A DNA stretch of 64,000 bases from Salinispora arenicola. GTDB lineage: Bacteria > Actinomycetota > Actinomycetes > Mycobacteriales > Micromonosporaceae. A program made the position numbers and the translations under genes. The stretch spans positions 3,038,001 through 3,102,000 of the forward strand of contig NZ_VFOL01000001.1 in the NCBI RefSeq assembly GCF_006716065.1. Direction: 5' to 3'. The number at the start of each line of letters is the position of its first letter. Within the stretch, counting starts at the first letter, position 1. Shown in pieces: positions 1 through 64,000 of the stretch. The notes under the pieces were generated by a model. It worked only from the letters and a program-made list of their open reading frames with translations, made no database searches and had not been told where the DNA came from.

Positions 1-22
1 CGTATACGAAGTTGCGTATACG
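1..22. repeat. Twin CGTATACG palindromes
   Basis: The self-complementary octamer CGTATACG occurs at 1-8 and 15-22, centred 14 bp apart. The pair lies about 110 bp upstream of the first element gene. It could be the operator of a GntR-type element repressor, but no regulator gene is visible to support that. Confidence 0.35.
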
Positions 23-131
23 TTGGTCTCGTCGGCGGGCAAGGTAGACGGCCAAGCTCCTGACGGATGCAGATCCCCCGAGCGATACCCCTACGGGTCG
101 ATGACACAGCCGAGGCTGAGGAGATCAAGAG

Positions 132-458
132 ATGCGGAACATTCCGGTGAATTTGGGTGGGTTCAAGTTGCGGGTGGTGGAGGAGCCGGCGCTGAAGGTG
201 GATCAGGAGGGGCGGGTGCAGACGGCGTATGGGACGGATGACCCGCTGTACACGGTGGCGGTATTCGCGAAGCCGGTGGCGACGGAGGACGGCTACCGGG
301 GCAAGGGTGAGGAGTTGAAGATCACCCTGTCCGCGAACCCGGGTGAGGTGGCCGAAGGCGACCTGGTGGAGCTGAGCGGGGCAACGGTGTCGCATTGGGA
401 GCGGGATGGCCGTTCGGGTCTGTCGTGGAAGGCGGCGAGTTTGAAGCCGGTTGGCTAG
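132..458 (+). CDS. Small conserved AICE protein, function unknown
   Basis: This 108-residue protein begins MRNIPVNLGG and is rich in short beta-strand-like stretches (LRVVEEP, YTVAVFAKP, LKITLSA, GDLVELSG). It resembles the small proteins that stand at the head of many actinomycete element gene clusters, where an OB-fold-like, DNA-associated role has been guessed but not shown. The start is supported by a GAGGAG ribosome site at 118-123, 8 nt before the ATG. The next element gene is 211 nt downstream, after a noticeably AT-richer stretch (about 570-660), so it is probably transcribed separately from those genes. No catalytic motif is visible. Confidence 0.6.
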   Translation: MRNIPVNLGGFKLRVVEEPALKVDQEGRVQTAYGTDDPLYTVAVFAKPVATEDGYRGKGEELKITLSANPGEVAEGDLVELSGATVSHWERDGRSGLSWKAASLKPVG

Positions 459-669
459 GAGCAAGAGGTTTTGGCCCTGCCCCTGTGTGGTGGGTTGCCC
501 GTTCGAGTCGGGTCAGGGCGCGTGGTCGAGGCCCTGTGGTCGGGCAGTCCCGGTCGCATTCTCGGTAGCTCGTCCTTTGATAATTCCACAGTGGATATCT
601 CCTTGCCTAAAACAGCCCTGTATTAGTGATTAGGAATCGTATTGTTGTGATTTTGGAAGGGAGGTTGTG

Positions 670-795
670 ATGTCGGATCTTGAGTTGATTCTGATTGGTT
701 TGCTGTTCCTGTCGGTGTTGGTGAATGTTGGTTTGCTGCGTCGTGAGGGTCGGCGGTGGCGTCGTGTGTGGCGTTTGACTGGCCGGGATTGGTAG
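670..795 (+). CDS. 41-residue single-pass membrane peptide
   Basis: ATG at 670 opens a 41-codon frame ending in TAG at 793-795. It is preceded by the strong ribosome site GAAGGGAGG at 656-664. Residues 4-22 are almost wholly hydrophobic (LELILIGLLFLSVLVNVGLL) and are followed by a basic, tryptophan-containing tail (RREGRRWRRVWRLTGRDW), the classic layout of a small N-out/C-in membrane peptide. It lies between AICE genes, and the region upstream (570-660) is AT-rich and likely contains their promoter. The role is unknown. Small membrane proteins encoded near transfer genes often affect plasmid spread or entry exclusion, which is only a guess here. Confidence 0.6.
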   Translation: MSDLELILIGLLFLSVLVNVGLLRREGRRWRRVWRLTGRDW

Positions 796-902
796 CTCTG
801 ACGCGGAAGGTTCTATCCATCCCTAAGGCCATTGTTGGTGGGGGTGGGTGGTGCCCGCCGCTCTTGGTTGGGTACGTGAGTTGTCGCGAAAGGGGAGTAG
901 GT

Positions 903-1178
903 ATGGATGTGGTTCCGGAGGCGTGGAAGGAGTTGACCGGGAGGTCTCGGTATGAGGCTTTGGTGGGGAACGCGCAGGGGTTGGCGATGCTGCTGGATGG
1001 GGTGTCGAGCCTGATCAAGGCGTGTGAGCCGCCGCCCGGGTCGTTGTATCAGTTTGCGGCGCGGGTGGAGGACCTGGAGGTGGCGCATAAGCAGACCGTG
1101 GAGACGTTGCGCACGTTTGTGGTGCGGGTGAAGTCGTTTGAGGCTGATTTGGTGTCGAAGCCGTGGAAGGTGTCCTGA
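903..1178 (+). CDS. Small AICE protein of unknown function (91 aa)
   Basis: The frame is open from 756, but the ATG at 903 has the ribosome site AAAGGGGAG at 889-897, so it is chosen. The 91-residue product is predicted mostly helical, with a likely amphipathic or coiled-coil half (residues about 48-85, FAARVEDLEVAHKQTVETL) and no signal peptide or membrane segment. Its stop overlaps the next start (TGATG at 1176-1180), so the two are translationally coupled. I do not recognise the family. Pairs of small helical proteins are common ahead of traB in actinomycete elements. Confidence 0.6.
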   Translation: MDVVPEAWKELTGRSRYEALVGNAQGLAMLLDGVSSLIKACEPPPGSLYQFAARVEDLEVAHKQTVETLRTFVVRVKSFEADLVSKPWKVS

Positions 1179-1414
1179 TGTCGTATCGGGTGTCGGACAC
1201 GTATGACGGTATTGATCAGGCGATGCGGTTGCTGCGCCGGTCGATGAAGGGCATGCCGCAACGCTACCGGTACATGAAGCAGTACGACGATTTGCGTCGG
1301 GCGGTCGCGGTGTTGGTGATCCTTTTGGAGGAGGCTGCGCCGTGGTTGGAGGAAACGGATAAGGCGAAGCAGGCTACGACGCGGGCGCGGAAAATGTTCG
1401 ACGCCGTCCGCTAA
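1178..1414 (+). CDS. Small AICE protein of unknown function (78 aa)
   Basis: An in-frame ATG exists at 1163, but the ATG at 1178 shares bases with the upstream stop codon (TGATG) and is the natural coupled start. The 78-residue product is basic, helical and soluble-looking, with the arginine-rich part RLLRRSMKGMPQRYRYMKQY at residues about 17-36. A rho-independent terminator follows at 1432-1472, so this is the last gene of the small-protein transcription unit. No family was recognised. The fact that it is coupled to the 91-residue protein suggests that the two act together. Confidence 0.6.
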   Translation: MSYRVSDTYDGIDQAMRLLRRSMKGMPQRYRYMKQYDDLRRAVAVLVILLEEAAPWLEETDKAKQATTRARKMFDAVR

Positions 1415-1431
1415 CAAAACAGTTCTTTGGT

Positions 1432-1472
1432 GGGGGTTCGGGTCGGTGGTGACTGATCCGGACCCCCCTTTT
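1432..1472 (+). terminator. Rho-independent terminator before traB
   Basis: A 13-base arm at 1432-1444 pairs, with two G-U wobbles, to 1455-1467 across a 10-nt loop. The stem is followed by TTTT at 1469-1472. It separates the small-gene unit from traB. Confidence 0.75.
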
Positions 1473-1507
1473 CGACTCCCAGAATCCGAATTTGGATGGT
1501 GTGATAA

Positions 1508-2863
1508 ATGGGTACGCAGCGTCGCAAGGGTTGGGAATGGCGTGTCGCCGGCTGGACGGTGCGGCACCCGGGGTTTGTGGCCATGCCGGCCGCCGCCGCC
1601 GCGAGTGTCGCCCAGTTCGGCCCGGCCACGGTCGGTGGTGCCGCTGCTGGTGTGCTGGCAGCAGGTGTCGGCTGGTACCGGGGACACCCCGAGTCGTGGG
1701 AGGCGGTGGTAGCTCCTCGGCTGCGGGCGGTACGCCGCAGGTGGCTGTCACGGGCGTATGTGGGGCCGGGGTGGAGTCGGGTGGTGGAGGCGTGTGGCCT
1801 GGTCACGGTCCACCGGGTCACCGGCGTGATCAATGTTCCGCGCATCATCCGGATCCGCTCGCACTCCCCGTCCACCGAAACCGTCTACGTCCGGATGCTG
1901 CTGGGTCAGACTCCGAAGCTGTGGGAGGAAGCCTCCGAAGCTCTGGCGGTGGCGTTACGGGCGGACCGGGTCGGGGTGGAGCGCGTCGGACCGCAGGTCA
2001 TCGCCCTGATCGTGCAACGTTCGGAGCCGTTCGATCAGGTGATCGTGCCGCCGGATCTTCCCGCTGATGCGGACGCGACCAGTCTGGGCCGGGTGTACCT
2101 GGGCGAAACCGAGTACGGCACCGACTGGCACGCGCCCCTGATCGGGGAGCACTGGCTCGTCTCCGGCGCCACCGGCTCCGGCAAAAACAGCGTCACCTGG
2201 ATGGCGCTTCGGGCATGTGCTCCGCTGATCCGAGACGGCCTGGTCCGCCTCCACGTGGTCAACCCCAAAGGCACCGAACTCAACGCGCTGAAGCCGGTCG
2301 CGTACCGGTACGCCGAAGCGGACAGCGACATCGTGGAGCTGCTGTCCGGCTACTGGGAGATCATGCAGGACCGCAAGCGCACCTTGGCGGAGCAGGGCCG
2401 CAGAACCTTCGACATGTCCCGCCACACACCCCTCGACTTGCTGCTCGTCGACGAGCTGGGTGCGGTCACCGGCTACGGAGACCGATCACTAACTCGGGGT
2501 GCTCAGGCGGTGCTGCCGCTGATCCTGTCCCAGGCCCGCGCACTCGGCGGCACCGTAATCGGCGCGTTGCAGGAGCCGACCAAGGACGTGATTCCGCAGC
2601 GGGATTTGTTCAGTTTGCGGGTGTGTCTGCGGTCCACCTCCGCCGGGCATCCCGACATGGTCCTCGGTGAGGACATGCGCCGCCGGGGCGCTCTGGCCGA
2701 CGAGATCCCCAACGAAGAGTCCTCGGCGGGTATCGGCTTCGTCGTCAAACAGCGTTCCCGGACTCCGATGCGGGTGCGGGCGGCGTACTGCGATGACACC
2801 GATATCGCTGATCTCGTCCGTCTCGCCGGGTGGCCGCACACCGAACTCGCCACCACCGGGTGA
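1508..2863 (+). CDS. traB: TraB/FtsK-SpoIIIE-like DNA translocase of the AICE
   Basis: This 451-residue protein is the likely transfer motor of the element. It has an N-terminal hydrophobic stretch (residues about 19-55), then an FtsK/SpoIIIE ATPase core with Walker A GATGSGKNS at about 220-228 and Walker B LLLVDELGA at about 310-318. Proteins of this family form membrane hexamers that pump double-stranded plasmid DNA into the recipient and recognise short repeats through a C-terminal winged helix; the C-terminal part here (from about 380) would hold that function. The length is normal for AICE members. A GGATGG ribosome site precedes the ATG. The stop overlaps the next gene (GTGA at 2860-2863), which indicates coupled translation with the spread protein. 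Confidence 0.88.
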   Translation: MGTQRRKGWEWRVAGWTVRHPGFVAMPAAAAASVAQFGPATVGGAAAGVLAAGVGWYRGHPESWEAVVAPRLRAVRRRWLSRAYVGPGWSRVVEACGLVTVHRVTGVINVPRIIRIRSHSPSTETVYVRMLLGQTPKLWEEASEALAVALRADRVGVERVGPQVIALIVQRSEPFDQVIVPPDLPADADATSLGRVYLGETEYGTDWHAPLIGEHWLVSGATGSGKNSVTWMALRACAPLIRDGLVRLHVVNPKGTELNALKPVAYRYAEADSDIVELLSGYWEIMQDRKRTLAEQGRRTFDMSRHTPLDLLLVDELGAVTGYGDRSLTRGAQAVLPLILSQARALGGTVIGALQEPTKDVIPQRDLFSLRVCLRSTSAGHPDMVLGEDMRRRGALADEIPNEESSAGIGFVVKQRSRTPMRVRAAYCDDTDIADLVRLAGWPHTELATTG

Positions 2864-3756
2864 ACGCCATGGACGACCACGACCACGACGACGACGCCGA
2901 TGGGCGTCGGGTGAAGCAGCCCCGCCAGGTGCGCAGGCTCAGCAAACGCCTCGACGTCGCCCGTCAGCTCCACGACCTAGAGCAGGACTCCGCCTTGGAC
3001 ATCGTGGACATCGAACGGCTACGGGTCAGCGTGACCCGCTGCCTGTGGCTGTTCCTCGCGATCGGGTCAGCGTTCACCACCACCGGAGTGCAGGACTTCC
3101 TCGCCGGGCACCTCACCCCCACCGACCCCGTCTGGTGGGGATGCTGGGGAGTCGAGCCCTGCCTCGTCGGCATCCTCATCACCATCCTGCGGTGGGAAGC
3201 CGCGATGATCGCCCGAGACATCCCCATCAACTCCAAGGCGGTCGACTGGCTCAAACGCTTCCTCCTCACCTCCACCCTGATCATGAACGTCGTACCCGCA
3301 CTATGGCCCAGAGAAGGCGAGATCAGCGCGGGCATGCTCGCCGCGCACATCATGGTCCCGATCCTCGTGTTCTTCCTCGCCGAAGTCATGCCCATCGTGC
3401 AAGCACGCTGCACCCAAGCCCGCCGCGCCATCACCCTCCCCACCCCGAAACACCCGGCACCCGCACCCGCACCCGTTCCAGCGCCGGCTCCAATCAGCAT
3501 GCCGGCCCCCGTGATGGAACCCCCTGCTCCGGCTCCGGCTCCGGTTAGCAGCCTCGCTGAGGTGAGCTCGCCGGTGTCTCTGGACGGACTGGGCATCCCG
3601 ACCGGGGTACAAACTCAGATCCGCCGTCTCATCACCGACCTGGACCGGCCAGTTACCGCCGCCGATGTTCAGCAGGCCACCCGACTACCGCTACCTCTCG
3701 CGGCCCGGGTCGCTGACCGGCTCACCCCCGCCGGCATGAACGGGCACGCCCACTAA
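2860..3756 (+). CDS. SpdB-like multi-pass membrane protein (DUF2637 type)
   Basis: About 298 residues from GTG 2860, which overlaps the traB stop; ATG 2869 is the main alternative and ATG 2830 would lie inside traB. The N-terminus is highly acidic (DDHDHDDDADG). Four hydrophobic segments follow (around LWLFLAIGSAF, VEPCLVGILITIL, LLTSTLIMNVVPAL and HIMVPILVFFLAEV), a layout like DUF2637 proteins of actinomycete plasmids. A proline/alanine linker then leads to a C-terminal helical, possibly DNA-binding segment (IPTGVQTQIRRL to the end). Such proteins spread plasmids between hyphal compartments after TraB-driven entry. The coupling to traB supports this role. Family assignment is from the membrane pattern, not a search. 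Confidence 0.7.
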   Translation: MNAMDDHDHDDDADGRRVKQPRQVRRLSKRLDVARQLHDLEQDSALDIVDIERLRVSVTRCLWLFLAIGSAFTTTGVQDFLAGHLTPTDPVWWGCWGVEPCLVGILITILRWEAAMIARDIPINSKAVDWLKRFLLTSTLIMNVVPALWPREGEISAGMLAAHIMVPILVFFLAEVMPIVQARCTQARRAITLPTPKHPAPAPAPVPAPAPISMPAPVMEPPAPAPAPVSSLAEVSSPVSLDGLGIPTGVQTQIRRLITDLDRPVTAADVQQATRLPLPLAARVADRLTPAGMNGHAH

Positions 3757-3788
3757 CCCCGGGCATCCCCGCCGGTACTCGTCTTTCT

Positions 3789-3832
3789 GGTCTGCCGCGC
3801 CCCACCAAACCCTGCCTGGGGCGCGGCAGACC
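3789..3832. terminator. Strong hairpin between spread gene and GGDEF gene
   Basis: A perfect 15-bp stem (3789-3803 with 3818-3832) encloses a 14-nt loop. There is no T-run, but the stem is long and GC-rich, as is usual for actinobacterial terminators. It likely ends the traB transcription unit, leaving the GGDEF-to-int genes with their own promoter. Confidence 0.65.
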
Positions 3833-3887
3833 CCGCGCAGCCTCCTCGAACCGTTGATCCAGCCTGCCCGGAAGTGGAGACACCATC

Positions 3888-4568
3888 ATGTTTCATCCAC
3901 TGCTCGACCTACCCGCCGCTCTCGCTGCCGGTCTGCTCCTGGCCGCCGCTGTCGCCCTGGCCTCCCGGCACCGGTTGCGGACCCTGCGCCACGAACTCGC
4001 CGCGCTGCGCCGCGCCGCCCTGCTCGATCCGCTGACCGGCCTCGCGAACCGCGCCGGACTCACCCAGGCATGGACACACCTCGCCCCCACCAAGCCGCAT
4101 GTGGCCGTGATCGACCTTGACGGCTTCAAACCCATCAACGACACCCACGGCCACGCTGCCGGCGACATCCTGCTCACCACCATCGCCCACCGCCTCCACA
4201 CGATCAACGGCGTAGCAGCCCGTCTCGGCGGAGACGAATTCGCCGCCCTCATCAGCCACCCCAACCCCACCACCGTCGCCACCCGCCTCGCCCGCACGAT
4301 CGCTGCCCCTGTCCGACTGCCGAACGGGGCCACGGTCCGTGTCACCGCGAGCATCGGCCTCGCCCCCACCACTGCTGGTGACCTACCCGCCGCCCTCGCC
4401 GCCGCTGACGCCGCCATGCTCCGCGCCAAAACCAGCAAAACCGGCCCCGCCCTCTACGACCCCGCCCGCGACGACCACACCACCGCCGATCTTCGGCCGG
4501 GCGTGCGGACCCGAGACCTCCCCACCCCTAACCCCTGGGGCCTACCCGTACCGGAGGCCATCACATGA
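3888..4568 (+). CDS. Membrane-anchored GGDEF diguanylate cyclase on the AICE
   Basis: The 226-residue product has one N-terminal membrane segment (residues about 8-26) and then a GGDEF domain. The signature LDPLTGLANR starts it, the metal-binding DLDGFKPIND follows, and the active-site loop RLGGDEF is intact at residues 112-118, so synthesis of cyclic di-GMP from GTP is expected. The product-inhibition site (RxxD, five residues before GGDEF) is missing: the corresponding residues are T and G. The cyclase may therefore not be feedback-limited. ATG 3888 is preceded by GTGGAGA. The stop overlaps the next start (ATGA at 4565-4568), placing it in one operon with the replication gene. Confidence 0.88.
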   Translation: MFHPLLDLPAALAAGLLLAAAVALASRHRLRTLRHELAALRRAALLDPLTGLANRAGLTQAWTHLAPTKPHVAVIDLDGFKPINDTHGHAAGDILLTTIAHRLHTINGVAARLGGDEFAALISHPNPTTVATRLARTIAAPVRLPNGATVRVTASIGLAPTTAGDLPAALAAADAAMLRAKTSKTGPALYDPARDDHTTADLRPGVRTRDLPTPNPWGLPVPEAIT

Positions 4569-4873
4569 ACACCCGAACCACCCGCCGCACCACCGGTCAC
4601 ACCGACTGGTGCGGCCGTGACCACCGCTGCAACCTCGGCGAACACCGCTCCGACGACATCGTGGTGGACCTCCCCGCCCGTGCCCGCGCTGTCCTCGTCC
4701 GCGTCCGCACCGCCACCGGCCGCGACCACGCCGACATCCGCGTCCGGGTCGCCCTCGCCCCCACCGAGCCTGCGGCTCGCCGTCAGCTTGCCGGACTGCT
4801 CGGCGACCTGAGGCACACCGTCACCCGCGCCGCCATCGCCACCCACCCCCACCCACGAAGCAACCTGCGATGA
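4565..4873 (+). CDS. Small AICE protein, possibly DUF6907-like
   Basis: This 102-residue protein starts in an ATGA overlap with the cyclase gene and ends in an ATGA overlap with the next one. Near the N-terminus it has a cysteine/histidine cluster (HTDWCGRDHRC then H) that could bind a metal, followed by a strand-rich middle (DIVVDLP, VLVRVRT, IRVRVALAP) and a C-terminal helix. The pattern WC-x3-H and a later leucine-rich helix is like DUF6907 proteins of actinomycetes, but this is a weak, by-eye match. It sits in the predicted cyclase-rep-xis-int operon. Function unknown. Confidence 0.55.
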   Translation: MNTRTTRRTTGHTDWCGRDHRCNLGEHRSDDIVVDLPARARAVLVRVRTATGRDHADIRVRVALAPTEPAARRQLAGLLGDLRHTVTRAAIATHPHPRSNLR

Positions 4874-5066
4874 AGCGCCCTACCCATCCCGCCGCCGCCG
4901 TTCGCGCCGCCCGCCCCGGGCATGTCAGGTGCGCGGCCGGCTGCGGCTGGCCCCTCGACCCCGCCGCCCGCACCGGATGCGACGGCAACCCGGCTGCTTT
5001 CGACCGCCATCCCGGCTGCGAACCCCCCACCACCAGACGGTCCCGCCGGCATCTTCGGAGCGTCCC

Positions 5067-5070
<4 letters not shown>
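4870..5070 (+). CDS. Small cysteine-containing AICE protein (66 aa)
   Basis: The start and stop both overlap neighbours by ATGA (4870-4873 and 5067-5070), which is the main evidence that this 66-codon frame is translated. The product is basic and has four cysteines (C21, C25, C37 and C50: VRCAAGCGWPLDP, TGCDGN, HPGCEP), which could form a small zinc-binding fold. It lies directly before the replication initiator gene and may serve as a leader or accessory for it. I recognise no family. Confidence 0.5.
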
Positions 5071-6412
<1,342 letters not shown>

Positions 6413-6416
<4 letters not shown>

Positions 6417-6589
6417 GTTCCCCTCTTTGATCGGTTGAAGAGGTCTCGGCGTTTCTCCGGGTTCCGGTCGAGACGCTGTACCAGTGGCGCAAGCGAAAGT
6501 ACGGGCCGGAAGCTGGCCGTGTTGGTCGCCATCTGCGCTATGACCCAGACGACGTGCATGCCTGGTTTCAGAACCAGAAAGCGGCGTAA
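6413..6589 (+). pseudogene. xis: Excisionase (xis) interrupted by in-frame TGA at codon 6
   Basis: A GTG at 6413 overlaps the rep stop and has an excellent ribosome site at 6401-6410. The frame reads V-S-S-P-L and then TGA at 6428-6430, followed without break by SVEEVSAFLRVPVETLYQWR and on to GRVGRHLRYDPDDVHAWFQ, ending in TAA at 6587-6589. The continuation is a textbook small winged-helix (MerR-like) excisionase of AICEs, which usually reads M...LLTVEEVA; the stop replaces the residue expected just before SVEEV. No in-frame ATG, GTG or TTG lies between the TGA and the helix-turn-helix. Either the gene is dead, the stop is read through, or the base is a sequencing error. Confidence 0.75.
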
Positions 6590-6591
6590 CC

Positions 6592-7815
6592 ATGGCCCAT
6601 GTTGAAGATCGCTGGTACGACACGATTCGCCATCCGGGCGGGCGTACTGAACGCGTCAAATCGGAACTGTTTGGTAAAGGGCTGCGTTATCGTGTCCGCT
6701 ATATCGCACCGGATGGCCGGGAGCGATCAAAGTCGTTCCCCGACCGGGGCAAGCGTGATGCCGATGCATTCCTTGTCTCAGTCGAGTCAGACAAGCTCCG
6801 AGGTTCCTACATCGATCCATCTGCGGGCCGGATTACCTTTCGCGAGTACGCGGAAGAGTGGCTGCGTACCCGGGCGTTCGATGAGTCGACCCGTGAGTCG
6901 ACGGAGTATAGGGTGCGCAAGCACCTGATGCCGTTCTTTGGTGATCGGCAACTTTCCTCGATCAAGCCCGGTCAAGTCCGTGAGTGGGATCGAAGTATGG
7001 TCGGCAAGCTCGCCCTGGCGACCCGCGCCGTGGTGTTCGCGCACTTGCGTACGATTCTCGCTGCTGCTGTGGATGACGAGCGGATCGCCAAAAACCCGTG
7101 CTCGGCCCGGTCAGTGACCCCGCCTCGCCCGCCGGAGCGCAAGGTCGTGCCGTGGAAGGTCAGCACCGTTTCCGGCATTCGGGCCGCGTTGCCTCGCCGG
7201 TATCGTCCGGCCGCTGACCTTGGAGCGGGTTGCGGCATGCGGCAGGGTGAGATCTTTGGTTTGGGCGTGGATGACCTTGACCTTGATTCGGGCTGGGTCC
7301 ATGTGGTTCGGCAGCTCAAGCTCGTGCGGTCGCGTCTGGTCTTTGGGCTACCGAAGAACGATCGGGACCGGCGTATCCCGTTGCCTGTGACGGTGGTGGA
7401 CGCTCTGCGGGAGCACCTCGCCTGGTGCAAGCCAGTAGAACTCACCCTGCCGTGGGAGGACCCATTCAGCGACGAACGGGTCACTGTGCCACTCGTGTTG
7501 ACCACTCCGCGTAAGGGTGCGATCAATCGAGGCACTTTCGATGCCAAGGCTTGGAAGCCTGCGGTGACTGCCGTAGGGCTCGTGCCGACCAGGGCGACGG
7601 GCATGCACGCGCTACGCCACTTCTATGCCTCGGCCTTGCTCGATGCGGGGGAGAGCATCAAGGCGTTGGCGGCGTACCTCGGCCACGCTGACCCCGGCTT
7701 CACGCTTCGGGTCTACACGCACCTCATGCCGACGAGTGAGGAGCGCACCCGCCGGGCGATTGATGACCTGTTCGAGGACACCCGCGTCGGTCCTGACGGC
7801 CTGACGACGGCCTGA
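6592..7815 (+). CDS. int: Tyrosine recombinase (AICE integrase)
   Basis: The 407-residue protein has the expected three parts: an N-terminal AP2-like arm-binding region (YRVRYIAPDGRERSKSF), a SAM-like core-binding domain (from about 80, TFREYAEEWLRTR) and a C-terminal catalytic domain. The catalytic residues are visible: R217 (GCGMRQGE), H339 and R342 (HALRHF), H365 (LGHAD) and nucleophile Y375 (VYTHL). It would integrate the element by site-specific recombination and, with an excisionase, excise it. ATG 6592 lies 2 nt after the xis frame. Codon use is less extreme in GC than in the flanking chromosome. Everything needed for integration looks intact. Confidence 0.92.
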   Translation: MAHVEDRWYDTIRHPGGRTERVKSELFGKGLRYRVRYIAPDGRERSKSFPDRGKRDADAFLVSVESDKLRGSYIDPSAGRITFREYAEEWLRTRAFDESTRESTEYRVRKHLMPFFGDRQLSSIKPGQVREWDRSMVGKLALATRAVVFAHLRTILAAAVDDERIAKNPCSARSVTPPRPPERKVVPWKVSTVSGIRAALPRRYRPAADLGAGCGMRQGEIFGLGVDDLDLDSGWVHVVRQLKLVRSRLVFGLPKNDRDRRIPLPVTVVDALREHLAWCKPVELTLPWEDPFSDERVTVPLVLTTPRKGAINRGTFDAKAWKPAVTAVGLVPTRATGMHALRHFYASALLDAGESIKALAAYLGHADPGFTLRVYTHLMPTSEERTRRAIDDLFEDTRVGPDGLTTA

Positions 7816-8167
7816 GCGTGGTTAGGGCAAGCGTTCGCGCAGGTCAGGGTGCGTTTCAAGGGGAGAATCCGGCGTACAGGTCGACTCGTCCGTCGCCCAC
7901 CAGCCCAGAGCCGTGATCAAGGTTCTGATCTGGTTACATGTCCGGGCGTCGATAGTCTGCCTTGGTCGACTTTGGTTGACGGTTGACTCCCTGGGGACGC
8001 TCTTGCGCCCTAGCGACGCCCTGATCTTGGTGGGATCTCATGCGAGCGGGCCTGGAAACTCGCGCTGACCGTTGGTCCGTCGATACGCGAAGTCCGCTGG
8101 TCGGGTACCAAATTGACGGTGGATGGCACCGGGATGGGTGAACATCTCGGAGGATACGGTTGTCGTC
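7816..8167. other. Gene-free region after integrase; possible attachment / arm-site region
   Basis: No gene is visible. The heptamer GGTYGAC occurs in direct orientation at 7879, 7964, 7974 and 7981, and such short direct repeats next to int are typical of integrase arm-type sites. No tRNA 3' end and no long direct repeat were seen, so the attachment core was not located. A GGAGG ribosome site for the following methyltransferase gene lies at about 8150-8154. Confidence 0.35.
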
Positions 8168-8773
8168 ATGGCGAAGCCGACCCGATGGGTGACCGACACC
8201 GGCCCTGAGCACTCCCAGTGGTACATCGACCGATTCCGTCGGTTAGCCGCGGAAGGAGCAGACCTCGCCGGGGAAGCCCGGCTGGTTGACGCCCTGGTGC
8301 CGCCCGGCTCCCGGATTCTCGATGCCGGCTGCGGCACAGGTCGGGTCGGGGCCGCGCTGGCTGCGCGGGGCCACACGGTGGTCGGCGTTGATGCCGATCC
8401 TGTCCTGGTCGAAGCGGCGGGGGCCACCTATCCCGGCCCCCGCTGGCTCGTCGGTGACCTGGCTGAACTGGACCTGGCCGCCGCCGGAGAGCCGGAGCCG
8501 TTCGACGTCGCTGTGATCGCCGGTAACGTGATGACTTTCGTCGCTCCGGGTACCGAGGCGGATGTACTCCGCCGGGTTGCGGCGCACCTGCGTCCCGACG
8601 GCCTGGTGGCGGTCGGATTCGGTACCGACCGCGGGTACCAGCTGTCGGCGTTCGACGACGACACGGCCGTCGCCGGGCTGCACCTCGAGCACCGCTTCGC
8701 CACCTGGGATCTGCGCCCGTGGCGAAAGGAGAGCGATTTCGCGGTTAGCCTGCTCCGCCGCCCCGCTGACTGA
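8168..8773 (+). CDS. Class I SAM-dependent methyltransferase
   Basis: The 201-residue product from ATG 8168 begins MAKPTRWVTDTGPEHSQWY and contains the SAM-binding motif ILDAGCGTGRVG at residues about 49-60, the acidic strand end VVGVDADP and the later blocks FDVAVIAGNVMTF and RPDGLVAVGF. This is the standard seven-strand methyltransferase fold of the type 11/25 families. The substrate cannot be read from the sequence. An ORF extension to 8123 exists but lacks a ribosome site; GGAGG lies 13 nt before ATG 8168. The gene stands alone just beyond the mobile element, followed by a terminator, so it is the first chromosomal gene or the last passenger. Confidence 0.82.
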   Translation: MAKPTRWVTDTGPEHSQWYIDRFRRLAAEGADLAGEARLVDALVPPGSRILDAGCGTGRVGAALAARGHTVVGVDADPVLVEAAGATYPGPRWLVGDLAELDLAAAGEPEPFDVAVIAGNVMTFVAPGTEADVLRRVAAHLRPDGLVAVGFGTDRGYQLSAFDDDTAVAGLHLEHRFATWDLRPWRKESDFAVSLLRRPAD

Positions 8774-8809
8774 GCACCCAGCACCATTACACGTTGATGC
8801 TGCCGGAGT

Positions 8810-8837
8810 GGGATCAGGAGTCATTAACCCTGATCCC
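8810..8837. terminator. Hairpin after methyltransferase gene
   Basis: A perfect 9-bp stem GGGATCAGG / CCTGATCCC (8810-8818 with 8829-8837) encloses an AT-rich 10-nt loop, 37 nt after the methyltransferase stop. Confidence 0.6.
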
Positions 8838-9310
8838 GCCTGCCTCCGCGGTCGATGAGTTCGGCAAGCCCGTCCCGCGGGTGACGAAGCCGAATTCGTC
8901 GGCATGGGCAGTGAACGCTGCCGTGCGGCTGCGTCGGCGGCCCACACGAATGGTCAGCAGGTGGGCCGCGGCTCGCTCGTGCCAGCCGGCCGGCACGTAG
9001 GGGGCTGTTGTCAGCCAGCCCTCGACGCCCCGGCGACGGGTTCACCTGGACTGCCTCGCCGGCCGCGTGTACGCGGTGACGCCCGGTGCTACGGGTGCGC
9101 GCCTCAGTGCCTGCGAGAACTGGCGCCACGGCGGAATCTGAACTGTGGATTCCGGTGGAGCAGGCCTGACCGATAGCCGGTTGACTCGCCGAGCGAACAC
9201 CAGTTCACCCCGCCCAACGGGATGAACAGGGTCGGCGGTGTCGGTGCTGACTCGGTAGCCGACGGGAACCGGCACAGCGTCGACCGCTGCTTGTGTGCCC
9301 GGGTGGGTTT
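8838..9310. other. Gene-free stretch
   Basis: Several short frames cross this stretch on both strands, but none has a ribosome site, a recognisable motif or consistent codon bias. It may be the decayed remnant of a gene next to the element's insertion point. The F420 reductase ribosome site GGGAGG lies at 9311-9316. Confidence 0.4.
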
Positions 9311-9324
9311 GGGAGGATGTCCGC

Positions 9325-10023
9325 ATGGCTTACGACGCGAGCAACCTACCCGACGTGTCCGGGCTCACTGTCGGCATCGTCGGTGGCACCGGCGACCAGG
9401 GGCGCGGTCTCGCCTACCGGTTCGCCCGCGCCGGCCAGGCCGTGCTGATCGGTTCCCGTTCGGCCGAGCGGGCCGCCCGGTCTGCTGCGGAGATCGCCTC
9501 GTCACCTGGACTGCCGGTCGGCGCGAGTATCAGTGGGGCGGCCAACGAGGAAATCGCTCGGCGCAGCGATGTGGTGGTCATCGCGGTGCCGTGGGACGGT
9601 CACGCCAGCATCGTCGGTACGCTTGCCGAGCCCCTCGCAGGCAAGATCGTGGTTGACTGCGTCAACCCACTCGGTTTCGACAAGCATGGCCCGTATGCCC
9701 TGGCCGTCGAGGAGGGCAGCGCCGCCCAGCAGGCCGCCGCGCTGCTGCCACAGTCGCGGGTGTGCGCGGCGTTCAACCACGTCAGCGCCCCGCTACTGGT
9801 GGATCCACAGATCGATCGGATCGAGCTGGACGTGCTGATCTGCACCGAGGAACGGGAACTGGTGGGCATCGTCGGTGCCCTCGCCGCCCGGATCCCCGGC
9901 ATGCGAGGTATCTATGCCGGCCGGCTGCGGAACGCTCACCAGATCGAGGCTCTCACGGCGAACCTGATCGCCATCAACAAGCGTTACAAGGCCCACGCCG
10001 GCATCCGTGTCACGGACCTCTGA
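9325..10023 (+). CDS. NADPH-dependent F420 reductase (F420H2:NADP oxidoreductase)
   Basis: The 232-residue product interconverts NADP(H) and the deazaflavin coenzyme F420(H2), supplying reduced F420 for actinobacterial oxidoreductases. The N-terminal Rossmann motif GIVGGTGDQG is at residues 17-26, followed by IGSRSAERA (binding of the NADPH 2'-phosphate) and VVVIAVPWDGH, all typical of the family. The C-terminal half contains the F420-contacting region (KIVVDCVNPLGF, AFNHV). The frame opens at 9295, but ATG 9325 has GGGAGG 8 nt upstream. The gene appears monocistronic and converges on a lipoprotein gene. Confidence 0.88.
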   Translation: MAYDASNLPDVSGLTVGIVGGTGDQGRGLAYRFARAGQAVLIGSRSAERAARSAAEIASSPGLPVGASISGAANEEIARRSDVVVIAVPWDGHASIVGTLAEPLAGKIVVDCVNPLGFDKHGPYALAVEEGSAAQQAAALLPQSRVCAAFNHVSAPLLVDPQIDRIELDVLICTEERELVGIVGALAARIPGMRGIYAGRLRNAHQIEALTANLIAINKRYKAHAGIRVTDL

Positions 10024-10129
10024 CCCTGGATTGCGGCTTACCGGAGAGCTGGCCCGCCGGCGGACCGCACGGGTGTCGCGGCGGTGTCACGGCCAGATCC
10101 GAAGGTGTCGCGAGCCCCAGGCTTCCCGG

Positions 10130-10618
10130 TCAGAGATCGACTTCGACGCCGGCCTTCTGGCATGCCTCGATGGCGGCGTCGGTGGCCTTCTCGAAGGTGG
10201 GGTTGTCGGCGGCTTCCAGGTCTGCGGCGCTGGCAGCCTTGCCGGCCTCCGCGCTGTAGGTCGTCAGAGCGGCGGTGACCTCGCTGTCGGCGTTGCCGGA
10301 GGCAGCGAGCGTGGCGAACTCCGTCGCCAGCCCGGTGAAGATCTCCTGGAACATCTCCGTCGTCGGTTCCTGGCCGGCCGACACGGCGTCGAGCAGGGAT
10401 TGCCGGAGGTTCATGCTGATCTTGTTCGCCGTCTCGCAGAGCTCCTTGTCGCTTTTACCAGTCGCCGCTGCGGGCGGGACCGATGAGGACGCGGTCGTGG
10501 GGTCGGTGGTCGGCGATGCGGACGTGGTCGATGTCGAGTCGTCCTCCCCGCCGCAGGCGGTGAGTGCGAGGATGGCGGCAGGGATCAGCAGGGCCCGGAA
10601 AAGGTTTGTCTTAAGCAC
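10130..10618 (-). CDS. Secreted lipoprotein, paralogue A
   Basis: The 162-residue product starts at GTG 10618 and has a lipoprotein signal peptide ending in the lipobox LTAC (cysteine 21). A Ser/Thr/Pro-rich linker (about 22-52) then leads to a helical domain with two cysteines (KELCETA and EACQKAG) that may form a disulfide. It is clearly a paralogue of the product at 10936-11442, sharing the FRALLIP signal, the GK-DKELC block, ADSEVTAALT-YS-EAGK and ACQKAGV. Function unknown; it should be anchored to the outer face of the membrane. The TANNNT element 7 nt upstream of the start predicts a leaderless mRNA. Confidence 0.75.
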   Translation of the reverse strand: MLKTNLFRALLIPAAILALTACGGEDDSTSTTSASPTTDPTTASSSVPPAAATGKSDKELCETANKISMNLRQSLLDAVSAGQEPTTEMFQEIFTGLATEFATLAASGNADSEVTAALTTYSAEAGKAASAADLEAADNPTFEKATDAAIEACQKAGVEVDL

Positions 10619-10625
10619 GGACGAA

Positions 10626-10631
10626 ATCCTA
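10626..10631 (-). promoter_or_regulatory. -10 element TAGGAT, leaderless lipoprotein A
   Basis: TAGGAT ends 7 nt before the GTG at 10618, so transcription should begin at or next to the start codon. Confidence 0.5.
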
Positions 10632-10935
10632 CGCCATCAGTCGTTAGTGGACACTATGGCCAGCGTTGATCAGAAGGGATGTTCAGCGGCGGAGAATCCC
10701 CTTTCGCGGCCTTATCGCGAAGGGACAACTTGGGTAGGTCCAGAGCCAGTACGGAACCCATTTTGAGGCATGGGTGCCGGTGCGTGGTCGCGGAGCCAGC
10801 GTCGCTGTCGACACCGCCAGAGCCGCGTGGGGACGTGGGCAATGAGCGTGTGGCCCGCCGAGGTGCCGGCGGACCACACGAGCGCGACAGCTGCGGCCAG
10901 CTCACTACTGCCCTGGCCGGGCTATCAGATCGCGA
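10632..10935. other. Gene-free spacer between lipoprotein paralogues
   Basis: About 300 nt separate the two lipoprotein genes. Short frames here are not supported by motifs or ribosome sites. Apart from the promoter of paralogue A at its edge I see nothing clear in it. Confidence 0.4.
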
Positions 10936-11442
10936 TCAGAATCCGACGTCGACGCCGGCCTTCTGACAGGCCGCAATGGCGGCTTCGCCAGCCGTTTCAA
11001 AGGCGGGGTTGCCGACAGCTTCAGCTTCCGGATCCGCGGCGCTGGCGACCTTGCCGGCCTCCACGCTGTAGGCCGTCAGAGCGGCGGTGACCTCGCTGTC
11101 GGCGCTACCGGTGGCGGCGATCTCGGCGATGTCCGTAGACATCTGATTCAGGAGCTTCTTCATCACGACCGTGAGATCCGGCTCCTCGGAGGGGTCGGAC
11201 AACGAGGATGTGAAGGCCTCAGTCCAGGCTTCCTGAAACTTCTCCTGGTTGTCCTTGAACGCACCGCAGAGCTCCTTGTCGTTCTTTCCGGCAGCCGCTG
11301 CGGGCGGCGCCGACGAGGCACCCGCCGACGGGGTGGTGGATCCGGCCGCGGTCGACTCCGAATCCTCCCCTCCGCCACAGGCGGTGAGGCTAAGGAAGGC
11401 GGTAGGGATCAGCAGGGCACGAAAAAGTGTTGTCTTGACCAC
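10936..11442 (-). CDS. Secreted lipoprotein, paralogue B
   Basis: The 168-residue product starts at GTG 11442 with the same signal peptide design as paralogue A (FRALLIPTAFLSLTAC) and lipobox cysteine 22. After a low-complexity linker the mature domain is helical, with paired cysteines (KELCGAF and AACQKAGV). Compared with A it has insertions around EPDLTVVMKKLL and DPEAEAVGN. The two genes are a tandem duplication in the same orientation, each with its own promoter. No known domain was recognised, so function is unknown. It is followed upstream by panB on the same strand, 89 nt away. Confidence 0.75.
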   Translation of the reverse strand: MVKTTLFRALLIPTAFLSLTACGGGEDSESTAAGSTTPSAGASSAPPAAAAGKNDKELCGAFKDNQEKFQEAWTEAFTSSLSDPSEEPDLTVVMKKLLNQMSTDIAEIAATGSADSEVTAALTAYSVEAGKVASAADPEAEAVGNPAFETAGEAAIAACQKAGVDVGF

Positions 11443-11450
11443 GGAGGGGA

Positions 11451-11456
11451 AGCCTA
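11451..11456 (-). promoter_or_regulatory. -10 element TAGGCT, leaderless lipoprotein B
   Basis: TAGGCT ends 8 nt before the GTG at 11442. Confidence 0.5.
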
Positions 11457-11531
11457 CTCGATTTGTCGTTGGTAGATGATCCGGTTTGGCCGGTGGCGGC
11501 CGAGCAGACGCTGGGCCACCACCGGCTCTGG

Positions 11532-12377
11532 TCAGAAGGTGTGTTCGGCGGTGGGGAACCCGCCTTCACGAACCTCGTCGGCGAACCGGCGGGTCGCCTC
11601 GCCCAGTGTGTCGGCCAGATTGGCGTAGCGCTTCACGAAGCGAGGCGTCCGGCCGGTACGCAGGCCGGCCATGTCCTGCCAGACCAGCACCTGGGCGTCG
11701 GTATCCGGCCCGGCGCCGATGCCCACGGTCGGGATGGTCAACTCGGCGGTGATCCGTTTGGCCACGTCGCCGGGCACCATCTCCAGCACCACGGCGAAGG
11801 CGCCCGCGTCGGCAACCGCGCGGGCATCGGCGACCACCTCCTCGGCGGTGTCGCCGCGGCCCTGGACCCGGTAGCCGCCGAGGGTGTGTTCCCGCTGCGG
11901 GGTGAAGCCCACGTGCGCCATCACCGGGATACCAGCTCGAACGATTGCGGCGATCTGCTCCGCGCAGTGGCGACCACCCTCCAGTTTCACCGCGTGGCAG
12001 CCGCCCTCCTTCATGAACCGTACGGCGGTGCGCAGGGCCGCCGCCGGGCCCTCCTCGTAGGAGCCGAACGGCAGGTCGCCGACGACCAGTGTCTGCCGGG
12101 TGGCCCGGACCACGGCCCGGACCAGAGGCAGCAGTTCCTCGGCGGTCACCGGCAGCGTTGTCTCGTAACCGAAGACGTTGTTCGCAGCCGAGTCGCCGAC
12201 CAGCAGCACCGGGATTCCGGCGGCGTCGAAAATCGCCGCCGTGTACTGGTCGTACGACGTGAGCATCGGCCACCGCTCGCCGCGTTCCTTCGCGGCGAGT
12301 AGGTCGCGGGCGCGGACCCGCCGGGTCGCCGGCCCGCCGTAGAGGGCGGTCACCTCGGGTGCGTGGGATTCGAGCAT
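11532..12377 (-). CDS. panB: 3-methyl-2-oxobutanoate hydroxymethyltransferase
   Basis: PanB transfers a hydroxymethyl group from methylene-tetrahydrofolate to alpha-ketoisovalerate, giving ketopantoate, the first step of pantothenate and CoA synthesis. The 281-residue product has the family blocks MLTSYDQYTAAIFDAAG, VGDSAANNVFGYETTLPVT (metal-binding aspartate), VVGDLPFGSY, AVKLEGG, VMAHVGFTPQ and IGIGAGPDTDAQVLVW. The frame extends 20 codons upstream, but ATG 12377 has the ribosome site AGGAGAGGACC and gives the usual protein length. panB beside the glnA2/glnE region is also known from mycobacteria, so this looks like conserved gene order. Confidence 0.95.
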   Translation of the reverse strand: MLESHAPEVTALYGGPATRRVRARDLLAAKERGERWPMLTSYDQYTAAIFDAAGIPVLLVGDSAANNVFGYETTLPVTAEELLPLVRAVVRATRQTLVVGDLPFGSYEEGPAAALRTAVRFMKEGGCHAVKLEGGRHCAEQIAAIVRAGIPVMAHVGFTPQREHTLGGYRVQGRGDTAEEVVADARAVADAGAFAVVLEMVPGDVAKRITAELTIPTVGIGAGPDTDAQVLVWQDMAGLRTGRTPRFVKRYANLADTLGEATRRFADEVREGGFPTAEHTF

Positions 12378-12645
12378 GGTCCTCTCCTTCCTCGAGGCCG
12401 CGTGCGCGGTCCCCGGGCTCTGCCGCGATCGTCGCACCGGACGGTGGGACTGCGGCAGGGGACAGTGGAGGATTTCACTCCCGGGTCGGAGGTGTCACCC
12501 AACCCGGTCCATCCCACCCGGTAACCAAACCCCGTCACCCGCCCTGGGCCACCCGGAGGTCATCCGCCCCGGGGTTCACCCCCGGGTACCCGCACCACCG
12601 TGGTCAACTCACCGCTGGGGCGCCGCGCGAGCGCCCGCAGGCCGT

Positions 12646-14406
12646 TCAGCCGTCCTCCCGCCACCGGTTGGTGATCGGCAGCCGGCGGTCGCGCCCGAAC
12701 GCTTTCATCGAAATTTTCGTGCCGGGGGCGGACTGACGCCGCTTGTACTCGGCGGTATCCACCATCCGCAGCACCTGGTCTACGACCGCCGGGTCGTGGC
12801 CGGCCTCGACGAGCCCGTCCCGCCCCAGGTCACCGTCGATGTAGCCGATGAGGATCGGGTCCAGCAGGTCGTACTCCGGCAGTGTGTCGGAGTCCAGTTG
12901 GCCGGGGCTCAGCTCGGCCGACGGGGGCTTGCCGATCGAGTTCTCCGGGATCGGCGGGGTCTCCCCGCGGCGGAGGGCTTCGGCGTTTCGCCACTTGGCC
13001 AGCTGCCAGACCTGGGTCTTCCAGACGTCCTTGATGGGATTGAAACCGCCGACCGAGTCCCCGTAGAGGGTGGAGTAGCCGACCGCCAGCTCGCTCTTGT
13101 TGCCGGTGGTCAGCACCAGGTGGCCCTCCTGGTTCGACAGGGCCATCAGGATCACTCCGCGTACCCGGGCCTGGAGGTTCTCCACCGAGAGACCGGAGAG
13201 CGACAGGTTGGCCAGGACCGTGTCGACGATGGGTTGGATCGGCTCGACCCGGTAGTCCAGCCCGGTGCGTTTGGCCAGTTCCGTCGCGTCTTCGCGGGAG
13301 TGTTCGGAGGAGTGCTGGCTTGGCAGCGACACGCCGACCACCCGGTCGGGACCGAGCGCGTCCACTGCCAGGGCCGCGACGACCGCCGAGTCGATGCCGC
13401 CGGACAGGCCGAGGACCACCGAGGGAAAGCGGTTCTTGTCGACGTAGTCGCGCAGGCCCAACAGCAGCGCCTGCCACCCCTCCGCCTCGTCGGCCGCCGG
13501 CTCGATGATCCCGCCGGTCGCTCTCTGGTCCGTGGGCGCGGCCGGCACCGATTCGAGGTGACGATGGAGTACCCGCATCCCGTCGGCCAGTTCGACGTCG
13601 GCGGGAGGGCCGTCCGTGGCAGTGGGGAGATCCACGTCGTGCACCAGTAGGTGTTCGACGAACTGGGGCGCCCGGGCGAGCAGCGTTCCCTCCGCTGTCA
13701 CGATCATGGAGTCGCCCTCGAACACCAGCTCGTCCTGGCCGCCGACCATGTTGACGTACGCGATGGTGGCCCCGGCCTCGGCGGCCCGGCGGCGGACCAG
13801 GGGCAGCCGGATGTCGTCCTTCTTCAGCTCGTACGGTGATCCGTTGATGTTGAGCACGAGGCCGACACCGGCCTGCCGGGCGGCGGCGAACGGGCCTCCG
13901 ACCTGCCACAGGTCCTCGCAGATTGTCAGGGTGACGTCCACCCCACCGATCCGCACCACGGTCAGCGTCTCGCCCGGCACGAAGTAGCGATCTTCGTCGA
14001 AGACGCCGTAGTTCGGCAGGTGGTGTTTGAAGTATGTGGCGATGGTCGACCCGCCGTGCAGCAGGGCCGCCGCGTTGCGCGCCCCGCGACCCGGCTCGGC
14101 GTCACCGTTGACCTGCGGTGGTCCGTCCGCGTCCAGGTAGCCGACCAGCACCGGCAGGTTGCCCAACCCGTCTGCGGCGAGGTCGGCCGCGAGCCCGTCC
14201 AGCGCCGCCTTCGACGCCGCTATGAAGGACCGACGGAAGACCAGGTCCTCGACCGGGTAGCCAGTCAACATCATCTCCGGGAAGGCGACCAGCTGGGCAC
14301 CGGCGTCGGCGGCGCGGCGGGTCCATTCGCGCACGGTCGTGGCGTTGCCGGCGAGGTCACCGACAGCCGGGTTGACCTGGCAGAGTGCGAGACGCAGGGT
14401 GGTCAT
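12646..14406 (-). CDS. nadE: Glutamine-dependent NAD+ synthetase
   Basis: The 586-residue enzyme makes NAD+ from deamido-NAD+, ATP and glutamine. The N-terminal nitrilase-type glutaminase domain (residues 1 to about 270) shows its catalytic triad region (FPEMMLTGYP glutamate, FKHHLPNYGVFDE lysine, LTICEDLW cysteine). The C-terminal synthetase domain has the PP-loop SGGIDS at 335-340 and the block TGNKSELAVGYSTLYGDSVGGF. Length and order match the two-domain form used by actinobacteria. The start at ATG 14406 matches the family N-terminus (LRLALCQVNPAVGDL). It is divergent from glnA2. Confidence 0.95.
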   Translation of the reverse strand: MTTLRLALCQVNPAVGDLAGNATTVREWTRRAADAGAQLVAFPEMMLTGYPVEDLVFRRSFIAASKAALDGLAADLAADGLGNLPVLVGYLDADGPPQVNGDAEPGRGARNAAALLHGGSTIATYFKHHLPNYGVFDEDRYFVPGETLTVVRIGGVDVTLTICEDLWQVGGPFAAARQAGVGLVLNINGSPYELKKDDIRLPLVRRRAAEAGATIAYVNMVGGQDELVFEGDSMIVTAEGTLLARAPQFVEHLLVHDVDLPTATDGPPADVELADGMRVLHRHLESVPAAPTDQRATGGIIEPAADEAEGWQALLLGLRDYVDKNRFPSVVLGLSGGIDSAVVAALAVDALGPDRVVGVSLPSQHSSEHSREDATELAKRTGLDYRVEPIQPIVDTVLANLSLSGLSVENLQARVRGVILMALSNQEGHLVLTTGNKSELAVGYSTLYGDSVGGFNPIKDVWKTQVWQLAKWRNAEALRRGETPPIPENSIGKPPSAELSPGQLDSDTLPEYDLLDPILIGYIDGDLGRDGLVEAGHDPAVVDQVLRMVDTAEYKRRQSAPGTKISMKAFGRDRRLPITNRWREDG

Positions 14407-14517
14407 GTCCTTATCTTGCCGCAGCGGTCGCGGCCGGGCACGGCGCGCGGCGGGAGACGGCTCTCACCCCGGTCGTGGCGGGGGTGGGACAGGCCGGTGA
14501 ACGCGCCGACAGGTCGC

Positions 14518-14533
14518 GTAACGTCGGCGTAAC
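14518..14533 (+). promoter_or_regulatory. Possible GlnR half-sites upstream of glnA2
   Basis: GTAAC-n6-GTAAC (14518-14522 and 14529-14533) has the spacing of GlnR half-sites and lies about 70 bp upstream of the predicted glnA2 transcription start. Only two half-sites are present, so support is weak. Confidence 0.3.
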
Positions 14534-14585
14534 GAGGTCGGTGGAGACTGGCCGGGCTGGATCGATGCCGGCCGAAGGTGGACAA

Positions 14586-14591
14586 TAAGGT
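14586..14591 (+). promoter_or_regulatory. -10 element TAAGGT of glnA2
   Basis: TAAGGT ends 8 nt before GTG 14600, which would make the mRNA leaderless if that GTG is used. Confidence 0.4.
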
Positions 14592-14599
14592 CGCGAGGG

Positions 14600-15955
14600 G
14601 TGGAAGTGGACCGTCAGCAGGAGTTCGTCCTCCGCACGCTGGAAGAGCGAGACATCCGGTTCGTCCGGCTGTGGTTCACCGACGTGCTGGGCACGCTGAA
14701 GAGCGTGTCGGTGGCCCCCGCCGAGCTGGAGGCCGCGTTCGATGAGGGCATCGGGTTCGACGGTTCGGCGATCGAGGGCTTCGCTCGGGTCGTCGAGTCC
14801 GACATGGTGGCCATGCCGGACCCGACAACGTTCCAGGTCTTCCCGTTCGAGGGCGGAGTCAGCGGTGAGAGCGCCCGGATGTTCTGCGACATCCTGCTCC
14901 CCGACGGCAGCCCGTCCTGGGCCGACCCGCGACACGTGTTGCGTCGGGCGCTGTCCCGGGCCGCGGAGAAGGGCTTCACCTACTACACCCATCCGGAGAT
15001 CGAGTTCTATCTGCTGGAGGATGGGGCGCCCGACGGTTCGGTGCCCACGCCGGTCGACACCGGCGGCTACTTCGAGCACACCACCCACGCGGTTGCGCGG
15101 GACTTCCGTCGGCAGGCGGTGCTCGCGCTGGAACGGATCGGCATCTCCGTCGAGTTCAGTCATCACGAGGTTGCTCCCGGCCAGCAGGAGATCGACCTGC
15201 GGTACGCCGATGCGCTGAACACCGCCGACAACATCATGACGTTCCGGCACGTGGTGAAGGAGGTGGCGCTGTCCACCGGCGTGCAGGCCACCTTCATGCC
15301 GAAGCCGTTCACCGACCAGCCGGGCAGTGGCATGCACACCCACCTCTCGCTGTTCGAGGGGGAGCGCAACGCGTTCGACGACTCCGGTGACCCGATGAAG
15401 CTGTCCAAGGTGGCCCGCGCGTTCATCGCCGGCCTGCTGGCGCACGCCCGGGAGTACACGGCGGTCACCAACCAGTGGGTCAACTCGTACAAGCGGCTGT
15501 TCCCACAGGCCCTGCCGGATCGGGTCACCGAGAGTCCCGCGTACGTCTGCTGGGGGCATCTGAACCGGTCCGCGCTGGTCCGGGTTCCGGCGTACGGTAA
15601 GCCGAACTCGGCGCGGGTCGAGGTGCGGTCGCTCGACTCGGCGGCCAACCCCTACCTGACCTTCGCGGTGCTGCTCGGCGCCGGCCTCAAGGGCATCGAG
15701 GAGGGGTACGAGCTGCCGCCGGGCGCCGAGGACGACGTGTGGTCGCTGACCAGTGCCGAGCGGCGGGCGATGGGGTACGAGCCGCTGCCGGAGAACCTCG
15801 CCGAGGCGATCGATGTGATGGCCGGCTCCGAGTTGGTCGCCGAGGTACTCGGCGAGCACGTCTTCGACTTCTTCCTGCGTAACAAGCGGGCCGAGTGGGA
15901 GCAGTACCGCCGCGAGGTCACTCCCTATGAACGGAAGCGCTACCTGTCGCTCTGA
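14600..15955 (+). CDS. glnA2: Glutamine synthetase GlnA2-type
   Basis: The 451-residue protein is a class I glutamine synthetase of the GlnA2 branch, with the branch-typical N-terminus DRQQEFVLRTLEERDIRFVR and end LRNKRAEWEQYR. Active-site blocks are complete: FDGSAIEGF, PEIEFYLL, QQEIDLRYADAL, FMPKPF-GSGMHTHLSLFE, NRSALVRVP and RVEVRSLDSAANPYL. Members in Streptomyces and Mycobacterium are accessory enzymes, some active on polyamines. The regulatory adenylylation loop of GlnA (NLYDLPP) is absent; it reads YELPPGAEDDVW. GTG 14600 fits the leaderless promoter; GTG 14606, with GAGGGG upstream, matches homologous N-termini. glnE and panB nearby support the assignment. Confidence 0.9.
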   Translation: MEVDRQQEFVLRTLEERDIRFVRLWFTDVLGTLKSVSVAPAELEAAFDEGIGFDGSAIEGFARVVESDMVAMPDPTTFQVFPFEGGVSGESARMFCDILLPDGSPSWADPRHVLRRALSRAAEKGFTYYTHPEIEFYLLEDGAPDGSVPTPVDTGGYFEHTTHAVARDFRRQAVLALERIGISVEFSHHEVAPGQQEIDLRYADALNTADNIMTFRHVVKEVALSTGVQATFMPKPFTDQPGSGMHTHLSLFEGERNAFDDSGDPMKLSKVARAFIAGLLAHAREYTAVTNQWVNSYKRLFPQALPDRVTESPAYVCWGHLNRSALVRVPAYGKPNSARVEVRSLDSAANPYLTFAVLLGAGLKGIEEGYELPPGAEDDVWSLTSAERRAMGYEPLPENLAEAIDVMAGSELVAEVLGEHVFDFFLRNKRAEWEQYRREVTPYERKRYLSL

Positions 15956-16049
15956 TCAGGGTCACCCGGTCCGGGGACGCGGGAACGGACGACGTCCGGG
16001 GTTCCCCCGGGACGCCGCCCGCCGCGTCTACTCGTGAGGCTGGCTACGA

Positions 16050-16562
16050 TCACTTGCCCTCGGAGCCACCCGGCCCGCCGTGTCCGCCCAGGCCTCGGAG
16101 GACGTCCGCCTCGACTGCCGCAGTGATCGCGTCGGCCTGTTCCTGGGTGAGCTTGCCGTCCTCGACCGCCTGCGCCAGCCGCTGCGTGAGCGCCTCCTGC
16201 CGGTCGGCGGAGTCCCCGCGCTCGGGTCGGTCGCCGCGCTCAGGTCGGTCGCCGCGCTCGGGCCGGTCGGCCGCCCGCTGCTCGCGCAGCTTCTCCAGCG
16301 CAGCGGTCACCTCGTCGGCGGGAACGCCCAGCTCCGCGGCGAGTGCCTCGGCGAACTCAGCCTGCCGGTCGGACCGCTTCTGCTGCCGGTCGGACCGCTC
16401 CCGCTCCCGGTCGCTGTCCTTGTCAGCGCTGGCGCTGGCACTTGGGGAGGGCGAGGTGCTGTCAGCGGCCATGGCCATGGTCGGCGCGGCGATACCGACA
16501 CCGAGTACCCCTGCCGTGGCGAGACCGGCCAGCAGGTGCTTCCTACGAATCGTGCGGGACAT
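16050..16562 (-). CDS. Small secreted protein with RPERGD repeats
   Basis: The frame starts upstream, but ATG 16562 has GGAGG at the right distance. The 170-residue product has an arginine-rich N-terminus, a signal peptide (HLLAGLATAGVLGVGIAAPTMAMAA) and a Ser/Pro linker. A highly charged helical region follows (DRERERSDRQQKRSDRQ), then a short tandem repeat RPERGD three times, encoded by an 18-bp DNA repeat near 16215-16265. The C-terminal part resembles a calcium-dependent or helical hairpin repeat (LTQEQADAITAAVE). Similar secreted actinobacterial proteins have no known function. It lies in a gap between glnA2 and the S66 peptidase gene and is probably monocistronic. Confidence 0.65.
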   Translation of the reverse strand: MSRTIRRKHLLAGLATAGVLGVGIAAPTMAMAADSTSPSPSASASADKDSDRERERSDRQQKRSDRQAEFAEALAAELGVPADEVTAALEKLREQRAADRPERGDRPERGDRPERGDSADRQEALTQRLAQAVEDGKLTQEQADAITAAVEADVLRGLGGHGGPGGSEGK

Positions 16563-16719
16563 GGTGATCCTCCAACTCGTTGGGTGTTGCGATGACGTGA
16601 CCGACAGTGGCCGCACCGGCTGGAGGGATGCCGTGGTGAACCTATGAGCGAGCTGGCAATTCGTCGGCGACGGTCATCCCCGGGGGCGGCCCCGACCGCC
16701 CTGCCGACGATGGCGAGGA

Positions 16720-17649
16720 TCAGTGGACCGCCGGGGCGACGGTGAGCGTGCCGGCGTCGACGTCCAGGACTGCCTCGGTGCCGACCGGGACGGTGAGCTG
16801 GCCCACCCCATGCCCGATCGGCAGTCCGCCCAGGAGTGGGATGCCGAGGTCACCGAGGCGGTCGGTGAGCACGTCGGCGACGTCCACGCCCCACCCGTCG
16901 GCGCAGTCGGTGAACTGGCCGACCGCCACTCCGGCCAGCCCGGCCAGCACCCCGGAGCGGCGGAGTTGGGTGAGCATCTGGTCGATCTTGTACGGGGGCT
17001 CCTGCACCTCCTCGAGCAGCAGCACCGCGCCGGTCAGGTCCGGCATGTCCGCCGTACCGAGCGACGCCACGATCAGGCAGAGATTGCCACCGAGTAGCCG
17101 GCCGGTGGCCCGCCCGGAGACCCGGACGCCGAAGGTCTCCTCGCCGTCCCGGGCGGACACGGTCACCGGCGCGGCGGTCGTCAGCGCGGCGTGCAGCGAC
17201 TGTGCGGAGTCCAGCGCCGTCCGCTCGTCCCGCCAGGCCGCAACGGGGCCGTGCACCCCCACCAACCGGGCGCCCCGCCACAACGCGAACTGGAGGGCCG
17301 TGATGTCGGAGAAGCCGGCCACCACCTTCGGATCCCGGCGTACGGCGGTCATGTCGATGGCGTCGACCACGCGCTGCGCCCCGTACCCGCCACGGGTGCA
17401 GATGATTCCCCGGACAGCGGGGTCGGCGAACGCCGCGTTCAGGTCCGCCGCCCGTAACTCGTCCGCGCCGGCGAGATAGCCCTGCCGGGCGTACGCGTTC
17501 GGGGCGGGCACCGGCCGCAGCCCCCAGCCGGTGAGCAGCTCGATGCCACGAGCTACCCGTTCCGGCCGGGTGGGCCCGGACGGCGACACCAAGAGCACGG
17601 TGTCGCCCGGGCGCAGCGCGGGCGGGCGGAGGACCTCGTTCGTGATCAC
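16720..17649 (-). CDS. S66 family LD-carboxypeptidase / MccF-like peptidase
   Basis: GTG 17649 gives a 309-residue protein. It has the S66 layout: a substrate loop GIICTRGGYGAQRVVDAID, the nucleophile serine in GFSDITALQF, the catalytic glutamate region LLLEEVQEPPYKIDQML and the histidine in GLPIGHG. S66 enzymes cleave L,D-bonds in murein tetrapeptides (LdcA) or microcin-type conjugates (MccF); which applies here cannot be told. The frame continues far upstream but that part is a shadow of the divergent gene. TAGGCT 8 nt upstream predicts leaderless transcription from a promoter back-to-back with that of the amidotransferase. Confidence 0.88.
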   Translation of the reverse strand: MITNEVLRPPALRPGDTVLLVSPSGPTRPERVARGIELLTGWGLRPVPAPNAYARQGYLAGADELRAADLNAAFADPAVRGIICTRGGYGAQRVVDAIDMTAVRRDPKVVAGFSDITALQFALWRGARLVGVHGPVAAWRDERTALDSAQSLHAALTTAAPVTVSARDGEETFGVRVSGRATGRLLGGNLCLIVASLGTADMPDLTGAVLLLEEVQEPPYKIDQMLTQLRRSGVLAGLAGVAVGQFTDCADGWGVDVADVLTDRLGDLGIPLLGGLPIGHGVGQLTVPVGTEAVLDVDAGTLTVAPAVH

Positions 17650-17657
17650 AACAGTCG

Positions 17658-17663
17658 AGCCTA
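17658..17663 (-). promoter_or_regulatory. -10 element TAGGCT, leaderless S66 peptidase gene
   Basis: TAGGCT ends 8 nt before GTG 17649. It is divergent from the TAGCCT at 17690. Confidence 0.5.
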
Positions 17664-17689
17664 ACCAGCTGCTCGGCGGTGGTACGGGA

Positions 17690-17695
17690 TAGCCT
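17690..17695 (+). promoter_or_regulatory. -10 element TAGCCT, leaderless amidotransferase gene
   Basis: TAGCCT ends 7 nt before GTG 17703. The two divergent -10 elements are only 27 bp apart, so the promoters overlap. Confidence 0.5.
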
Positions 17696-17702
17696 CGACG
17701 GC

Positions 17703-18470
17703 GTGGTAACCGCGCTGGTGATCGAGAACGACCCGACCGACGACGCGCGTCGGCTGGGGGAGTGGCTGACCGAGGCCGGGTTGCAGCTGTTCGTGGTCCG
17801 ACCGCACGCCGGCGACGAGCTGCCGGACGATCTGGACGGGTACGCGGCGCTGGTCGTCCTGGGCGGCGAGCAGCAGGCGTACCCCCTGCCCGACGGCCAA
17901 CCGGAGGCACTCTGGTTTCCCCGGGTGGAGGCGTTGCTGCGTAAGGCCGTCCGGCACCGGGTGCCGACTCTGGCCATCTGCCTCGGCGCGCAACTGCTCG
18001 CCACGGCGCATGCCGGGACGGTCGTGCGCAGCCCGTCCGGGCCCGAGGTCGGTCCCGCGGTGGTGGGCCGCCGCGACGCCGCCGAGGCGGACCCGCTCTT
18101 CCGGTACGTCCCACTGATTCCAGACGTGTTCCAGTGGCACGCCGACGAGATCAGCGAGCTGCCTGTCGGGGCGACTCTGTTGGCCGCCTCCACCCGCTAC
18201 CCGCATCAGGCGTTTCGCCTCGGCGACCGGGCCTGGGGTCTGCAGTTCCACATCGAGTGCGACACCGCGATGATCGCCGACTGGGCGACGGACTCGACGC
18301 TGCTCGCCGAGCTGGGCCACGACCCGGAGGTGGTTGTCGCCGTCTGTGACGCGATGATGGTCGACGTCGAGGAGGTCTGGCAGCCCTTCGCGGCGCGTTT
18401 CGCCGCCCTGGCCCTCGGTGAGCTGGATGAGGGACCCCGCCGCAGCCTGCCGCTGCTTGGGCACGAATGA
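17703..18470 (+). CDS. Class I glutamine amidotransferase-like protein
   Basis: The 255-residue protein resembles the glutaminase subunit of GMP synthase. It shows the oxyanion strand (ALVVLGGEQQAYP), the nucleophile elbow AICLGAQLLA with its cysteine, and the C-terminal histidine/glutamate (LQFHIECD). No synthetase domain follows, so it is a stand-alone member whose ammonia acceptor is unknown. GTG 17703 is chosen because a -10 element sits 7 nt upstream; GTG 17679 is possible but has no signal. The stop overlaps glnE by ATGA (18467-18470), so the two are co-translated, a linkage that hints at a role in nitrogen control. Confidence 0.82.
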   Translation: MVTALVIENDPTDDARRLGEWLTEAGLQLFVVRPHAGDELPDDLDGYAALVVLGGEQQAYPLPDGQPEALWFPRVEALLRKAVRHRVPTLAICLGAQLLATAHAGTVVRSPSGPEVGPAVVGRRDAAEADPLFRYVPLIPDVFQWHADEISELPVGATLLAASTRYPHQAFRLGDRAWGLQFHIECDTAMIADWATDSTLLAELGHDPEVVVAVCDAMMVDVEEVWQPFAARFAALALGELDEGPRRSLPLLGHE

Positions 18471-21400
18471 AGCGGTTGACGCGAGCTGCGGGGCGGCTCG
18501 CCCGCTACGGCTTCGGTATCGGCGACGACGGCGCCCGCGCCGCTGACCTGCTCGGCCCCGAGGGTCTGGCCCTGTGGCGGCCGGACACGCAGGAACCCGT
18601 CGACACGCGGGCGGCGGAGTTGCTCACCGCACTGTCTCGGGCCGCCGATCCGGATCTGGCGCTGCGCCAACTCCACCGGTTGGTGGAGGCCGAACACCGG
18701 GCGGCGCAGACCGCTGACGCTACGACGGGGAGCAGCGCCGCAGCGGCGGGGACCGGTGGTGGATCCCCGCTCCTCGCCGACCTGCACGACGATCCGGGGC
18801 TGCGGCGGCGGCTGGTCGCCGTGCTCGGAGCCTCCTCGGCGCTCGGCGACCATCTGGTCGCCAACCCGGGCCAGTGGGATGCCCTCCGGAGCACCGCGGA
18901 CGGGCTGGCGCCCACCGCCGACGGTCGGCTGCAACATACCGGCACTGCCGGGTCGATCGCGGAGCTGCGCTCGGCCTACCGGTTGGCGTTGCTCCGAATC
19001 GCCGCGGCTGACCTGACCGGCGCCCGGTGCCTGGAGCAGACGATGGCGGCGCTTTCCGCGTTGGCCGACGCGACTCTCGCCGCCGCCTACGACCTCGCGC
19101 TGGGCGAACTGCCCGAGGGTACGCCCCGGCCCCGGCTGGCCGTGGTGGCGATGGGCAAGTGCGGCGGCGGTGAGTTGAACTACGTCTCCGACGTCGACGT
19201 GATCTTCGTCGCCGCCGAGGACGACGACCTGTCCGCGGCTACTACGGTCGCCACCCGTCTGATCCACGTCTGCGGCCTGGTTGCCTGGCCGGTCGACGCC
19301 GCGTTGCGCCCCGAGGGTAAACGGGGCCCGCTGGTGCGTACCCTGGCCAGCCACCTTGCCTACTACCGGCGGTGGGCCCGGACCTGGGAGTTCCAGGCGC
19401 TCCTCAAGGCGCGGCCGGCGGCCGGGGACCTGGCGCTGGGCCAGGAGTGGATCGACCAGCTCGCGCCACTGCTGTGGCGGGCCGCTGAGCGCCCGGAGGC
19501 GGTGGAGGACGTCCGCGCCATGCGCCGCAGGATCATCGACCACATCCCACCGGCCGAGCAGGAGCGGGAGATCAAACGTGGCCCGGGAGGGCTGCGCGAC
19601 ATCGAATTCGCCGTGCAGTTGCTGCAACTGGTGCACGGCCGTGGCGACGAGGCGCTGCGCGTGCCGGGCACCATCCCCGCGCTGCGGGCGTTGGTCACCG
19701 GCGGCTACGTCGGGCGGGCCGACGGGGAGGCGTTGCTGCGCGGCTACCACTTCCTGCGAACCGTGGAGCATCGGCTGCAGCTACAGGGTCTACGCCGGAC
19801 GCACACCGTGCCGACCGACCCAGCCTCGTTGCGCTGGTTGGCCGGGGCGCTTGGCTACGCGGCAACACCCGGCCGCAGCGCTGTCGAGGCGTTCCGAGCC
19901 GAGCGGATCACCCACGCCACCGAGGTACGGCGACTGCACGCCAAGCTGCTCTACCGGCCGCTGCTGGCGTCGGTCGCCCGGGTACCCGCCGACGGGCTGC
20001 GGCTCACCCCGACGGCGGCCCGCAACCGGCTGGAGATCCTCGGCTTCGCGGACCCAGCCGGGGCGCTGCGTCACCTACAGGCCCTCACCGGCGGGGTGAG
20101 CCGTACCGCTGCCATCCAACGCACCCTGCTGCCGGTGCTGCTCAGCGAGTTCGCCGATGCCCCCGAGCCGGACCGTGGGCTGCTCAGCTACCGCCAGGTC
20201 TCCGACAAGCTCGGCAGCACCCCCTGGTACCTGCGGCTGTTGCGTGACGAGGGCCCGGTGGCCCGTCGGTTGGCGCGCGTGCTCTCCTCCTCCCGGTACG
20301 CGACTGACCTGCTTGCCCGCGAGCCGGAGGCACTGCGCCTGCTCGCCGAGGAGAGCGAGTTTGCCGCGCGGCCCCGGGGAGTGCTGTGCGAAGGCTTCGC
20401 CGCGGCTGCGGCACGACACGTCGGCGACCCGGTCGAGGCGATTCGGGCGGTCCGTGCGCTGCGCCGCCGGGAACTGGTCCGCCTCGCCTGCGCCGACGTG
20501 CTGAGCCGGGCCGGTTCCTTGGCCCCGTCGCCACCCCGTGTCGAGGGGCGGGCCGTGCCGGCCCTGACCGACGTGAGCGCGGTCGGCACCGCACTCGCGG
20601 ACGTCACCGATGCCACGTTGGCTGCCGCCCTGCGCGCCGCCCGGGCGGCCCAGCCGTCGATGCCGGGCCTGCGCTTCGCTGTGATCGGAATGGGCCGGCT
20701 CGGCGGGTACGAGTCCAACTACCTCTCCGACGCCGATGTGCTCTTCGTCTACGACCCGCCGGAAGGCGCGAGCGAGAGCGCGGCGAGTGCCGCGGCCCAG
20801 GCGGTCGCCGAGGAACTGCGCCGACTGCTCAGCATGCCCGCGCCGGACCCGGCGCTCGGTGTCGACACCGACCTGCGTCCCGAGGGCCGGCAGGGGCCGT
20901 TGGTGCGCAGCCTCGCCGCGTACGCGCAGTACTACGCACGCTGGTCGCGGGTCTGGGAGGCGCAGGCACTGCTGCGGGCTCGGTTTGTGTGCGGTGACGA
21001 GGAGCTGGGCACTGAGTTCCTGGCGATGGTCGAGCCGGTACGCCATCCGGTGGAGGGCCTGACCCGGGAGCAGGCGGTCGAGATCCGGCGGATCAAAGCA
21101 CGGGTGGAGACCGAGCGGATGCCCCGGGGCGCGGATCCGGCCACCCACACCAAGCTGGGCCGGGGCGGCCTGGCCGACGTCGAGTGGGCGGTGCAGTTGC
21201 TCCAGCTTCGGCACGCCGGACAGTTACCGGCGTTGCGTGGCACCCGCACCCTCGACGCCCTCGCGGCGGCCCGGGATGCGGGCCTGGTCGACCCGGCTGA
21301 CGCCGCGGCGATGTCGGCCGGCTGGACCCTCGCCGCACAGGTCCGCAACGCGCTGATGCTGGTCCGCGGCCGGGCTGCTGATCAGCTGCCCCGGCACGGG

Positions 21401-21550
21401 GTGGAACTGGCGGGGGTGGTGCGGCTGCTCGGCCGCGACGATCCGGGTGAGTTCCTCGACGAGTACCTCCGCACCGGCCGCCGCTCCCGCGCTGCCATGC
21501 AACGGGTGTTCGACCAGTGGGGCAGCGACCCTCGGTGCGGCCGGCGGTAG
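18467..21550 (+). CDS. glnE: Bifunctional glutamine synthetase adenylyltransferase / deadenylase
   Basis: The 1027-residue protein controls glutamine synthetase activity by adding AMP to, or removing it from, a tyrosine on GlnA. Both nucleotidyltransferase domains are intact. The N-terminal one has GKCGGGELNYVSDVDVIF at about 228-245 and the C-terminal one GMGRLGGYESNYLSDADVLF at about 741-760, each with the G-S-x-x-D-x-D metal motif in its actinobacterial form. Helical GlnD-like regions follow each (RRIIDHIPPAEQEREIKRGPGGL and the matching LGRGGLADVEWAVQLLQ). Its target GlnA, with Tyr402, is encoded 5 kb downstream. The start lies in an ATGA overlap with the amidotransferase gene. Confidence 0.95.
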   Translation: MKRLTRAAGRLARYGFGIGDDGARAADLLGPEGLALWRPDTQEPVDTRAAELLTALSRAADPDLALRQLHRLVEAEHRAAQTADATTGSSAAAAGTGGGSPLLADLHDDPGLRRRLVAVLGASSALGDHLVANPGQWDALRSTADGLAPTADGRLQHTGTAGSIAELRSAYRLALLRIAAADLTGARCLEQTMAALSALADATLAAAYDLALGELPEGTPRPRLAVVAMGKCGGGELNYVSDVDVIFVAAEDDDLSAATTVATRLIHVCGLVAWPVDAALRPEGKRGPLVRTLASHLAYYRRWARTWEFQALLKARPAAGDLALGQEWIDQLAPLLWRAAERPEAVEDVRAMRRRIIDHIPPAEQEREIKRGPGGLRDIEFAVQLLQLVHGRGDEALRVPGTIPALRALVTGGYVGRADGEALLRGYHFLRTVEHRLQLQGLRRTHTVPTDPASLRWLAGALGYAATPGRSAVEAFRAERITHATEVRRLHAKLLYRPLLASVARVPADGLRLTPTAARNRLEILGFADPAGALRHLQALTGGVSRTAAIQRTLLPVLLSEFADAPEPDRGLLSYRQVSDKLGSTPWYLRLLRDEGPVARRLARVLSSSRYATDLLAREPEALRLLAEESEFAARPRGVLCEGFAAAAARHVGDPVEAIRAVRALRRRELVRLACADVLSRAGSLAPSPPRVEGRAVPALTDVSAVGTALADVTDATLAAALRAARAAQPSMPGLRFAVIGMGRLGGYESNYLSDADVLFVYDPPEGASESAASAAAQAVAEELRRLLSMPAPDPALGVDTDLRPEGRQGPLVRSLAAYAQYYARWSRVWEAQALLRARFVCGDEELGTEFLAMVEPVRHPVEGLTREQAVEIRRIKARVETERMPRGADPATHTKLGRGGLADVEWAVQLLQLRHAGQLPALRGTRTLDALAAARDAGLVDPADAAAMSAGWTLAAQVRNALMLVRGRAADQLPRHGVELAGVVRLLGRDDPGEFLDEYLRTGRRSRAAMQRVFDQWGSDPRCGRR

Positions 21551-21576
21551 GACGGGCGCGGGCGGCACCGGGGGTC

Positions 21577-23178
21577 TCAACTGCCGAGGGTCCAGACCCC
21601 GGCGCGCGGGACGGTGACGGTGCTCCACTCACCGTTCGCCGTGACTGTGCCGCCGGCGGCGGTCAGCCAGCGGCTGTGCCGGACACGCACCGGTACCGTC
21701 GCCGGTCCGTCGGTCCGGAACGTCACGGTCGCACCGTCGGTGTCCACCAACACGCCGGGCTCACCGACGAGGGGCGTCGGGTCGGCCACTGCCCAGACCC
21801 GCCAGTGCGGGCTGGACCACACCTCGCGCAGGTAGGGCAGGTTGCCGCGCACCAGCTCCGCCTCGGCCCGGCCGACCCAGGACAGCGGCGCGTCGGGCAC
21901 GGCCACGAACTGCACCGCGTTCGTCGCGAGCCAGCTGCGGTAGGTCTCCGAAGTCAGCGGAACGCCGGTGCCGGTGGCGCCCGGGACAGTGGTGAAGAAG
22001 ATCGGGTTGCGGTCGATGTCGGCTTGGCGCAGCCAGCCCCGGGCCAGTGGCACCTCGCCCAGCGCCGCCGCCTCCCGGTAGGTACGTGTCGGAGGGATCT
22101 CCACCCGTCCGGTGAGGTGCTGGGTGGCGAGGAAGTCGCGCAGCGGTGCGAAGTAGGCGGGTCGGGCAGACGGGTCGGCGACGCTGCGCAGGTCCGCGGG
22201 GACGACCGGCGGCTGCCACCAGAACACGGCGGCGAGCAGCACGGCGAGGCTGAGCCCGGCGCCGACGCGCCGGGTGCGCCAGCGGGCGCGGGGGGCGTCG
22301 CCCGGTGGTCCCTTCCCTGCCAGCGGCGTCGACCAGGGGTTCTTTCCGACGGTCGCGGCAGCGGCCAGCAGCGGAAGCGCGAACATCGCCGACAGCCGGG
22401 TCGCGTTCAGGCCAACCGGGGTGTGCAGCAGCGCCGCCGCGAGCACCCCGGCCGCGGCGAGCAACGCACCGATCCGCACCGGCCGGTACGCCACCAGCAG
22501 CGCCACCAGCAGGCTGCTGCCCATCGCCCGCAGGGTGTCGGTGCGGCTGATGTTCATCCAGCCGCCGTCGCCGAGGAGCAGGGTGGTGACCCCGAGCGGC
22601 AGCGCTGCCGCTGCCCCCAGGGCGAGGCCGTCGGCGTACCGGCGGGAGAGCAGCAGCGCGGCACCGGCCAGGCCGACGAAGAGACCGGCCACCGGACTGG
22701 TAGCGGCGGCCAGCAGCGCCCCGGCCGCGGCGAGCGTCAGCCGTAGTCGGCCGGGTGGCAGGGTGAGGGCGAGTAGGGCGGCGAGACCGAAGGTCACCCC
22801 GAGCCCGTATGTGACCCGGCCGGCGACCAGGTTGCCGGCAAGGGTGGCCACCCCCACCAGGGCGCCGGTTAGTGGCCGGGGCACGTTGGCGCGGGCCAGC
22901 AGGGCGGCGAACACGGCGGCCGATGCCACCAGCGCCAGCACCCCGGTCACCCGAACACCGAGCAGCGCCATCACCGGCTGGGAGAGCAGGCTGTAGCCGA
23001 ACTGGTTGACACCGCCGTACCACCGCAGGTCGACCGGGGCGGCGCCGTGGGCGGCGAAGAAGTCGGCCCGGGCCACCTGGGCGGCGAGGTCCGAACCCAT
23101 CGGGGGCAGCACCAGGTAGGTACCGCCGAGTACCACGGCCACCGCGGCAGCCACCGCCGCCGTCCGTGTACCCCGCAT
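21577..23178 (-). CDS. Polytopic membrane protein of unknown function
   Basis: The 533-residue product from ATG 23178 (ribosome site GGAGGTG) has about ten hydrophobic segments in residues 5-320 and then a soluble C-terminal part of about 210 residues that ends in a beta-rich region (VPVRVRHSRWLTAAGG). The early loop GGVNQFGYSLLSQPVMALLG after the first membrane segment is the position where GT-C glycosyltransferases keep catalytic residues, so a sugar-transfer role is possible, but no acidic motif is clear. The frame remains open far upstream to 25074 as a shadow of mptB. It converges with glnE (26 nt apart) and diverges from the mannosyltransferase pair. Confidence 0.7.
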   Translation of the reverse strand: MRGTRTAAVAAAVAVVLGGTYLVLPPMGSDLAAQVARADFFAAHGAAPVDLRWYGGVNQFGYSLLSQPVMALLGVRVTGVLALVASAAVFAALLARANVPRPLTGALVGVATLAGNLVAGRVTYGLGVTFGLAALLALTLPPGRLRLTLAAAGALLAAATSPVAGLFVGLAGAALLLSRRYADGLALGAAAALPLGVTTLLLGDGGWMNISRTDTLRAMGSSLLVALLVAYRPVRIGALLAAAGVLAAALLHTPVGLNATRLSAMFALPLLAAAATVGKNPWSTPLAGKGPPGDAPRARWRTRRVGAGLSLAVLLAAVFWWQPPVVPADLRSVADPSARPAYFAPLRDFLATQHLTGRVEIPPTRTYREAAALGEVPLARGWLRQADIDRNPIFFTTVPGATGTGVPLTSETYRSWLATNAVQFVAVPDAPLSWVGRAEAELVRGNLPYLREVWSSPHWRVWAVADPTPLVGEPGVLVDTDGATVTFRTDGPATVPVRVRHSRWLTAAGGTVTANGEWSTVTVPRAGVWTLGS

Positions 23179-23223
23179 GCCCACCTCCGTACCGCGCCCA
23201 CGGTACTGGCAGCATGTTCTTCC

Positions 23224-24633
23224 GTGCCCATCCACCTCGCACGCTGGACCGGCCTGGCCGGCTCGACGATGCTCGCCGCCGCCGCCTTCATCGGCGGCGC
23301 GTTGCCCTCGTCGCCGCACAAGGTCACCCCGATCGACGTCTGGCAGGGCCGGTACGGGCCGCTGCTGCTCGTGCTCTGGGTGGCCGGTCTGGGGCTGTTC
23401 TGCACGGCGTGGTGGGCGGTGCGCGACCGCGTGCCGTCGCCGCGGTGGGCGCTGGTCACCGTGGGGCTCTGGTTGCTTCCGCTGCTGGTCGCGCCGCCGC
23501 TGGGCAGCCGGGACGGCTACGCGTACGCCTGCCAGGGCGCCACCTACGCGGGCGGGTTCAGCCCGTACGAGCAGGGCGTGTCCGTGCTGCCATGTCCGTG
23601 GCTGGAGACCGTCTCGCCGATCTGGCGCGACACCGCGGCCCCGTACGGGCCGCTGTTCGTCCTGCTGGCCGCAGCGGTGGTGATCTTGACCGACTCGCTG
23701 GTGGACGCTCTCGCGCTGTTTCGGCTGCTCGCCGTCGCCGGATTGGGCCTGCTGGCGGCCTGCCTGCCGGTGCTGGCCCGCCGGTGCGGGGTGCCGCCGG
23801 GGCGGGCGCTGTGGCTGGCGCTCGGCTCGCCGCTGGTCGGGGTGCACCTGGTCTCCGGCATGCACAACGACGCGTTGATGGTCGGGCTGCTGGTCGCCGG
23901 GCTGGCGATCGTGGCGGCCCGACCAGGCCGTCCCGGTCCGTTGCTGGCCGGCGGAGTGTTGCTCGGCCTGGCTGGGGGGATCAAGGCGACCGCGCTTGTC
24001 GTGGTCCCGTTCGCGGCGCTGGCCGCGATCGCCGGGGTGTACTCGGTGCGGGGTCTGTTGCGCGCCGGCGGGTGGGTGGTCGGCGGCGCGGTGAGCACGG
24101 TGGTCGGCGTGAGCCTGGTCGCGGGCCTGAACTTCGGGTGGATCGCCGGGTTGAAGCAGGGCGGGCTCTCGGTCGCGTGGACGTCGCCGCCGACGGCGGT
24201 GGGGCAGACCCTGGGGTACCTCGTGTTGCCCTTCGGGTGGCACATCGACGCGGTGCCGGTCACCCGCGCGATCGGCCTGGCGGTGCTGCTGCTGGTGCTG
24301 ATCGTCCTGTGGTGGCGGGCCCGGACCCGGAACCCGCTGTGGTACGCCGGCTTGGCCCTGGCGGCCACCGTCGCGCTGGCGCCGGTGTTTCATCCCTGGT
24401 ACTGGACGTGGCCACTGGCCGTGCTCGCGGCGACCTCCCGCCGGGTCGACTGGGCGGCGGCGGTGGCGCTGCTGGCGTCGTTCCTGGTGCTGCCGGACGG
24501 CACCAGCCTGCCCGCGTTCAGCAAGACCGTCGGGGCGCCCCTGATGACGTTGTTCGTGATCGTGGTGACGGTCCGCTGGGCGCGGTCGGCCGTGGCGGCC
24601 CGCCGACGGGTCGTCACCGAGGCGTCCCGGTGA
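23224..24633 (+). CDS. mptB: MptB-like polyprenol-phosphomannose alpha-mannosyltransferase, copy 1
   Basis: GTG 23224 gives a 469-residue membrane protein with about 12 segments, of the MptA/MptB GT-C group. In mycobacteria and corynebacteria these enzymes extend the alpha-1,6-mannan core of lipomannan using polyprenyl-phosphomannose on the outer face of the membrane. Typical blocks are APPLGSRDGYAYACQGATYAGGF (with acidic residue in the first large loop), PIWRDTAAPYGPLFVLL, GVHLVSGMHNDALMVGLL, GIKATALVVVPFAAL and LAPVFHPWYWTWPL. The stop overlaps the start of a second, similar gene (GTGA at 24630-24633). Confidence 0.85.
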   Translation: MPIHLARWTGLAGSTMLAAAAFIGGALPSSPHKVTPIDVWQGRYGPLLLVLWVAGLGLFCTAWWAVRDRVPSPRWALVTVGLWLLPLLVAPPLGSRDGYAYACQGATYAGGFSPYEQGVSVLPCPWLETVSPIWRDTAAPYGPLFVLLAAAVVILTDSLVDALALFRLLAVAGLGLLAACLPVLARRCGVPPGRALWLALGSPLVGVHLVSGMHNDALMVGLLVAGLAIVAARPGRPGPLLAGGVLLGLAGGIKATALVVVPFAALAAIAGVYSVRGLLRAGGWVVGGAVSTVVGVSLVAGLNFGWIAGLKQGGLSVAWTSPPTAVGQTLGYLVLPFGWHIDAVPVTRAIGLAVLLLVLIVLWWRARTRNPLWYAGLALAATVALAPVFHPWYWTWPLAVLAATSRRVDWAAAVALLASFLVLPDGTSLPAFSKTVGAPLMTLFVIVVTVRWARSAVAARRRVVTEASR

Positions 24634-26132
24634 CCGGGGCGGCCGCGCCGCCGCCAGCGAGCGCGGAAGTGCCGGTCCGGGCGTCGGTCGTCCGGTACGT
24701 CGGGCTGGCTGGTGCGGTGCTGCTGGCGGTCGCCGGGTACGTGGGTGGAGCGTTGCCCGGTACGACCACCGTGCGGGTGTGGCACTCCGACGACGGCCTG
24801 CTGACCGTCGTGTTGTGGCTGGTCGGCACCGGGCTGTTGACCGGCGGGTGGTGGGTGCTGCGGCGCGGCGCACCGTCGACCCGGTGGGCGTACCGCACCG
24901 CGGGGCTGTGGGCTCTGCCGCTGCTGGCCGCGCCGCCGATGGGCAGCCGGGACGTCTACTCGTACGCCTGCCAGGGCTGGTCGTACGGGCAGGGCGTCGA
25001 CCCGTACGCGACCGGGGTGGCGGCGGCGGGCTGCCCGTGGGTGGATGCCGTCGCACCCGTGTGGCGGGACACACCCGCGCCGTACGGGCCGGTCTTCGTC
25101 CTGCTCGCCGCGCTGGCGGTGGCGTTCGGTGGCGGTCTGGTCGGCACGGTGGTGGTGTTGCGGTTGATGGCTGTGGCCGGGGTGCTGCTCGTCGCGTTGT
25201 GTCTGCTCGGGTTGGCGCGGGCGGCGGGTGTGCCGACTCGTCGGGCGGTCTGGCTGGCGTTGGCCGGCCCGCTGGTCGGGGTGCACCTGGTGGGCGGCGC
25301 GCACAACGACGCGGTGATGCTCGGCCTGCTGCTGCTCGGCCTGCTGGTGGTGGTGCGGTTCCCGGGTCGGCCGCGACCGCTGCTGGTGGCGGGAACGCTG
25401 CTCGGGCTGGCGGTGGGGGTGAAGGTGACCGCGGTGGTGGTGCTGCCGTTCGCGGTGCTCGCCGCGGTGCTCGGCCGGTTCACCGTACGGTCGGTGCTGC
25501 GTGATGGCGGCTGGCTGGGCGTGGGCGCGGTAGTCGCCCTGGGGGGTGTGTCGGTGCTCTCCGGCCTTGGCCTCGGCTGGGTGGGCGGAGTGCGCCACAG
25601 CGGCGATTCGGAGCAGTGGACGTCGCCGCCGACGGCGGTCGGCATGGTTCTCGACTACGGCGGTGAGCTGGTCGGTTGGCGCCCCGCGGCGGTGCCGGTG
25701 GTTCGAGGACTGGCGTTGGTGCTGCTGGTGGTGGCGTTGGCGGCGCTGTGGTGGCGGGCGTGGTCGGAACTGCGTGGGCTGAACGACGTCCGGAGGCGGG
25801 TGGTCCGGTTGAATGCCGCCCGGCCCCGGGTGGCCTTGTTCGGTGCCGGCGCGGCGCTGGCCGTCACGGTGGTGCTCGCCCCTGTCTTTTACCCCTGGTA
25901 CGCGACCTGGCCGTTGGTCCTGCTCGCGGTGGCAGCGACGCGGACGACCTGGTTCGTGCTGCCCTGCGCGGTGGCGGCTTTTCTCACGTTGCCGGACGGC
26001 ACGAATGTGGCCCGGCTGGTGAAGGCGCCGGGCGCGGTGGTGACGACCGGGCTCGTGGTGGCGGTGGTGGTGTGGGGGGTGCCGCGGTTGCGGCGGTTGT
26101 GGGTCGGCCGCGACCAGCCCGAGGCCAGCTGA
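24630..26132 (+). CDS. mptB: MptB-like polyprenol-phosphomannose alpha-mannosyltransferase, copy 2
   Basis: The 500-residue product is a tandem paralogue of the upstream gene and keeps the same blocks: APPMGSRDVYSYACQGWSYGQGVDPY, PVWRDTPAPYGPVFVLL, GVHLVGGAHNDAVMLGLL, GVKVTAVVVLPFA, EQWTSPPTAVG and LAPVFYPWYATWPL. The N-terminus has a short Pro/Ala extension and there is an inserted arginine-rich loop near residues 375-395. GTG 24630 overlaps the upstream stop, so the pair is co-translated and may act one after the other on the same mannan. A terminator shared with the convergent glnA follows. Confidence 0.85.
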   Translation: MTGAAAPPPASAEVPVRASVVRYVGLAGAVLLAVAGYVGGALPGTTTVRVWHSDDGLLTVVLWLVGTGLLTGGWWVLRRGAPSTRWAYRTAGLWALPLLAAPPMGSRDVYSYACQGWSYGQGVDPYATGVAAAGCPWVDAVAPVWRDTPAPYGPVFVLLAALAVAFGGGLVGTVVVLRLMAVAGVLLVALCLLGLARAAGVPTRRAVWLALAGPLVGVHLVGGAHNDAVMLGLLLLGLLVVVRFPGRPRPLLVAGTLLGLAVGVKVTAVVVLPFAVLAAVLGRFTVRSVLRDGGWLGVGAVVALGGVSVLSGLGLGWVGGVRHSGDSEQWTSPPTAVGMVLDYGGELVGWRPAAVPVVRGLALVLLVVALAALWWRAWSELRGLNDVRRRVVRLNAARPRVALFGAGAALAVTVVLAPVFYPWYATWPLVLLAVAATRTTWFVLPCAVAAFLTLPDGTNVARLVKAPGAVVTTGLVVAVVVWGVPRLRRLWVGRDQPEAS

Positions 26133-26138
26133 GACGGA

Positions 26139-26186
26139 ACCGGCCGGGCCCGGCGCCGCGACGTTGCGGTGCCCGGCCCGGCCGGT
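26139..26186. terminator. Bidirectional terminator between mptB copy 2 and glnA
   Basis: The 16-base arms 26139-26154 and 26171-26186 pair with two mismatches around a 16-nt loop and lie between convergent genes. Confidence 0.6.
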
Positions 26187-26196
26187 CGTCAGAGGG

Positions 26197-27621
26197 TCAG
26201 CAGTCGAAGTACATCGCGAACTCGTGCGGGGTCGGGCGCAGGCGCACCGGGTCGACCTCGTTGGTCCGCTTCCAGTCGACCCAGGTGGAGATCAGGTCCG
26301 GGGTGAACACGCCACCGTCGAGTAGGTACTCGTGGTCGGCCTCGAGCGAGTCGAGCACCGCCGGTAGTGAACCCGGCACCTGCTTGACGTCGCCCCACTC
26401 CTCCGGCGGCAGATCGTACAGATCCTTGTCGATCGGGGCCGGAGGCTCGGTCTTGTTCTTGATGCCGTCCAGGCCGGCCATCAGCATCGCCGAGAAGGCC
26501 AGGTAGACGTTTGCCGAGGGGTCCGGCACACGGAACTCGACCCGCTTGGCCTTCGGGTTGCCGCCGGTGACCGGGATGCGGGTGCAGGCGGAGCGGTTGC
26601 GCTGCGAGTAGACCAGGTTGACCGGTGCCTCGAAGCCCGGTACCAGCCGGCGGAACGAGTTGACCGTCGGGTTGGTGAAGGCCAGCAGCGACGGCGCGTG
26701 CTGCAGTAGGCCGCCGATGTACCAGCGTGCGGTGTCCGACAGGCCGGCGTAGCCGGTCTCGTCGTAGAACAGCGGGTCACCGTTCAGCCACAGGCTCTGG
26801 TGGGTGTGCATGCCCGAGCCGTTGTCGCCGAACAGCGGCTTCGGCATGAAGGTGGCGGTCTTGCCGTTCGCCCAGGTCTCGTTCTTCACCATGTACTTGA
26901 AGAGCTGGAGCTGGTCTGCGGCGTGCAGCAGGGTCGAGAACTTGTAGTTGATCTCGGCCTGGCCGGCGGTGCCGACCTCGTGGTGCGAACGCTCCACGGT
27001 GTAGCCGGCATCGACCAGCCGACGGACGATCTTGTCGCGCAGGTCGGCGTAGTGGTCGATCGGCGGCACTGGGAAGTAGCCACCCTTGTACGCGGTCTTG
27101 TAGCCGCGGTTACCACCCTCCTCGTCGCGGCCGGTGTTCCACCAGCCCTCGACCGAGTCGATGTAGTAGTACGACTGGTTCGCCGAGGTCTCGTGGCGGA
27201 TCGAGTCGAAGATGTAGAACTCGGCCTCCGCGCCGAAGTACGCGGTGTCGGCAATGCCGCTGGCCGCCAGGTACGCCTCGGCCTTCTTCGCCACGTTCCG
27301 GGGGTCGCGGGAGTACGCCTCGCGGGTGAACGGGTCATGGATGAAGAAGTTGAGCGCGAGGGTCTTCTGCGCGCGGAACGGGTCGATGAACGCGGTGGCG
27401 ACATCCGGGAGCAGCAGCATGTCCGACTCGTGGATTGCCTGGAAGCCGCGGATGGACGACCCGTCGAACGCGAGGCCGTCGGTGAAGAGGTCGTCGTCGA
27501 CCGACTCGGCGGGCACGTTGAAGTGCTGCATCACGCCGGGCAGGTCACAGAAACGTACGTCGACGAACTTCACGTCCTCGTTCTTGAGGTAACGCAGCAG
27601 TTCCTCGGGATTGGCAAACAC
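26197..27621 (-). CDS. glnA: Glutamine synthetase type I (GlnA)
   Basis: GTG 27621, directly after the ribosome site GGAGGA, gives the standard 474 residues (an upstream GTG would add seven). The enzyme makes glutamine from glutamate, ammonia and ATP as a dodecamer. Family signatures are complete: [67 protein letters not shown] and [21 protein letters not shown]. The adenylylation loop YDLPPEE is present with Tyr402, so activity is open to control by GlnE encoded at 18467. A -10 element and a four-half-site GlnR box lie upstream. Confidence 0.97.
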
Positions 27622-27663
27622 TCGTCCTCCTGGCTCGTCCACTGGGTGGCTAGGCTGCTGGCG

Positions 27664-27669
27664 ACGCTA
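27664..27669 (-). promoter_or_regulatory. -10 element TAGCGT of glnA
   Basis: TAGCGT is followed by a leader of about 36 nt with GGAGGA before GTG 27621. No -35 hexamer is recognisable, which fits an activator-dependent promoter with the GlnR box just upstream. Confidence 0.5.
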
Positions 27670-27679
27670 TGGCCGTGCG

Positions 27680-27717
27680 GTTGCCCGGCCATGTCTTCAG
27701 TGTTTCTGCCGTGTTAC
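27680..27717 (-). promoter_or_regulatory. GlnR-type operator of glnA (four half-sites)
   Basis: Read on the minus strand the site is GTAAC-n6-GAAAC-n6-GACAT-n6-GCAAC, matching the actinobacterial GlnR consensus gTnAC-n6-GaAAC repeated twice. The 11-bp periodicity is exact. It covers about -23 to -60 from the predicted start site, where a response regulator would replace a -35 element. GlnR itself is not encoded in this window. Confidence 0.75.
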
Positions 27718-27859
27718 GTCCCGTGGGGCGCCATCCGCGCGAGGCGGGTCAGACCCGCATTCGTCCAGGGACGCGACCAGCTGTGCCATTATAGTGGTAG
27801 TTGCACCGCTTGGCCCTTTTGGTGAGGTAGGTCGGCGCGTTTCCACCCGCAGGACTGGC

Positions 27860-27865
27860 TACCCT
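27860..27865 (+). promoter_or_regulatory. -10 element TACCCT, leaderless RDD gene
   Basis: TACCCT ends 8 nt before GTG 27874. Confidence 0.45.
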
Positions 27866-27873
27866 TGACTGCT

Positions 27874-28269
27874 GTGACAATCTCGGCTGACCACCCCGTG
27901 CCGCCCACCCCTGGAACGTCCTTCAGTCAGATCCTGGGGCGGCGATTCGGAGCGCTGGTGATCGACTGGCTGCTGTGCATACTGGTTGCCAACACCTTCG
28001 CCGACCCATTCCGCGACGGATGGGCCCCCGTGCTGGTGCTCATCGTCGAATACGGCTTCTTCATCGGTCTGTTCGCCCAGACCCCCGGGATGTACATCAC
28101 GAGAGTCCGCTGCGTGTCCTGGGTCAGCGGTGGTCGGATCGGGGTCCTCCGTGCCCTCCTGCGCGGCGCCCTGCTCGCCCTCGTCGTACCCGCCCTGATC
28201 ATGGATGTCAACCGTCGTGGCCTGCACGACCGAGCCGCCGGCTCGGTCGTCACGTCCGTCGCGCGCTGA
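27874..28269 (+). CDS. RDD family membrane protein
   Basis: The 131-residue product from GTG 27874 (TTG 27865 is a less likely start) has three hydrophobic segments (ALVIDWLLCILVANTF, VLVLIVEYGFFIGLF, LLALVVPALIMD). It also has the RDD pattern: LGRRFGALVIDW near the start, QTPGMYITRVRCV after the second segment and RRGLHDRAAGSVV at the end. RDD proteins are small membrane proteins of uncertain, possibly transport, function. In many actinobacteria one lies between glnA and a DUF4191 gene, and that order is kept here. It converges with the DUF4191 gene across a hairpin. Confidence 0.85.
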   Translation: MTISADHPVPPTPGTSFSQILGRRFGALVIDWLLCILVANTFADPFRDGWAPVLVLIVEYGFFIGLFAQTPGMYITRVRCVSWVSGGRIGVLRALLRGALLALVVPALIMDVNRRGLHDRAAGSVVTSVAR

Positions 28270-28299
28270 CCCTTTCCCGCGACGGGCACGTCAGCGATG

Positions 28300-28328
28300 C
28301 CGTGGTCGCAGCCGGTCAGCGACCACGG
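28300..28328. terminator. Hairpin between RDD and DUF4191 genes
   Basis: A perfect 10-bp stem CCGTGGTCGC / GCGACCACGG (28300-28309 with 28319-28328) has a 9-nt loop and overlaps the last codons of the convergent DUF4191 gene. It probably serves the RDD gene. Confidence 0.55.
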
Positions 28329-29005
28329 GCCTGGCGGAAAGCGCCCTTCGGGGGACGCATGTTCTTCGGGATCGCGCCCTTGGGCAGCTGCGGACGCGCA
28401 CTGAGCGCCTTGAGGCGCTTGTCCAGCGCGTTGACGTCGCGGCCACTGAGCTTGCGCGGCAACCGCATCAGCGTCATCCGCAGCTTACGGACCGGCAACT
28501 CACCCTCCTCCTGGCCGATCATGTAGTCGTAGAGCGGCGCCGAGCCGATCACCTTGGCCAACCGTCGCTTCTCCTGGCCGAGCAGGCTGCGCACCCGCTG
28601 TGGATTACCCTCCGCCAGCAGGATCACTCCCGAGCGGCCGATGACCAGGTGCACCATGTCCATCTGAGTGGTCGAGCTGACCGCCGGGGTGACCCGCCAG
28701 TCGCCGCGCATGTTCTCGATGATCTGTGCCGCCGCGCCCGGCTGGCCCTCCGCGGCGTTCATCATCGCCCGGTTGGACCGGAGGTTGAGCACGATCAGCA
28801 GGGAGAGCAGCGTCAACAGGATGCCCAGTGGGATCCAGAGCCAACCCCACACGAGGAAGGCGACCACGGTCAGCGCGAGCGGGATGACCACCGCGGCGAA
28901 GGCCAGGGGCGCGAACCACCGGTCCTGCTTGGCGGTGAACCGAAACACCATCCCGATCTGCTTCAGCCGCTGGCCGAACGAGACCTTCTCCTGGGGCTTT
29001 GCCAT
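28316..29005 (-). CDS. DUF4191 membrane protein
   Basis: The 229-residue product starts MAKPQEKVSFGQRLKQIGMVFRFT and has two close membrane segments (about 35-50 and 52-72) followed by a cytoplasmic domain with RGDWRVTPAV, VIGRSGVILLAEG and basic C-terminal tail. This is the DUF4191 family, conserved in actinobacteria next to lipA/lipB and glnA but without known function. Here the usual neighbour lipA is displaced 5 kb by the NO synthase block. TAGACT 7 nt before ATG 29005 predicts a leaderless mRNA. Confidence 0.85.
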   Translation of the reverse strand: MAKPQEKVSFGQRLKQIGMVFRFTAKQDRWFAPLAFAAVVIPLALTVVAFLVWGWLWIPLGILLTLLSLLIVLNLRSNRAMMNAAEGQPGAAAQIIENMRGDWRVTPAVSSTTQMDMVHLVIGRSGVILLAEGNPQRVRSLLGQEKRRLAKVIGSAPLYDYMIGQEEGELPVRKLRMTLMRLPRKLSGRDVNALDKRLKALSARPQLPKGAIPKNMRPPKGAFRQARGR

Positions 29006-29012
29006 GCTCCCG

Positions 29013-29018
29013 AGTCTA
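29013..29018 (-). promoter_or_regulatory. -10 element TAGACT, leaderless DUF4191 gene
   Basis: TAGACT ends 7 nt before ATG 29005. Confidence 0.5.
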
Positions 29019-29096
29019 GTGGTCGGCGAATCACCCGCTCAGCCGCGGCCGGCTTGTTCAGGTGTGCCGGCGACCGACCTGGGGACAGGTTCCGAG

Positions 29097-29732
29097 CTAC
29101 TGCTCCTGAATCGCCCGTAACAGGATCTCGCTCGCCTTCTGTGCGGCTTGCGCGTCGGCGCGTAGCCGATCCGACTGTTCGGAGAGGCGTGACTCCGCTC
29201 GGGACAGGGCCTCATGGGCAACCTGGACTGCGCTCACGAGCGCCTCGTGCCGTGCCTGCAGTTCCTGAAACCGGTGCCGGAGGTCGGCGGCCTGAGAGTC
29301 GGTGGAACGAACGGCGTGGGCGTGGGTGTGGGCGAGGATGTCCTCGGCCTGGCGTCGTGCCTCGGCGAGGATCTCCGAACTCTCCGCACCGGCGTCGCTG
29401 ATCGTGCGGTTGGCCTCCTCCTGTGCCCGCATGGTCAGCTCGACAGCCACCGGGTCAGCTGCCTGCGGCGCGGCGCTCGGTAGGGAACCGTAACGCAACA
29501 TCTCGATCTGGCCGACAAGGCCGTGGGCCTCGCGCCCCCTGCGGTCGATCTCGCCGTGCAGCAGCGACATGCGGTCATCGGCGAAGCGGGCCACCGCGGT
29601 GACCTCGGCCATGGAATACCACTGTCGGCCGCGGAAGCGGCGGGTCGTCAGGAGGCCGAGGCGTCGGGTTACCTCGCCGGGTTCTGGTTGCTCCGTGTCC
29701 TGCGCTGCGTTTCCAGGACCCTCGTTGGTCAT
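29097..29732 (-). CDS. Coiled-coil DivIVA-like protein in NO synthase operon
   Basis: The 211-residue protein is third in the operon and begins 4 nt after the flavohaemoglobin stop. The first 35 residues are polar. A block LGLLTTRRFRGRQWYSMAEVTAVARFADDRM then resembles the lipid-binding head and following hinge of DivIVA/Wag31-type proteins. From about residue 55 to the end it is almost continuous predicted coiled coil (EIDRRGREAHGLVGQIEML, ILAEARRQAEDILAHTHAHA, RHEALVSAVQVAHEALSRAE). No enzymatic motif is seen. Proteins of this kind mark poles or septa, or act as scaffolds. Tight coupling to NO synthesis genes is unusual and suggests scaffolding or localisation of the two enzymes. That is inference only. 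Confidence 0.7.
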   Translation of the reverse strand: MTNEGPGNAAQDTEQPEPGEVTRRLGLLTTRRFRGRQWYSMAEVTAVARFADDRMSLLHGEIDRRGREAHGLVGQIEMLRYGSLPSAAPQAADPVAVELTMRAQEEANRTISDAGAESSEILAEARRQAEDILAHTHAHAVRSTDSQAADLRHRFQELQARHEALVSAVQVAHEALSRAESRLSEQSDRLRADAQAAQKASEILLRAIQEQ

Positions 29733-29736
29733 CGGG

Positions 29737-30960
29737 CTATTCCCTATTGAGGTTACGCGGCGCCCGTGCTTCGGCCGCTGACAATGGTGGATAGTGTGAG
29801 TGGTCGTAGCTCTCGGTCATGATGCGGCTGGGGTCGACCCCGGAGGCGGCCAGCGCGGTGATGGAGGCTTGGGTCATTGCGGGGGATCCGCAGATGAGAA
29901 TGTCGGCCTCTACCCACGAACCGAGTCGCAACGCGACATCGACGGCTCGACCGACCGCGCCGTCCCAGCCCCACCCTAGCTCTACCGTCGGCACGTAGCG
30001 CAGCCATGGTGCGGTGCTGCCGTCGGTGCGAGGCATAGCCGGTGCCGATGCGGCGAGCTTCAACAGCGTCTGGTGGTCATAGAGATCGTCGGGGGTGTAG
30101 CCGCCCAACACCAGGGTGGTGGGTCGACCAGAACCCTGCTGGAGCTCTTCCACGATCGCGCGCAGCGGCGCCAGGCCGGTGCCTCCCGCGATGAGTAGGA
30201 GCGGTCGGTGCGGTGCGCGGTCGTAGGCCGACAGGGAGGCTCCAACGGGGTGCCCCAGCAGGAGAACATCACCGACGGTGATCCGTCGGACCAGATGGGT
30301 CGAGAATCGTCCTGCCGCCCGAACGTGGAACTCGATCGTCCCGTCCGGGCGGGGCGCGTTGGCTGGTGACAGGTACCGCCAGGTGCGCAGCGTCGGTATC
30401 TGCGTCGGCAGGGACTGTCCTGGTAGGTAGTCGCAGCGGTAGTTCGGTCGAAGGGTGATCACGGAGAGGTCGGAGCGGCGGCGCTCTGTGGTGATCACCT
30501 CCGCACGCCAGGACGGGGGCGTGTGCTGTTCGGACTCGGCGGCGCCGGCGAGCATCAAACCGGCGACAGCCTGGTACGCCTCAGCCCAGCTTGCCTTGAG
30601 GCTCGGCGTCCACTGGGGCCCAACGAAGTGCTCCAGCGTTGCCAGGAGGGCCTGGCCGACCCACATGTAGTGGCGATCCGCCAGTGGCACCGGCCGGCCC
30701 TCGAGGTCGACTCCGTGGAACCGCCGGTGGTCAGCCCCCAGCCGATGTGTGAATGCGGTGAGGGCTGCCGAATCATCGAGGCTCGTGATGATGTGGCCGA
30801 GTGCCGCGAGGAGTTTGTCCTCCTGATACTGCATGTTGACGGGAAACATGGTGCGGGTCTCAGGGGCGATGACAAACAGTGTCGCGTAGAAGTATTTCGC
30901 CGCTCTGGAGCCGGCGGCGGCGACTTGGTTCCAGCTCTGACGCAGGGCCGTGACATCCAT
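29737..30960 (-). CDS. hmp: Flavohaemoglobin (NO dioxygenase type)
   Basis: The 407-residue protein joins a globin (residues 1 to about 140) to a ferredoxin-reductase module. Key globin residues align with E. coli Hmp: Tyr25 (B10), Gln45 (E7) and proximal His78 (F8, LGADHRRF). The FAD domain has WRYLSPAN and the NAD domain LLIAGGTGLAPLRAIVEEL and CGSPAMTQASI. Such proteins oxidise NO to nitrate with O2 and NADH. ATG 30960 is 3 nt downstream of the NO synthase stop, so the genes are coupled. It could detoxify the NO made by its neighbour, convert it to nitrate, or use its reductase module to feed electrons to the synthase, which lacks one. Confidence 0.9.
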   Translation of the reverse strand: MDVTALRQSWNQVAAAGSRAAKYFYATLFVIAPETRTMFPVNMQYQEDKLLAALGHIITSLDDSAALTAFTHRLGADHRRFHGVDLEGRPVPLADRHYMWVGQALLATLEHFVGPQWTPSLKASWAEAYQAVAGLMLAGAAESEQHTPPSWRAEVITTERRRSDLSVITLRPNYRCDYLPGQSLPTQIPTLRTWRYLSPANAPRPDGTIEFHVRAAGRFSTHLVRRITVGDVLLLGHPVGASLSAYDRAPHRPLLLIAGGTGLAPLRAIVEELQQGSGRPTTLVLGGYTPDDLYDHQTLLKLAASAPAMPRTDGSTAPWLRYVPTVELGWGWDGAVGRAVDVALRLGSWVEADILICGSPAMTQASITALAASGVDPSRIMTESYDHSHYPPLSAAEARAPRNLNRE

Positions 30961-30963
30961 GGG

Positions 30964-32181
30964 TCAGCCCCCCTGTAGGGCGGCCGCGTTCTGCTCCCGC
31001 AGAGTTGGCTCCGACAGCGGTGTGCGGGCGCGTGGCCAGAAGTTCGGGTTAGGCATACGGGTGTCGTAGTAACGATGGTGTACCGCGTGGAGCGCTGCCC
31101 ACCCAACCGAGCCGTTGAGCCATGACCAGTCGCCGTAGACGGGACGCCCCGCCTGTTCTTCATGGGCGCAGAAGCGCATGAAGAGTTCTGACTCTCGGTG
31201 CGGTTCGGAGATCCGGACACCGGCATCACGGAAGCTGTGTAGGACAGCTTGATTGATAAGTAATGCCGCATGTTCTCGCCACAACGATGCCTCGTTCTCA
31301 GTATTGAGGCCCAGCCCTGCAGCTACGGTCCGTAGCTGGTTGTAACGGCCGACATCGCACATGTTGCGAGTGCCGATCTCGTCGGCGAGATAATGACCAT
31401 TGAACGGGGCGCAACTGTAGTTCACGCCACCGATGCGTAGGCGCATGTTGGCGATCACGGGTAGGGCGTGCCATTGGAGCCCGAGGTCTGCGAACCAGGC
31501 GTGATCGGGATGGGCCAGCGCGACCTCGCGCACCAGATGGCGAGGGACGTCAACGACGGTGGGATCCTCGGTGGCGGTTTCGATCACCCAGGGAAGCAGA
31601 TCGAACCTGCTGGCGACATCAGGTGGCTTCCAGCCAAGCTGTAGTGCCGCCTCGGTCATGCCCTGCTGGGCGGGGTCGCCCAGGACCTCGTCGTCCAGCT
31701 GCCATCCGCAGTATCGGATCAGTTGATCGTTCCAGATGCGGGCCCGTGGTCCTGTCTGCGGGTGATCAGGGGCGAACACGGTGATGACGGATCTGATCCG
31801 TCCCCCGTTGTCGGCGACCCGGAGGTGTTCGGCCAGCTCGCTGTCGATGCCGTTGATGGTAGTGACCGCGCGGCGGTCGCGGACCTGTAGTCCGGACCAG
31901 CGGGCTCGGCCGATACATCGCGCGGACTGTCGCCATGCTGCCCTGGCGCCGTAGGCCAGTTCGGCTGATGTCTGCCAGTAGGTGCCGGTGGTGGCGATTT
32001 CATCGAGGACGCCGGCGATGCGGTTGGCAACATCGGACAGTTTTCGTTCCTTGTAGTAGGCGGAGATGAATTCGATCGCCTCAGTGGAAGGGTCTTCGGT
32101 TGGATCTACCGAGGGTGGGTTGATGTGACGTGCAGGATATCTCACCTGCTCACTGCAATCGCGAGTATTGCTGACTGTCAA
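30964..32181 (-). CDS. nos: Bacterial nitric oxide synthase oxygenase
   Basis: The 405-residue product oxidises L-arginine to citrulline and NO. It is the oxygenase domain alone, as in all bacterial NOS of this type. The haem-ligating cysteine is Cys89 in SARCIGRARW, and the substrate-binding glutamate is Glu268 in ADEIGTRN. The blocks ITVFAPDHPQTGPRARIWN, LQWHALPVIANMRLRIGGVNYSCAPFNGHY and GDWSWLN...HHRYYDTRMPNPNF are family-typical. His263 stands where bacterial NOS normally has tryptophan (NGWYM). The start is TTG 32181, with GTG 32145 as an alternative; the N-terminus is about 30 residues longer than usual. It leads a three-gene operon with hmp and a coiled-coil gene. Confidence 0.93.
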   Translation of the reverse strand: MTVSNTRDCSEQVRYPARHINPPSVDPTEDPSTEAIEFISAYYKERKLSDVANRIAGVLDEIATTGTYWQTSAELAYGARAAWRQSARCIGRARWSGLQVRDRRAVTTINGIDSELAEHLRVADNGGRIRSVITVFAPDHPQTGPRARIWNDQLIRYCGWQLDDEVLGDPAQQGMTEAALQLGWKPPDVASRFDLLPWVIETATEDPTVVDVPRHLVREVALAHPDHAWFADLGLQWHALPVIANMRLRIGGVNYSCAPFNGHYLADEIGTRNMCDVGRYNQLRTVAAGLGLNTENEASLWREHAALLINQAVLHSFRDAGVRISEPHRESELFMRFCAHEEQAGRPVYGDWSWLNGSVGWAALHAVHHRYYDTRMPNPNFWPRARTPLSEPTLREQNAAALQGG

Positions 32182-32219
32182 TCGGACCCCCGGCTACATC
32201 GGCTCACTCGTGTCGTTCA

Positions 32220-32236
32220 TTGAGCTTGCCGCTCAA
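32220..32236. promoter_or_regulatory. Inverted repeat upstream of NO synthase operon
   Basis: TTGAGC-n5-GCTCAA is a perfect 6-bp inverted repeat about 40 bp upstream of the TTG start of the synthase gene. It could be an operator; no regulator is encoded next to it. Confidence 0.35.
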
Positions 32237-32671
32237 GAACTTAATGGGGTTGCTCGCTTTAGGGTCGGCGCCATGCCAGCATTCCTGGAGATTCGCGAAC
32301 TGTCAAGACTGGATAGATAAACTTTGGGTATTCTCGCCCAACTCGGCTCACAGTCTGTTGATTCGAGGGTCTACCGGGCTGTGACCTGGGGTTCTGGGTC
32401 AGGGGGCACGCACTAAACGGGCTGGGTTCTATCGTGTCGACCGGTGACCCACGTGCAGGCGGGGTGAAGGCGGTGTCCGAAGCGCGGGTGGTAGACCGGG
32501 TACTTTCGGCAGCAGGGGAGCGGGCGATCGCGCACAACGCGTTGGCGTGTATGGATGCGGACCTGGCGCTGTCGAAGGCAGCGGGCCGGCAGCGGATGGC
32601 TGCGAGGCAGGGCGAGTTGGATCTGTGTCTGGCGGACGCTTCGGCCAACGGGGGCGGTCGGATTGGTAGCC
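32237..32671. other. Gene-free stretch upstream of NO synthase operon
   Basis: No convincing gene was found. A plus-strand frame at 32434-32715 (93 codons) has no ribosome site or recognisable domain and overlaps the end of the next gene. Base composition is lower in GC at 32240-32360 than in the surroundings, consistent with a promoter region or a junction of inserted DNA. Confidence 0.4.
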
Positions 32672-34279
32672 TCAGGACAGATAGAGGCGCCAGCCTGGGA
32701 TTCGGTGCAGGGTGAGGGCGTCGGCGCGCAGTCGCTCGTCCAGGCGTGCCGCCAGCGGCGAATCGTCCGGTGCGACCCAGGCGACGTCGGTGGCGGCGTC
32801 GACCGCCCGTCGGTAGGGCGGGTAACGGTCGTGGCCCGGGCTCAGGTCGTCGTCCACGACGGCGCAGACGATGTCCTCCGCGCTGGCGAAGGTCAGTCGG
32901 TTGCAGGTCCAGTAGCCGCCGTACACGTGCCGCACGTCCATCGCCCGCAGGGTCGCCACCAGCTCGACATGGTGGGCCTCGGCGGCCCGGTGGGCGGGCA
33001 CGGTGGCGATCGCCGCCCCGGTGGCGACGGCGGCGGTGCCGAGCGCCCCGGCGAGCACCCCGATCGCGGCGACGCGAGCCGGGCCCGGTAGGCCCGGTGA
33101 CCGCCGTCGGGCCGCCAGCCACACCGGCCAGAGCAGCACCGGTACGGAGATGAGCAGGCAGGACAGGTACCGGGAGCTCTCCACCGGAGTGTGCCCAGCG
33201 GCGCTGCTGGCTGCGTAACTGGCCAGCGTCGCCACCGCCGCCGCGACCAGGGCGAGGGAGAGGGCCGCCGCGGTGGCGTCGGCGACCGTGCGGCCGCCGC
33301 CCGGGGCGGGCACCGGTGGCCGCCGGTGCACCCGGAGCCGTCGCCACGCGGCCACGGTGGCCGCGACCACAAGCACCGGCAGGGCGGCGGACCACCAGAG
33401 TTGCCAGCCCGCGCAGGCACCGGGTGAGCAGAAGCCCATGCCCAGCGCCGGGCCGAGCACCAGGGCTCCGGGCAGCCGCTCCGCCCAACTGGCCGGTTGT
33501 CCGGCACCGCTGGCGACGAGTACCGCGGACACCGGGCTGCGCCCCGTCGCCAGGCTGTCCAGCAGTAGCGGAGCCGACCCGACCAGGGCGCCGACGCCGA
33601 ATAGTGCCCCGGCCCAGCCGCGTAGCTCCCGCCACCGAAACGCCACCAGCACCACCCCGGTGCCGATCACGTACGGCAGGACCAGGGGATCCACCCAGAC
33701 CATCAGCCCGGCCAGGAGTCCCCAGCCGATCCAGCGGGGCAGCCGGTGGCCGGGCCGGCCGGCTGCCAGGTCGTACGCGAGCACCGCGAGCGCCACCCCG
33801 GCCGCGTTCATCTCCGGATACCCGCCACCGGCGATCAGCTGGTTCTTCACGACTCGGTCGGACCCGAACGCGAGCAGCGCGGTGACCAGCAGCGCATACC
33901 AGCGGTCTCCGGTGAGGCGGAGCGTGAGTCGCCAGGCCAACAGCGCGAACACGGCGTACAGGGCCAGGGTGGGCAGGCGCAGGGCCAGGGTCGACGGGCC
34001 GGTCAGCGCGATGAGCGGTGCCGCCAGGTAGGCCTCCAGCGTCCCCATGTACGCCTGACCGTAGAACCAGACCGGGAACTCACGTCCCTGCGCGATGTGC
34101 AGGGCGGCGAGCCCCATCGTCGCCTCGTCGCTGTTCGTCGGCGGCGTGTCGGTCAGCAGCAGAAGGAGGCGGTACCCCACCCCCGCAGTGAGGACCGTCC
34201 CGGCCAGCGCGTCCAGTAGCCGGGGCCGGCGAGCGGCGTGCGGTGGGACACGGCTCCGCTCGCCTGCGTCGATGGCCAT
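32672..34279 (-). CDS. GT-C-type membrane glycosyltransferase-like protein
   Basis: The 535-residue product has about 11 membrane segments. Right after the first one comes the loop TDTPPTNSDEATMGLAALHIAQGREF, then PVWFYGQAYMGTLEAYLAAP. An acidic pair (DE) at this position is the hallmark of GT-C enzymes that use polyprenyl-phosphate sugars, as in the ArnT/PMT-like families. The C-terminal 110 residues are soluble and extracytoplasmic (HVYGGYWTCNRLTFASAEDIVCAVVDDD). Substrate and product are unknown. It lies on the same strand as lipA (57 nt away) but inside the block that splits lipA from the DUF4191 gene. Confidence 0.75.
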   Translation of the reverse strand: MAIDAGERSRVPPHAARRPRLLDALAGTVLTAGVGYRLLLLLTDTPPTNSDEATMGLAALHIAQGREFPVWFYGQAYMGTLEAYLAAPLIALTGPSTLALRLPTLALYAVFALLAWRLTLRLTGDRWYALLVTALLAFGSDRVVKNQLIAGGGYPEMNAAGVALAVLAYDLAAGRPGHRLPRWIGWGLLAGLMVWVDPLVLPYVIGTGVVLVAFRWRELRGWAGALFGVGALVGSAPLLLDSLATGRSPVSAVLVASGAGQPASWAERLPGALVLGPALGMGFCSPGACAGWQLWWSAALPVLVVAATVAAWRRLRVHRRPPVPAPGGGRTVADATAAALSLALVAAAVATLASYAASSAAGHTPVESSRYLSCLLISVPVLLWPVWLAARRRSPGLPGPARVAAIGVLAGALGTAAVATGAAIATVPAHRAAEAHHVELVATLRAMDVRHVYGGYWTCNRLTFASAEDIVCAVVDDDLSPGHDRYPPYRRAVDAATDVAWVAPDDSPLAARLDERLRADALTLHRIPGWRLYLS

Positions 34280-34336
34280 GGGGCGATCATGACATCTCGG
34301 GCGGACGGGCTCCGCGGCGGGCCAGACCGGGAGCGG

Positions 34337-35326
34337 TCAGCTGACGACGTCGACCGGGGTGTCCGTGCGGGCCGCGAGGGCCTGCTGGTAGAGGCGCCCG
34401 GCGCGGTACGACGAGCGGACCAGCGGCCCGCTCAGCACGCCGGCGAAACCGATCTCCTCGGCCTCCTCGCGGAGCTCGACGAACTCCTCCGGCTTGACCC
34501 AGCGTTCGACGGGGTGATGCCGAGGGGAGGGGCGCAGGTACTGCGTGATGGTGATCAGCTCGCAGCCCGCCCCGTGGAGGTCACGGAGAGCCTGGGAGAT
34601 TTCGGTGCGCTCCTCGCCCATGCCGAGGATCAGGTTGCTCTTGGTGACCAGGCCGGCGGCACGGGCCTGCCGGATCACGTCCAGGGACCGCTCGTAGCGG
34701 AACGCCGGTCGGATCCGCTTGAAGATCCGCGGCACGGTCTCGACGTTGTGGGCGAGCACCTCGGGCCGCGCCCCGAAGACCTCGGCGAGCTGCTCGGGGA
34801 CCGCGTTGAAGTCGGGGATCAGCAGCTCGACACCGCAGCCCGGCCGGAGGGCGTGAATCTGCCGGACGGTCTCCGCGTAGAGCCAGGCGCCGCCGTCGGG
34901 CAGATCGTCGCGGGCGACACCGGTGATGGTCGCGTAGCGCAGGCCCATCGAGACCACCGACTCGGCGACCCGGCGGGGCTCGTCAGCGTCGAACTCGGCC
35001 GGCTTGCCGGTGTCGATCTGACAGAAGTCGCAGCGGCGGGTGCACTGGTCGCCGCCGATGAGGAAGGTGGCCTCCCGGTCCTCCCAGCATTCGTAGATGT
35101 TCGGGCAGCCGGCCTCCTGGCAGACCGTGTGCAACCCTTCCCGCGTGACGAGCCCGCGTAGCTGGGTGTACTCCGGCCCCATCTTGGCCTTGACCTTGAT
35201 CCACGGTGGCTTCCGCTCGATCGGCGTCTCGGCGTTACGCGCCTCGATCCGCAGGAGGCGCCGCCCCTCGGGGGCGGGCGTCGCGGTACGCGCTGCCGGG
35301 CCGGTCGCGGAGTGCTCGATCGTCAC
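34337..35326 (-). CDS. lipA: Lipoyl synthase
   Basis: LipA is a radical-SAM enzyme that inserts two sulfurs into octanoyl groups on E2 and GcvH proteins. The 329-residue product has both cluster sets: the auxiliary cluster motif [12 protein letters not shown] and the radical-SAM motif C95-x3-C99-x2-C102 (CTRRCDFC), with the C-terminal RSSYRAG serine ligand. GTG 35326 is chosen because TAGGCT lies 7 nt upstream; the frame opens earlier but without signals. It works with lipB just upstream on the same strand and serves sucB (46212), found in the same window. Confidence 0.96.
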
Positions 35327-35333
35327 GAAGTCG

Positions 35334-35339
35334 AGCCTA
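35334..35339 (-). promoter_or_regulatory. -10 element TAGGCT, leaderless lipA
   Basis: TAGGCT ends 7 nt before GTG 35326. Confidence 0.5.
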
Positions 35340-35549
35340 CGCCCGTCGCCCGTTGTCGATGCATGTCGGGCGACGGCCGTCACGCCGTTGACGTGGTGAC
35401 TCCGGACACCTCGGGGCGGCGCGGCGTCTGCGGGGCGCCGGAGCACTGCTGACCCAGGGGCGGAAGGATTCCTGTCTGACGGCCACGCATCGGCCCGTGC
35501 GTCGTCGCGTCGACACGGCCGCGGTGGGGCCACGCCCCGTACGGTGGGC

Positions 35550-36191
35550 TCAGACCCCGACGAGGGTGGGCAGGTGCCGCTCCACCACCGGAAGGGCGTC
35601 CGCCACGGTCACCGGCCGGCCCAGCTCGGCGGCGAGCGAGGTCACCCCCGCGTCACGGATGCCGCAGGGCACGATCCGGTCGTAGTAGGTCAGGTCGCAG
35701 TCGCAGTTCAGCGAGAAGCCGTGCAGGGTGACGCCGCGGGCGACGCGGATGCCGATGGCGGCGACCTTGCGGGCGGGGCCGCGGTCGTCCGCCGGCACCC
35801 AGACGCCACTGCGCCCCTCGATCCGGCCGGCGACCAGCCCGAACTCGGCGCACACGTCGATCAGCATCTGTTCCACCCGGCGCACGTACGCGACCACGTC
35901 GACCGGGTCGGGCAGGCGCAGGATCGGGTACCCGACGAGCTGACCCGGACCGTGCCAGGTGATCTTGCCGCCTCGGTCGACGTCGATGACCGGCGTACCG
36001 TCCATCGGTCGATCCCACGGCTCGGTGCGCTTGCCCGCGGTGTAGACGCTGGGGTGCTCCAACAGCAACACGGCGTCGCCGTGCTTGTCGGTAACCACCG
36101 ACTCGTGCAGCCGGCGCTGCTCCTCCCAGGCGGCCTCGTAGTCGAGGGTGCCGGCGCGGAGAACGGTCAGGTCCGAGGTAGTCGTGGTCAC
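35550..36191 (-). CDS. lipB: Octanoyl transferase LipB
   Basis: The 213-residue enzyme moves octanoyl from acyl carrier protein to lipoyl domains, the step before LipA. The family blocks are [65 protein letters not shown] (with the catalytic lysine in RKVAAIG) and [14 protein letters not shown] carrying the catalytic cysteine. The start is GTG 36191. The gene has its own leaderless promoter, 223 nt upstream of the lipA start, so the two are probably separate transcripts. Confidence 0.95.
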
Positions 36192-36197
36192 GGGACC

Positions 36198-36203
36198 AGC
36201 CTA
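36198..36203 (-). promoter_or_regulatory. -10 element TAGGCT, leaderless lipB
   Basis: TAGGCT ends 6 nt before GTG 36191. Confidence 0.5.
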
Positions 36204-36279
36204 GTCCTCTACCCGCCGGTCACCCTCGCTCGTGATCCGACTCACCGGTGCATCGTTTCGGGCTCGGCCTGCTGGAACC

Positions 36280-36387
36280 CGACCGGCCAGACGGTCGCTT
36301 GGCCTGGCGGGACCCAATCGACCGCCGGACGGTCGCTCGGCCCGGTGGGATCCGACCGGCCAAACAATCGCTCAGCCCGGTGGGATC
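36280..36387. repeat. Three degenerate tandem repeats of about 35-39 bp
   Basis: Units at 36280-36318, 36319-36352 and 36353-36387 share the layout CGACCGGCC...TCGCT...GCCCGGTGGGATC. A partial fourth unit precedes them. Two of the units contain GACCG-n5/6-CGGTC, able to form a small hairpin. The last unit overlaps the stop codon of the gene at 36372, so the array grew by copying that gene's 3' end. Confidence 0.65.
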
Positions 36388-38195
36388 CGCCAGACCCAGA
36401 CATCCTCGACGCGTTCCGGTTCGCCGAACAGTTCGGTGGCGGTTCGACGGACCGCCTCCTCGTCCACGTCCCACTTCGCCCCGTGCACCTGGTCCGGGAG
36501 CACCACCGTCTCGATCTGCCAGTGCCGCAGGTCGGCCTGCACGTCCTGGCGAGTCCCCTCGGTGACGATCGGCACCACACTCTGGCGGGCGGCCTGATCG
36601 AAGATGGCGCTCATCGGTCGAGGAACCGGGCCGATGCGGCCGCGCCCGTCCGGACCACCGGGACCGAGGAAGAACCCGGACGGGATCCGGAACTCGCCCT
36701 GCCGGTTCGCGAGGACGTACGCCTGCCACCGCTGTCCGTCCGGGTACACGTCCACGGCCAGCGGCACCGGTGTGAGGATCCCGCCCGGTGAGACGTACTC
36801 CTGCCAGGCCCCGGAGGTGAAGAAGCGTGGGATCGGCTCCCGCTCGATGGTGAGCAGTGGGGTAGGTATCAGCGGCGCCAGCGCCACGGCGAACGCGACT
36901 AGCCAGGCGATCCGGGCCGGCCGGGACCGAGGCGGTTCGGCCCGCAGCGCATCCACCGTGTACGCGAGCAACACGCCGATGACCGGCGCCACGACCAGCG
37001 CGAACCGGGCGGGCAGTGCGGCGTTCACCACCGGCAGGTGAGCCAGCACGTCGAAGGGCATCGGCAGATCGAAGCGGCGGCCGTCGACCTTGGCCTGGGG
37101 GCCGAACGACAACACGGTGAAGGCCGCCGCCACCGCACCGAGCGCCCAGAGCGTGGCCCGTTGGGGCGCCTGTTGGACGCGCCGCCACAGCAGGACGAAG
37201 GCGGCGACGGCGAGGAGTAGCAGCGGCAGCCCGAAGAACGAGTTCTCCTCGGTCGGGTTCGGGGCGAGGTTGGTTCGTAGCCCGGCCTCGCCGGCGAGCG
37301 AGCGTCGGGGGTAGGCGACGTACGAGGCGATGTCCTCGGAGTGGGTCACCGCGTCGAAGCCGGTGCCGTCGAAGCGTTGCGGGCCGGCGAAGTGCAGCCA
37401 CAGCGGGTACGCCAGCAGCACCCCGGCCACCAGCGCGGTCACCGCGAGTCCGCCGAGGAAGCCGGGCAGCGCCGCACGCGCTTCGGCGCGGCTGGCGGGG
37501 TGCAGTGCCCAGACGACGACGAAGAGGCCGAGGGCGAGCGCGGTGAAGAAGAGCCCTTCGGCAGCGATGGAGAACGCCACCGCGACCAGCACGCCGAGGA
37601 TGACACCGTCGCGGACCCGGTGTCCGGCGCGGCGCAGCGCGAGGACGCGCCAGATCAGCAGCGGTACCAACCAGCCGGCGGTCCAGTTCAGGTGGGCGTT
37701 GGCGTGCGAGATCATGCCGGGGGAGAAGCCGATGAACAGCCCACCCAGCCCGGCGGCGAGCGGGCTGCGGGTGAACTGGCGGTTGAGTAGCCAGTACCAG
37801 GCGACCGCGGTGGCGGTGAGGTTGAGCGTGAGGATCACCAGGAAGGTGGCCGGTGGCCCGATCAGGTATGTCAGCGGCGCGAACACCGCCGCGTACACGG
37901 TGATCGACGTGTTGACTGCCAGGTTCACCCCGTCTGGGAAGTTGATCATGTGTGTGAACAGCGGGTTCTGCCCGTGGGTGAGGGCATGCCCGCCGAACGC
38001 CAGCAGCCACTCGAACAGTGCCTGGTCGCTGGAGTTGACGGTGATCGTGCGACCGTTCGGGTCCCGCCACAGCCCGCTGGTCACCCACACCGCGAGGGCG
38101 AGCGCGATGAGCGTCACGATGAGATCCGCGCGGCGGTTGCGGTGAACGCGGGAGGGTGGCGTCGGCGTGGACACCACGGACGGCGAGGTCGGCAC
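36372..38195 (-). CDS. Large polytopic membrane protein, GT-C-like
   Basis: The 607-residue protein from GTG 38195 has about 11-12 membrane segments. After the first segment, the loop VNSSDQALFEWLLAFGGHALTHGQNPLFTHMINFPDGVNLAVN contains an acidic residue and aromatic/His residues as in GT-C transferases. A soluble C-terminal domain of about 180 residues ends it. Similar actinobacterial proteins are annotated only as membrane or glycosyltransferase-like proteins, and I cannot assign a substrate. TAACGT 7 nt before the start predicts leaderless transcription. Its last codons are part of a tandem repeat that extends toward lipB. Confidence 0.7.
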   Translation of the reverse strand: MPTSPSVVSTPTPPSRVHRNRRADLIVTLIALALAVWVTSGLWRDPNGRTITVNSSDQALFEWLLAFGGHALTHGQNPLFTHMINFPDGVNLAVNTSITVYAAVFAPLTYLIGPPATFLVILTLNLTATAVAWYWLLNRQFTRSPLAAGLGGLFIGFSPGMISHANAHLNWTAGWLVPLLIWRVLALRRAGHRVRDGVILGVLVAVAFSIAAEGLFFTALALGLFVVVWALHPASRAEARAALPGFLGGLAVTALVAGVLLAYPLWLHFAGPQRFDGTGFDAVTHSEDIASYVAYPRRSLAGEAGLRTNLAPNPTEENSFFGLPLLLLAVAAFVLLWRRVQQAPQRATLWALGAVAAAFTVLSFGPQAKVDGRRFDLPMPFDVLAHLPVVNAALPARFALVVAPVIGVLLAYTVDALRAEPPRSRPARIAWLVAFAVALAPLIPTPLLTIEREPIPRFFTSGAWQEYVSPGGILTPVPLAVDVYPDGQRWQAYVLANRQGEFRIPSGFFLGPGGPDGRGRIGPVPRPMSAIFDQAARQSVVPIVTEGTRQDVQADLRHWQIETVVLPDQVHGAKWDVDEEAVRRTATELFGEPERVEDVWVWRIPPG

Positions 38196-38202
38196 GCAGC
38201 GG

Positions 38203-38208
38203 ACGTTA
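38203..38208 (-). promoter_or_regulatory. -10 element TAACGT, leaderless membrane protein gene
   Basis: TAACGT ends 7 nt before GTG 38195. Confidence 0.45.
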
Positions 38209-38340
38209 CCAACCGGACCTGGACACGCCGGTCAGACCTGCGAGGAAGGAGCCGCGTGGCGCTTGCCGTGGGTGGCTCCGGACGCGGTTGGCCCGTAGCC
38301 ACCGGCGTTGGCCGGCGTGGCGATTCACCCCAGCCGCTGG

Positions 38341-39252
38341 TCAGCGGTCCGGCTGTGCCGCGAGTGCTGCTCTCAGGGCGCCTGACAGATCCGGGTGGCG
38401 GTAGTCGAAGCCGGCCCGGGTGAGCACCCCGGGTAGGACCCGGGCGCTGGTCAGTGCCTCCTGCGCGAAGCCGCCAAGAGCCACCTTCAGCGCCAGCGCC
38501 GGGATCGGGATGATCGCCGGGCGGTGCAGCTGCCGGGCCAACTCCCGGGTGAACTCGGCGTTGGTCACCGGTGCCGGCCCGACCGCGTTGACCGGGCCGG
38601 CGAGGTCGGCCCGGTCGATCGTGAGGGCGGTGGCGTCGAGCCAGTCCACCATCGCGATCCATGGCAGCCACTGCCGGCCGCTGCCCAACCGGCCGGCGAT
38701 GCCGAGCCGGAACGGCAGCAACTGTGGCTTGAGTAGCCCGCCGTCGCGGTGCAGCGGCAACCCGGTTCGCAGCCGTACCACGCGTACCCCGGCGTCCTCG
38801 GCCGGCCGGGTCGAGGCTTCCCACACCCGGCAGACATCGGCCAGGAATCCCTCGCCGGCCGGCGCGTCCTCCTCGACGGCCCGGTCGCCGGTGTTGCCGT
38901 ACCACCCGACCGCCGACGAGTTGATCAGTGCCTGCGGGCGGTCCGCGGCCGGTAGGCCGGCGATCGTGATCGCCAGCGTGGTGGTGGTGTCCACTCGGCT
39001 GGACCGGATGATCCGCCGGTACTCGTCGGTCCACCGGCGGTCGCCCACGCCGGCTCCGGCCAGGTTGACCACGGCGTCCGCCGCCGCCACCACCGCCGGG
39101 TCGAGCTGCGCCGCGGTCGGGTTCCACTGTCGCTCGTCGGCGCCGCGCGGCGGCCGGCGGACCAGCCTGGTCACGTGGTGCCCGTCCGCGGTGAGCCGGT
39201 CAGCCAGCCGGGTGCCGAGGAAGCCGGACGCGCCGGCCATCAGAATCCGCAT
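38341..39252 (-). CDS. TIGR01777 family NAD(P)-binding epimerase-like protein
   Basis: The 303-residue protein is an atypical extended short-chain dehydrogenase of the SDR39U1/YfcH type. The nucleotide-binding motif is GASGFLGTRLA at residues 7-17, followed by LVRRPPRG, AVVNLAGAGVGDRRW and the block INSSAVGWYGNTGDRAVEEDAPAGEGFLADV, in which the usual tyrosine (WYGN) is found. RLRTGLPLHRDGGLLKPQLLPF and PWIAMVDWLDA are also typical. The reaction is unknown. The gene is often found close to lipB in actinobacteria and that holds here. Confidence 0.88.
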   Translation of the reverse strand: MRILMAGASGFLGTRLADRLTADGHHVTRLVRRPPRGADERQWNPTAAQLDPAVVAAADAVVNLAGAGVGDRRWTDEYRRIIRSSRVDTTTTLAITIAGLPAADRPQALINSSAVGWYGNTGDRAVEEDAPAGEGFLADVCRVWEASTRPAEDAGVRVVRLRTGLPLHRDGGLLKPQLLPFRLGIAGRLGSGRQWLPWIAMVDWLDATALTIDRADLAGPVNAVGPAPVTNAEFTRELARQLHRPAIIPIPALALKVALGGFAQEALTSARVLPGVLTRAGFDYRHPDLSGALRAALAAQPDR

Positions 39253-39297
39253 GCTCGTATTGTCGGATACGGGTGGCCAATAGATGCGTTGAGTTGG

Positions 39298-40305
39298 TCA
39301 CCTGACCGGTTCGGCTGGCGTTTGCCGAAGATCCGACAGTAGCCGCTCGACCTCGGCGTATGCGTCCGTTGGGAGCGGACCACGGGTGAGCGTGCCGATG
39401 TTCTCCGCTGCCTGGGCGACGGTGCGGCAGCCCGGGATCGGGACGGTCCGCGGGCTGCGGGCCAGCAACCAGCCCAGCGCGCCCTGCGCCAGGGTGCGAC
39501 CGTCGGCGGTGAGCACGTCCCGGATCTCCGCCACGCGCCGAGACCACCGCGGTGTGGGTTGGCCGTCGGTGAACCAGACCAGCCACGGTGGAGCCACTCC
39601 ACGAATGTCGTCGGAGCCGACCGCCCGGGTCGAGCCGGTGAGCAGACCCATCGCCAGCGGGCCCCGGTTGATGCTCGCCAGGTCGTACGTGTCGCAGATA
39701 GCCAGCACTGCCGCGTTGTCCGCCAACACCGACTGGTCGTGCTGGACGGTGGCGCAGTGCGGGCCGGCCGCCGCGAACGCCGCCGCCGACTCGGGATTGT
39801 CGGTGCTCCAGCCGTACGCCCGGATCTTGCCGTTGCTGACCAGGTCCTCCAGCGTGTCGACCAGGTCGAGCGCGGCGGACGTCGGCAGTTCGTTGAGGTG
39901 CAACTGGTAGAGGTCGACGTGGTCGGTCCCGAGGCGGCGCAGCGACGCCTCCAGGCTCGTCACGGCGTGCTCGGGACGGTGGTCGGTCCCGGTCCACCGG
40001 CGGGTCGCCTCCTCGAAGCAGTTGCCGAACTTGGTGGCGATCACCACCTGGTCCCGGCGGCCGGCGAGGGCGCGGCCCAGGATCCGCTCACTGTGCCCGG
40101 CGCCGTAGTTGCTGGCGGTGTCGAAGAAGGTCCCGCCGTGGTCGAGTACGGCGTGGACGGTGCGCACCGATTCGTCGTCGTCGACGTCGCCCCAGCCGAA
40201 CGGCTGCCCGCCGTCGCCCCACAGCGGCCCCCCGATCGCCCAGCAACCCATTCCGATCGCACTGACCTCGATTCCGCTGTGGCCCAGTGTCCGTGTCATC
40301 GTCAT
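39298..40305 (-). CDS. Aldo/keto reductase with MerR-type operator
   Basis: The 335-residue product from ATG 40305 (ribosome site GGAGG 9 nt upstream) is an NADPH-dependent aldo/keto reductase. It has the catalytic set Asp/Tyr in TFFDTASNYGAGHSERILG, Lys in VIATKFG and His/Asn region LYQLHLNELP, plus the cofactor-binding end IPGCRTVAQAAENIG. The frame extends 50 codons upstream, but that part contains the promoter. The promoter has a long palindromic spacer typical of MerR-family activators, and a MerR gene lies 1.4 kb away (41704). Substrate unknown. Confidence 0.9.
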   Translation of the reverse strand: MTMTRTLGHSGIEVSAIGMGCWAIGGPLWGDGGQPFGWGDVDDDESVRTVHAVLDHGGTFFDTASNYGAGHSERILGRALAGRRDQVVIATKFGNCFEEATRRWTGTDHRPEHAVTSLEASLRRLGTDHVDLYQLHLNELPTSAALDLVDTLEDLVSNGKIRAYGWSTDNPESAAAFAAAGPHCATVQHDQSVLADNAAVLAICDTYDLASINRGPLAMGLLTGSTRAVGSDDIRGVAPPWLVWFTDGQPTPRWSRRVAEIRDVLTADGRTLAQGALGWLLARSPRTVPIPGCRTVAQAAENIGTLTRGPLPTDAYAEVERLLSDLRQTPAEPVR

Positions 40306-40318
40306 GCGGGCCAGCCTC

Positions 40319-40343
40319 CAACCTGGAGTGCAGTCCAGGTCAA
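40319..40343 (-). promoter_or_regulatory. MerR-type operator/promoter of aldo/keto reductase gene
   Basis: On the minus strand TTGACC (40343-40338) is followed by a 19-bp spacer holding the inverted repeat CCTGGA-n6-TCCAGG (40322-40339) and then GAGGCT, close to TAGGCT. The 19-bp spacing with a dyad in the spacer is the hallmark of promoters untwisted by MerR proteins. Confidence 0.65.
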
Positions 40344-40454
40344 GTGTCAGACGGGTACTGCCGAGGCCAGAGGTCGATGGGTGGGCGTAAGGAGAGTCGC
40401 CCGGAACCCGATCAGTGATCGCCGGCAGTCCTGACCGCAATTCAGGGCAATTCA

Positions 40455-40480
40455 CTTAGATGCTTTGCAAGCATACTAAG
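40455..40480. promoter_or_regulatory. Extended dyad upstream of capA-like gene
   Basis: CTTAG-ATGCTT-TGC-AAGCAT-A-CTAAG forms an 11-bp dyad with one bulged base. It lies 19-44 bp upstream of the -10 element TAGCGT, the right place for a repressor or activator. The AT-rich centre is unusual for this genome. Confidence 0.5.
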
Positions 40481-40498
40481 ATCGAGTGTACTGGGTGT

Positions 40499-40504
40499 TA
40501 GCGT
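40499..40504 (+). promoter_or_regulatory. -10 element TAGCGT, leaderless capA-like gene
   Basis: TAGCGT ends 6 nt before ATG 40511. Confidence 0.5.
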
Positions 40505-40510
40505 CCATCC

Positions 40511-41632
40511 ATGGGTGAAAGAAATCGGGGGATCGTCGTCGCCGCCACCGGTGACCTGCTCATCGCGCGCGATCGTCCGCACGACATGTTTCGGCACGTG
40601 CGGGACCTGTTGACCGAGGCCGACATCACCGTCGGCCAGTTGGAGACGCCGTACTCCGACCAGGGCTCCCGGAGTTCGTGCGGGGCGCGCGGCGCGGTCC
40701 CGAACGATGTGGCGAACTTCGCGGCGATCCCGCACGCGGGCTTCGACGTCATCTCCCTGGCGAGCAACCACGCCGGCGACTGGGGGGCCGACGCGTTACT
40801 CGACTGCATCGAGCGGTGCCGGCGCCACGGCATCACCGTGGTGGGTGCGGGGGCGGACATCGGCGAGGCGCGCCGGCCGGGGATCATCGAACGCGATGGG
40901 ACCCGGGTCGGATTCCTGGCCTACTGCTCGGTCGCGCCGGATGGCTACTACGCCGGGCCGGGTAATCACGGTGTGGCGCCGATGCGGGCGAGAACACTCT
41001 ACGAACCGTTCCAGTTCGACCAGCCCGGAGCTCCGCCCTCGGTCAGAACCCTGCCGGACGAATACGATCTGGCGGCGCTCGTCGCGAACATCGGTGAGTT
41101 GCGCGATCAGGTGGACGTGCTGATCGTGTCGCTGCACTGGGGCCTGCTCTTTCAGCGCTCACGGCTCGCGGACTACCAGCCGGTGGTGGCGCACGCGGCG
41201 ATCGACGCCGGCGCCGACGTGGTGATCGGGCACCACCCGCACATCCTGAAGCCGGTGGAGGTCTACCGAGGCAAGGTCATCTTCTACAGCGTGGGTGACT
41301 TCGCCCTCGAGATCAACGAGCGCTGGTGGCGGTCGTTCAGCCGGGAGTGGTTCGAGCGGGCGGTCCAGTTCTATCAGGCACTCGCCCCCGGCCAGGATAT
41401 GCACGAGGAGGGCCGGAACTCGATGATCGTCCAGCTGCACATCGTCGACGGCCGCATCGACCGGGTTGGCTTCGTACCCGTGACGATCAACGATGCGCGC
41501 GAGCCGGTGCCGTACCGGGCGGACACAGAGAACGGGCGCGCGGTCCGCGCCTACCTGGCGCAGATCACGGCCGAGGCGGGGATCGACACCACCTTCGACG
41601 TGGTCGACGACGAGGTCCTGGTCCGTATCTGA
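40511..41632 (+). CDS. CapA family (poly-gamma-glutamate synthesis type) metallophosphatase-like protein
   Basis: The 373-residue protein belongs to the CapA/PgsA calcineurin-like group. Metal-site blocks are VVAATGDLLIARD at the start, VGQLETPYS, VISLASNHAGDWG, VDVLIVSLHWG and DVVIGHHPHILKPVEVYRGKVIFYSVGDFAL. No signal peptide or membrane anchor is present, unlike classical CapA, so it is probably cytoplasmic and may hydrolyse a small phosphate ester or peptide-like substrate; poly-gamma-glutamate synthesis is unlikely because capB and capC are absent. It has its own leaderless promoter with a long dyad upstream and is followed by a merR gene on the same strand. Confidence 0.85.
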   Translation: MGERNRGIVVAATGDLLIARDRPHDMFRHVRDLLTEADITVGQLETPYSDQGSRSSCGARGAVPNDVANFAAIPHAGFDVISLASNHAGDWGADALLDCIERCRRHGITVVGAGADIGEARRPGIIERDGTRVGFLAYCSVAPDGYYAGPGNHGVAPMRARTLYEPFQFDQPGAPPSVRTLPDEYDLAALVANIGELRDQVDVLIVSLHWGLLFQRSRLADYQPVVAHAAIDAGADVVIGHHPHILKPVEVYRGKVIFYSVGDFALEINERWWRSFSREWFERAVQFYQALAPGQDMHEEGRNSMIVQLHIVDGRIDRVGFVPVTINDAREPVPYRADTENGRAVRAYLAQITAEAGIDTTFDVVDDEVLVRI

Positions 41633-41691
41633 TCACTGCAGGCCGAGGGGCAGGTCACGGTGGCGAGCCTTCCCGTCACAGCCGGCTCCTC

Positions 41692-41697
41692 TAGGCT
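41692..41697 (+). promoter_or_regulatory. -10 element TAGGCT, leaderless merR gene
   Basis: TAGGCT ends 6 nt before ATG 41704. Confidence 0.5.
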
Positions 41698-41703
41698 GCC
41701 GGC

Positions 41704-42072
41704 ATGCCCGGGTACGCACCCTCCGAGGCCGCGCGGCGCAGCGGTTTCAGCCTCGACACGCTCCGGTACTACGAGCGCATCGGCCTACTCAACGAGGTCG
41801 GCCGCACCTCCGGTGGACGGCGCGTCTTCACCGACGACGACCTGGACTGGTTGATGTTGTTCCGCTGCCTTCGTGACACCGGCATGCCAATCGCCGAGAT
41901 GTGTCGCTACGCCGAGCTGGTTCGGGAGGGCGAGCACACCACGGGGGAGCGCCAGGCGCTGCTGGAGCGGCACGCTGGGCGGGTCGAAGAGCGGATGCAC
42001 CTGCTCCAGTGCCAGTACGATCGCCTGCGGGCGAAGATCCGCGCCTACGACCAACACGTACGTCCGCGTTAG
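41704..42072 (+). CDS. MerR family transcriptional regulator
   Basis: The 122-residue protein has the N-terminal winged helix of MerR (YAPSEAARRSGFSLDTLRYYERIGLLNEVGRTSGGRRVFTDDDLDWLMLFRCLRDTGMPIAEM), followed by a dimerisation helix from about residue 78. No metal-binding cysteine pair is present in the C-terminal part, so it probably senses an organic or redox signal. Regulators of this sub-type are often paired with aldo/keto reductases. The reductase gene at 40305 carries a MerR-style promoter, which makes it the best candidate target. The last 4 nt overlap the convergent FUSC gene. Confidence 0.9.
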   Translation: MPGYAPSEAARRSGFSLDTLRYYERIGLLNEVGRTSGGRRVFTDDDLDWLMLFRCLRDTGMPIAEMCRYAELVREGEHTTGERQALLERHAGRVEERMHLLQCQYDRLRAKIRAYDQHVRPR

Positions 42073-44243
42073 CTGCCCGACGGCCCGGGCGCACTAGGTC
42101 CCTCACCCTGCCGTGCCGGTGCGGGAATTCGGTTGAGGTATCGACCGAGGTCGTCCAGCCAGAGGTCGACCTCGACCAGGCGCAGGACGTCGGCCCGCTG
42201 TTCGCCGGCCTGAATGATCCGCTGGACCTGCTCGGCGACACCCGTCGCGGCTGTTGGGACGGGCGCCACCGGCCGTGGGCGGCCCTGCGGCATATGGCTG
42301 GCAACATCAGCGTATGCGGAGCGCAGCCACTCGGCTCGGCTCAACAGCTGAGCCGTGGGTGCGGGCCAGTTCGCCGCCAGCGCTCCGGGCCGGTCACCGA
42401 TGAGGAGTCCCTCCGCGCCACGCACGATGCGATGCCCGGCGACCAGCGCCGCTTCCCAGTCAACGTCGGACGGTTCCGGATCGTGGCTCTCCAGGTGGTA
42501 CTGGCAGAACGACGCGTCGGCCAGGGCCTGCGCCCGGTGCGTCGCCTCGACAGCATGCCGGCCACCACCTCGTCCTGCCAGCGTCGTGACGGTTTCCTCG
42601 ATCGCGTGAGCGCCGGCGTCGAGAAGCGTGGACGCGCGCCGGCGGAGTTCGCCACCGCCACCCCGTGGCCAGATGAGGATGCCGGTGACGACGCCGATTG
42701 CCGCCCCGATCAGGACGTCCAGCAGACGGACACCGGCCAGCTGCCAATCGGTTGGGGTGAGCTGAGCGAAGACGGTGATCAGCAGCAGCGTCAGAAGCGC
42801 CTGCCCCCAGACCAGTCCGAACAATGGCCCCACACCCAAGGCCAACAGCATCGTCAGCGGCAGGATCGCCGCGTATGTCGCCTGTCCGGGAAGCACCAGC
42901 AGCAGCAGGGCCCCGGCGCAGGCGCCGACGATCGTTCCGGTCAGCGCCAGGCGGAACGTGGCCCGAGTGTCCGCGGCAGACGTCCGCAGGAGGGTGAGAA
43001 TGGCCAAGAGCACCCAGAAGCCGTGCCTCAGATCCAATGTGCCAGCGATCAGTCGTGCGGCAGCCAGCGCGACGGCCAGCCGGAGCGCCTGCTGAAAGGA
43101 CACCGAACGCGGGGTGAGGTGCAACCGCAGCCGCTGCCAGTACAGCGACGGAAGGCTGCGACGCAGATACCAGAACGTGTCCGGGCCGGCCGGGGGACGT
43201 GTCGGGTCCGCGTGGCCCTCGGCGATCCTGACGGCAGTTGCGACGAAGTCGGCATGCCGCGCCAGCGTCTGGACGCTCGCGGCCACCCGTAGCTGGGAAG
43301 CCGTGGCCGACCGCCACGCCTCTGGCCGCCGATGTTCTGTGATCGGGACTGCGCCGGGGGAGGCGGGCGCCGTTCCCATCAGGGTGTCACCAGAGTGACG
43401 GAGAGACGTCGCGCATCGCCGCAGCAGGTCTGCCGATTCCACATCCGTGGTCGTCGCGCCGTTCCCCAGCAGCCACCCGGCGATCCGAAGTGTCTGGCGC
43501 AGGCCCATGGCCGCGTCCCGTAGCGCGTGGTCGCGGCGGCCTGCCGATGTCGCCCGTTCGGTCGGAGACAGACGCCACATCCGGGTCTGCTCGACGGCGT
43601 CAACTGCCTCGGCGTGGCGGCGCCACGCCTCTTTCTCGGCGCCCGGCTGCCCGGCCAGTACATCCGCGAGCGCGGCGACGTACGAGGCGATACTGTGCGT
43701 GGCGCCGCCCAGGCGCTGTGCGAAAGTGACCGGCGCAGGGCCGGGCCAGAGCGTCACCTCGGCCACGGCCACCAGTCCGATGGCGAGCGTCACCCCGGCG
43801 AGCCGTTCCGGCAGCCTGTCGGGTTGGTACGGCGGAAAGCTGGCCAAGATGTAGAAGATCTGAAACCCACCGGCGAGGCCGGTCAGCCGAGGTCCGCTGA
43901 CACCGGCGACGGCGACAGCGAACCCGACCACGAGCATGCCGGCTGTGGCGGCCCAGGTGCTCGCGGCCAGCATCGTGCCGGCGGCGATCAATATCCACAT
44001 GATCGGCAGTGCGGCGAGCAGCGTCCGTGCCCGCTGGGCCGGCCGTCCCGGCAGCTGGGTGAACACGCCGGCGGCGATGGTACCGAACAGCGCGTATGTG
44101 GCCATGGCTGTGCTGCCCAGGCCGTAGCGGCAGCCGTAGAAGACGAGGCAGGCGACGAGGGTCAGCCGTGCCGCACGGCGGGTGAGGCAGTAGTCCGGGT
44201 CCCGCTGCTGAAGCCAGTTCAGGACACCACGCCACGACCACAC
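42069..44243 (-). CDS. FUSC family membrane protein (aromatic-acid exporter type)
   Basis: The 724-residue protein has two homologous sets of about six membrane segments (residues about 25-165 and 395-545), each followed by a long helical cytoplasmic domain, as in the FUSC/YccS/AaeB group. Characteristic stretches are RAARLTLVACLVFYGCRYGLGS, GFQIFYILASFPPYQPDRLPERLAGV, FQQALRLAVALAAARLIAG and HGFWVLLAILTLL. These proteins are proposed efflux transporters of aromatic carboxylates or similar compounds. GTG 44243 has TAGTCT 6 nt upstream. It converges on merR with a 4-nt overlap of stops. Confidence 0.88.
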   Translation of the reverse strand: MWSWRGVLNWLQQRDPDYCLTRRAARLTLVACLVFYGCRYGLGSTAMATYALFGTIAAGVFTQLPGRPAQRARTLLAALPIMWILIAAGTMLAASTWAATAGMLVVGFAVAVAGVSGPRLTGLAGGFQIFYILASFPPYQPDRLPERLAGVTLAIGLVAVAEVTLWPGPAPVTFAQRLGGATHSIASYVAALADVLAGQPGAEKEAWRRHAEAVDAVEQTRMWRLSPTERATSAGRRDHALRDAAMGLRQTLRIAGWLLGNGATTTDVESADLLRRCATSLRHSGDTLMGTAPASPGAVPITEHRRPEAWRSATASQLRVAASVQTLARHADFVATAVRIAEGHADPTRPPAGPDTFWYLRRSLPSLYWQRLRLHLTPRSVSFQQALRLAVALAAARLIAGTLDLRHGFWVLLAILTLLRTSAADTRATFRLALTGTIVGACAGALLLLVLPGQATYAAILPLTMLLALGVGPLFGLVWGQALLTLLLITVFAQLTPTDWQLAGVRLLDVLIGAAIGVVTGILIWPRGGGGELRRRASTLLDAGAHAIEETVTTLAGRGGGRHAVEATHRAQALADASFCQYHLESHDPEPSDVDWEAALVAGHRIVRGAEGLLIGDRPGALAANWPAPTAQLLSRAEWLRSAYADVASHMPQGRPRPVAPVPTAATGVAEQVQRIIQAGEQRADVLRLVEVDLWLDDLGRYLNRIPAPARQGEGPSAPGPSGS

Positions 44244-44249
44244 GCGCGC

Positions 44250-44255
44250 AGACTA
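44250..44255 (-). promoter_or_regulatory. -10 element TAGTCT, leaderless FUSC gene
   Basis: TAGTCT ends 6 nt before GTG 44243. Confidence 0.5.
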
Positions 44256-44302
44256 TCGACTGACTGCCCGGGAATCCGGTCTTCGAGCGGAAGCGGGGTC
44301 GA

Positions 44303-46057
44303 CTACACCCTCCGTGCCTCGTCGGCCAGGTGTGCGACGAGGCCGTCCACCGGCAGTTCGCGACGATCGCCGGTGGGCCGGTCACGCACCTCGGCGTACC
44401 CGTCGGCGAGCCGGCGGCCGACCACGACCGTCCGGGGAATGCCGACCAGTTCCGCGTCGGTGAACTTCACCCCGGCGGAGACGTGCTCTCGGTCGTCCAC
44501 CAGCACCCGTAGGCCGGCCTCGGCGAGACGGTTGCCGAGGCCGAGTGCTGTCTCCACCTGCGGTCCCCTACCGGCCGCCACCAGGTGTACGTCGCATGGC
44601 GCGACCTCGGTCGGCCAGACGAGGCCCCGCTCGTCGTGGTGCTGCTCGGCGATCACCGCGACCGCCCGGGACACACCGATGCCGTAGCAGCCCATCGTGG
44701 GTCGGACCGACTGGCCCTCCGGGCCGAGCACGTCCACGGTGAACGCGTCGGTGTAGCGGCGACCGAGCTGGAAGATGTGCCCGATCTCGATGCCCCGACG
44801 TAGGGTGAGCTGCCCGGTGCGGCAGGCCGGGCAGGGATCGCCGGGACGGACCTCGGCGGCCTCGATCGTGCCGTCGGGCAGGAAGTCTCGACCGCAGACG
44901 ACGTTCGTCGCGTGCCGTCCGGGCTCGTTCGCGCCGGTCAGCCAGGCGGTGCCGGGCACCACCCGGGGGTCGACCAGGTAACGGACACCGAGCTTGGCCA
45001 TGACCTGCGGCCCGAGGTAGCCACGGACCAACTCGGGGTGGTCGGCCCAGCCGTCGAACACGGTGACGGTCGCCGGGGCGAGTGTCGCCGCGACCCGCTT
45101 GAGATCAACCTCCCGGTCACCGGGAAGGCCGATGACCAGGAGCTCGGACTTCGCCGCGCCGGGCGGGCGGATCGTGAGGACGACATTCTTCAGGGTGTCG
45201 CCGGCGGCCCAGTCGTCCCGGCCGGCCAGCGCACGGGCGTTGGCGAGGCCGACCAGGCTGGCGATCGTCGGTGTGTCCGGGGTGTCGTGCACCTGAGTCG
45301 CCGGCCGTTCCTCCGGGTTCGAGGCCGGCGGGGCGAGTGTGGTCACGGCCTCGGTGTTCGCGGCGTGGTCGCACGCGGTGCAGCCGACGTAGACGTCCTC
45401 GCCGACCTTGGACGTGGCCAGGAACTCCTCCGAAGCCGAGCCGCCCATCGCCCCGGAAACGGCGTGCACGACCGCGTAGTCCAGGCCGAGCCGCGCGAAG
45501 ATCTTTTGGTACGCGCTCCGGTGTCGGTCGTAGGCGGCCTGGAGACCCGCCTCGTCCAGGTCGAAGGAGTACGCGTCCTTCATCAGGAACTCGCGCCCAC
45601 GCAACAGACCGGCCCGGGGCCGTGCCTCGTCGCGGAACTTTGTCTGTATCTGGAAGATCCCTACGGGGAAGTCCCGGTACGAGGTGAACAGCTCCTTGAC
45701 CAGCAGGGCCGCCGGCTCCTCGTGGGTCGGGGCGAGCAGGTGCTCGGCGCCCCTTCGGTCGACGAGGGTGATGAGGTCGTCGCCGTACTCCGTCCACCGC
45801 CCGCTGGTCCGGTACGGCTCGGCCGGCAGCAGCGCCGGGAAGTGCACCTCCTGGTCACCGATCGCGAGCATCTCGGTCCGGATCACCTCGGCCACCCGGT
45901 CGAGCACGAGCTTGCCCAGCGGCAGCCAGGTGTACCCACCGAGGGCGGCGCGGCGGAGGTAGCCGGCGCGCAGGAGCAGCCGGTGGCTCGGTACCTCTGC
46001 GTCTGCTGGGTCCTCACGGAGGGTCCGCAGCAGCAGGGTCGACATCCGTAGCAGCAT
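44303..46057 (-). CDS. proS: Prolyl-tRNA synthetase, bacterial type with editing domain
   Basis: The 584-residue enzyme charges tRNA-Pro. Class II motifs are present: motif 1 around [28 protein letters not shown], motif 2 [26 protein letters not shown], and motif 3 [27 protein letters not shown]. The YbaK-like editing domain, which clears Ala-tRNA-Pro, is inserted between motifs 2 and 3 (about residues 225-390). A C-terminal anticodon-binding domain ends the protein. ATG 46057 is the natural start with TACGCT 6 nt upstream; ATG 46045 is a second option. The frame is open further upstream without signals. Confidence 0.96.
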
Positions 46058-46063
46058 TGCCGC

Positions 46064-46069
46064 AGCGTA
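46064..46069 (-). promoter_or_regulatory. -10 element TACGCT, leaderless proS
   Basis: TACGCT ends 6 nt before ATG 46057. Confidence 0.45.
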
Positions 46070-46158
46070 CGGCCGCACCCCGCGGAGCAGCGAGCGATTT
46101 GACCCTGTTCGAGATCCACGCCGTGTTCGTCGCGAAGCGGCCCGGCCTGACCCGTGAG

Positions 46159-46200
46159 ACGACGGTGGGCTGCCCGGATCACCGGGCAGCCCACCGTCGT
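46159..46200. terminator. Perfect 19-bp hairpin after sucB
   Basis: Arms 46159-46177 and 46182-46200 are exactly complementary with the loop ATCA. It lies 12 nt beyond the sucB stop and is the strongest terminator-like hairpin in the window, although it lacks a T-run. Confidence 0.75.
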
Positions 46201-46211
46201 CGGGTCGGGTG

Positions 46212-47966
46212 TTACCGGCCCAGTTCGGCCTCGAAGTTGCCGGCCTCCAGCCGTTCCTTGATCGCGCCAAGGAAACGGGCCGCGTCGGCACCGTCGATCA
46301 GTCGGTGGTCGTACGACAGGGCCAGGTAGATCATTGACCGGACGGCCACGACCTCGCCCAGTTCCGGGTCGTTGACCACGACCGGGCGCTTGACCACGGC
46401 ACCCGTGCCGAGCATCGCCGACTGCGGCGACGGCACGATCGGGGTGTCGAAGAGGGCGCCCCGGCTGCCGGTGTTGGTCAGCGTGAACGTCGCACCAGCG
46501 AGCTCATCCGGGCTGATCTTGTTGGTACGGGTGCGCTCGGCCAGGTCGGAGACCCGCTTGGCGATGCCACCGAGGTTGAGGTCGCCGGCGTTGTGAATGA
46601 CCGGCACCATCAGGCCCCGCTCGGTGTCCACGGCGATGCCGAGGTGCTCCGCCTCTGGGTAGGTGATCGTCCCGGCCGCCAGGTCCATCTGGGCGTTGAC
46701 GATCGGGTACGCCTGCAACGCCTCGACGGCGGCCAGAGCGAAGAACGGCAGGAAGGACAGCTTCACGCCGTGCCGCTGCTGGAACGAGTCCTTCGCCTGG
46801 GCCCGCAGCTTGGCGATCCGGGTGACGTCGACCTCGACCACGGTGGTGAGCTGCGCCATCTCGTGCAGCGACTCGTGCATCCGCTTCGCGATGGTCGCGC
46901 GGATCCGGGGCAGCTTCTCGGTGGCGCCCCGCTTGCTGCTGGGCGCGGGCCGGGCAGCCGGCTTCGGCGCCGCCGGGGCGGGCTCCGCGGCCGGGGCCGG
47001 AGCCGCCTTGGCCGCGCGGGCCTGCTCGGCGGCGTCGAGGACGTCCTGCTTCCGGATCCGGCCACCGACGCCGGTGCCGTTGACCGTGGCCAGGTCGACC
47101 CCGTGCTCACCGGCCAGCTTGCGGACCAGCGGGGTGACGTATCCCGGGGTTTCCGCACCGCCGGTTCCCGACGGCTGCGGGGCGGGCGCGGACGGGGCGG
47201 CGGCCTGCTCGGCCTTCGCCGGTTCGGCGGCGACCTCGGTCTCCGCCGCCGGCTCGTTGTAGGACACCCCCGGGGTCGGCTCGGTGACCTCCGGCTCGGG
47301 CTTCGGTGCGGGGGCCGCCGCCTTCGGCTCAGGCTTCGGCTCGGCCTTCGGCGTGGCACCGGCCGCGCCGACGACCGCCAGCGTCGCGCCGACGTCCGCC
47401 GTCTCGTCCTCCGCCACGGTGATCTCCAGGACGGTCCCGGCGACCGGCGACGGGATCTCGGTGTCCACCTTGTCGGTCGACACCTCGAGCAGCGGCTCGT
47501 CGACCTCCACGGTCTCGCCGACCTGCTTGAGCCAGCGGGTGACCGTGCCCTCGGTAACGCTCTCGCCGAGGGCCGGCATCGTCACCGGGGTACCCTCGCC
47601 CGACGGCGCGGGAGCCGGCTGCTCCTCGGCGGGCTGCGCCGGCTCCGGGCCGCTCCCCTCAGCGGCGGCGGTCGGCTCGGGTGCCGACGTGGCCGCCTGC
47701 TGTGGCGCGGCCCCGCCGCCACTCGACGCCTCGTCGCCGATCGTCGCCAGCTCGCTGCCGACCTCGGCGGTCTCGTCCTCGCCGACCACGATCCGGGTCA
47801 GCACGCCGGCCGCGGGGGACGGGATCTCGGTGTCCACCTTGTCGGTCGACACCTCGAGCAGCGGCTCGTCAACCTCGACGGTGTCGCCCTCCTGCTTGAG
47901 CCAGCGCGTGACGGTGCCCTCGGTGACGCTTTCACCGAGCCGGGGCATGGTGACCGATACCGGCAT
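46212..47966 (-). CDS. sucB: 2-oxoacid dehydrogenase E2 (dihydrolipoamide acyltransferase) with two lipoyl domains
   Basis: The 584-residue protein has two N-terminal lipoyl domains with the lipoylated lysine in [14 protein letters not shown] (residues about 38-51 and again about 161-174) and Pro/Ala/Glu-rich linkers. A peripheral subunit-binding domain follows ([33 protein letters not shown], about 275-310), then the acyltransferase core with [16 protein letters not shown]. Actinobacterial proteins of this form are shared E2 subunits of pyruvate/2-oxoglutarate dehydrogenase (SucB/DlaT). lpdA, encoding E3, lies directly upstream on the same strand, and lipA/lipB for lipoylation are in the same window. 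A ribosome site GGAG precedes ATG 47966. Confidence 0.94.
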
Positions 47967-48031
47967 GTTCTCCAGACTCCTTCATTCCCCTGATGGGATC
48001 GTCGCCCGTCGCCGGACGCCGCGTTGTCGTG

Positions 48032-49420
48032 TCAGGCGTGCGTGTGCAGTGGCTTGCCGGCGAGGGCAAGGTGCGCCTCACCCAGAGCCTCGCTCTGCGT
48101 CGGGTGGGCGTGCACGAGCTGCGCCACCTCGGCGGGGTACGCCTCCCAGTTGTAGATGAGCTGGGCCTCACCGATCAGCTCACCGACCCGGGCACCCACC
48201 ATGTGCACGCCGACGACCGGGCCGTCCTCGACCCGGACCAGCTTGACGAAGCCGGCCGTCTTGAGGATCTGGCTCTTGCCGTTGCCGCCCAGGTTGTAGT
48301 TGTAGGTCTTGACCTTGTCGGCACCGTACTGCTCCTTGGCCTTCGCCTCGGTCAGGCCGACCGACGCCAGCTCGGGGTCGGAGTAGGTGACCCGGGGAAT
48401 GCCGGCCTCGTCGATGACGGCCGGATTCTGTCCGGCGATCTCCTCGGCGACGAAGATGCCCTGCTGGAAGCCACGGTGCGCGAGCTGGAGGCCGGGCACG
48501 ATGTCACCGACCGCGTAGACGTTCGGCACGCTGGTGCGCAGCCGCTCGTCGGTCAGCACGTAGCCCCGGTCCATCCGGACGCCCTGTTCCTCGTAACCGA
48601 GGCCGGCGGTGTTCGGACCGCGGCCAACGGCGACCAGCAGCAGCTCGGCTTCGACGGTCTCACCGCCGGCGATGGTCACCCGGACGCCCTTGCCGGTCTT
48701 CTCGACCTTCTCGAACGGCTTGCCGACCTTGAAGTTGATCTTCCGCTTACGGAAGGCCCGCTCCAGCGCCTTCGACGACTCCTCGTCCTCGGCGGCGACC
48801 AGCCGGGGTAGCGCCTCGATGACCGTGACGTCGACCCCGAACGACTTCCACACACTGGCGAACTCGACCCCGATGACGCCGCCACCGAGAACGATCACCG
48901 ACTCCGGGACGCGGTCCATCACCAGCGCGTGGTCGCTCGTGATGATCCGCTCACCGTCGACCTCCAGGCCGGGCAGGCTCTTCGCGTACGAGCCGGAGGC
49001 CAGAATGATGTTGCGGCCGGTGTACCGCTTGCCGTCGACCTCGACGGTGTTCGGCGCGACCAGGCGGCCGGCGCCGGCGACGAAGGTGATGTTCTTCGCG
49101 CCGCCCACCAGGCCCTGCAGGCCCTTGTACAGCCGGGCGACCACCCCGTCCTTGTACGAGTTGACCGCCGCCATGTCGATGCCGACCAACTCGGCCTTGA
49201 CGCCGAACTGCTCCGACTCGCGGGTCTGGTCGGCGACCTCGGCCGTGTGCAGCAGCGCCTTGGTCGGGATGCAGCCGTTGTGCAGGCACGTGCCGCCGAG
49301 CTTGCCCTTCTCGACCAGCGCGACGGAGAGGCCCAGCTCGGCAGCACGCAGCGCCGCCGCGTAGCCGCCGCTGCCACCTCCGAGGATGACGGTGTCGAAG
49401 GTCTCGTTCGGCTCGCTCAC
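48032..49420 (-). CDS. lpdA: Dihydrolipoyl dehydrogenase (E3)
   Basis: GTG 49420, 6 nt after GGGAG, gives the normal length of 462 residues; the open frame continues 20 codons upstream. The flavoenzyme re-oxidises the dihydrolipoyl groups of E2 and GcvH. It has the FAD motif ILGGGSGGYAAALRAAELG, the redox disulfide GGTCLHNGCIPTK, the NAD motif VIVLGGGVIGVEFASVW, GDIVPGLQLAHRGFQQG and the active-site histidine in HAHPTQSEALGEA. The 65-nt gap to sucB suggests one transcript. It diverges from the small gene at 49600. Confidence 0.96.
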   Translation of the reverse strand: MSEPNETFDTVILGGGSGGYAAALRAAELGLSVALVEKGKLGGTCLHNGCIPTKALLHTAEVADQTRESEQFGVKAELVGIDMAAVNSYKDGVVARLYKGLQGLVGGAKNITFVAGAGRLVAPNTVEVDGKRYTGRNIILASGSYAKSLPGLEVDGERIITSDHALVMDRVPESVIVLGGGVIGVEFASVWKSFGVDVTVIEALPRLVAAEDEESSKALERAFRKRKINFKVGKPFEKVEKTGKGVRVTIAGGETVEAELLLVAVGRGPNTAGLGYEEQGVRMDRGYVLTDERLRTSVPNVYAVGDIVPGLQLAHRGFQQGIFVAEEIAGQNPAVIDEAGIPRVTYSDPELASVGLTEAKAKEQYGADKVKTYNYNLGGNGKSQILKTAGFVKLVRVEDGPVVGVHMVGARVGELIGEAQLIYNWEAYPAEVAQLVHAHPTQSEALGEAHLALAGKPLHTHA

Positions 49421-49553
49421 GTCCAACTCCCAGGTCGCCTGGCTGCATCGGGGGGTCACGGTGGGGTAATGCGGACACACCCCACCTCGGTCATCTTGTC
49501 ACCACCATGACCGGTGCGGGCAACGAGGTGCCCAACGACACGTCCGGGGCACG

Positions 49554-49559
49554 TACCCT
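49554..49559 (+). promoter_or_regulatory. -10 element TACCCT upstream of small conserved gene
   Basis: TACCCT is followed by a leader of about 33 nt with the ribosome site GGGGAG (49587-49592) before GTG 49600. This supports the shorter start of that gene. Confidence 0.4.
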
Positions 49560-49599
49560 TGGCATCGGCTTCGATGATGCGGGTGTGGGGAGACGGCCG

Positions 49600-49926
49600 G
49601 TGGGACTGTTCCGACGGAAGAAGGCGCGTCCGGTCAGTCAGGACCGCGGGGCTGACCGTGCCGATCTGGGGCACCTTGAGAACTTCGTCCAGACCCGGCG
49701 GGGGGTCGAGGCGTTCATCGAGCCCCGAACGACCGTCACCGAGACCACGGTGATGCTGATCGCGGACGACGGGGAGTGGACCCGCCGCCGGATCGACGGC
49801 CCGGACGGCGCGCGACGCTTCGCCCACCGAATGGGCATACCCGTGTACGACGTGCGCCTCATGGGCTACCCGCAGCGGATGCGCGACTACAACGAACGCC
49901 GCAAGCGCCGTCCCGAACTGTTCTGA
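49600..49926 (+). CDS. Conserved actinobacterial protein of unknown function
   Basis: GTG 49600 with GGGGAG 7 nt upstream gives a 108-residue soluble protein; an ATG at 49507 would add 31 residues but lies upstream of the likely promoter. It begins MGLFRRKKARP and contains LENFVQTRRGVEAFIEPRTTVTETTVMLIADDGEWTRRRIDGPDGARRFAHRMGIPVYDVRLMGYPQRMRDYNERRK in segments that look alpha/beta. Proteins like this occur beside lpdA and pepA in related genomes but have no assigned role. It converges on pepA across a hairpin. Confidence 0.65.
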   Translation: MGLFRRKKARPVSQDRGADRADLGHLENFVQTRRGVEAFIEPRTTVTETTVMLIADDGEWTRRRIDGPDGARRFAHRMGIPVYDVRLMGYPQRMRDYNERRKRRPELF

Positions 49927-49953
49927 GCGGGTACTCGTCCCGGAGCGGATGGC

Positions 49954-50001
49954 CAGGAGGACCCTTCGCCCCATGCCCTGGCGTTGCCAAGGGCCCTCCT
50001 G
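49954..50001. terminator. Bidirectional terminator before pepA
   Basis: Arms 49954-49966 and 49989-50001 pair over 13 bases with one mismatch, between convergent genes. Confidence 0.6.
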
Positions 50002-50006
50002 ACACC

Positions 50007-51572
50007 TCAGCCCTGGGTGGCGATGTCCTCGATCAGGTGCAGCAGGGTGCGGACGGGGACGCCGGTGCCGCCCTTGGTCAGGTAGCCGGTCGGCTCGCCG
50101 GAGTGGTAGCTGGGCCCGGCGATGTCGATGTGCGCCCAGGACACCTCGTCAGCGACGAACTCGCGCAGGAACACGCCGCCCTGAAGCATGTGACCTGCTC
50201 GATCCATCCCGGCGTTGACCTGGGAGATGTCGGCGACCTCGGAGTCCATGCCCTTGCGCACGTCCTCCGGCAGCGGCATCGGCCAGGTCGGCTCGCCGAC
50301 CGCCTCGCCGGCAGTCCGTACCCGCTCACACAACTCCGGCGTGCCCATCACACCGGCCACCCGCTTGCCCAGCGCGACCACCTGGCCGCCGGTCAGGGTG
50401 GAGGTCTCCAGCAGGTAGTCGCAGCCGTCCGTGCAGGCGCGGGCGATCGCGTCGGCGAGGATCATCCGCCCCTCGGCGTCGGTGTTGAGCACCTCGACAC
50501 GCTTACCGTCGAACATCGTGATGACATCGCCCGGCCGGTACGCGGTGCCGGAGGGCATGTTCTCCGCCATCGGCACATACGCGGTCACCGGCACGGCGGG
50601 CGCAAGCTCCGCGACCGCCAGCATCGCGGCGGCGACGGCGGCGGCGCCGGCCATGTCGGACTTCATCTCCCACATGCCCTGAGACGGCTTGATCGAGACG
50701 CCGCCGGTGTCGAAGGTGATGCCCTTGCCGACCAGGGCGACCCGCTTGCCGGTGCCCCCGCCAGCCGGGGTGTAGCTGATTCGCACCAGCCGTGGCGGTG
50801 CCTCCGACCCCTGCCCGACGGCGGTGATGCCGCCGTAGCCACCCTCGCGCAGGGCGACCTCGTCGAGGACCTCCACCTCCAGCCCGGCTGCGCGGGCGGC
50901 GTCGGCCACGGCGTCGGCGAAGGCCGGCGGGCGTAGCTCGTTGGGGGCGGCGTTGACCCAGTCCCGAGAGCGGCGGACCGCGGTGGCCACCGCCTGCGCC
51001 CGGGCGACCTCAGCGGTGGCGACCGCGTCACCCGCGTCCGGGACCGCCACCAGCACCTCCGCGACCGGCTCCCGCCGGGCCGGCTGCGGACGGGTCTTGT
51101 AGCCGGCGAACCGGTACCCGCCCAGCAACGCACCCTCAGCGACCGCGCGCAGCGCCGCCGGTGCGTCGGCGTCGTCCGGCAGCGGCAGGGTCAGCGCGAC
51201 CCGGGCCGTGCCGGCCAGCGCACGCACGGCCGCGCCGGCCGCACGGCGCAGGATCTCAGGGGCGGGGGCGGCGCCGGTCGGCTCCGGTCCGAGGCCCACC
51301 GCAGCAACCACCGGAGCGGTTACCGTGCCGAGCGTGGCGAGCTTGATCACCTCGCCCGGTCCGCCGGTTGCGCCGAGCAACGCCAGCGTTTCGGTCAATT
51401 TTCCATCGAACGCCGCGGCGATGCTCTCCGCGCCGCTGGCCAGCAGCAGGGTGCCGACGAGGTCGCCGGCCCGCTCACCGGGCTGGCTGTGCACGCCGAT
51501 GACGATCGCGTCGACGGCGAGTTCGGCGGGGTCGGTGTCGACGAGGCTGAGAGTGATGGTGGACGATGTCAC
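50007..51572 (-). CDS. pepA: Leucyl aminopeptidase (M17)
   Basis: GTG 51572 gives a 521-residue protein. The C-terminal catalytic domain carries the two-zinc site and signatures of M17: VALVGKGITFDTGGVSIKPS, the metal ligands in KSDMAGAA, and NTDAEGRMILADA with the catalytic arginine, then TLTGGQVVALG. The N-terminal macrodomain-like half is less conserved, as usual. It removes N-terminal residues from peptides in the cytoplasm as a hexamer. GGAG lies about 10 nt before the GTG; the frame is open further upstream without signals. It diverges from gcvT. Confidence 0.93.
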   Translation of the reverse strand: MTSSTITLSLVDTDPAELAVDAIVIGVHSQPGERAGDLVGTLLLASGAESIAAAFDGKLTETLALLGATGGPGEVIKLATLGTVTAPVVAAVGLGPEPTGAAPAPEILRRAAGAAVRALAGTARVALTLPLPDDADAPAALRAVAEGALLGGYRFAGYKTRPQPARREPVAEVLVAVPDAGDAVATAEVARAQAVATAVRRSRDWVNAAPNELRPPAFADAVADAARAAGLEVEVLDEVALREGGYGGITAVGQGSEAPPRLVRISYTPAGGGTGKRVALVGKGITFDTGGVSIKPSQGMWEMKSDMAGAAAVAAAMLAVAELAPAVPVTAYVPMAENMPSGTAYRPGDVITMFDGKRVEVLNTDAEGRMILADAIARACTDGCDYLLETSTLTGGQVVALGKRVAGVMGTPELCERVRTAGEAVGEPTWPMPLPEDVRKGMDSEVADISQVNAGMDRAGHMLQGGVFLREFVADEVSWAHIDIAGPSYHSGEPTGYLTKGGTGVPVRTLLHLIEDIATQG

Positions 51573-51720
51573 TGAAGCTACTCCGGGCGGGCCGGGCCGG
51601 TCGCGTCGTCGCGTACCAGCGATGAAGGTCTCGGGCGGACCGTACCCGCCGTTGACCACTGCTGTCCCGCCAGTGTTTCCGGCGGGTTCCGCCGATGCTA
51701 GTCAGCCGGCGCGGAGCCGG

Positions 51721-51726
51721 TAAGTT
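51721..51726 (+). promoter_or_regulatory. -10 element TAAGTT, leaderless gcvT
   Basis: TAAGTT ends 7 nt before ATG 51734. Confidence 0.5.
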
Positions 51727-51733
51727 GCCACCC

Positions 51734-52858
51734 ATGACCGACGCGACCCCCGGCCCCGCCGACACCCGGCTGCGCCGCTCCCCGCTGCACGACCGGCATG
51801 TCGCCGCTGGCGCCAAGTTCGCCCTGTTCGGCGGGTGGGAGATGCCGCTTGAGTACGCCGGGGGCGGTGTGCTGAAGGAGCACACGGCGGTCCGCGGCGC
51901 GGTCGGCGTCTTCGACGTGTCGCACCTGGGTAAGACGCGGGTTACCGGCCCTGGGGCGGCGGAGTTCGTCAACGCCTGCCTCAGCAACGACCTGACCCGG
52001 ATCGGGCCGGGCCGGGCGCAATACACGCTCTGCTGCGACGACGCCACCGGTGGTGTGGTGGATGACATCATCGCCTACCTGTACGCCGACGACCACGTCT
52101 TCCTGGTCCCGAACGCCGCGAACACCGCCGAGGTGGTGCGCCGCCTACGGGCCGCCGCGCCACCCTCGGTCACGATCACCGACGAGCACGAGGCGTACGC
52201 GATCCTCGCGGTGCAGGGCCCGCGCTCGGCGGACCTGCTCGACGCGCTGGGCGTGCCCACCGGGCACGACTACATGAGCTTCGCGCCGGGCACGGTGGCC
52301 GGGGCCAACCTGACCGTGTGCCGCACCGGCTACACCGGCGAGCTGGGCTACGAACTGATTCTGCCCGCCGCCGGCGCCGTCCCGGTCTGGGACGCGCTCT
52401 TCGCCACCGCAACAGAGCTGCGGGCGTGCGGCCTGGCCGCTCGGGACACGCTGCGCACCGAGATGGGGTACCCGCTGCACGGGCAGGACCTGTCGCCTGA
52501 CATCACCCCGGTGCAGGCCCGGTCGGGCTGGGCGGTCGGCTGGAACAAACCCGCGTTCTGGGGGCGCGCGGCACTGCTCGCGGAGAAGTCCGCCGGTCCC
52601 CGGCGCAGGTTGCGTGGCCTGGTGGCGGTCGATCGGGCCATCCCGCGTCCCGGCATGGTCGTGCACCACCGTGACACCCCGGTCGGCGCGATCACCAGCG
52701 GTACCTTCAGTCCGACCCGGAAGCAGGGCATTGCCCTGGCCCTGATCGACACCGAGCCCGGCCTGGACGACGGCACCGAGGTCGAGGTCGACATCCGAGG
52801 GCGCCGTGCGTCGATGCGCCTGGTCCGACCCCCGTTCGTCGACCCCTCGGTCCGGTAG
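51734..52858 (+). CDS. gcvT: Aminomethyltransferase, glycine cleavage T protein
   Basis: The 374-residue enzyme releases ammonia from the aminomethyl-lipoyl arm of GcvH and passes the one-carbon unit to tetrahydrofolate. Signatures include [26 protein letters not shown], the catalytic aspartate block [40 protein letters not shown] and [19 protein letters not shown], with the C-terminal barrel ending in RPPFVD. ATG 51734 is set by the leaderless promoter. No other gcv gene is nearby; the system would use the lpdA product at 48032. Confidence 0.95.
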
Positions 52859-52935
52859 CCCGCCCGGCTTCGCCCACCTGGCGGGTGCCGGTGCTGCCGG
52901 CCGGGTTACGCCATGGCCGGTTGGCGGATGGTGGA

Positions 52936-54231
52936 TCAGACCGGTGGCGCGGGGCGTTCCCCGGCATCCAGGACAGCCTGCGTCCAGCCGCCCTCGCGGA
53001 CCCCGGTGCCGTCGAGGACCGCCCAGTCGACCACGTCGGTCGCCTCCACCACCACCGCGGAGCCGATCCGTACGGCGGGATCCGTATTGGCGTCGCTGGC
53101 GCTGGCACCCTCGATCTGCTCCGGTGTCGGCCAAGAGGTCACCCCGGCCCACACATACTCGGGGCCGTCCTCCCCGGGAAGCCCGTACTTGACCACCAAC
53201 TGTGTCTCCGGCGGCAGCGCCCCGGCGAGGAAGCGGGCGCGGATGTCGCCCAACGAGGCGCGGGCGGTGGCGACCGCGTGGCTCATCGCGTCGCCGGAAC
53301 GGGCGTACCGCACGTCCGGCGTGATGCCGGTGAACAGGGTGCCACAGGCGGTGGCGTAGTAGCGGCCGTCCGGTCCGGGGAACCCGGCCGGTGGGCGCAG
53401 GGTGAGGAACGAGTCCGCCTCCGGGTCGGTCGCCGGGTCCAGTTCCAGCCGGAGCAGCACCGGTGCGGTCGCCCCGTGCTGCTCCGGGTTGCCGTACGCC
53501 ACGGCGATGTCGTGCCCGGTGACCGTCGCCAGCACGGGTAGTTGCACGAAAGCGGGCACCTCCTCGCCGGTCAGGCCGTCGGTCCAGTCGCGCAGCAGCC
53601 GCCGTGCCGTGCCGGTCATCACCGCGCCCCAGGCCCGGGTCAGATGGTCCGGTACGCCCTGCGCCTGTAGCTCCAGCAGCCCGAACCGGCGTAGCCCCTT
53701 GGTGGTGAACCACAGCCCGTCGGCGTCGGACGAGTATGGCACCAGCACCCAGTCGACCAGCCGGATTCGGCCCTGTGCGTCCGGCAGCGACCGCAGCGCG
53801 GTCGCCGGGTCGAGGAACTGGAGCCCGAAGACGTCCACCACGTCACCGCCGACCGTGTCGGCGACCGCCGCCGCCACCGCCCGCGCCGCCCATTCGTGCG
53901 CGGGCGGCCAGCCGGGCCGGTAGTCGGCCTGCACCACGACCAGGTGGGTCGCCGCCGCCAGCCGGGCCAGCTGAGCCTCGGTCGCGCCGAACGCGGTGAG
54001 CAGGTCCGGCGGCAGCTCCGGGAACTCGTGGATCGGCCGGGTGTCCACGCTCATCAACGGACTGTCCAACATCCGGCGGGCGAGCCCGCGTACCGGCTCG
54101 GCCAGCCGCCCGCTGAGCCGTTGTACCGCGGTCTTCGTGCCCACCGTCGGCAACCCGGCCATCGGCACCAGGTAGGTCGCGTTCAGCGACTCCGGGACCG
54201 GTACGGGCAGGAAGTCGTCCGTGATGAGCAT
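52936..54231 (-). CDS. DUF2314-like protein of unknown function
   Basis: The 431-residue soluble protein from ATG 54231 (GGGAGA upstream) has an N-terminal part of about 270 residues with no family I recognise, containing VQADYRPGWPPAHEWAARAVAAAVAD. A C-terminal part follows, LPPETQLVVKYGLPGEDGPEYVWAGVTSW...VVDWAVLDGTGVREGGWTQAVL, whose pattern fits DUF2314 (a small domain with conserved W and DW motifs). No signal peptide or membrane segment is seen. The function is unknown. It lies between gcvT and the cobalamin genes. Confidence 0.6.
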   Translation of the reverse strand: MLITDDFLPVPVPESLNATYLVPMAGLPTVGTKTAVQRLSGRLAEPVRGLARRMLDSPLMSVDTRPIHEFPELPPDLLTAFGATEAQLARLAAATHLVVVQADYRPGWPPAHEWAARAVAAAVADTVGGDVVDVFGLQFLDPATALRSLPDAQGRIRLVDWVLVPYSSDADGLWFTTKGLRRFGLLELQAQGVPDHLTRAWGAVMTGTARRLLRDWTDGLTGEEVPAFVQLPVLATVTGHDIAVAYGNPEQHGATAPVLLRLELDPATDPEADSFLTLRPPAGFPGPDGRYYATACGTLFTGITPDVRYARSGDAMSHAVATARASLGDIRARFLAGALPPETQLVVKYGLPGEDGPEYVWAGVTSWPTPEQIEGASASDANTDPAVRIGSAVVVEATDVVDWAVLDGTGVREGGWTQAVLDAGERPAPPV

Positions 54232-54296
54232 GGTGTCTCCCGGATGGCCGTGCCGGTGCTGTCGTGCGCAACGCTACCCGGCGCTGCGGGTGGACC

Positions 54297-55070
54297 TCAG
54301 CCGGACAACACCAGTCCCAGGTAGACCAGGGTGGTGACCACCTCGACGGTAGCGCCGAGAACATCGCCGGTGATACCGCCGAGACGGCGTACCACGTGTC
54401 GGAGCAGCCAGACGGCGGTGGCGAGGGCGGCGGCGACGACAAGTGGACCCTGCCACGGGCGGTCCGGCACGGCGGCGAGTGCCAGCAGCGCAACGGCAAC
54501 GGTCCCGGCGGCCAGCGCGGGCGGCCCGACGGTGCCGGCAACGAGGGCGCCCAGCCCGTCCGGCCGCGCTGCCGGCAGCCCGCGCCGGCAGGCCACTCCG
54601 ACCCCGAGCCGGCCAGTGGCGGTGGCCGTCACCACCGCCGCCAGCGTGGCCAGCGCCGAGCGTTCGGCCAACTCCGCGAGCACCGCCGCCTGCACCAGGA
54701 GTACGACCACCAGCGCGGTCACCCCGAACGGACCGACGTCCGGCTTCTTCATGATCTCCAACGCGGCGGGGCCTCGTCGGTATGAGCCAAGCGCGTCCAC
54801 GGTGTCGGCGAGCCCGTCGAGGTGCAGCCCCCGGGTCAGCAACGCGCTGGTGCCGACCGTGACACCGGCTGCCACCAGCGGTGGTGCGAAACCCCCGGTG
54901 ACAAGCAGCACTCCGGCGAGTACGGCGCCGAGCAGCGCGCCGACGGCTGGGGCAAGAGCCATCGCGGTGCCCGCCACGGCACGGTCGATCCGGCCCGCGC
55001 GCACCGGCACCGTCGTGAAGGTGGTCAGCGCCAGCCGGGCCCCGGCGGCGAGCCGCCCCTCAGCCGGCAC
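54297..55070 (-). CDS. cobS: Adenosylcobinamide-GDP ribazoletransferase (cobalamin synthase)
   Basis: The 257-residue membrane protein joins alpha-ribazole to adenosylcobinamide-GDP, the last main step of the cobalamin nucleotide loop. It has the family block TRGLHLDGLADTVDALGSYRRGPAALEIMKKPDVGPFGV, in which the acidic residues bind metal, and about six or seven membrane segments. GTG 55070 lies 8-11 nt inside the upstream cobUT gene, so the two overlap and are co-translated. The protein directly uses the products of both CobU and CobT activities encoded upstream. Confidence 0.92.
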   Translation of the reverse strand: MPAEGRLAAGARLALTTFTTVPVRAGRIDRAVAGTAMALAPAVGALLGAVLAGVLLVTGGFAPPLVAAGVTVGTSALLTRGLHLDGLADTVDALGSYRRGPAALEIMKKPDVGPFGVTALVVVLLVQAAVLAELAERSALATLAAVVTATATGRLGVGVACRRGLPAARPDGLGALVAGTVGPPALAAGTVAVALLALAAVPDRPWQGPLVVAAALATAVWLLRHVVRRLGGITGDVLGATVEVVTTLVYLGLVLSG

Positions 55071-57057
55071 GCCGGCCGGATGGATCCAGCGTCGTGGACT
55101 CCGCTTCGGTGCTGGTGGGCCCCGGCCCGGCCGGTTCCGGCTCGCGGAAGTCCGGCTCGTCGGCCGTGGGCTCGACAGGGTCCGGTTCGTCGGTCGACCC
55201 GGCCTCGTCCGTGGACCCTGCTTCGTCCGGCTCGTCCCTCCCTGCTCCTGCGCTGTTTGTCGTCGGCCCGGCGTCGCCCGTCGTCGGCCTGGCATCGTCC
55301 GGCTCGACATCGAGCGACGGGTGCGTCGGAAGTGCCGCGGCCAAGGCCAGCGCCGACCGCAGCAGCGGCAACGCCACCAGCGCGTTCGCGCCCTCCCCCA
55401 GATCCAGCCGGAGGTCGAGCAACGGGGTCAGGCCGAGCACGTCAGCGGCGAGTTGGACGCCGGGATGCCGGCCGTGGTCGGCGAGCAGGCACCAGTGCCG
55501 GGACTGCCCGGCCAGGTCACGGCTGACCAGGCCGGCTGCGACCCCGACCGGCCCGTCCAGGAGCACCGGTAGCCGGCGCGCGGTCGCACCGAGCAACACA
55601 CCGGTGGCCACGGCGAGGTCACCGCCGCCCAACTCGGCCAGGATGTCCTTGGCGCTGCCGGGCGAGTGGCGGCTGCGGTGTAGCCCGTCTCGGACGGCCG
55701 CGCAGCGGACCATCCACGCGGCGTCGTCGTACTCGCCCGCGTCGGTGTGCACCCGAGCGAGCACGGCGGGTGGCTCCGCGCCGGCCGTCGCGGCGAACAC
55801 CGCTGCCGCGGCGGCGTCGGTGCCGGCACCGCACGCCCCCAACACCAGCAGCCGCACGCCCGCGTCGGCGGCCTGCTCGGCGAGCCGCCAGCCGTGCTGG
55901 AGCGCCGATTCGACCTCGTCGGGAGACAGCGCGGGCTCGGTCTCGATCGGGCCGGCGGAGGGGGCGTCGACCACCTGCAACTCGGCCCCGGCCTCGGCCG
56001 CGAGGCGGGCCAGCGCACCCCGGCCGGCCCTGGTGTCCCGGACCCGGCGGGCGGAGTCACCGGAGGTTGTGCCGGCGGCGGTGCCGCCCGCGTGGTCGCC
56101 GTGTACCAGGAGTACTCGGACCTTGCCCCAGGGTGCGGGTGTCGGGATGCCCTGGGTGGCGGCGGCGAACCCGACCAGACGATCGAGTCCGCCGAATCCG
56201 GCACCGGGCAGGTCCAGGGTGACCAGCCGCTCCATGGCCTGCGAGCCGGCGTCCTCGTCGGGCATGGGCAACTCCATGCCCGGCTGGATGGCCAGACCGG
56301 TCGCGACCACCGGCGGCGTCATCGACGACCAGGGGGTGCTGTTGTCTCCGGCAGGTCCAGCCGAGGAGGGCAAGGCGCTCGGGGTCAGCACCTCCGGCAG
56401 CGCCGGTTCCGCGACGTCGGCGGAGTGTTCGGCGGCCGGGCCGGCAGCGTTTTTTTGCAGCGCGCCGGCCGGCATGGCCTGCGCCGGGACAGCGGCCGCG
56501 CGGGTCGGCGGGGTGGGCTTGAGCCAACTGGGCTGGCCGGCTACCACCAGCGCGACCGCGTCGGCGGCGTCGGCGATCGCCCGGTTGGCGGTGCCGAGCG
56601 TGTCGGCGAAGGCGCGGCCGAGTGGAGTCGTGGGCACCAGAGAGAGGCCGACCTCGGAGCTCACCACCACCAGCCGGGCGGGGCAGGAGCGGACCGCCTC
56701 GGCCAGTTCGGTGATGGTGGCCGTGTCGTCGGCAGGCCGGTGGGCCGGGTCGAGCAGGGCCGTCACCCAGCCGCCGAGATCGTCAACGAGCAGCGTTTCG
56801 GATGGCTGTGCGGCGGCTATCACGGTCGCCAGCCGGCGCGGATCCCCCGCCGTCTCCTCGGTGGTCCACGTCTCCGGCCGGCGGGCGCGGTGGGCTTCGA
56901 GGCGAGCCGCCCACTCCTCGTCCTGGGTGCTGATGTCGGCAGCGGTGGCCACGTACCGAACCATCGGCGCGTCGGCGACTAGAAACTCAGCGAACTCGGA
57001 TTTACCGGACCGGATACCGCCGAGCACCAGGACCGTGTTCCACCCGTCAACGGACAT
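55060..57057 (-). CDS. cobU: Fused CobU-CobT: adenosylcobinamide kinase/guanylyltransferase plus DMB phosphoribosyltransferase
   Basis: The 665-residue protein starts with a CobU domain (1 to about 185): P-loop GGIRSGKS at 13-20, VRYVATA, and LLVDDLGGWVTALL. A linker of about 75 low-complexity residues follows, then a CobT-like domain (about 262-610) with FGGLDRLVGFAAATQG, LLVHGDHAG, LVLGACGAGTDAAAA and the catalytic glutamate Glu555 in LGEGANAL. The end is a disordered acidic tail (DEAGSTDEPDPVEPTADEPD). It would activate both halves of the lower loop, feeding CobS, which is co-translated. TAAGGT 6 nt before ATG 57057 predicts a leaderless mRNA. Confidence 0.9.
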   Translation of the reverse strand: MSVDGWNTVLVLGGIRSGKSEFAEFLVADAPMVRYVATAADISTQDEEWAARLEAHRARRPETWTTEETAGDPRRLATVIAAAQPSETLLVDDLGGWVTALLDPAHRPADDTATITELAEAVRSCPARLVVVSSEVGLSLVPTTPLGRAFADTLGTANRAIADAADAVALVVAGQPSWLKPTPPTRAAAVPAQAMPAGALQKNAAGPAAEHSADVAEPALPEVLTPSALPSSAGPAGDNSTPWSSMTPPVVATGLAIQPGMELPMPDEDAGSQAMERLVTLDLPGAGFGGLDRLVGFAAATQGIPTPAPWGKVRVLLVHGDHAGGTAAGTTSGDSARRVRDTRAGRGALARLAAEAGAELQVVDAPSAGPIETEPALSPDEVESALQHGWRLAEQAADAGVRLLVLGACGAGTDAAAAAVFAATAGAEPPAVLARVHTDAGEYDDAAWMVRCAAVRDGLHRSRHSPGSAKDILAELGGGDLAVATGVLLGATARRLPVLLDGPVGVAAGLVSRDLAGQSRHWCLLADHGRHPGVQLAADVLGLTPLLDLRLDLGEGANALVALPLLRSALALAAALPTHPSLDVEPDDARPTTGDAGPTTNSAGAGRDEPDEAGSTDEAGSTDEPDPVEPTADEPDFREPEPAGPGPTSTEAESTTLDPSGRRAG

Positions 57058-57063
57058 GTCCGT

Positions 57064-57069
57064 ACCTTA
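57064..57069 (-). promoter_or_regulatory. -10 element TAAGGT, leaderless cobUT
   Basis: TAAGGT ends 6 nt before ATG 57057. Confidence 0.5.
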
Positions 57070-57185
57070 GGCGGTCCGGTGCCCGGCCGCCTCCCGCCTC
57101 CCACCCGGCCAGCCCTGGATCCGCGGTCACGCGTCGAAACGATCATGCTCGTACCCGACGTGCAGCCGTCCTCGGCGCGGCGGAC

Positions 57186-57191
57186 TAGGCT
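57186..57191 (+). promoter_or_regulatory. -10 element TAGGCT of small gene / M50 operon
   Basis: TAGGCT is followed by a leader of about 27 nt with the ribosome site GGGGAGA (57211-57217) before ATG 57225, so this transcript has a normal leader. Confidence 0.45.
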
Positions 57192-57224
57192 GGCGGGAGA
57201 TCAGCGGCGAGGGGAGACACGCAG

Positions 57225-57425
57225 ATGGCGTGGAGCTGGCAGTACGAGGGCGCGAACGGCGAACCGGCGTCGGGGCCGGCGGAATCGTTCGGTAGCCAGG
57301 CGGACGCCGAGTCCTGGATCGGCCAGACCTGGCGGGAACTCGCGGCGGCCGGCGTCACCTCGGTCGTGCTCGTCGAGGACGACCGCGTGGAGTACCGAAT
57401 GAGTCTGCAGCCCCCGGAGGAGTGA
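57225..57425 (+). CDS. Small conserved protein (66 aa) upstream of M50 protease
   Basis: The 66-residue acidic protein (MAWSWQYEGANGEPA...FGSQADAESWIGQTWRELAAAGV TSVVLVEDDRVEYRMSL) looks like a small beta-alpha-beta fold with three tryptophans. The ribosome site is strong. Its stop overlaps the start of the M50 protease gene (TGATG at 57423-57427), so the two are co-translated and may work together. Similar short proteins are widespread in actinobacteria without assigned function. Confidence 0.7.
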   Translation: MAWSWQYEGANGEPASGPAESFGSQADAESWIGQTWRELAAAGVTSVVLVEDDRVEYRMSLQPPEE

Positions 57426-58222
57426 TGGCCGGCGACCGACCCGGGCGCGGGCCGCTGGTGCTCGGCGTGCCCCGGGCGGCGTTCCGCCCCAGCCCGGTGT
57501 TCCTCGGGCTGGTGGCACTCTTCGTGTTCAGTGGGGTGCTCACCTGGCAGGGGATCGGCAATATCCGGGTCGGCGTCTTCCTCTTCGTCGTGTCCGGGTG
57601 GCTCGTCTCCCTCTGCCTGCACGAGTACGCGCACGCACTGGTGGCGTTCCGGGCCGGCGATCGCAGCGTCGCGCACCAGGGATACCTCACGCTCAACCCA
57701 CTGAAGTACAGTCATCCACTGCTGTCGATCGCATTTCCGGTACTGGTGGTGCTGCTCGGTGGCATCGGCCTGCCCGGAGGTGCGGTGTGGGTGGACCGGC
57801 ACGCCATTCCGGGGCGGCTACGGCACACCCTGGTCAGCCTCGCCGGCCCGGCCACGAACGTGGTGTTCACGCTGGTGCTGGTCGTCGCGGTCCGGCTGGC
57901 GGCGACCGGTGGCGGGCCGGTGGAGTTCTGGGCCGCGGTGGCACTACTCGCCTTCCTCCAACTCACGGCGAGCCTGCTCAATCTGCTTCCAGTGCCCGGC
58001 CTGGACGGCGGCAACATGATCCAACCGTGGCTCACTCCGCCGTACCGGCGGGCGTACGACCTCTTCGCGCCGTACGGCTTCCTTCTGCTCTTCGCGCTGC
58101 TGTGGAACCCACGGATCAACGGCTGGTTCTTCGGGACCGTCTTCGCCGTCGGCGACGCCCTGGGTCTGCCGCCGGGTCTGTACCGGCTCGGCCTGGAGCT
58201 GGTCCGCTTCTGGCAGGGCTGA
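57425..58222 (+). CDS. M50 family membrane metalloprotease (site-2 protease-like)
   Basis: The 265-residue protein has about six membrane segments and the M50 active site: H66-E67-x-x-H70 (CLHEYAHALVAF) in the second segment and the third zinc ligand region NLLPVPGLDGGNM near residue 190. It has no PDZ or CBS domain, so it belongs to the compact YwhC/Rip3-like type. These enzymes cut within membrane segments of substrates. ATG 57425 overlaps the previous stop, with GGAGGA upstream. Substrate unknown. Confidence 0.88.
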   Translation: MAGDRPGRGPLVLGVPRAAFRPSPVFLGLVALFVFSGVLTWQGIGNIRVGVFLFVVSGWLVSLCLHEYAHALVAFRAGDRSVAHQGYLTLNPLKYSHPLLSIAFPVLVVLLGGIGLPGGAVWVDRHAIPGRLRHTLVSLAGPATNVVFTLVLVVAVRLAATGGGPVEFWAAVALLAFLQLTASLLNLLPVPGLDGGNMIQPWLTPPYRRAYDLFAPYGFLLLFALLWNPRINGWFFGTVFAVGDALGLPPGLYRLGLELVRFWQG

Positions 58223-58226
58223 GCCA

Positions 58227-58259
58227 GCTGCGGGCCGGCCGTGGGGGCCGACCCGCAGC
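58227..58259. terminator. Bidirectional hairpin between M50 and aldo/keto reductase genes
   Basis: An 8-bp perfect stem GCTGCGGG / CCCGCAGC (58227-58234 with 58252-58259) encloses a loop that can itself pair through GGCC repeats. It lies between convergent genes. Confidence 0.55.
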
Positions 58260-58266
58260 GGGCGCG

Positions 58267-59265
58267 TCAGGGCCGTCGCGCGGGGGACTCGGTACGGGCC
58301 GGATCCCGCTCGACGACCGACTCGACGACGTCGTCGATCGCCTTGAGCAGGTCGGCGTCCAGCCGCACTCCGGCTGCCTTGACGTTGTCGTTCACCTGCT
58401 CGGGCCGGGACGCGCCGACGATCGCCGAGGAGACGTTCGGGTTCTGCAGCACCCAGGCGATGGCCAGCTGGGCCAGGCTCAGCCCCGCCTGCTCGGCGAG
58501 CGGCTTGAGCTGCTGCACCCGGGTCAACACGTCGTCGGTCAGCCACGTGGCGATGAAGTTCGCGCCGGACTTCTCGTCCGTGGCCCGGGAACCCGTCGGC
58601 GGGGGGTGGCCCGGCCGGTACTTGCCGGACAGGACGCCCTGGGCCATCGGGGACCAGACGATCTGGCCGACGCCCAACTCCTCGCTGGCCGGTATGACCT
58701 CGGCCTCGATGACCCGCCACAGCATCGAGTACTGCGGTTGGTTGGAGATCAGCGGAATCCGCAGCTCACGGGCGAGCTGGTGGGCTTGGCGCAGCTGCGT
58801 CGCCGTCCATTCGGAGACCCCGATGTAGAGGGCCTTCCCGGAGCGGACGACGTCGGCGAACGCCTCCATCGTCTCCTCGATCGGAGTGCTGTGATCGTAG
58901 CGGTGCGCCTGGTAGAGGTCGACGTAGTCGGTGCGCAGCCGGCGCAGCGAACCGTCGATCGACTCCATGATGTGCTTACGGGACAGGCCACGGTCGTTGT
59001 GACCCGGACCGGTCGGGAAGAACACCTTGGTGAACAGTTCGACTCCGGCCCGCCGTTCGTTCTGCAGGGCGCGACCGAGGACGTCCTCCGCGCGGGTGCT
59101 CGCATACGCGTCCGCGGTGTCGAAGGTGGTGATGCCGGCGTCCAGGGCGGCCCGGACGCAGGCGAAGGCCGACTCCTCCTCCACCTGGGAGCCGTGGGTG
59201 AGCCAGTTACCGTACGAGATCTCGCTGACCATCAGGCCGGAACGGCCCAGGTGTCGAAATTCCAT
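58267..59265 (-). CDS. Aldo/keto reductase, K-channel-beta-subunit-like
   Basis: The 332-residue protein starts MEFRHLGRSGLMVSEISYGNWLTHG and resembles the KCNAB/YghZ branch. Catalytic residues are in TTFDTADAYASTRAEDVLG (Asp, Tyr), LFTKVFFPTGPG (Lys) and LYQAHRYDHSTPIEETMEA (His). The cofactor-binding end is SSAIVGASRPEQV. The family reduces aldehydes and ketones with NADPH; the substrate is unknown. It has no detectable MerR-type promoter, unlike the reductase at 40305; TAAGGT 6 nt before ATG 59265 predicts a leaderless mRNA. Confidence 0.92.
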   Translation of the reverse strand: MEFRHLGRSGLMVSEISYGNWLTHGSQVEEESAFACVRAALDAGITTFDTADAYASTRAEDVLGRALQNERRAGVELFTKVFFPTGPGHNDRGLSRKHIMESIDGSLRRLRTDYVDLYQAHRYDHSTPIEETMEAFADVVRSGKALYIGVSEWTATQLRQAHQLARELRIPLISNQPQYSMLWRVIEAEVIPASEELGVGQIVWSPMAQGVLSGKYRPGHPPPTGSRATDEKSGANFIATWLTDDVLTRVQQLKPLAEQAGLSLAQLAIAWVLQNPNVSSAIVGASRPEQVNDNVKAAGVRLDADLLKAIDDVVESVVERDPARTESPARRP

Positions 59266-59271
59266 GCCCTG

Positions 59272-59277
59272 ACCTTA
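59272..59277 (-). promoter_or_regulatory. -10 element TAAGGT, leaderless aldo/keto reductase gene
   Basis: TAAGGT ends 6 nt before ATG 59265. Confidence 0.5.
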
Positions 59278-59382
59278 GCCCGGCGGCACGCCGCCCACGT
59301 AGGACACGGAGTTGCTTACCGAACCCCGCACCCGACGATCCGAGTCGGGAACGGTCGGTTGCCGGGCCGCTCTCGGTCCGGG

Positions 59383-62300
59383 TCAGAGAACCGGCACCGC
59401 GTCGGTGAGCAGTTGATCGATCTCGGCGAGCACCATGGCCCGGTCGGTGTGAGTCGGGTCAATCAGCGGCTCACCCTGCCGGTCCAGTGCCCCCCACCGC
59501 CCGGCGGCCGTCGCCACCAAGAAGGCCACGGGGTGCACCACCAGCGCCGCGTGCGCTGGTGGCACGACCACCTGCCCGGTTCGGTCCACCACCCCGTACC
59601 GCCCGGCCAGGTCCACGACGGCCAAACCGTCGTCGGTGAAGCCATCCACCTGTGAATCGTCCGCGAGCACGGTGGCGAATCCGTGGTAGCGGGTCGGGAC
59701 CACCAGCCGGCCGGCGCGGTCAACCGCGCCCCACCCCTCCCGGCGAACCACGGCGATCCCGCGCCGGAACGGTCGTACCTCGGCGAAACCCGGTGGCACC
59801 ACGACCTCGCCGTGCGGGTCAATCGCACACCAGCCGCCGGGCTCGCCCTGTGACACCCAGGCCAGCCCATCGGCGAACGGACCGGCTTCCAGCCAGGACG
59901 CCGCCAACACGGTGGTGCCGGTCCGGTCGAGCAACGACCACCGCTGGTCGTCCGGCCGGCGAGCCCAGGCCACGCCCTCCTGGAACGGCTGCACCTCCGC
60001 ATACTCCGCCGCGACGACCAGGTCTCCGTTCGGGTCGGCGTACCCCCAGAGGCTGCCGTCGCGTGCCGGCACCGGCGGTCGTTCCGGCTCCAGTACCTCC
60101 GCCCTGCTACGGGGATACGGCCCGAACCCGGTCGCGGCGGCCCGATCGGCGACCGCGTCCAGACTCACCCGCACCCGGTCCAGCAACGTTGGGTCGGCGG
60201 TACCGCGTAGGTCCAGAGCACGTTCGAAGTGAACGCACGCCTCGACCAGCCGGCCCTGGTCGACGCAGCATCGTCCGGCGTGCTCGTGCAACGCCGCCCG
60301 TAGCCGGTCGGGTAGCTCCGGTGAGTTCGCCTGCGCGAAGAGCCGGTCGGCCTCGTCATACTCGCCCCGCCACCGCAGCACGTGTGCCAGCCGGGCCTGC
60401 GCGAGAGCGGACCGTCGTAACTCGCCGGTGGCCTCCGCGTAGGTCAGGGCCAGCCGGCCGTCCGCCAGGGCGTCGTCCAGGTCGCCAGCCGCCCGGGACA
60501 CCACCGCCCGCAGGCTGAGTAGCCGGGCTCGGGACCGGTTGTCGATGGCCGTGTCGAGTTTCTCGGTGAGGCGGTGCCGGAGACCCCGGAACTGCTCCGG
60601 GTCCGTGACGACCTCGCGGAGCGTGGTCGGGTCCAGCCGCCAGGGATGGTTGGCCAGCACGCGCTCAGGGTCTGCTGGGGCCGTGTCGCCAGCCGGCGGC
60701 ATGTCGTGGCGGGCGGTGGGAGTCGCTACCGCAACCGGTGCCGGCGCCTCCGACGGCGGTGCCACCGTCTTCGGCGTCTCGGCCGGGTCGCCCTCCGGCT
60801 GTGGCGCGGGCGGCGCCGAGATCACCTGGATCGACTCCGCGCTGGGTGACGGTGTGAGCGGTGGCGCGGGCTCGACGAGAACCTGCGCGCCTTCCGGCGC
60901 CGGTTCGGCGTCGGCGTGTGTCGAGTCCGAACTCTCCGTGAGGGCATCGTCGTCAACCGGCGTGGGGCAGTCGTCCACGATGTCGTCGCTGCCGATGACG
61001 GCGGCCGGTGCGGCATGGCCTGGTTGCGTGTTCGCGGCGGTGTCGGTTGGTTCCGTGTTCGCGGTGGCGCGGCCTGGTTCCGCGTCCTCGGCGGTGTCGG
61101 TTGGTTCCGTGTCGTTGGTGGTGTCGGCGACGGCGGCCGGTGCGGCGCGGCCTGGTTGCGTGTTCGCGGCGGTGTCGGTTGGTTCCGTGTTCGCGGTGGC
61201 GCGGCCTGGTTCCGCGTCCTCGGCGGTGTCGGTTGGTTCCGTGTCGTTGGTGGTGTCGGCGACGGCGGCCGGTGCGGTGTCGGTTGGTTCCGTGTCGGCG
61301 GTGGCGCGGCCTGGTGCCGTGTCCTTGGAGGCGCCAGCGGGTGCTGCTGGGGGCGGTGGTGATGTGGCATCCGACCCCTCGGCCGACCGGTCGGATGCGG
61401 CAATCGGCGACGGCGCGGCAGGGTCGGATGGGGCTGGCTTGGAGGGCGATACGGCCGGTCCGAACCAGGCGCCCGGCCCACTTCGACCTGGCGGCGGTCC
61501 CGCGGCGGGCGCGGGTTCGGCGGTGAGTGGCGGTGAAGCTGGCGGCGGAACGTACCGTCGTGGCTGCCATGGCGCGGTGCCTGACGGCGGCCCGGTCTCC
61601 CGATCGGCTCCGGTGTCCGTCCGCGCCTGGTCCGGCCGGTCCCGGTGGTTCCCCGCCGCCGGTGAGACCGGCCGGACCGGCGGTGGGCCAGCCATCCCCG
61701 GAACGGGAGGCGGTGGCCGGCGGGGTACGTCGTCCCCTGGGTGGCCCTGGGGCGGGCGGGGCGGCGGAGGCGTCCCGGTGGTGCCGGATGCCGGTCGGCT
61801 GGGCGCGCCGGACGTTGGTCCGTTCGGCGCGCCGGACACCGGGCGGCCATACGGGGCTCTCGGCGTGTCGGTCGGAAGTCCGCCCTGACGTGATCGGCTG
61901 GGCGGCGGGAGGGGTGGCCCATGCGGTCTTCCGCGCTGGGGGGCAGGCTGGTCCGGACCTGGCCGGGGTGGGCCGGGTGGTGGCCAGGGTGCGGCTGTGT
62001 CCGGTCGCCGGTTGGGGTTTGGCGGCTGGGCCGCGTACCGGCCGGGGTGGTGGCCCGGTCCGGGCGCCGCGTCCCGGTGCGGGCTGGGCGCATCGCGCCC
62101 GGCGGGGTGGCCGGAGCCGGCCGGATGCCGTCGCGGGTACGGGTTGACGTCCCCGTCGCGCGTCGCCCCGCTCCAGTCCGGCTTTGAGCGGCCGTCACCG
62201 CTGAGGGGCGGCTCACCGGGGCGTCCACGATCCGGGCCGCCGGGCCGCCCCCACGGGTAGCGCGTCCCGGGCGGCGGCTCCCCGGCATCTCGGCCGAAGG

Positions 62301-62862
62301 CGTAGCGGTCATGCCCCCGGGGCAGTTCCTCGTCCGGTTCGGGTAGCCAGCCCGGTTCCGGGTGCCGGGCGGGGGAGACCGGCTGATCCCGCCCGCCGGA
62401 CTCGTGCCGTGGGCGCCGGTCGTCGTACCGGCCGTGGGGCGCGTAACGACCGCGCCCGGTCTCGTCCCGGTTGCCCCGTTCCCAGGGGGGCTCGCCGCCG
62501 CGGGCGTTGAGCGGCTCCGGTCGGCGGCCCCGGTCGTCTACCCGGGGCAGCTCGCCCCGGCGGTACGTCTCGTCGTGGGGACGCCGGTACGTCTCGTCGT
62601 CGTGACGTGCGCGGCGGTCGTCCTGTTCGTCCCAGGACCGGCCGACGTAGGTCCCGTCGGGGCGGGTCGGCGCGAGCGGGGGTATCTCGGCTCGGCCGAC
62701 GACGGCAGCCCGCCCGCGCGGGGCGGGTCGTGGGGTGTGCTCGATACCGATGTCGCCGGGGTAGCGTTGGCCGGGGAACTGGGGACGCCACTCGTTGGTC
62801 GGCTCGAACATCCAGGGCGGCTCGGCGGCATGATGCCATCGGTCACTGTAGCCGCGGTTCAT
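59383..62862 (-). CDS. Very long proline-rich protein with TPR and WG repeats
   Basis: From ATG 62862 the product has 1159 residues in three parts. The first (1 to about 480) is Pro/Arg/Gly-rich and looks disordered. The second (about 480-715) is acidic, rich in Thr/Glu/Pro/Ala and contains a 44-residue tandem repeat. The third starts with TPR-like helices (about 720-915: SRARLLSLRAVVSRAAGDLDD, RSALAQARLAHVLRWRGEYDEADRLF) and ends with WG (beta-hairpin) repeats such as DGSLWGYADPNGDLVV, GWGAVDRAGRLVVP and GRWGALDRQGEPLIDP. No signal peptide is visible, so the location is uncertain. Function unknown; such architecture suggests a protein-binding scaffold. The start is uncertain because the ribosome site is weak. 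Confidence 0.75.
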   Translation of the reverse strand: MNRGYSDRWHHAAEPPWMFEPTNEWRPQFPGQRYPGDIGIEHTPRPAPRGRAAVVGRAEIPPLAPTRPDGTYVGRSWDEQDDRRARHDDETYRRPHDETYRRGELPRVDDRGRRPEPLNARGGEPPWERGNRDETGRGRYAPHGRYDDRRPRHESGGRDQPVSPARHPEPGWLPEPDEELPRGHDRYAFGRDAGEPPPGTRYPWGRPGGPDRGRPGEPPLSGDGRSKPDWSGATRDGDVNPYPRRHPAGSGHPAGRDAPSPHRDAAPGPGHHPGRYAAQPPNPNRRPDTAAPWPPPGPPRPGPDQPAPQRGRPHGPPLPPPSRSRQGGLPTDTPRAPYGRPVSGAPNGPTSGAPSRPASGTTGTPPPPRPPQGHPGDDVPRRPPPPVPGMAGPPPVRPVSPAAGNHRDRPDQARTDTGADRETGPPSGTAPWQPRRYVPPPASPPLTAEPAPAAGPPPGRSGPGAWFGPAVSPSKPAPSDPAAPSPIAASDRSAEGSDATSPPPPAAPAGASKDTAPGRATADTEPTDTAPAAVADTTNDTEPTDTAEDAEPGRATANTEPTDTAANTQPGRAAPAAVADTTNDTEPTDTAEDAEPGRATANTEPTDTAANTQPGHAAPAAVIGSDDIVDDCPTPVDDDALTESSDSTHADAEPAPEGAQVLVEPAPPLTPSPSAESIQVISAPPAPQPEGDPAETPKTVAPPSEAPAPVAVATPTARHDMPPAGDTAPADPERVLANHPWRLDPTTLREVVTDPEQFRGLRHRLTEKLDTAIDNRSRARLLSLRAVVSRAAGDLDDALADGRLALTYAEATGELRRSALAQARLAHVLRWRGEYDEADRLFAQANSPELPDRLRAALHEHAGRCCVDQGRLVEACVHFERALDLRGTADPTLLDRVRVSLDAVADRAAATGFGPYPRSRAEVLEPERPPVPARDGSLWGYADPNGDLVVAAEYAEVQPFQEGVAWARRPDDQRWSLLDRTGTTVLAASWLEAGPFADGLAWVSQGEPGGWCAIDPHGEVVVPPGFAEVRPFRRGIAVVRREGWGAVDRAGRLVVPTRYHGFATVLADDSQVDGFTDDGLAVVDLAGRYGVVDRTGQVVVPPAHAALVVHPVAFLVATAAGRWGALDRQGEPLIDPTHTDRAMVLAEIDQLLTDAVPVL
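61001..61290. repeat. 132-bp tandem repeat inside the WG-repeat gene
   Basis: Two nearly identical 132-bp copies begin at 61001 and 61133, and a partial third begins at 61265. They encode a 44-residue unit (APAAVADTTNDTEPTDTAED and its continuation). The unit itself contains shorter internal repeats of EPTDTA. The period is a multiple of three, so copy-number change keeps the frame. Confidence 0.85.
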
Positions 62863-63333
62863 CCGCGCGTCCCGTCGCCGGTCGGGACAACGGTGCTGCC
62901 GTGACCCACACCTACTGGCGGGACTGCACGACCAAGGGGCGTACGTTCGCTTACAGGCGCGCTCCGATGACCGGCTCGCGTCCGCTCGCTCACGGCGATT
63001 GTCACCTCGTTGCACCTTGTCGCGCTGTGCGCCCGCCGGCCGGTAGCGCCTCGTCCGGCATGGCGTAGCTGCGGAGGAGGGTAGCGGCGTCGGCTTGGTC
63101 GCCGCCACCGTGACGCCCGTTGCGGACCTCAAACGTTATCCCATGTTCCGGATATTTGGGCTGTAATCGGATCAGTTTCGGCGGCAAGGAAGCTATCGGT
63201 AGCGCTCAGAAGGTCTACAGAGTGTGCACCTCGGGTATCAGCGTGCGCGGATGTCGCGCGGGCAGCCCGAGACAGCCGGAGGCGGCCGAGCGGGTGCCTG
63301 GTGGGACGGCACACTCGTCGAGTTCGTTGCCGA
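62863..63333. other. Gene-free stretch upstream of WG-repeat gene
   Basis: No gene is supported. The part 63120-63230 is clearly poorer in GC than its surroundings and may contain promoters for the WG-repeat gene or an untranslated RNA, but no structure was clear enough to name. Confidence 0.4.
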
Positions 63334-63435
63334 GAGGAACGCCGGCTACCGAGGAACGCCGGCTACCGAGGAACGCCGGCTACCGAGGAACGCCGGCTAC
63401 CGAGGAACGCCGGCTACCGAGGAACGCCGGCTAAC
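63334..63435. repeat. Six tandem copies of a 17-bp unit
   Basis: The unit GAGGAACGCCGGCTACC is repeated six times without spacer from 63334; the last copy ends CTAAC. Each unit contains the palindrome GCCGGC. It lies between genes and is a variable-number tandem repeat candidate. Confidence 0.9.
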
Positions 63436-63549
63436 GGGTGGCGTTGGCGCGTCGGGCCGCATTGGCGTTGACCCCGGTGCGGCGATCCGGTCGGTCGCCG
63501 CTCGGTCGGGAGCCAAAGGACCGCCGCCGGCTGTAGGCGGCGCGTGCCG

Positions 63550-64000
63550 TCAAACCGGGTCGCCGATGGCGACACGTGGTACCGGGGCACGCATCCGGCG
63601 GAAGGTGATCGATCGCATGATCGCGTAGAGGTAGAGCGAGCCCATTCGCTGCCCGGTGTTCGGAAAACGTTCCCGGACGAGCTTCTTGATCTTCCGTGAG
63701 ATCAGGATCGAGTCGATGATCAGAGCGAATGCGAGTGCCACCCACAGGATGTTGGAGGCGAGCCGGACCTCCGGCGGCATCGCCTGGTTCGAGCCGAGCA
63801 ACACGATCAGCGCGCCACCGAAGAACCAGGTCCCCACCGTGCGCCGGGAGTCGACCACGTTGCGGGCGAGCAGCCGCTCCGGCCCTCGGTCCCGGGGGCC
63901 GCCCTCGCGCCGGAACTCGGTGGCCGCCTCGGCCCGCAGCCGGCGTCGCTCCTCGCGTCGCTCCTGCTTGTTCAGCGGCTTCCCCGCTGCGGCGGGACGT
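63550..64000 (-). CDS. DUF3043 membrane protein, N-terminus beyond window
   Basis: The frame ends at 63550 and remains open to the window edge, giving the last 150 residues. The sequence GKPLNKQERREERRRLRAEA, then RDRGPERLLARNVVDSRRTVGTWFFGGALIVLL, a second membrane segment (ILWVALAFALIIDSILI) and RKIKKLVRERFP are typical of DUF3043 proteins, which have a basic cytoplasmic N-terminus and two membrane segments. They are actinobacteria-specific and of unknown role. The internal ATG at 63858 would start after the conserved basic region and is not the true start. Confidence 0.85.
   Translation of the reverse strand, partial: RPAAAGKPLNKQERREERRRLRAEAATEFRREGGPRDRGPERLLARNVVDSRRTVGTWFFGGALIVLLGSNQAMPPEVRLASNILWVALAFALIIDSILISRKIKKLVRERFPNTGQRMGSLYLYAIMRSITFRRMRAPVPRVAIGDPV

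Follow-up and report, generated by a model that had tools for sequence, protein, structure and literature searches.

A conserved operon of a variant NO synthase, a flavohaemoglobin and a DivIVA-derived coiled-coil protein in Salinispora and Micromonospora

Most bacterial NO synthases (NOS) lack a reductase of their own, and to our knowledge it is largely unsettled which electron donors serve them naturally and what becomes of the NO they make. One account available in part says only that the electron for the haem comes 'from a reductase' (PMC9500659). A NOS gene of Salinispora arenicola that is directly followed by genes for a flavohaemoglobin (FHb) and a coiled-coil protein raises the question of whether gene linkage can name a partner for such an enzyme, and what the three proteins might do together. 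The locus lies in a stretch of 64,000 nucleotides (contig NZ_VFOL01000001.1, positions 3,038,001 to 3,102,000), the whole of which is called the window here.

Gene organization of the locus

The three genes and a candidate promoter were located at the following window positions:

32278-32306, minus strand: candidate promoter, TTGACA (32301-32306) and AATGCT (32278-32283) with 17 nt between them
30964-32181, minus strand: NO synthase oxygenase, variant NOS-A, 405 aa, TTG start (Pfam match)
29737-30960, minus strand: flavohaemoglobin FHb-A, 407 aa, with globin, FAD and NAD domains (Pfam matches)
29097-29732, minus strand: DivIVA-derived coiled-coil protein, 211 aa, with a degenerate DivIVA head

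A sequence-only reading of the window had proposed a coupled three-gene unit with gaps of 3 nt (NOS/FHb) and 4 nt (FHb/coiled coil), and the open reading frames were found exactly as described; the three proteins are probably encoded on one mRNA. An element of the TTGACA-17 type was present 5' of NOS in 19 of 20 NOS-A loci. The palindrome CAGGA.TCCTG, found near the promoter in 7/20 of these loci, is absent from the window locus.

Conservation of the three-gene unit

NOS-A was identified in 20 of 121 genomes of the genus and FHb-A in the identical 20, always downstream of NOS-A at a distance of 2-5 nt. The coiled-coil gene came next on the same strand in all 19 genomes in which it could be scored, the contig of the twentieth ending within FHb, and in 14 of the 18 loci that could be measured it overlapped the FHb-A gene by 4 nt. 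Three more loci repeat this order and strand; in two of these, only the C-terminus of NOS is present, at an edge. This recurrence indicates that the arrangement is more than chance, and the three genes are confirmed as a real, conserved unit. The trio was present at three chromosomal sites, and pairwise distances of the three proteins were correlated (r 0.91-0.95, 18 operons, with relatedness not removed). The sequence-only reading had named absence of conserved linkage of the third gene as the finding that would speak against it; the linkage in 19/19 genomes left its claim standing, and an accidental neighbour was rejected on the same count.

The operon is carried by some Micromonospora and Salinispora; a scan of genome contigs with the NOS protein as query gave a single locus, in Salinispora fenicalii. 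Two database searches scored the approximately 8000 best candidates, and one set of results comprises the best 120 of 783 matches. All 20 NOS sequences were aligned, as were 18 of 19 coiled coils (L111 dropped), 17 of 20 operon FHbs (L107, L109 and L111 dropped) and 8 of 10 DivIVA-domain partners of FHb (L076 and L078 dropped). In operon L111 the FHb frame is broken and the adjoining NOS frame lacks a stop, through either assembly error or decay; in operon L103, FHb and coiled coil lie 1.3 kb apart.

Other NOS genes have different surroundings. No FHb, truncated haemoglobin or DivIVA-partner gene was a neighbour of non-A NOS in the 20 of 27 such genus genomes inspected (flanks 0.4-7.9 kb, mostly 6-7 kb), or in 30 of 53 genomes inspected class-wide (flanks of up to about 1.5 kb). 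The idea that every NOS has an FHb neighbour was rejected on these counts (0/20 and 0/30).

A second FHb operon type at the same chromosomal site

Another flavohaemoglobin, FHb2, was found in 91/121 genus genomes and was followed by a DivIVA-domain protein in 92 of 92 genus loci. The Fisher value calculated in this survey takes no account of relatedness. Beyond the genus, a DivIVA-type gene accompanied FHb in all eight loci of that FHb group, and three further families of the order also have the pair. The first gene encoded a truncated haemoglobin in all 11 FHb2 loci that were read closely, none of which had a TTGACA-17 element upstream (0/11). The site of these 11 operons is that of the NOS operon in 17 of 20 NOS-A genomes, and the two operon types coexist in only 2/20. 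Three of the 91 FHb2 genomes (G015, G062, G114) represent a more distant lineage; the loci read in G062 and G114 (L222 and L223) lie elsewhere in the chromosome, with a truncated haemoglobin upstream in L223 and none found in L222.

The invariable FHb2-DivIVA linkage, the shared site and the rarity of coexistence argue that FHb-DivIVA is the older and commoner pair and that NOS occupies the truncated-haemoglobin slot. The coiled coil thus follows the FHb lineage and is not a NOS-specific invention. With a truncated haemoglobin as first gene at the same place in many relatives, the unit can be regarded as real and its function as testable. Both the FHb2-DivIVA operons and the exchange of truncated haemoglobin and NOS at one site are new findings.

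Relationship of the coiled-coil protein to DivIVA

The last 116 residues of the coiled-coil protein contain no proline and one glycine. No Pfam family scored over its cut-off and DivIVA (PF05103) gave no match at E<=0.1; three relatives reached 15.7-16.4 bits against this model (cut-off 28), and the NCBIfam Wag31 model gave 26.5 bits across the coil (cut-off 260). Weak, coil-only Pfam matches under cut-off led us to reject an ATP-synthase-type stalk. An hhalign comparison of 44 coiled coils with 13 DivIVA-domain FHb partner rows scored 98.3% (E 9.6e-14, 211 columns), a value that coils can inflate, and the two groups have a block in common (EMLRHGTLPS/ELHRHGVIPS). The partner rows comprised the eight aligned partners plus L206, L208, L209, L222 and L225, with six other partner loci outside the set. 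A direct match of the coiled coils to 13 Wag31 rows scored 57.7% only, and the DivIVA-domain partners are themselves homologous to Wag31. The coiled coil is therefore related to DivIVA/Wag31 through the FHb partners, of which it is a diverged homologue; it differs from DivIVA/Wag31 in its degenerate head motif (RGY..EVD) and in not reaching the Pfam DivIVA cut-off. The relationship to DivIVA in the sequence-only reading thus held, with a head that is degenerate. In a class-wide search 30 of 394 genomes were matched, the only strong matches being two of this genus; the other 28 were weak (E 3e-8 to 1e-3) and mostly over the coil.

Proposed function

Our favoured reading, which we hold tentatively and at a little under an even chance, is that the operon is a co-expressed module of NO source and NO handling with a scaffold, serving conversion of arginine to nitrate, electron supply from FHb to NOS, or both. 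NOS-A would oxidise arginine to citrulline and NO, and FHb-A, using O2 and NADH, would convert this NO to nitrate, such that NO would stay low or local and nitrate would be the product; the FAD/NAD module of FHb-A may also supply NOS-A with electrons. The coiled coil would bind FHb-A, much as an ancestral form presumably did with FHb2, and so keep FHb-A in place on the membrane or at a pole. The enzyme activities, the interaction of FHb-A with the coiled coil and the cellular location are what we infer from sequence. The nitrate could be reused by the two NarG-type reductases and one NasC-like reductase of this genome, encoded by two narG genes and a NasC-like gene (under its cut-off); these genes prove nothing about the NOS-A operon.

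Flavohaemoglobin FHb-A

Pfam places all three domains in one chain (Globin, E 1.2e-11; NAD_binding_1, E 2.5e-10; FAD_binding_6, E 3.4e-5), which bears out the NAD/FAD module noted in the sequence-only reading. Of the three haem-pocket residues named there, Tyr25 and His78 were correct, whereas the glutamine given as Gln45 is the distal Gln46. Tyr25, Gln46, His78, Tyr98, Arg195 and Ser198 are invariant in 17/17 aligned operon FHbs; we take Tyr25 and Gln46 to be distal, His78 proximal, and Arg195 and Ser198 part of the FAD site. A profile search of solved structures with the operon-FHb alignment gave no match at E<=1e-20, so these positions rest on alignment with relatives. FHb-A resembles Hmp-type flavohaemoglobins in its domains, distal Tyr and Gln and proximal His; it differs from them in scoring far under the Hmp equivalog cut-off (NF009805, 73.7 bits against 432), in its linkage to NOS and the coiled coil, and in a 10-residue insertion between His78 and Tyr98 (13/13 FHb-A rows, 0/29 other FHb rows). 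The FHb tree held 13 operon FHbs, 7 FHb2 and 22 other rows, with midpoint rooting only and a long-branch warning for L206, L215, L217, L221 and L224.

The best NCBIfam score of FHb-A, by its reductase half, was for MmoC, a monooxygenase reductase, which together with the low Hmp score is as compatible with electron supply as with removal of NO. FHb-A may then be chiefly an electron donor, its FAD/NAD module reducing whichever reductase-less haem protein stands in the first slot while NO is released for signalling or biosynthesis, a possibility that we consider somewhat unlikely and that does not exclude the favoured NO-source and NO-handling module. It agrees with the truncated haemoglobin-FHb-DivIVA operons that occupy this site in 11/11 loci read, truncated haemoglobin and NOS both being haem proteins without a flavin domain, and with an insertion beside the proximal His that is specific to NOS-linked FHb. 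However, the globin half retains the examined NO-dioxygenase residues, needless for a mere reductase, and among the eight DivIVA-linked FHb loci outside the genus a truncated haemoglobin was upstream in L206 alone, so the first position does not regularly go to a haem partner.

NO synthase NOS-A

NOS-A matched Pfam NO_synthase (PF02898) with E 2.8e-123 and 411.9 bits (cut-off 22.7). Cys89, Trp83, Glu268, Arg272, Trp352 and Trp354 are kept, all but Trp83 being recorded in 73/73 rows of NOS-A type; the Cys is presumably the haem ligand, the Glu the substrate residue and the Arg and Trp residues the pterin site. In the alignment NOS-A is like stand-alone bacterial NOS, the group of its nearest solved structures, an oxygenase only with the same haem and substrate residues. 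It differs in its dedicated linked FHb, in His263, which replaces the Trp of PFNGWY, and in the lack of a PP loop, WLNGSVGWAALHAVHH standing in place of canonical W[IL]VPP..S...T..FH. His263 and NGSVGW occur in 73/73 NOS-A rows, none of which has the canonical PFNGW Trp or W.W[IL]VPP loop; Trp and PP loop occur in 46/46 canonical rows. The 73 rows mix genome loci and database proteins, with some organisms repeated, and NSHPVPP-like loops were not classed as canonical. N-loop and canonical NOSs fell on either side of a 100/100 split in a tree of 59 of 190 rows with midpoint rooting only.

His263 and the rebuilt loop could mean altered chemistry. NOS-A might accordingly not be a plain NO synthase, and instead halt at N-hydroxyarginine, use another cofactor, or serve mainly as a haem sensor or an NO/nitrite-handling protein in the truncated-haemoglobin slot; the tree split is compatible with this, as is the occurrence of NOS-A in a place that a haem protein other than a synthase fills in other genomes. 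We nevertheless consider it improbable, given the invariant Cys ligand, substrate Glu, Arg272 and both loop-side Trp residues, and the high family score. That nothing more than a common promoter and a recombination history unites the genes, at a site that holds either operon type or none, and that their proteins do not cooperate, is very improbable in view of the three sites, the start/stop overlaps and the joint presence and absence.

Comparison with known systems

In the parts of the sources that were available, one of the nearest known systems is SyNOS of Synechococcus PCC 7335, in which globin, NOS oxygenase and NOS reductase are fused and conversion of arginine N to nitrate was proposed (PMC6104048). 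The combination of NOS oxygenase, globin and flavin reductase is common to both systems, and the arginine-to-nitrate idea is thus not new in itself. SyNOS is a single fusion with a mammal-like reductase, whereas the window holds separate genes, and no globin fused to NOS, with an FHb-type reductase, a DivIVA-derived partner and a different NOS loop. Oxidation of NO to nitrate by Fhb of Streptomyces coelicolor is reported in the available part of another source (PMC4766573). TxtD, RufN and PtnF, the NOS of nitration gene clusters (PMC10831120, also available in part), are likewise NOS of actinobacteria with a dedicated gene context; theirs is a biosynthetic cluster and that of NOS-A an FHb/coiled-coil operon. 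The Micromonospora truncated haemoglobin-FHb-DivIVA operon shares the chromosomal place and homologous second and third genes, and differs in its first gene, its intact DivIVA head and the lack of the promoter element. No description of a NOS-FHb-coiled-coil operon was found in the open-licence literature, nor, in the available parts of open-licence papers naming both, a link of flavohaemoglobin with DivIVA.

Implications

A broader scheme covering both operon types is unlikely as a whole. The coiled coil would fix FHb at a pole or septum, and FHb would provide both reductase and NO-dioxygenase activity to the product of the first gene, an interchangeable partner that is either truncated haemoglobin or a remodelled NOS. 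At growing tips, the version with NOS would allow NO signalling or a spatially restricted conversion of arginine to nitrate, and the rebuilt loop of NOS-A and the 10-residue insertion of FHb-A would reflect mutual adaptation of the two proteins.

Gene linkage names one dedicated partner for a NOS, at the very site where NOS and truncated haemoglobin are swapped, which makes donor and sink directly testable with two natural versions of the locus. For a filamentous actinomycete, the operon is also a candidate means of producing nitrate endogenously, and the FHb-DivIVA pairing connects the handling of NO and oxygen with a family of cell-pole proteins.

The NO synthase operon and its conservation

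The sequence-only reading had described three genes in a row on one strand, only 3 and 4 nt apart, and this arrangement is present in the window:

30964-32181, minus strand: NO synthase oxygenase (NOS-A), 405 amino acids, Pfam NO_synthase
29737-30960, minus strand: flavohaemoglobin (FHb-A), 407 amino acids, Pfam globin, FAD and NAD domains
29097-29732, minus strand: coiled-coil protein, 211 amino acids, no Pfam family over the cut-off

NOS-A was identified in 20 of 121 genomes of the genus, the window's own counted, with 68–79% identity to the window protein. FHb-A was found in the same 20 genomes and the coiled-coil gene in 19, the contig of the other (genome G089) stopping within the FHb gene. 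Order and strand were unchanged across all NOS-A loci of the genus; the NOS–FHb distance was 2–5 nt in 20 of 20, and of the 18 loci where the junction of the FHb and coiled-coil genes could be measured, 14 had a 4-nt overlap, the remaining distances being -8, +4, +7 and +1340 nt. In locus L103 (genome G057) an extra ORF within 1.3 kb parts the FHb and coiled-coil genes, the sole such case seen; locus L111 (genome G103) has a broken FHb frame and stop-free NOS and coiled-coil matches.

A search for the same order in relatives, as had been proposed, revealed it in the genus and in three further loci; the trio is complete in S. fenicalii (L120), and L238 and L243 contain FHb, coiled coil and a NOS C-terminus at the locus edge. 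In Plantactinospora sp. GCM10030261, NOS-A (protein match P0131) and the coiled coil (P0081) are on contigs both 181,342 long, and thus probably on one contig. The named matches among 82 in the coiled-coil search were from Micromonospora, Salinispora and this Plantactinospora; a family-wide search of 300 genomes from 44 genera (E≤1e-15) found the protein in 15, and in this genus alone. The closest named NOS-A proteins and loci, among the matches listed, were also from Micromonospora and Salinispora.

The window genome, Salinispora-like and a single contig of 5.63 Mb, has lipA and a long ORF, membrane-protein-like by eye, 5' of the operon, and glnA and two short ORFs 3' of it. GC3 was 0.71 (NOS-A), 0.78 (FHb-A) and 0.80 (coiled coil) compared with 0.89–0.92 in four neighbour genes, which hints that the operon came to its present site later.

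Two operons at one locus

Ten genus loci without NOS-A (L071–L080) contained a MerR-type gene followed by genes encoding a truncated haemoglobin (Pfam Bac_globin, 1.3e-15 in L074), a second flavohaemoglobin, FHb2 (43–46% identity to FHb-A), and a DivIVA-domain coiled coil, the DivIVA partner (Pfam DivIVA, 29 bits against a cut-off of 28 in L075), and then by a Sir2 or NAD(P)-binding gene, or the contig end in L078. At 92 of 92 FHb2 loci (91 genus genomes), a same-strand DivIVA-partner match followed FHb2 within 300 nt. FHb2 was present in 2 of 20 NOS-A genomes and in 89 of the 101 genus genomes without NOS-A (p 1e-11 by Fisher's test, kinship ignored); 12 genus genomes had neither.

The NOS operon lies between the MerR gene and Sir2 in 17 of 20 NOS-A genomes, with Sir2 visible at 16 of these loci and a contig end in L109; truncated haemoglobin was absent from all 19 NOS-A loci fetched. 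The NOS operon and the truncated-haemoglobin operon are thus alternatives at one locus. The truncated-haemoglobin–FHb2–DivIVA set is taken as the older. The NOS version is found at three sites: it adjoins lipA in the window genome, where Sir2 directly follows MerR at the empty site (L226), and in genome G062 (L102), and in G057 the old site is occupied by the truncated-haemoglobin operon (L225) and the NOS operon lies elsewhere (L103). Two genomes without FHb2 or NOS-A contain partial DivIVA-partner matches (G061:C1:6306061-6306339 and G112:C228:3985-4295), one with an internal stop, that are perhaps remnants of a lost operon.

A TTGACA-17-AATCCT-like element was identified upstream of NOS in 19 of 20 loci (exception L103) and was not found ahead of 11 truncated-haemoglobin operons. 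The palindrome CAGGAATCCTG, a possible operator, overlaps the -10 region upstream of NOS in L105, L106, L107, L109, L110, L114 and L115; the window copy is degenerate.

A tree of 42 FHb rows contained a 100/98 split, one side of which held FHb-A, FHb2, two more FHbs of the genus and those of three other families within the order. A DivIVA-headed protein was encoded just downstream in 8 of 8 non-genus loci (L206–L210, L216, L217, L220), and likewise in L222 and L223; the nine loci across the split had no such neighbour (tblastn, E≤0.01). Truncated haemoglobin was upstream in only one of the eight, L206, and is therefore not a fixed member of the FHb–DivIVA set. The complete truncated haemoglobin–FHb–DivIVA operon was seen in L071–L080 and L225 in the genus and in L206 in another family, and no paper on the three together was found in the literature searched. 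Distant FHb-like genes (~25% identity to FHb2) are located beside the DivIVA-linked FHb in L209 (directly upstream) and L210 (opposite strand). No FHb, truncated-haemoglobin or DivIVA-partner neighbours were detected at 20 inspected non-A NOS loci (of 27 such genus genomes; flanks mostly 6–7 kb per side, less in L089, L090, L095 and L098), or in 30 inspected of 53 non-A NOS genomes of the wider set within ≤~1.5 kb.

Sequence features of the encoded proteins

Compared by profile, the coiled coil and the DivIVA partners matched at 98.3% (E 9.6e-14, 211 columns), or at 95.2% across 64 columns in a smaller alignment, and the DivIVA partners matched Wag31 at 99.4% (E 6.6e-21), all values that coils can inflate; the direct comparison of the coiled coil with Wag31 gave only 57.7%. 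Coiled coil and DivIVA partners have a common block (EMLRHGTLPS/ELHRHGVIPS), and the coiled-coil head reads RRFRG..W.S..EV in place of RGY..EVD. Of the DivIVA-like character proposed earlier, homology to DivIVA partners stands; the head is reduced and the Pfam cut-off is not reached. The protein is a divergent descendant of the DivIVA family that does not qualify as a member under Pfam's rule.

NOS-A retains the Cys ligand, substrate Glu, Arg272 and both Trp. His263 replaces the Trp of canonical PFNGW, and NGSVGWAALHAVHH replaces canonical VPP.S...T..FH, each in 73 of 73 rows, compared with Trp and PP in 46 of 46 canonical rows; of 69 rows of other N-loop NOSs (those without the PP loop), 47 have Phe at the PFNGW Trp position and 17 keep Trp, and two rows of the comparison were not covered. 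The loop contacts pterin and the dimer interface. A NOS tree (59 rows) separated N-loop from canonical NOSs by a 100/100 split. Many NOSs were without the PP loop (P0136–P0202, L081, L089–L091, L094–L096), some of them of metagenome origin, and had the loop types NGH, NSH and NSYPMTPQDPSW. FHb-A has 10 additional residues inserted between the proximal His78 and Tyr98 (13 of 13 rows compared with 0 of 29 others), and its top NCBIfam score was to MmoC, a monooxygenase reductase.

Proposed function

The trio is a conserved tight unit with NOS where relatives have truncated haemoglobin ahead of an FHb–DivIVA pair. No description of it was found in the open-licence literature, searched partly among the matches listed. 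Published sources offer SyNOS as a globin–NOS precedent (PMC6104048), a nitrogen oxide cycle formed by Fhb and Nar in Streptomyces (PMC4766573) and one study of NOS genome mining from biosynthetic clusters (PMC10831120).

In the proposed pathway, NOS-A would make NO, FHb-A would oxidize it to nitrate and may also reduce NOS-A, and the coiled coil would serve FHb-A as a scaffold. The exchange of truncated haemoglobin for NOS favours electron donation by FHb-A and its intact NO-dioxygenase residues favour NO removal; both may hold. The window genome has two narG genes, which score 1567 and 1606 bits against a cut-off of 1084, and a NasC-like gene that falls short of its own (778 against 1100), so the nitrate could be reused.
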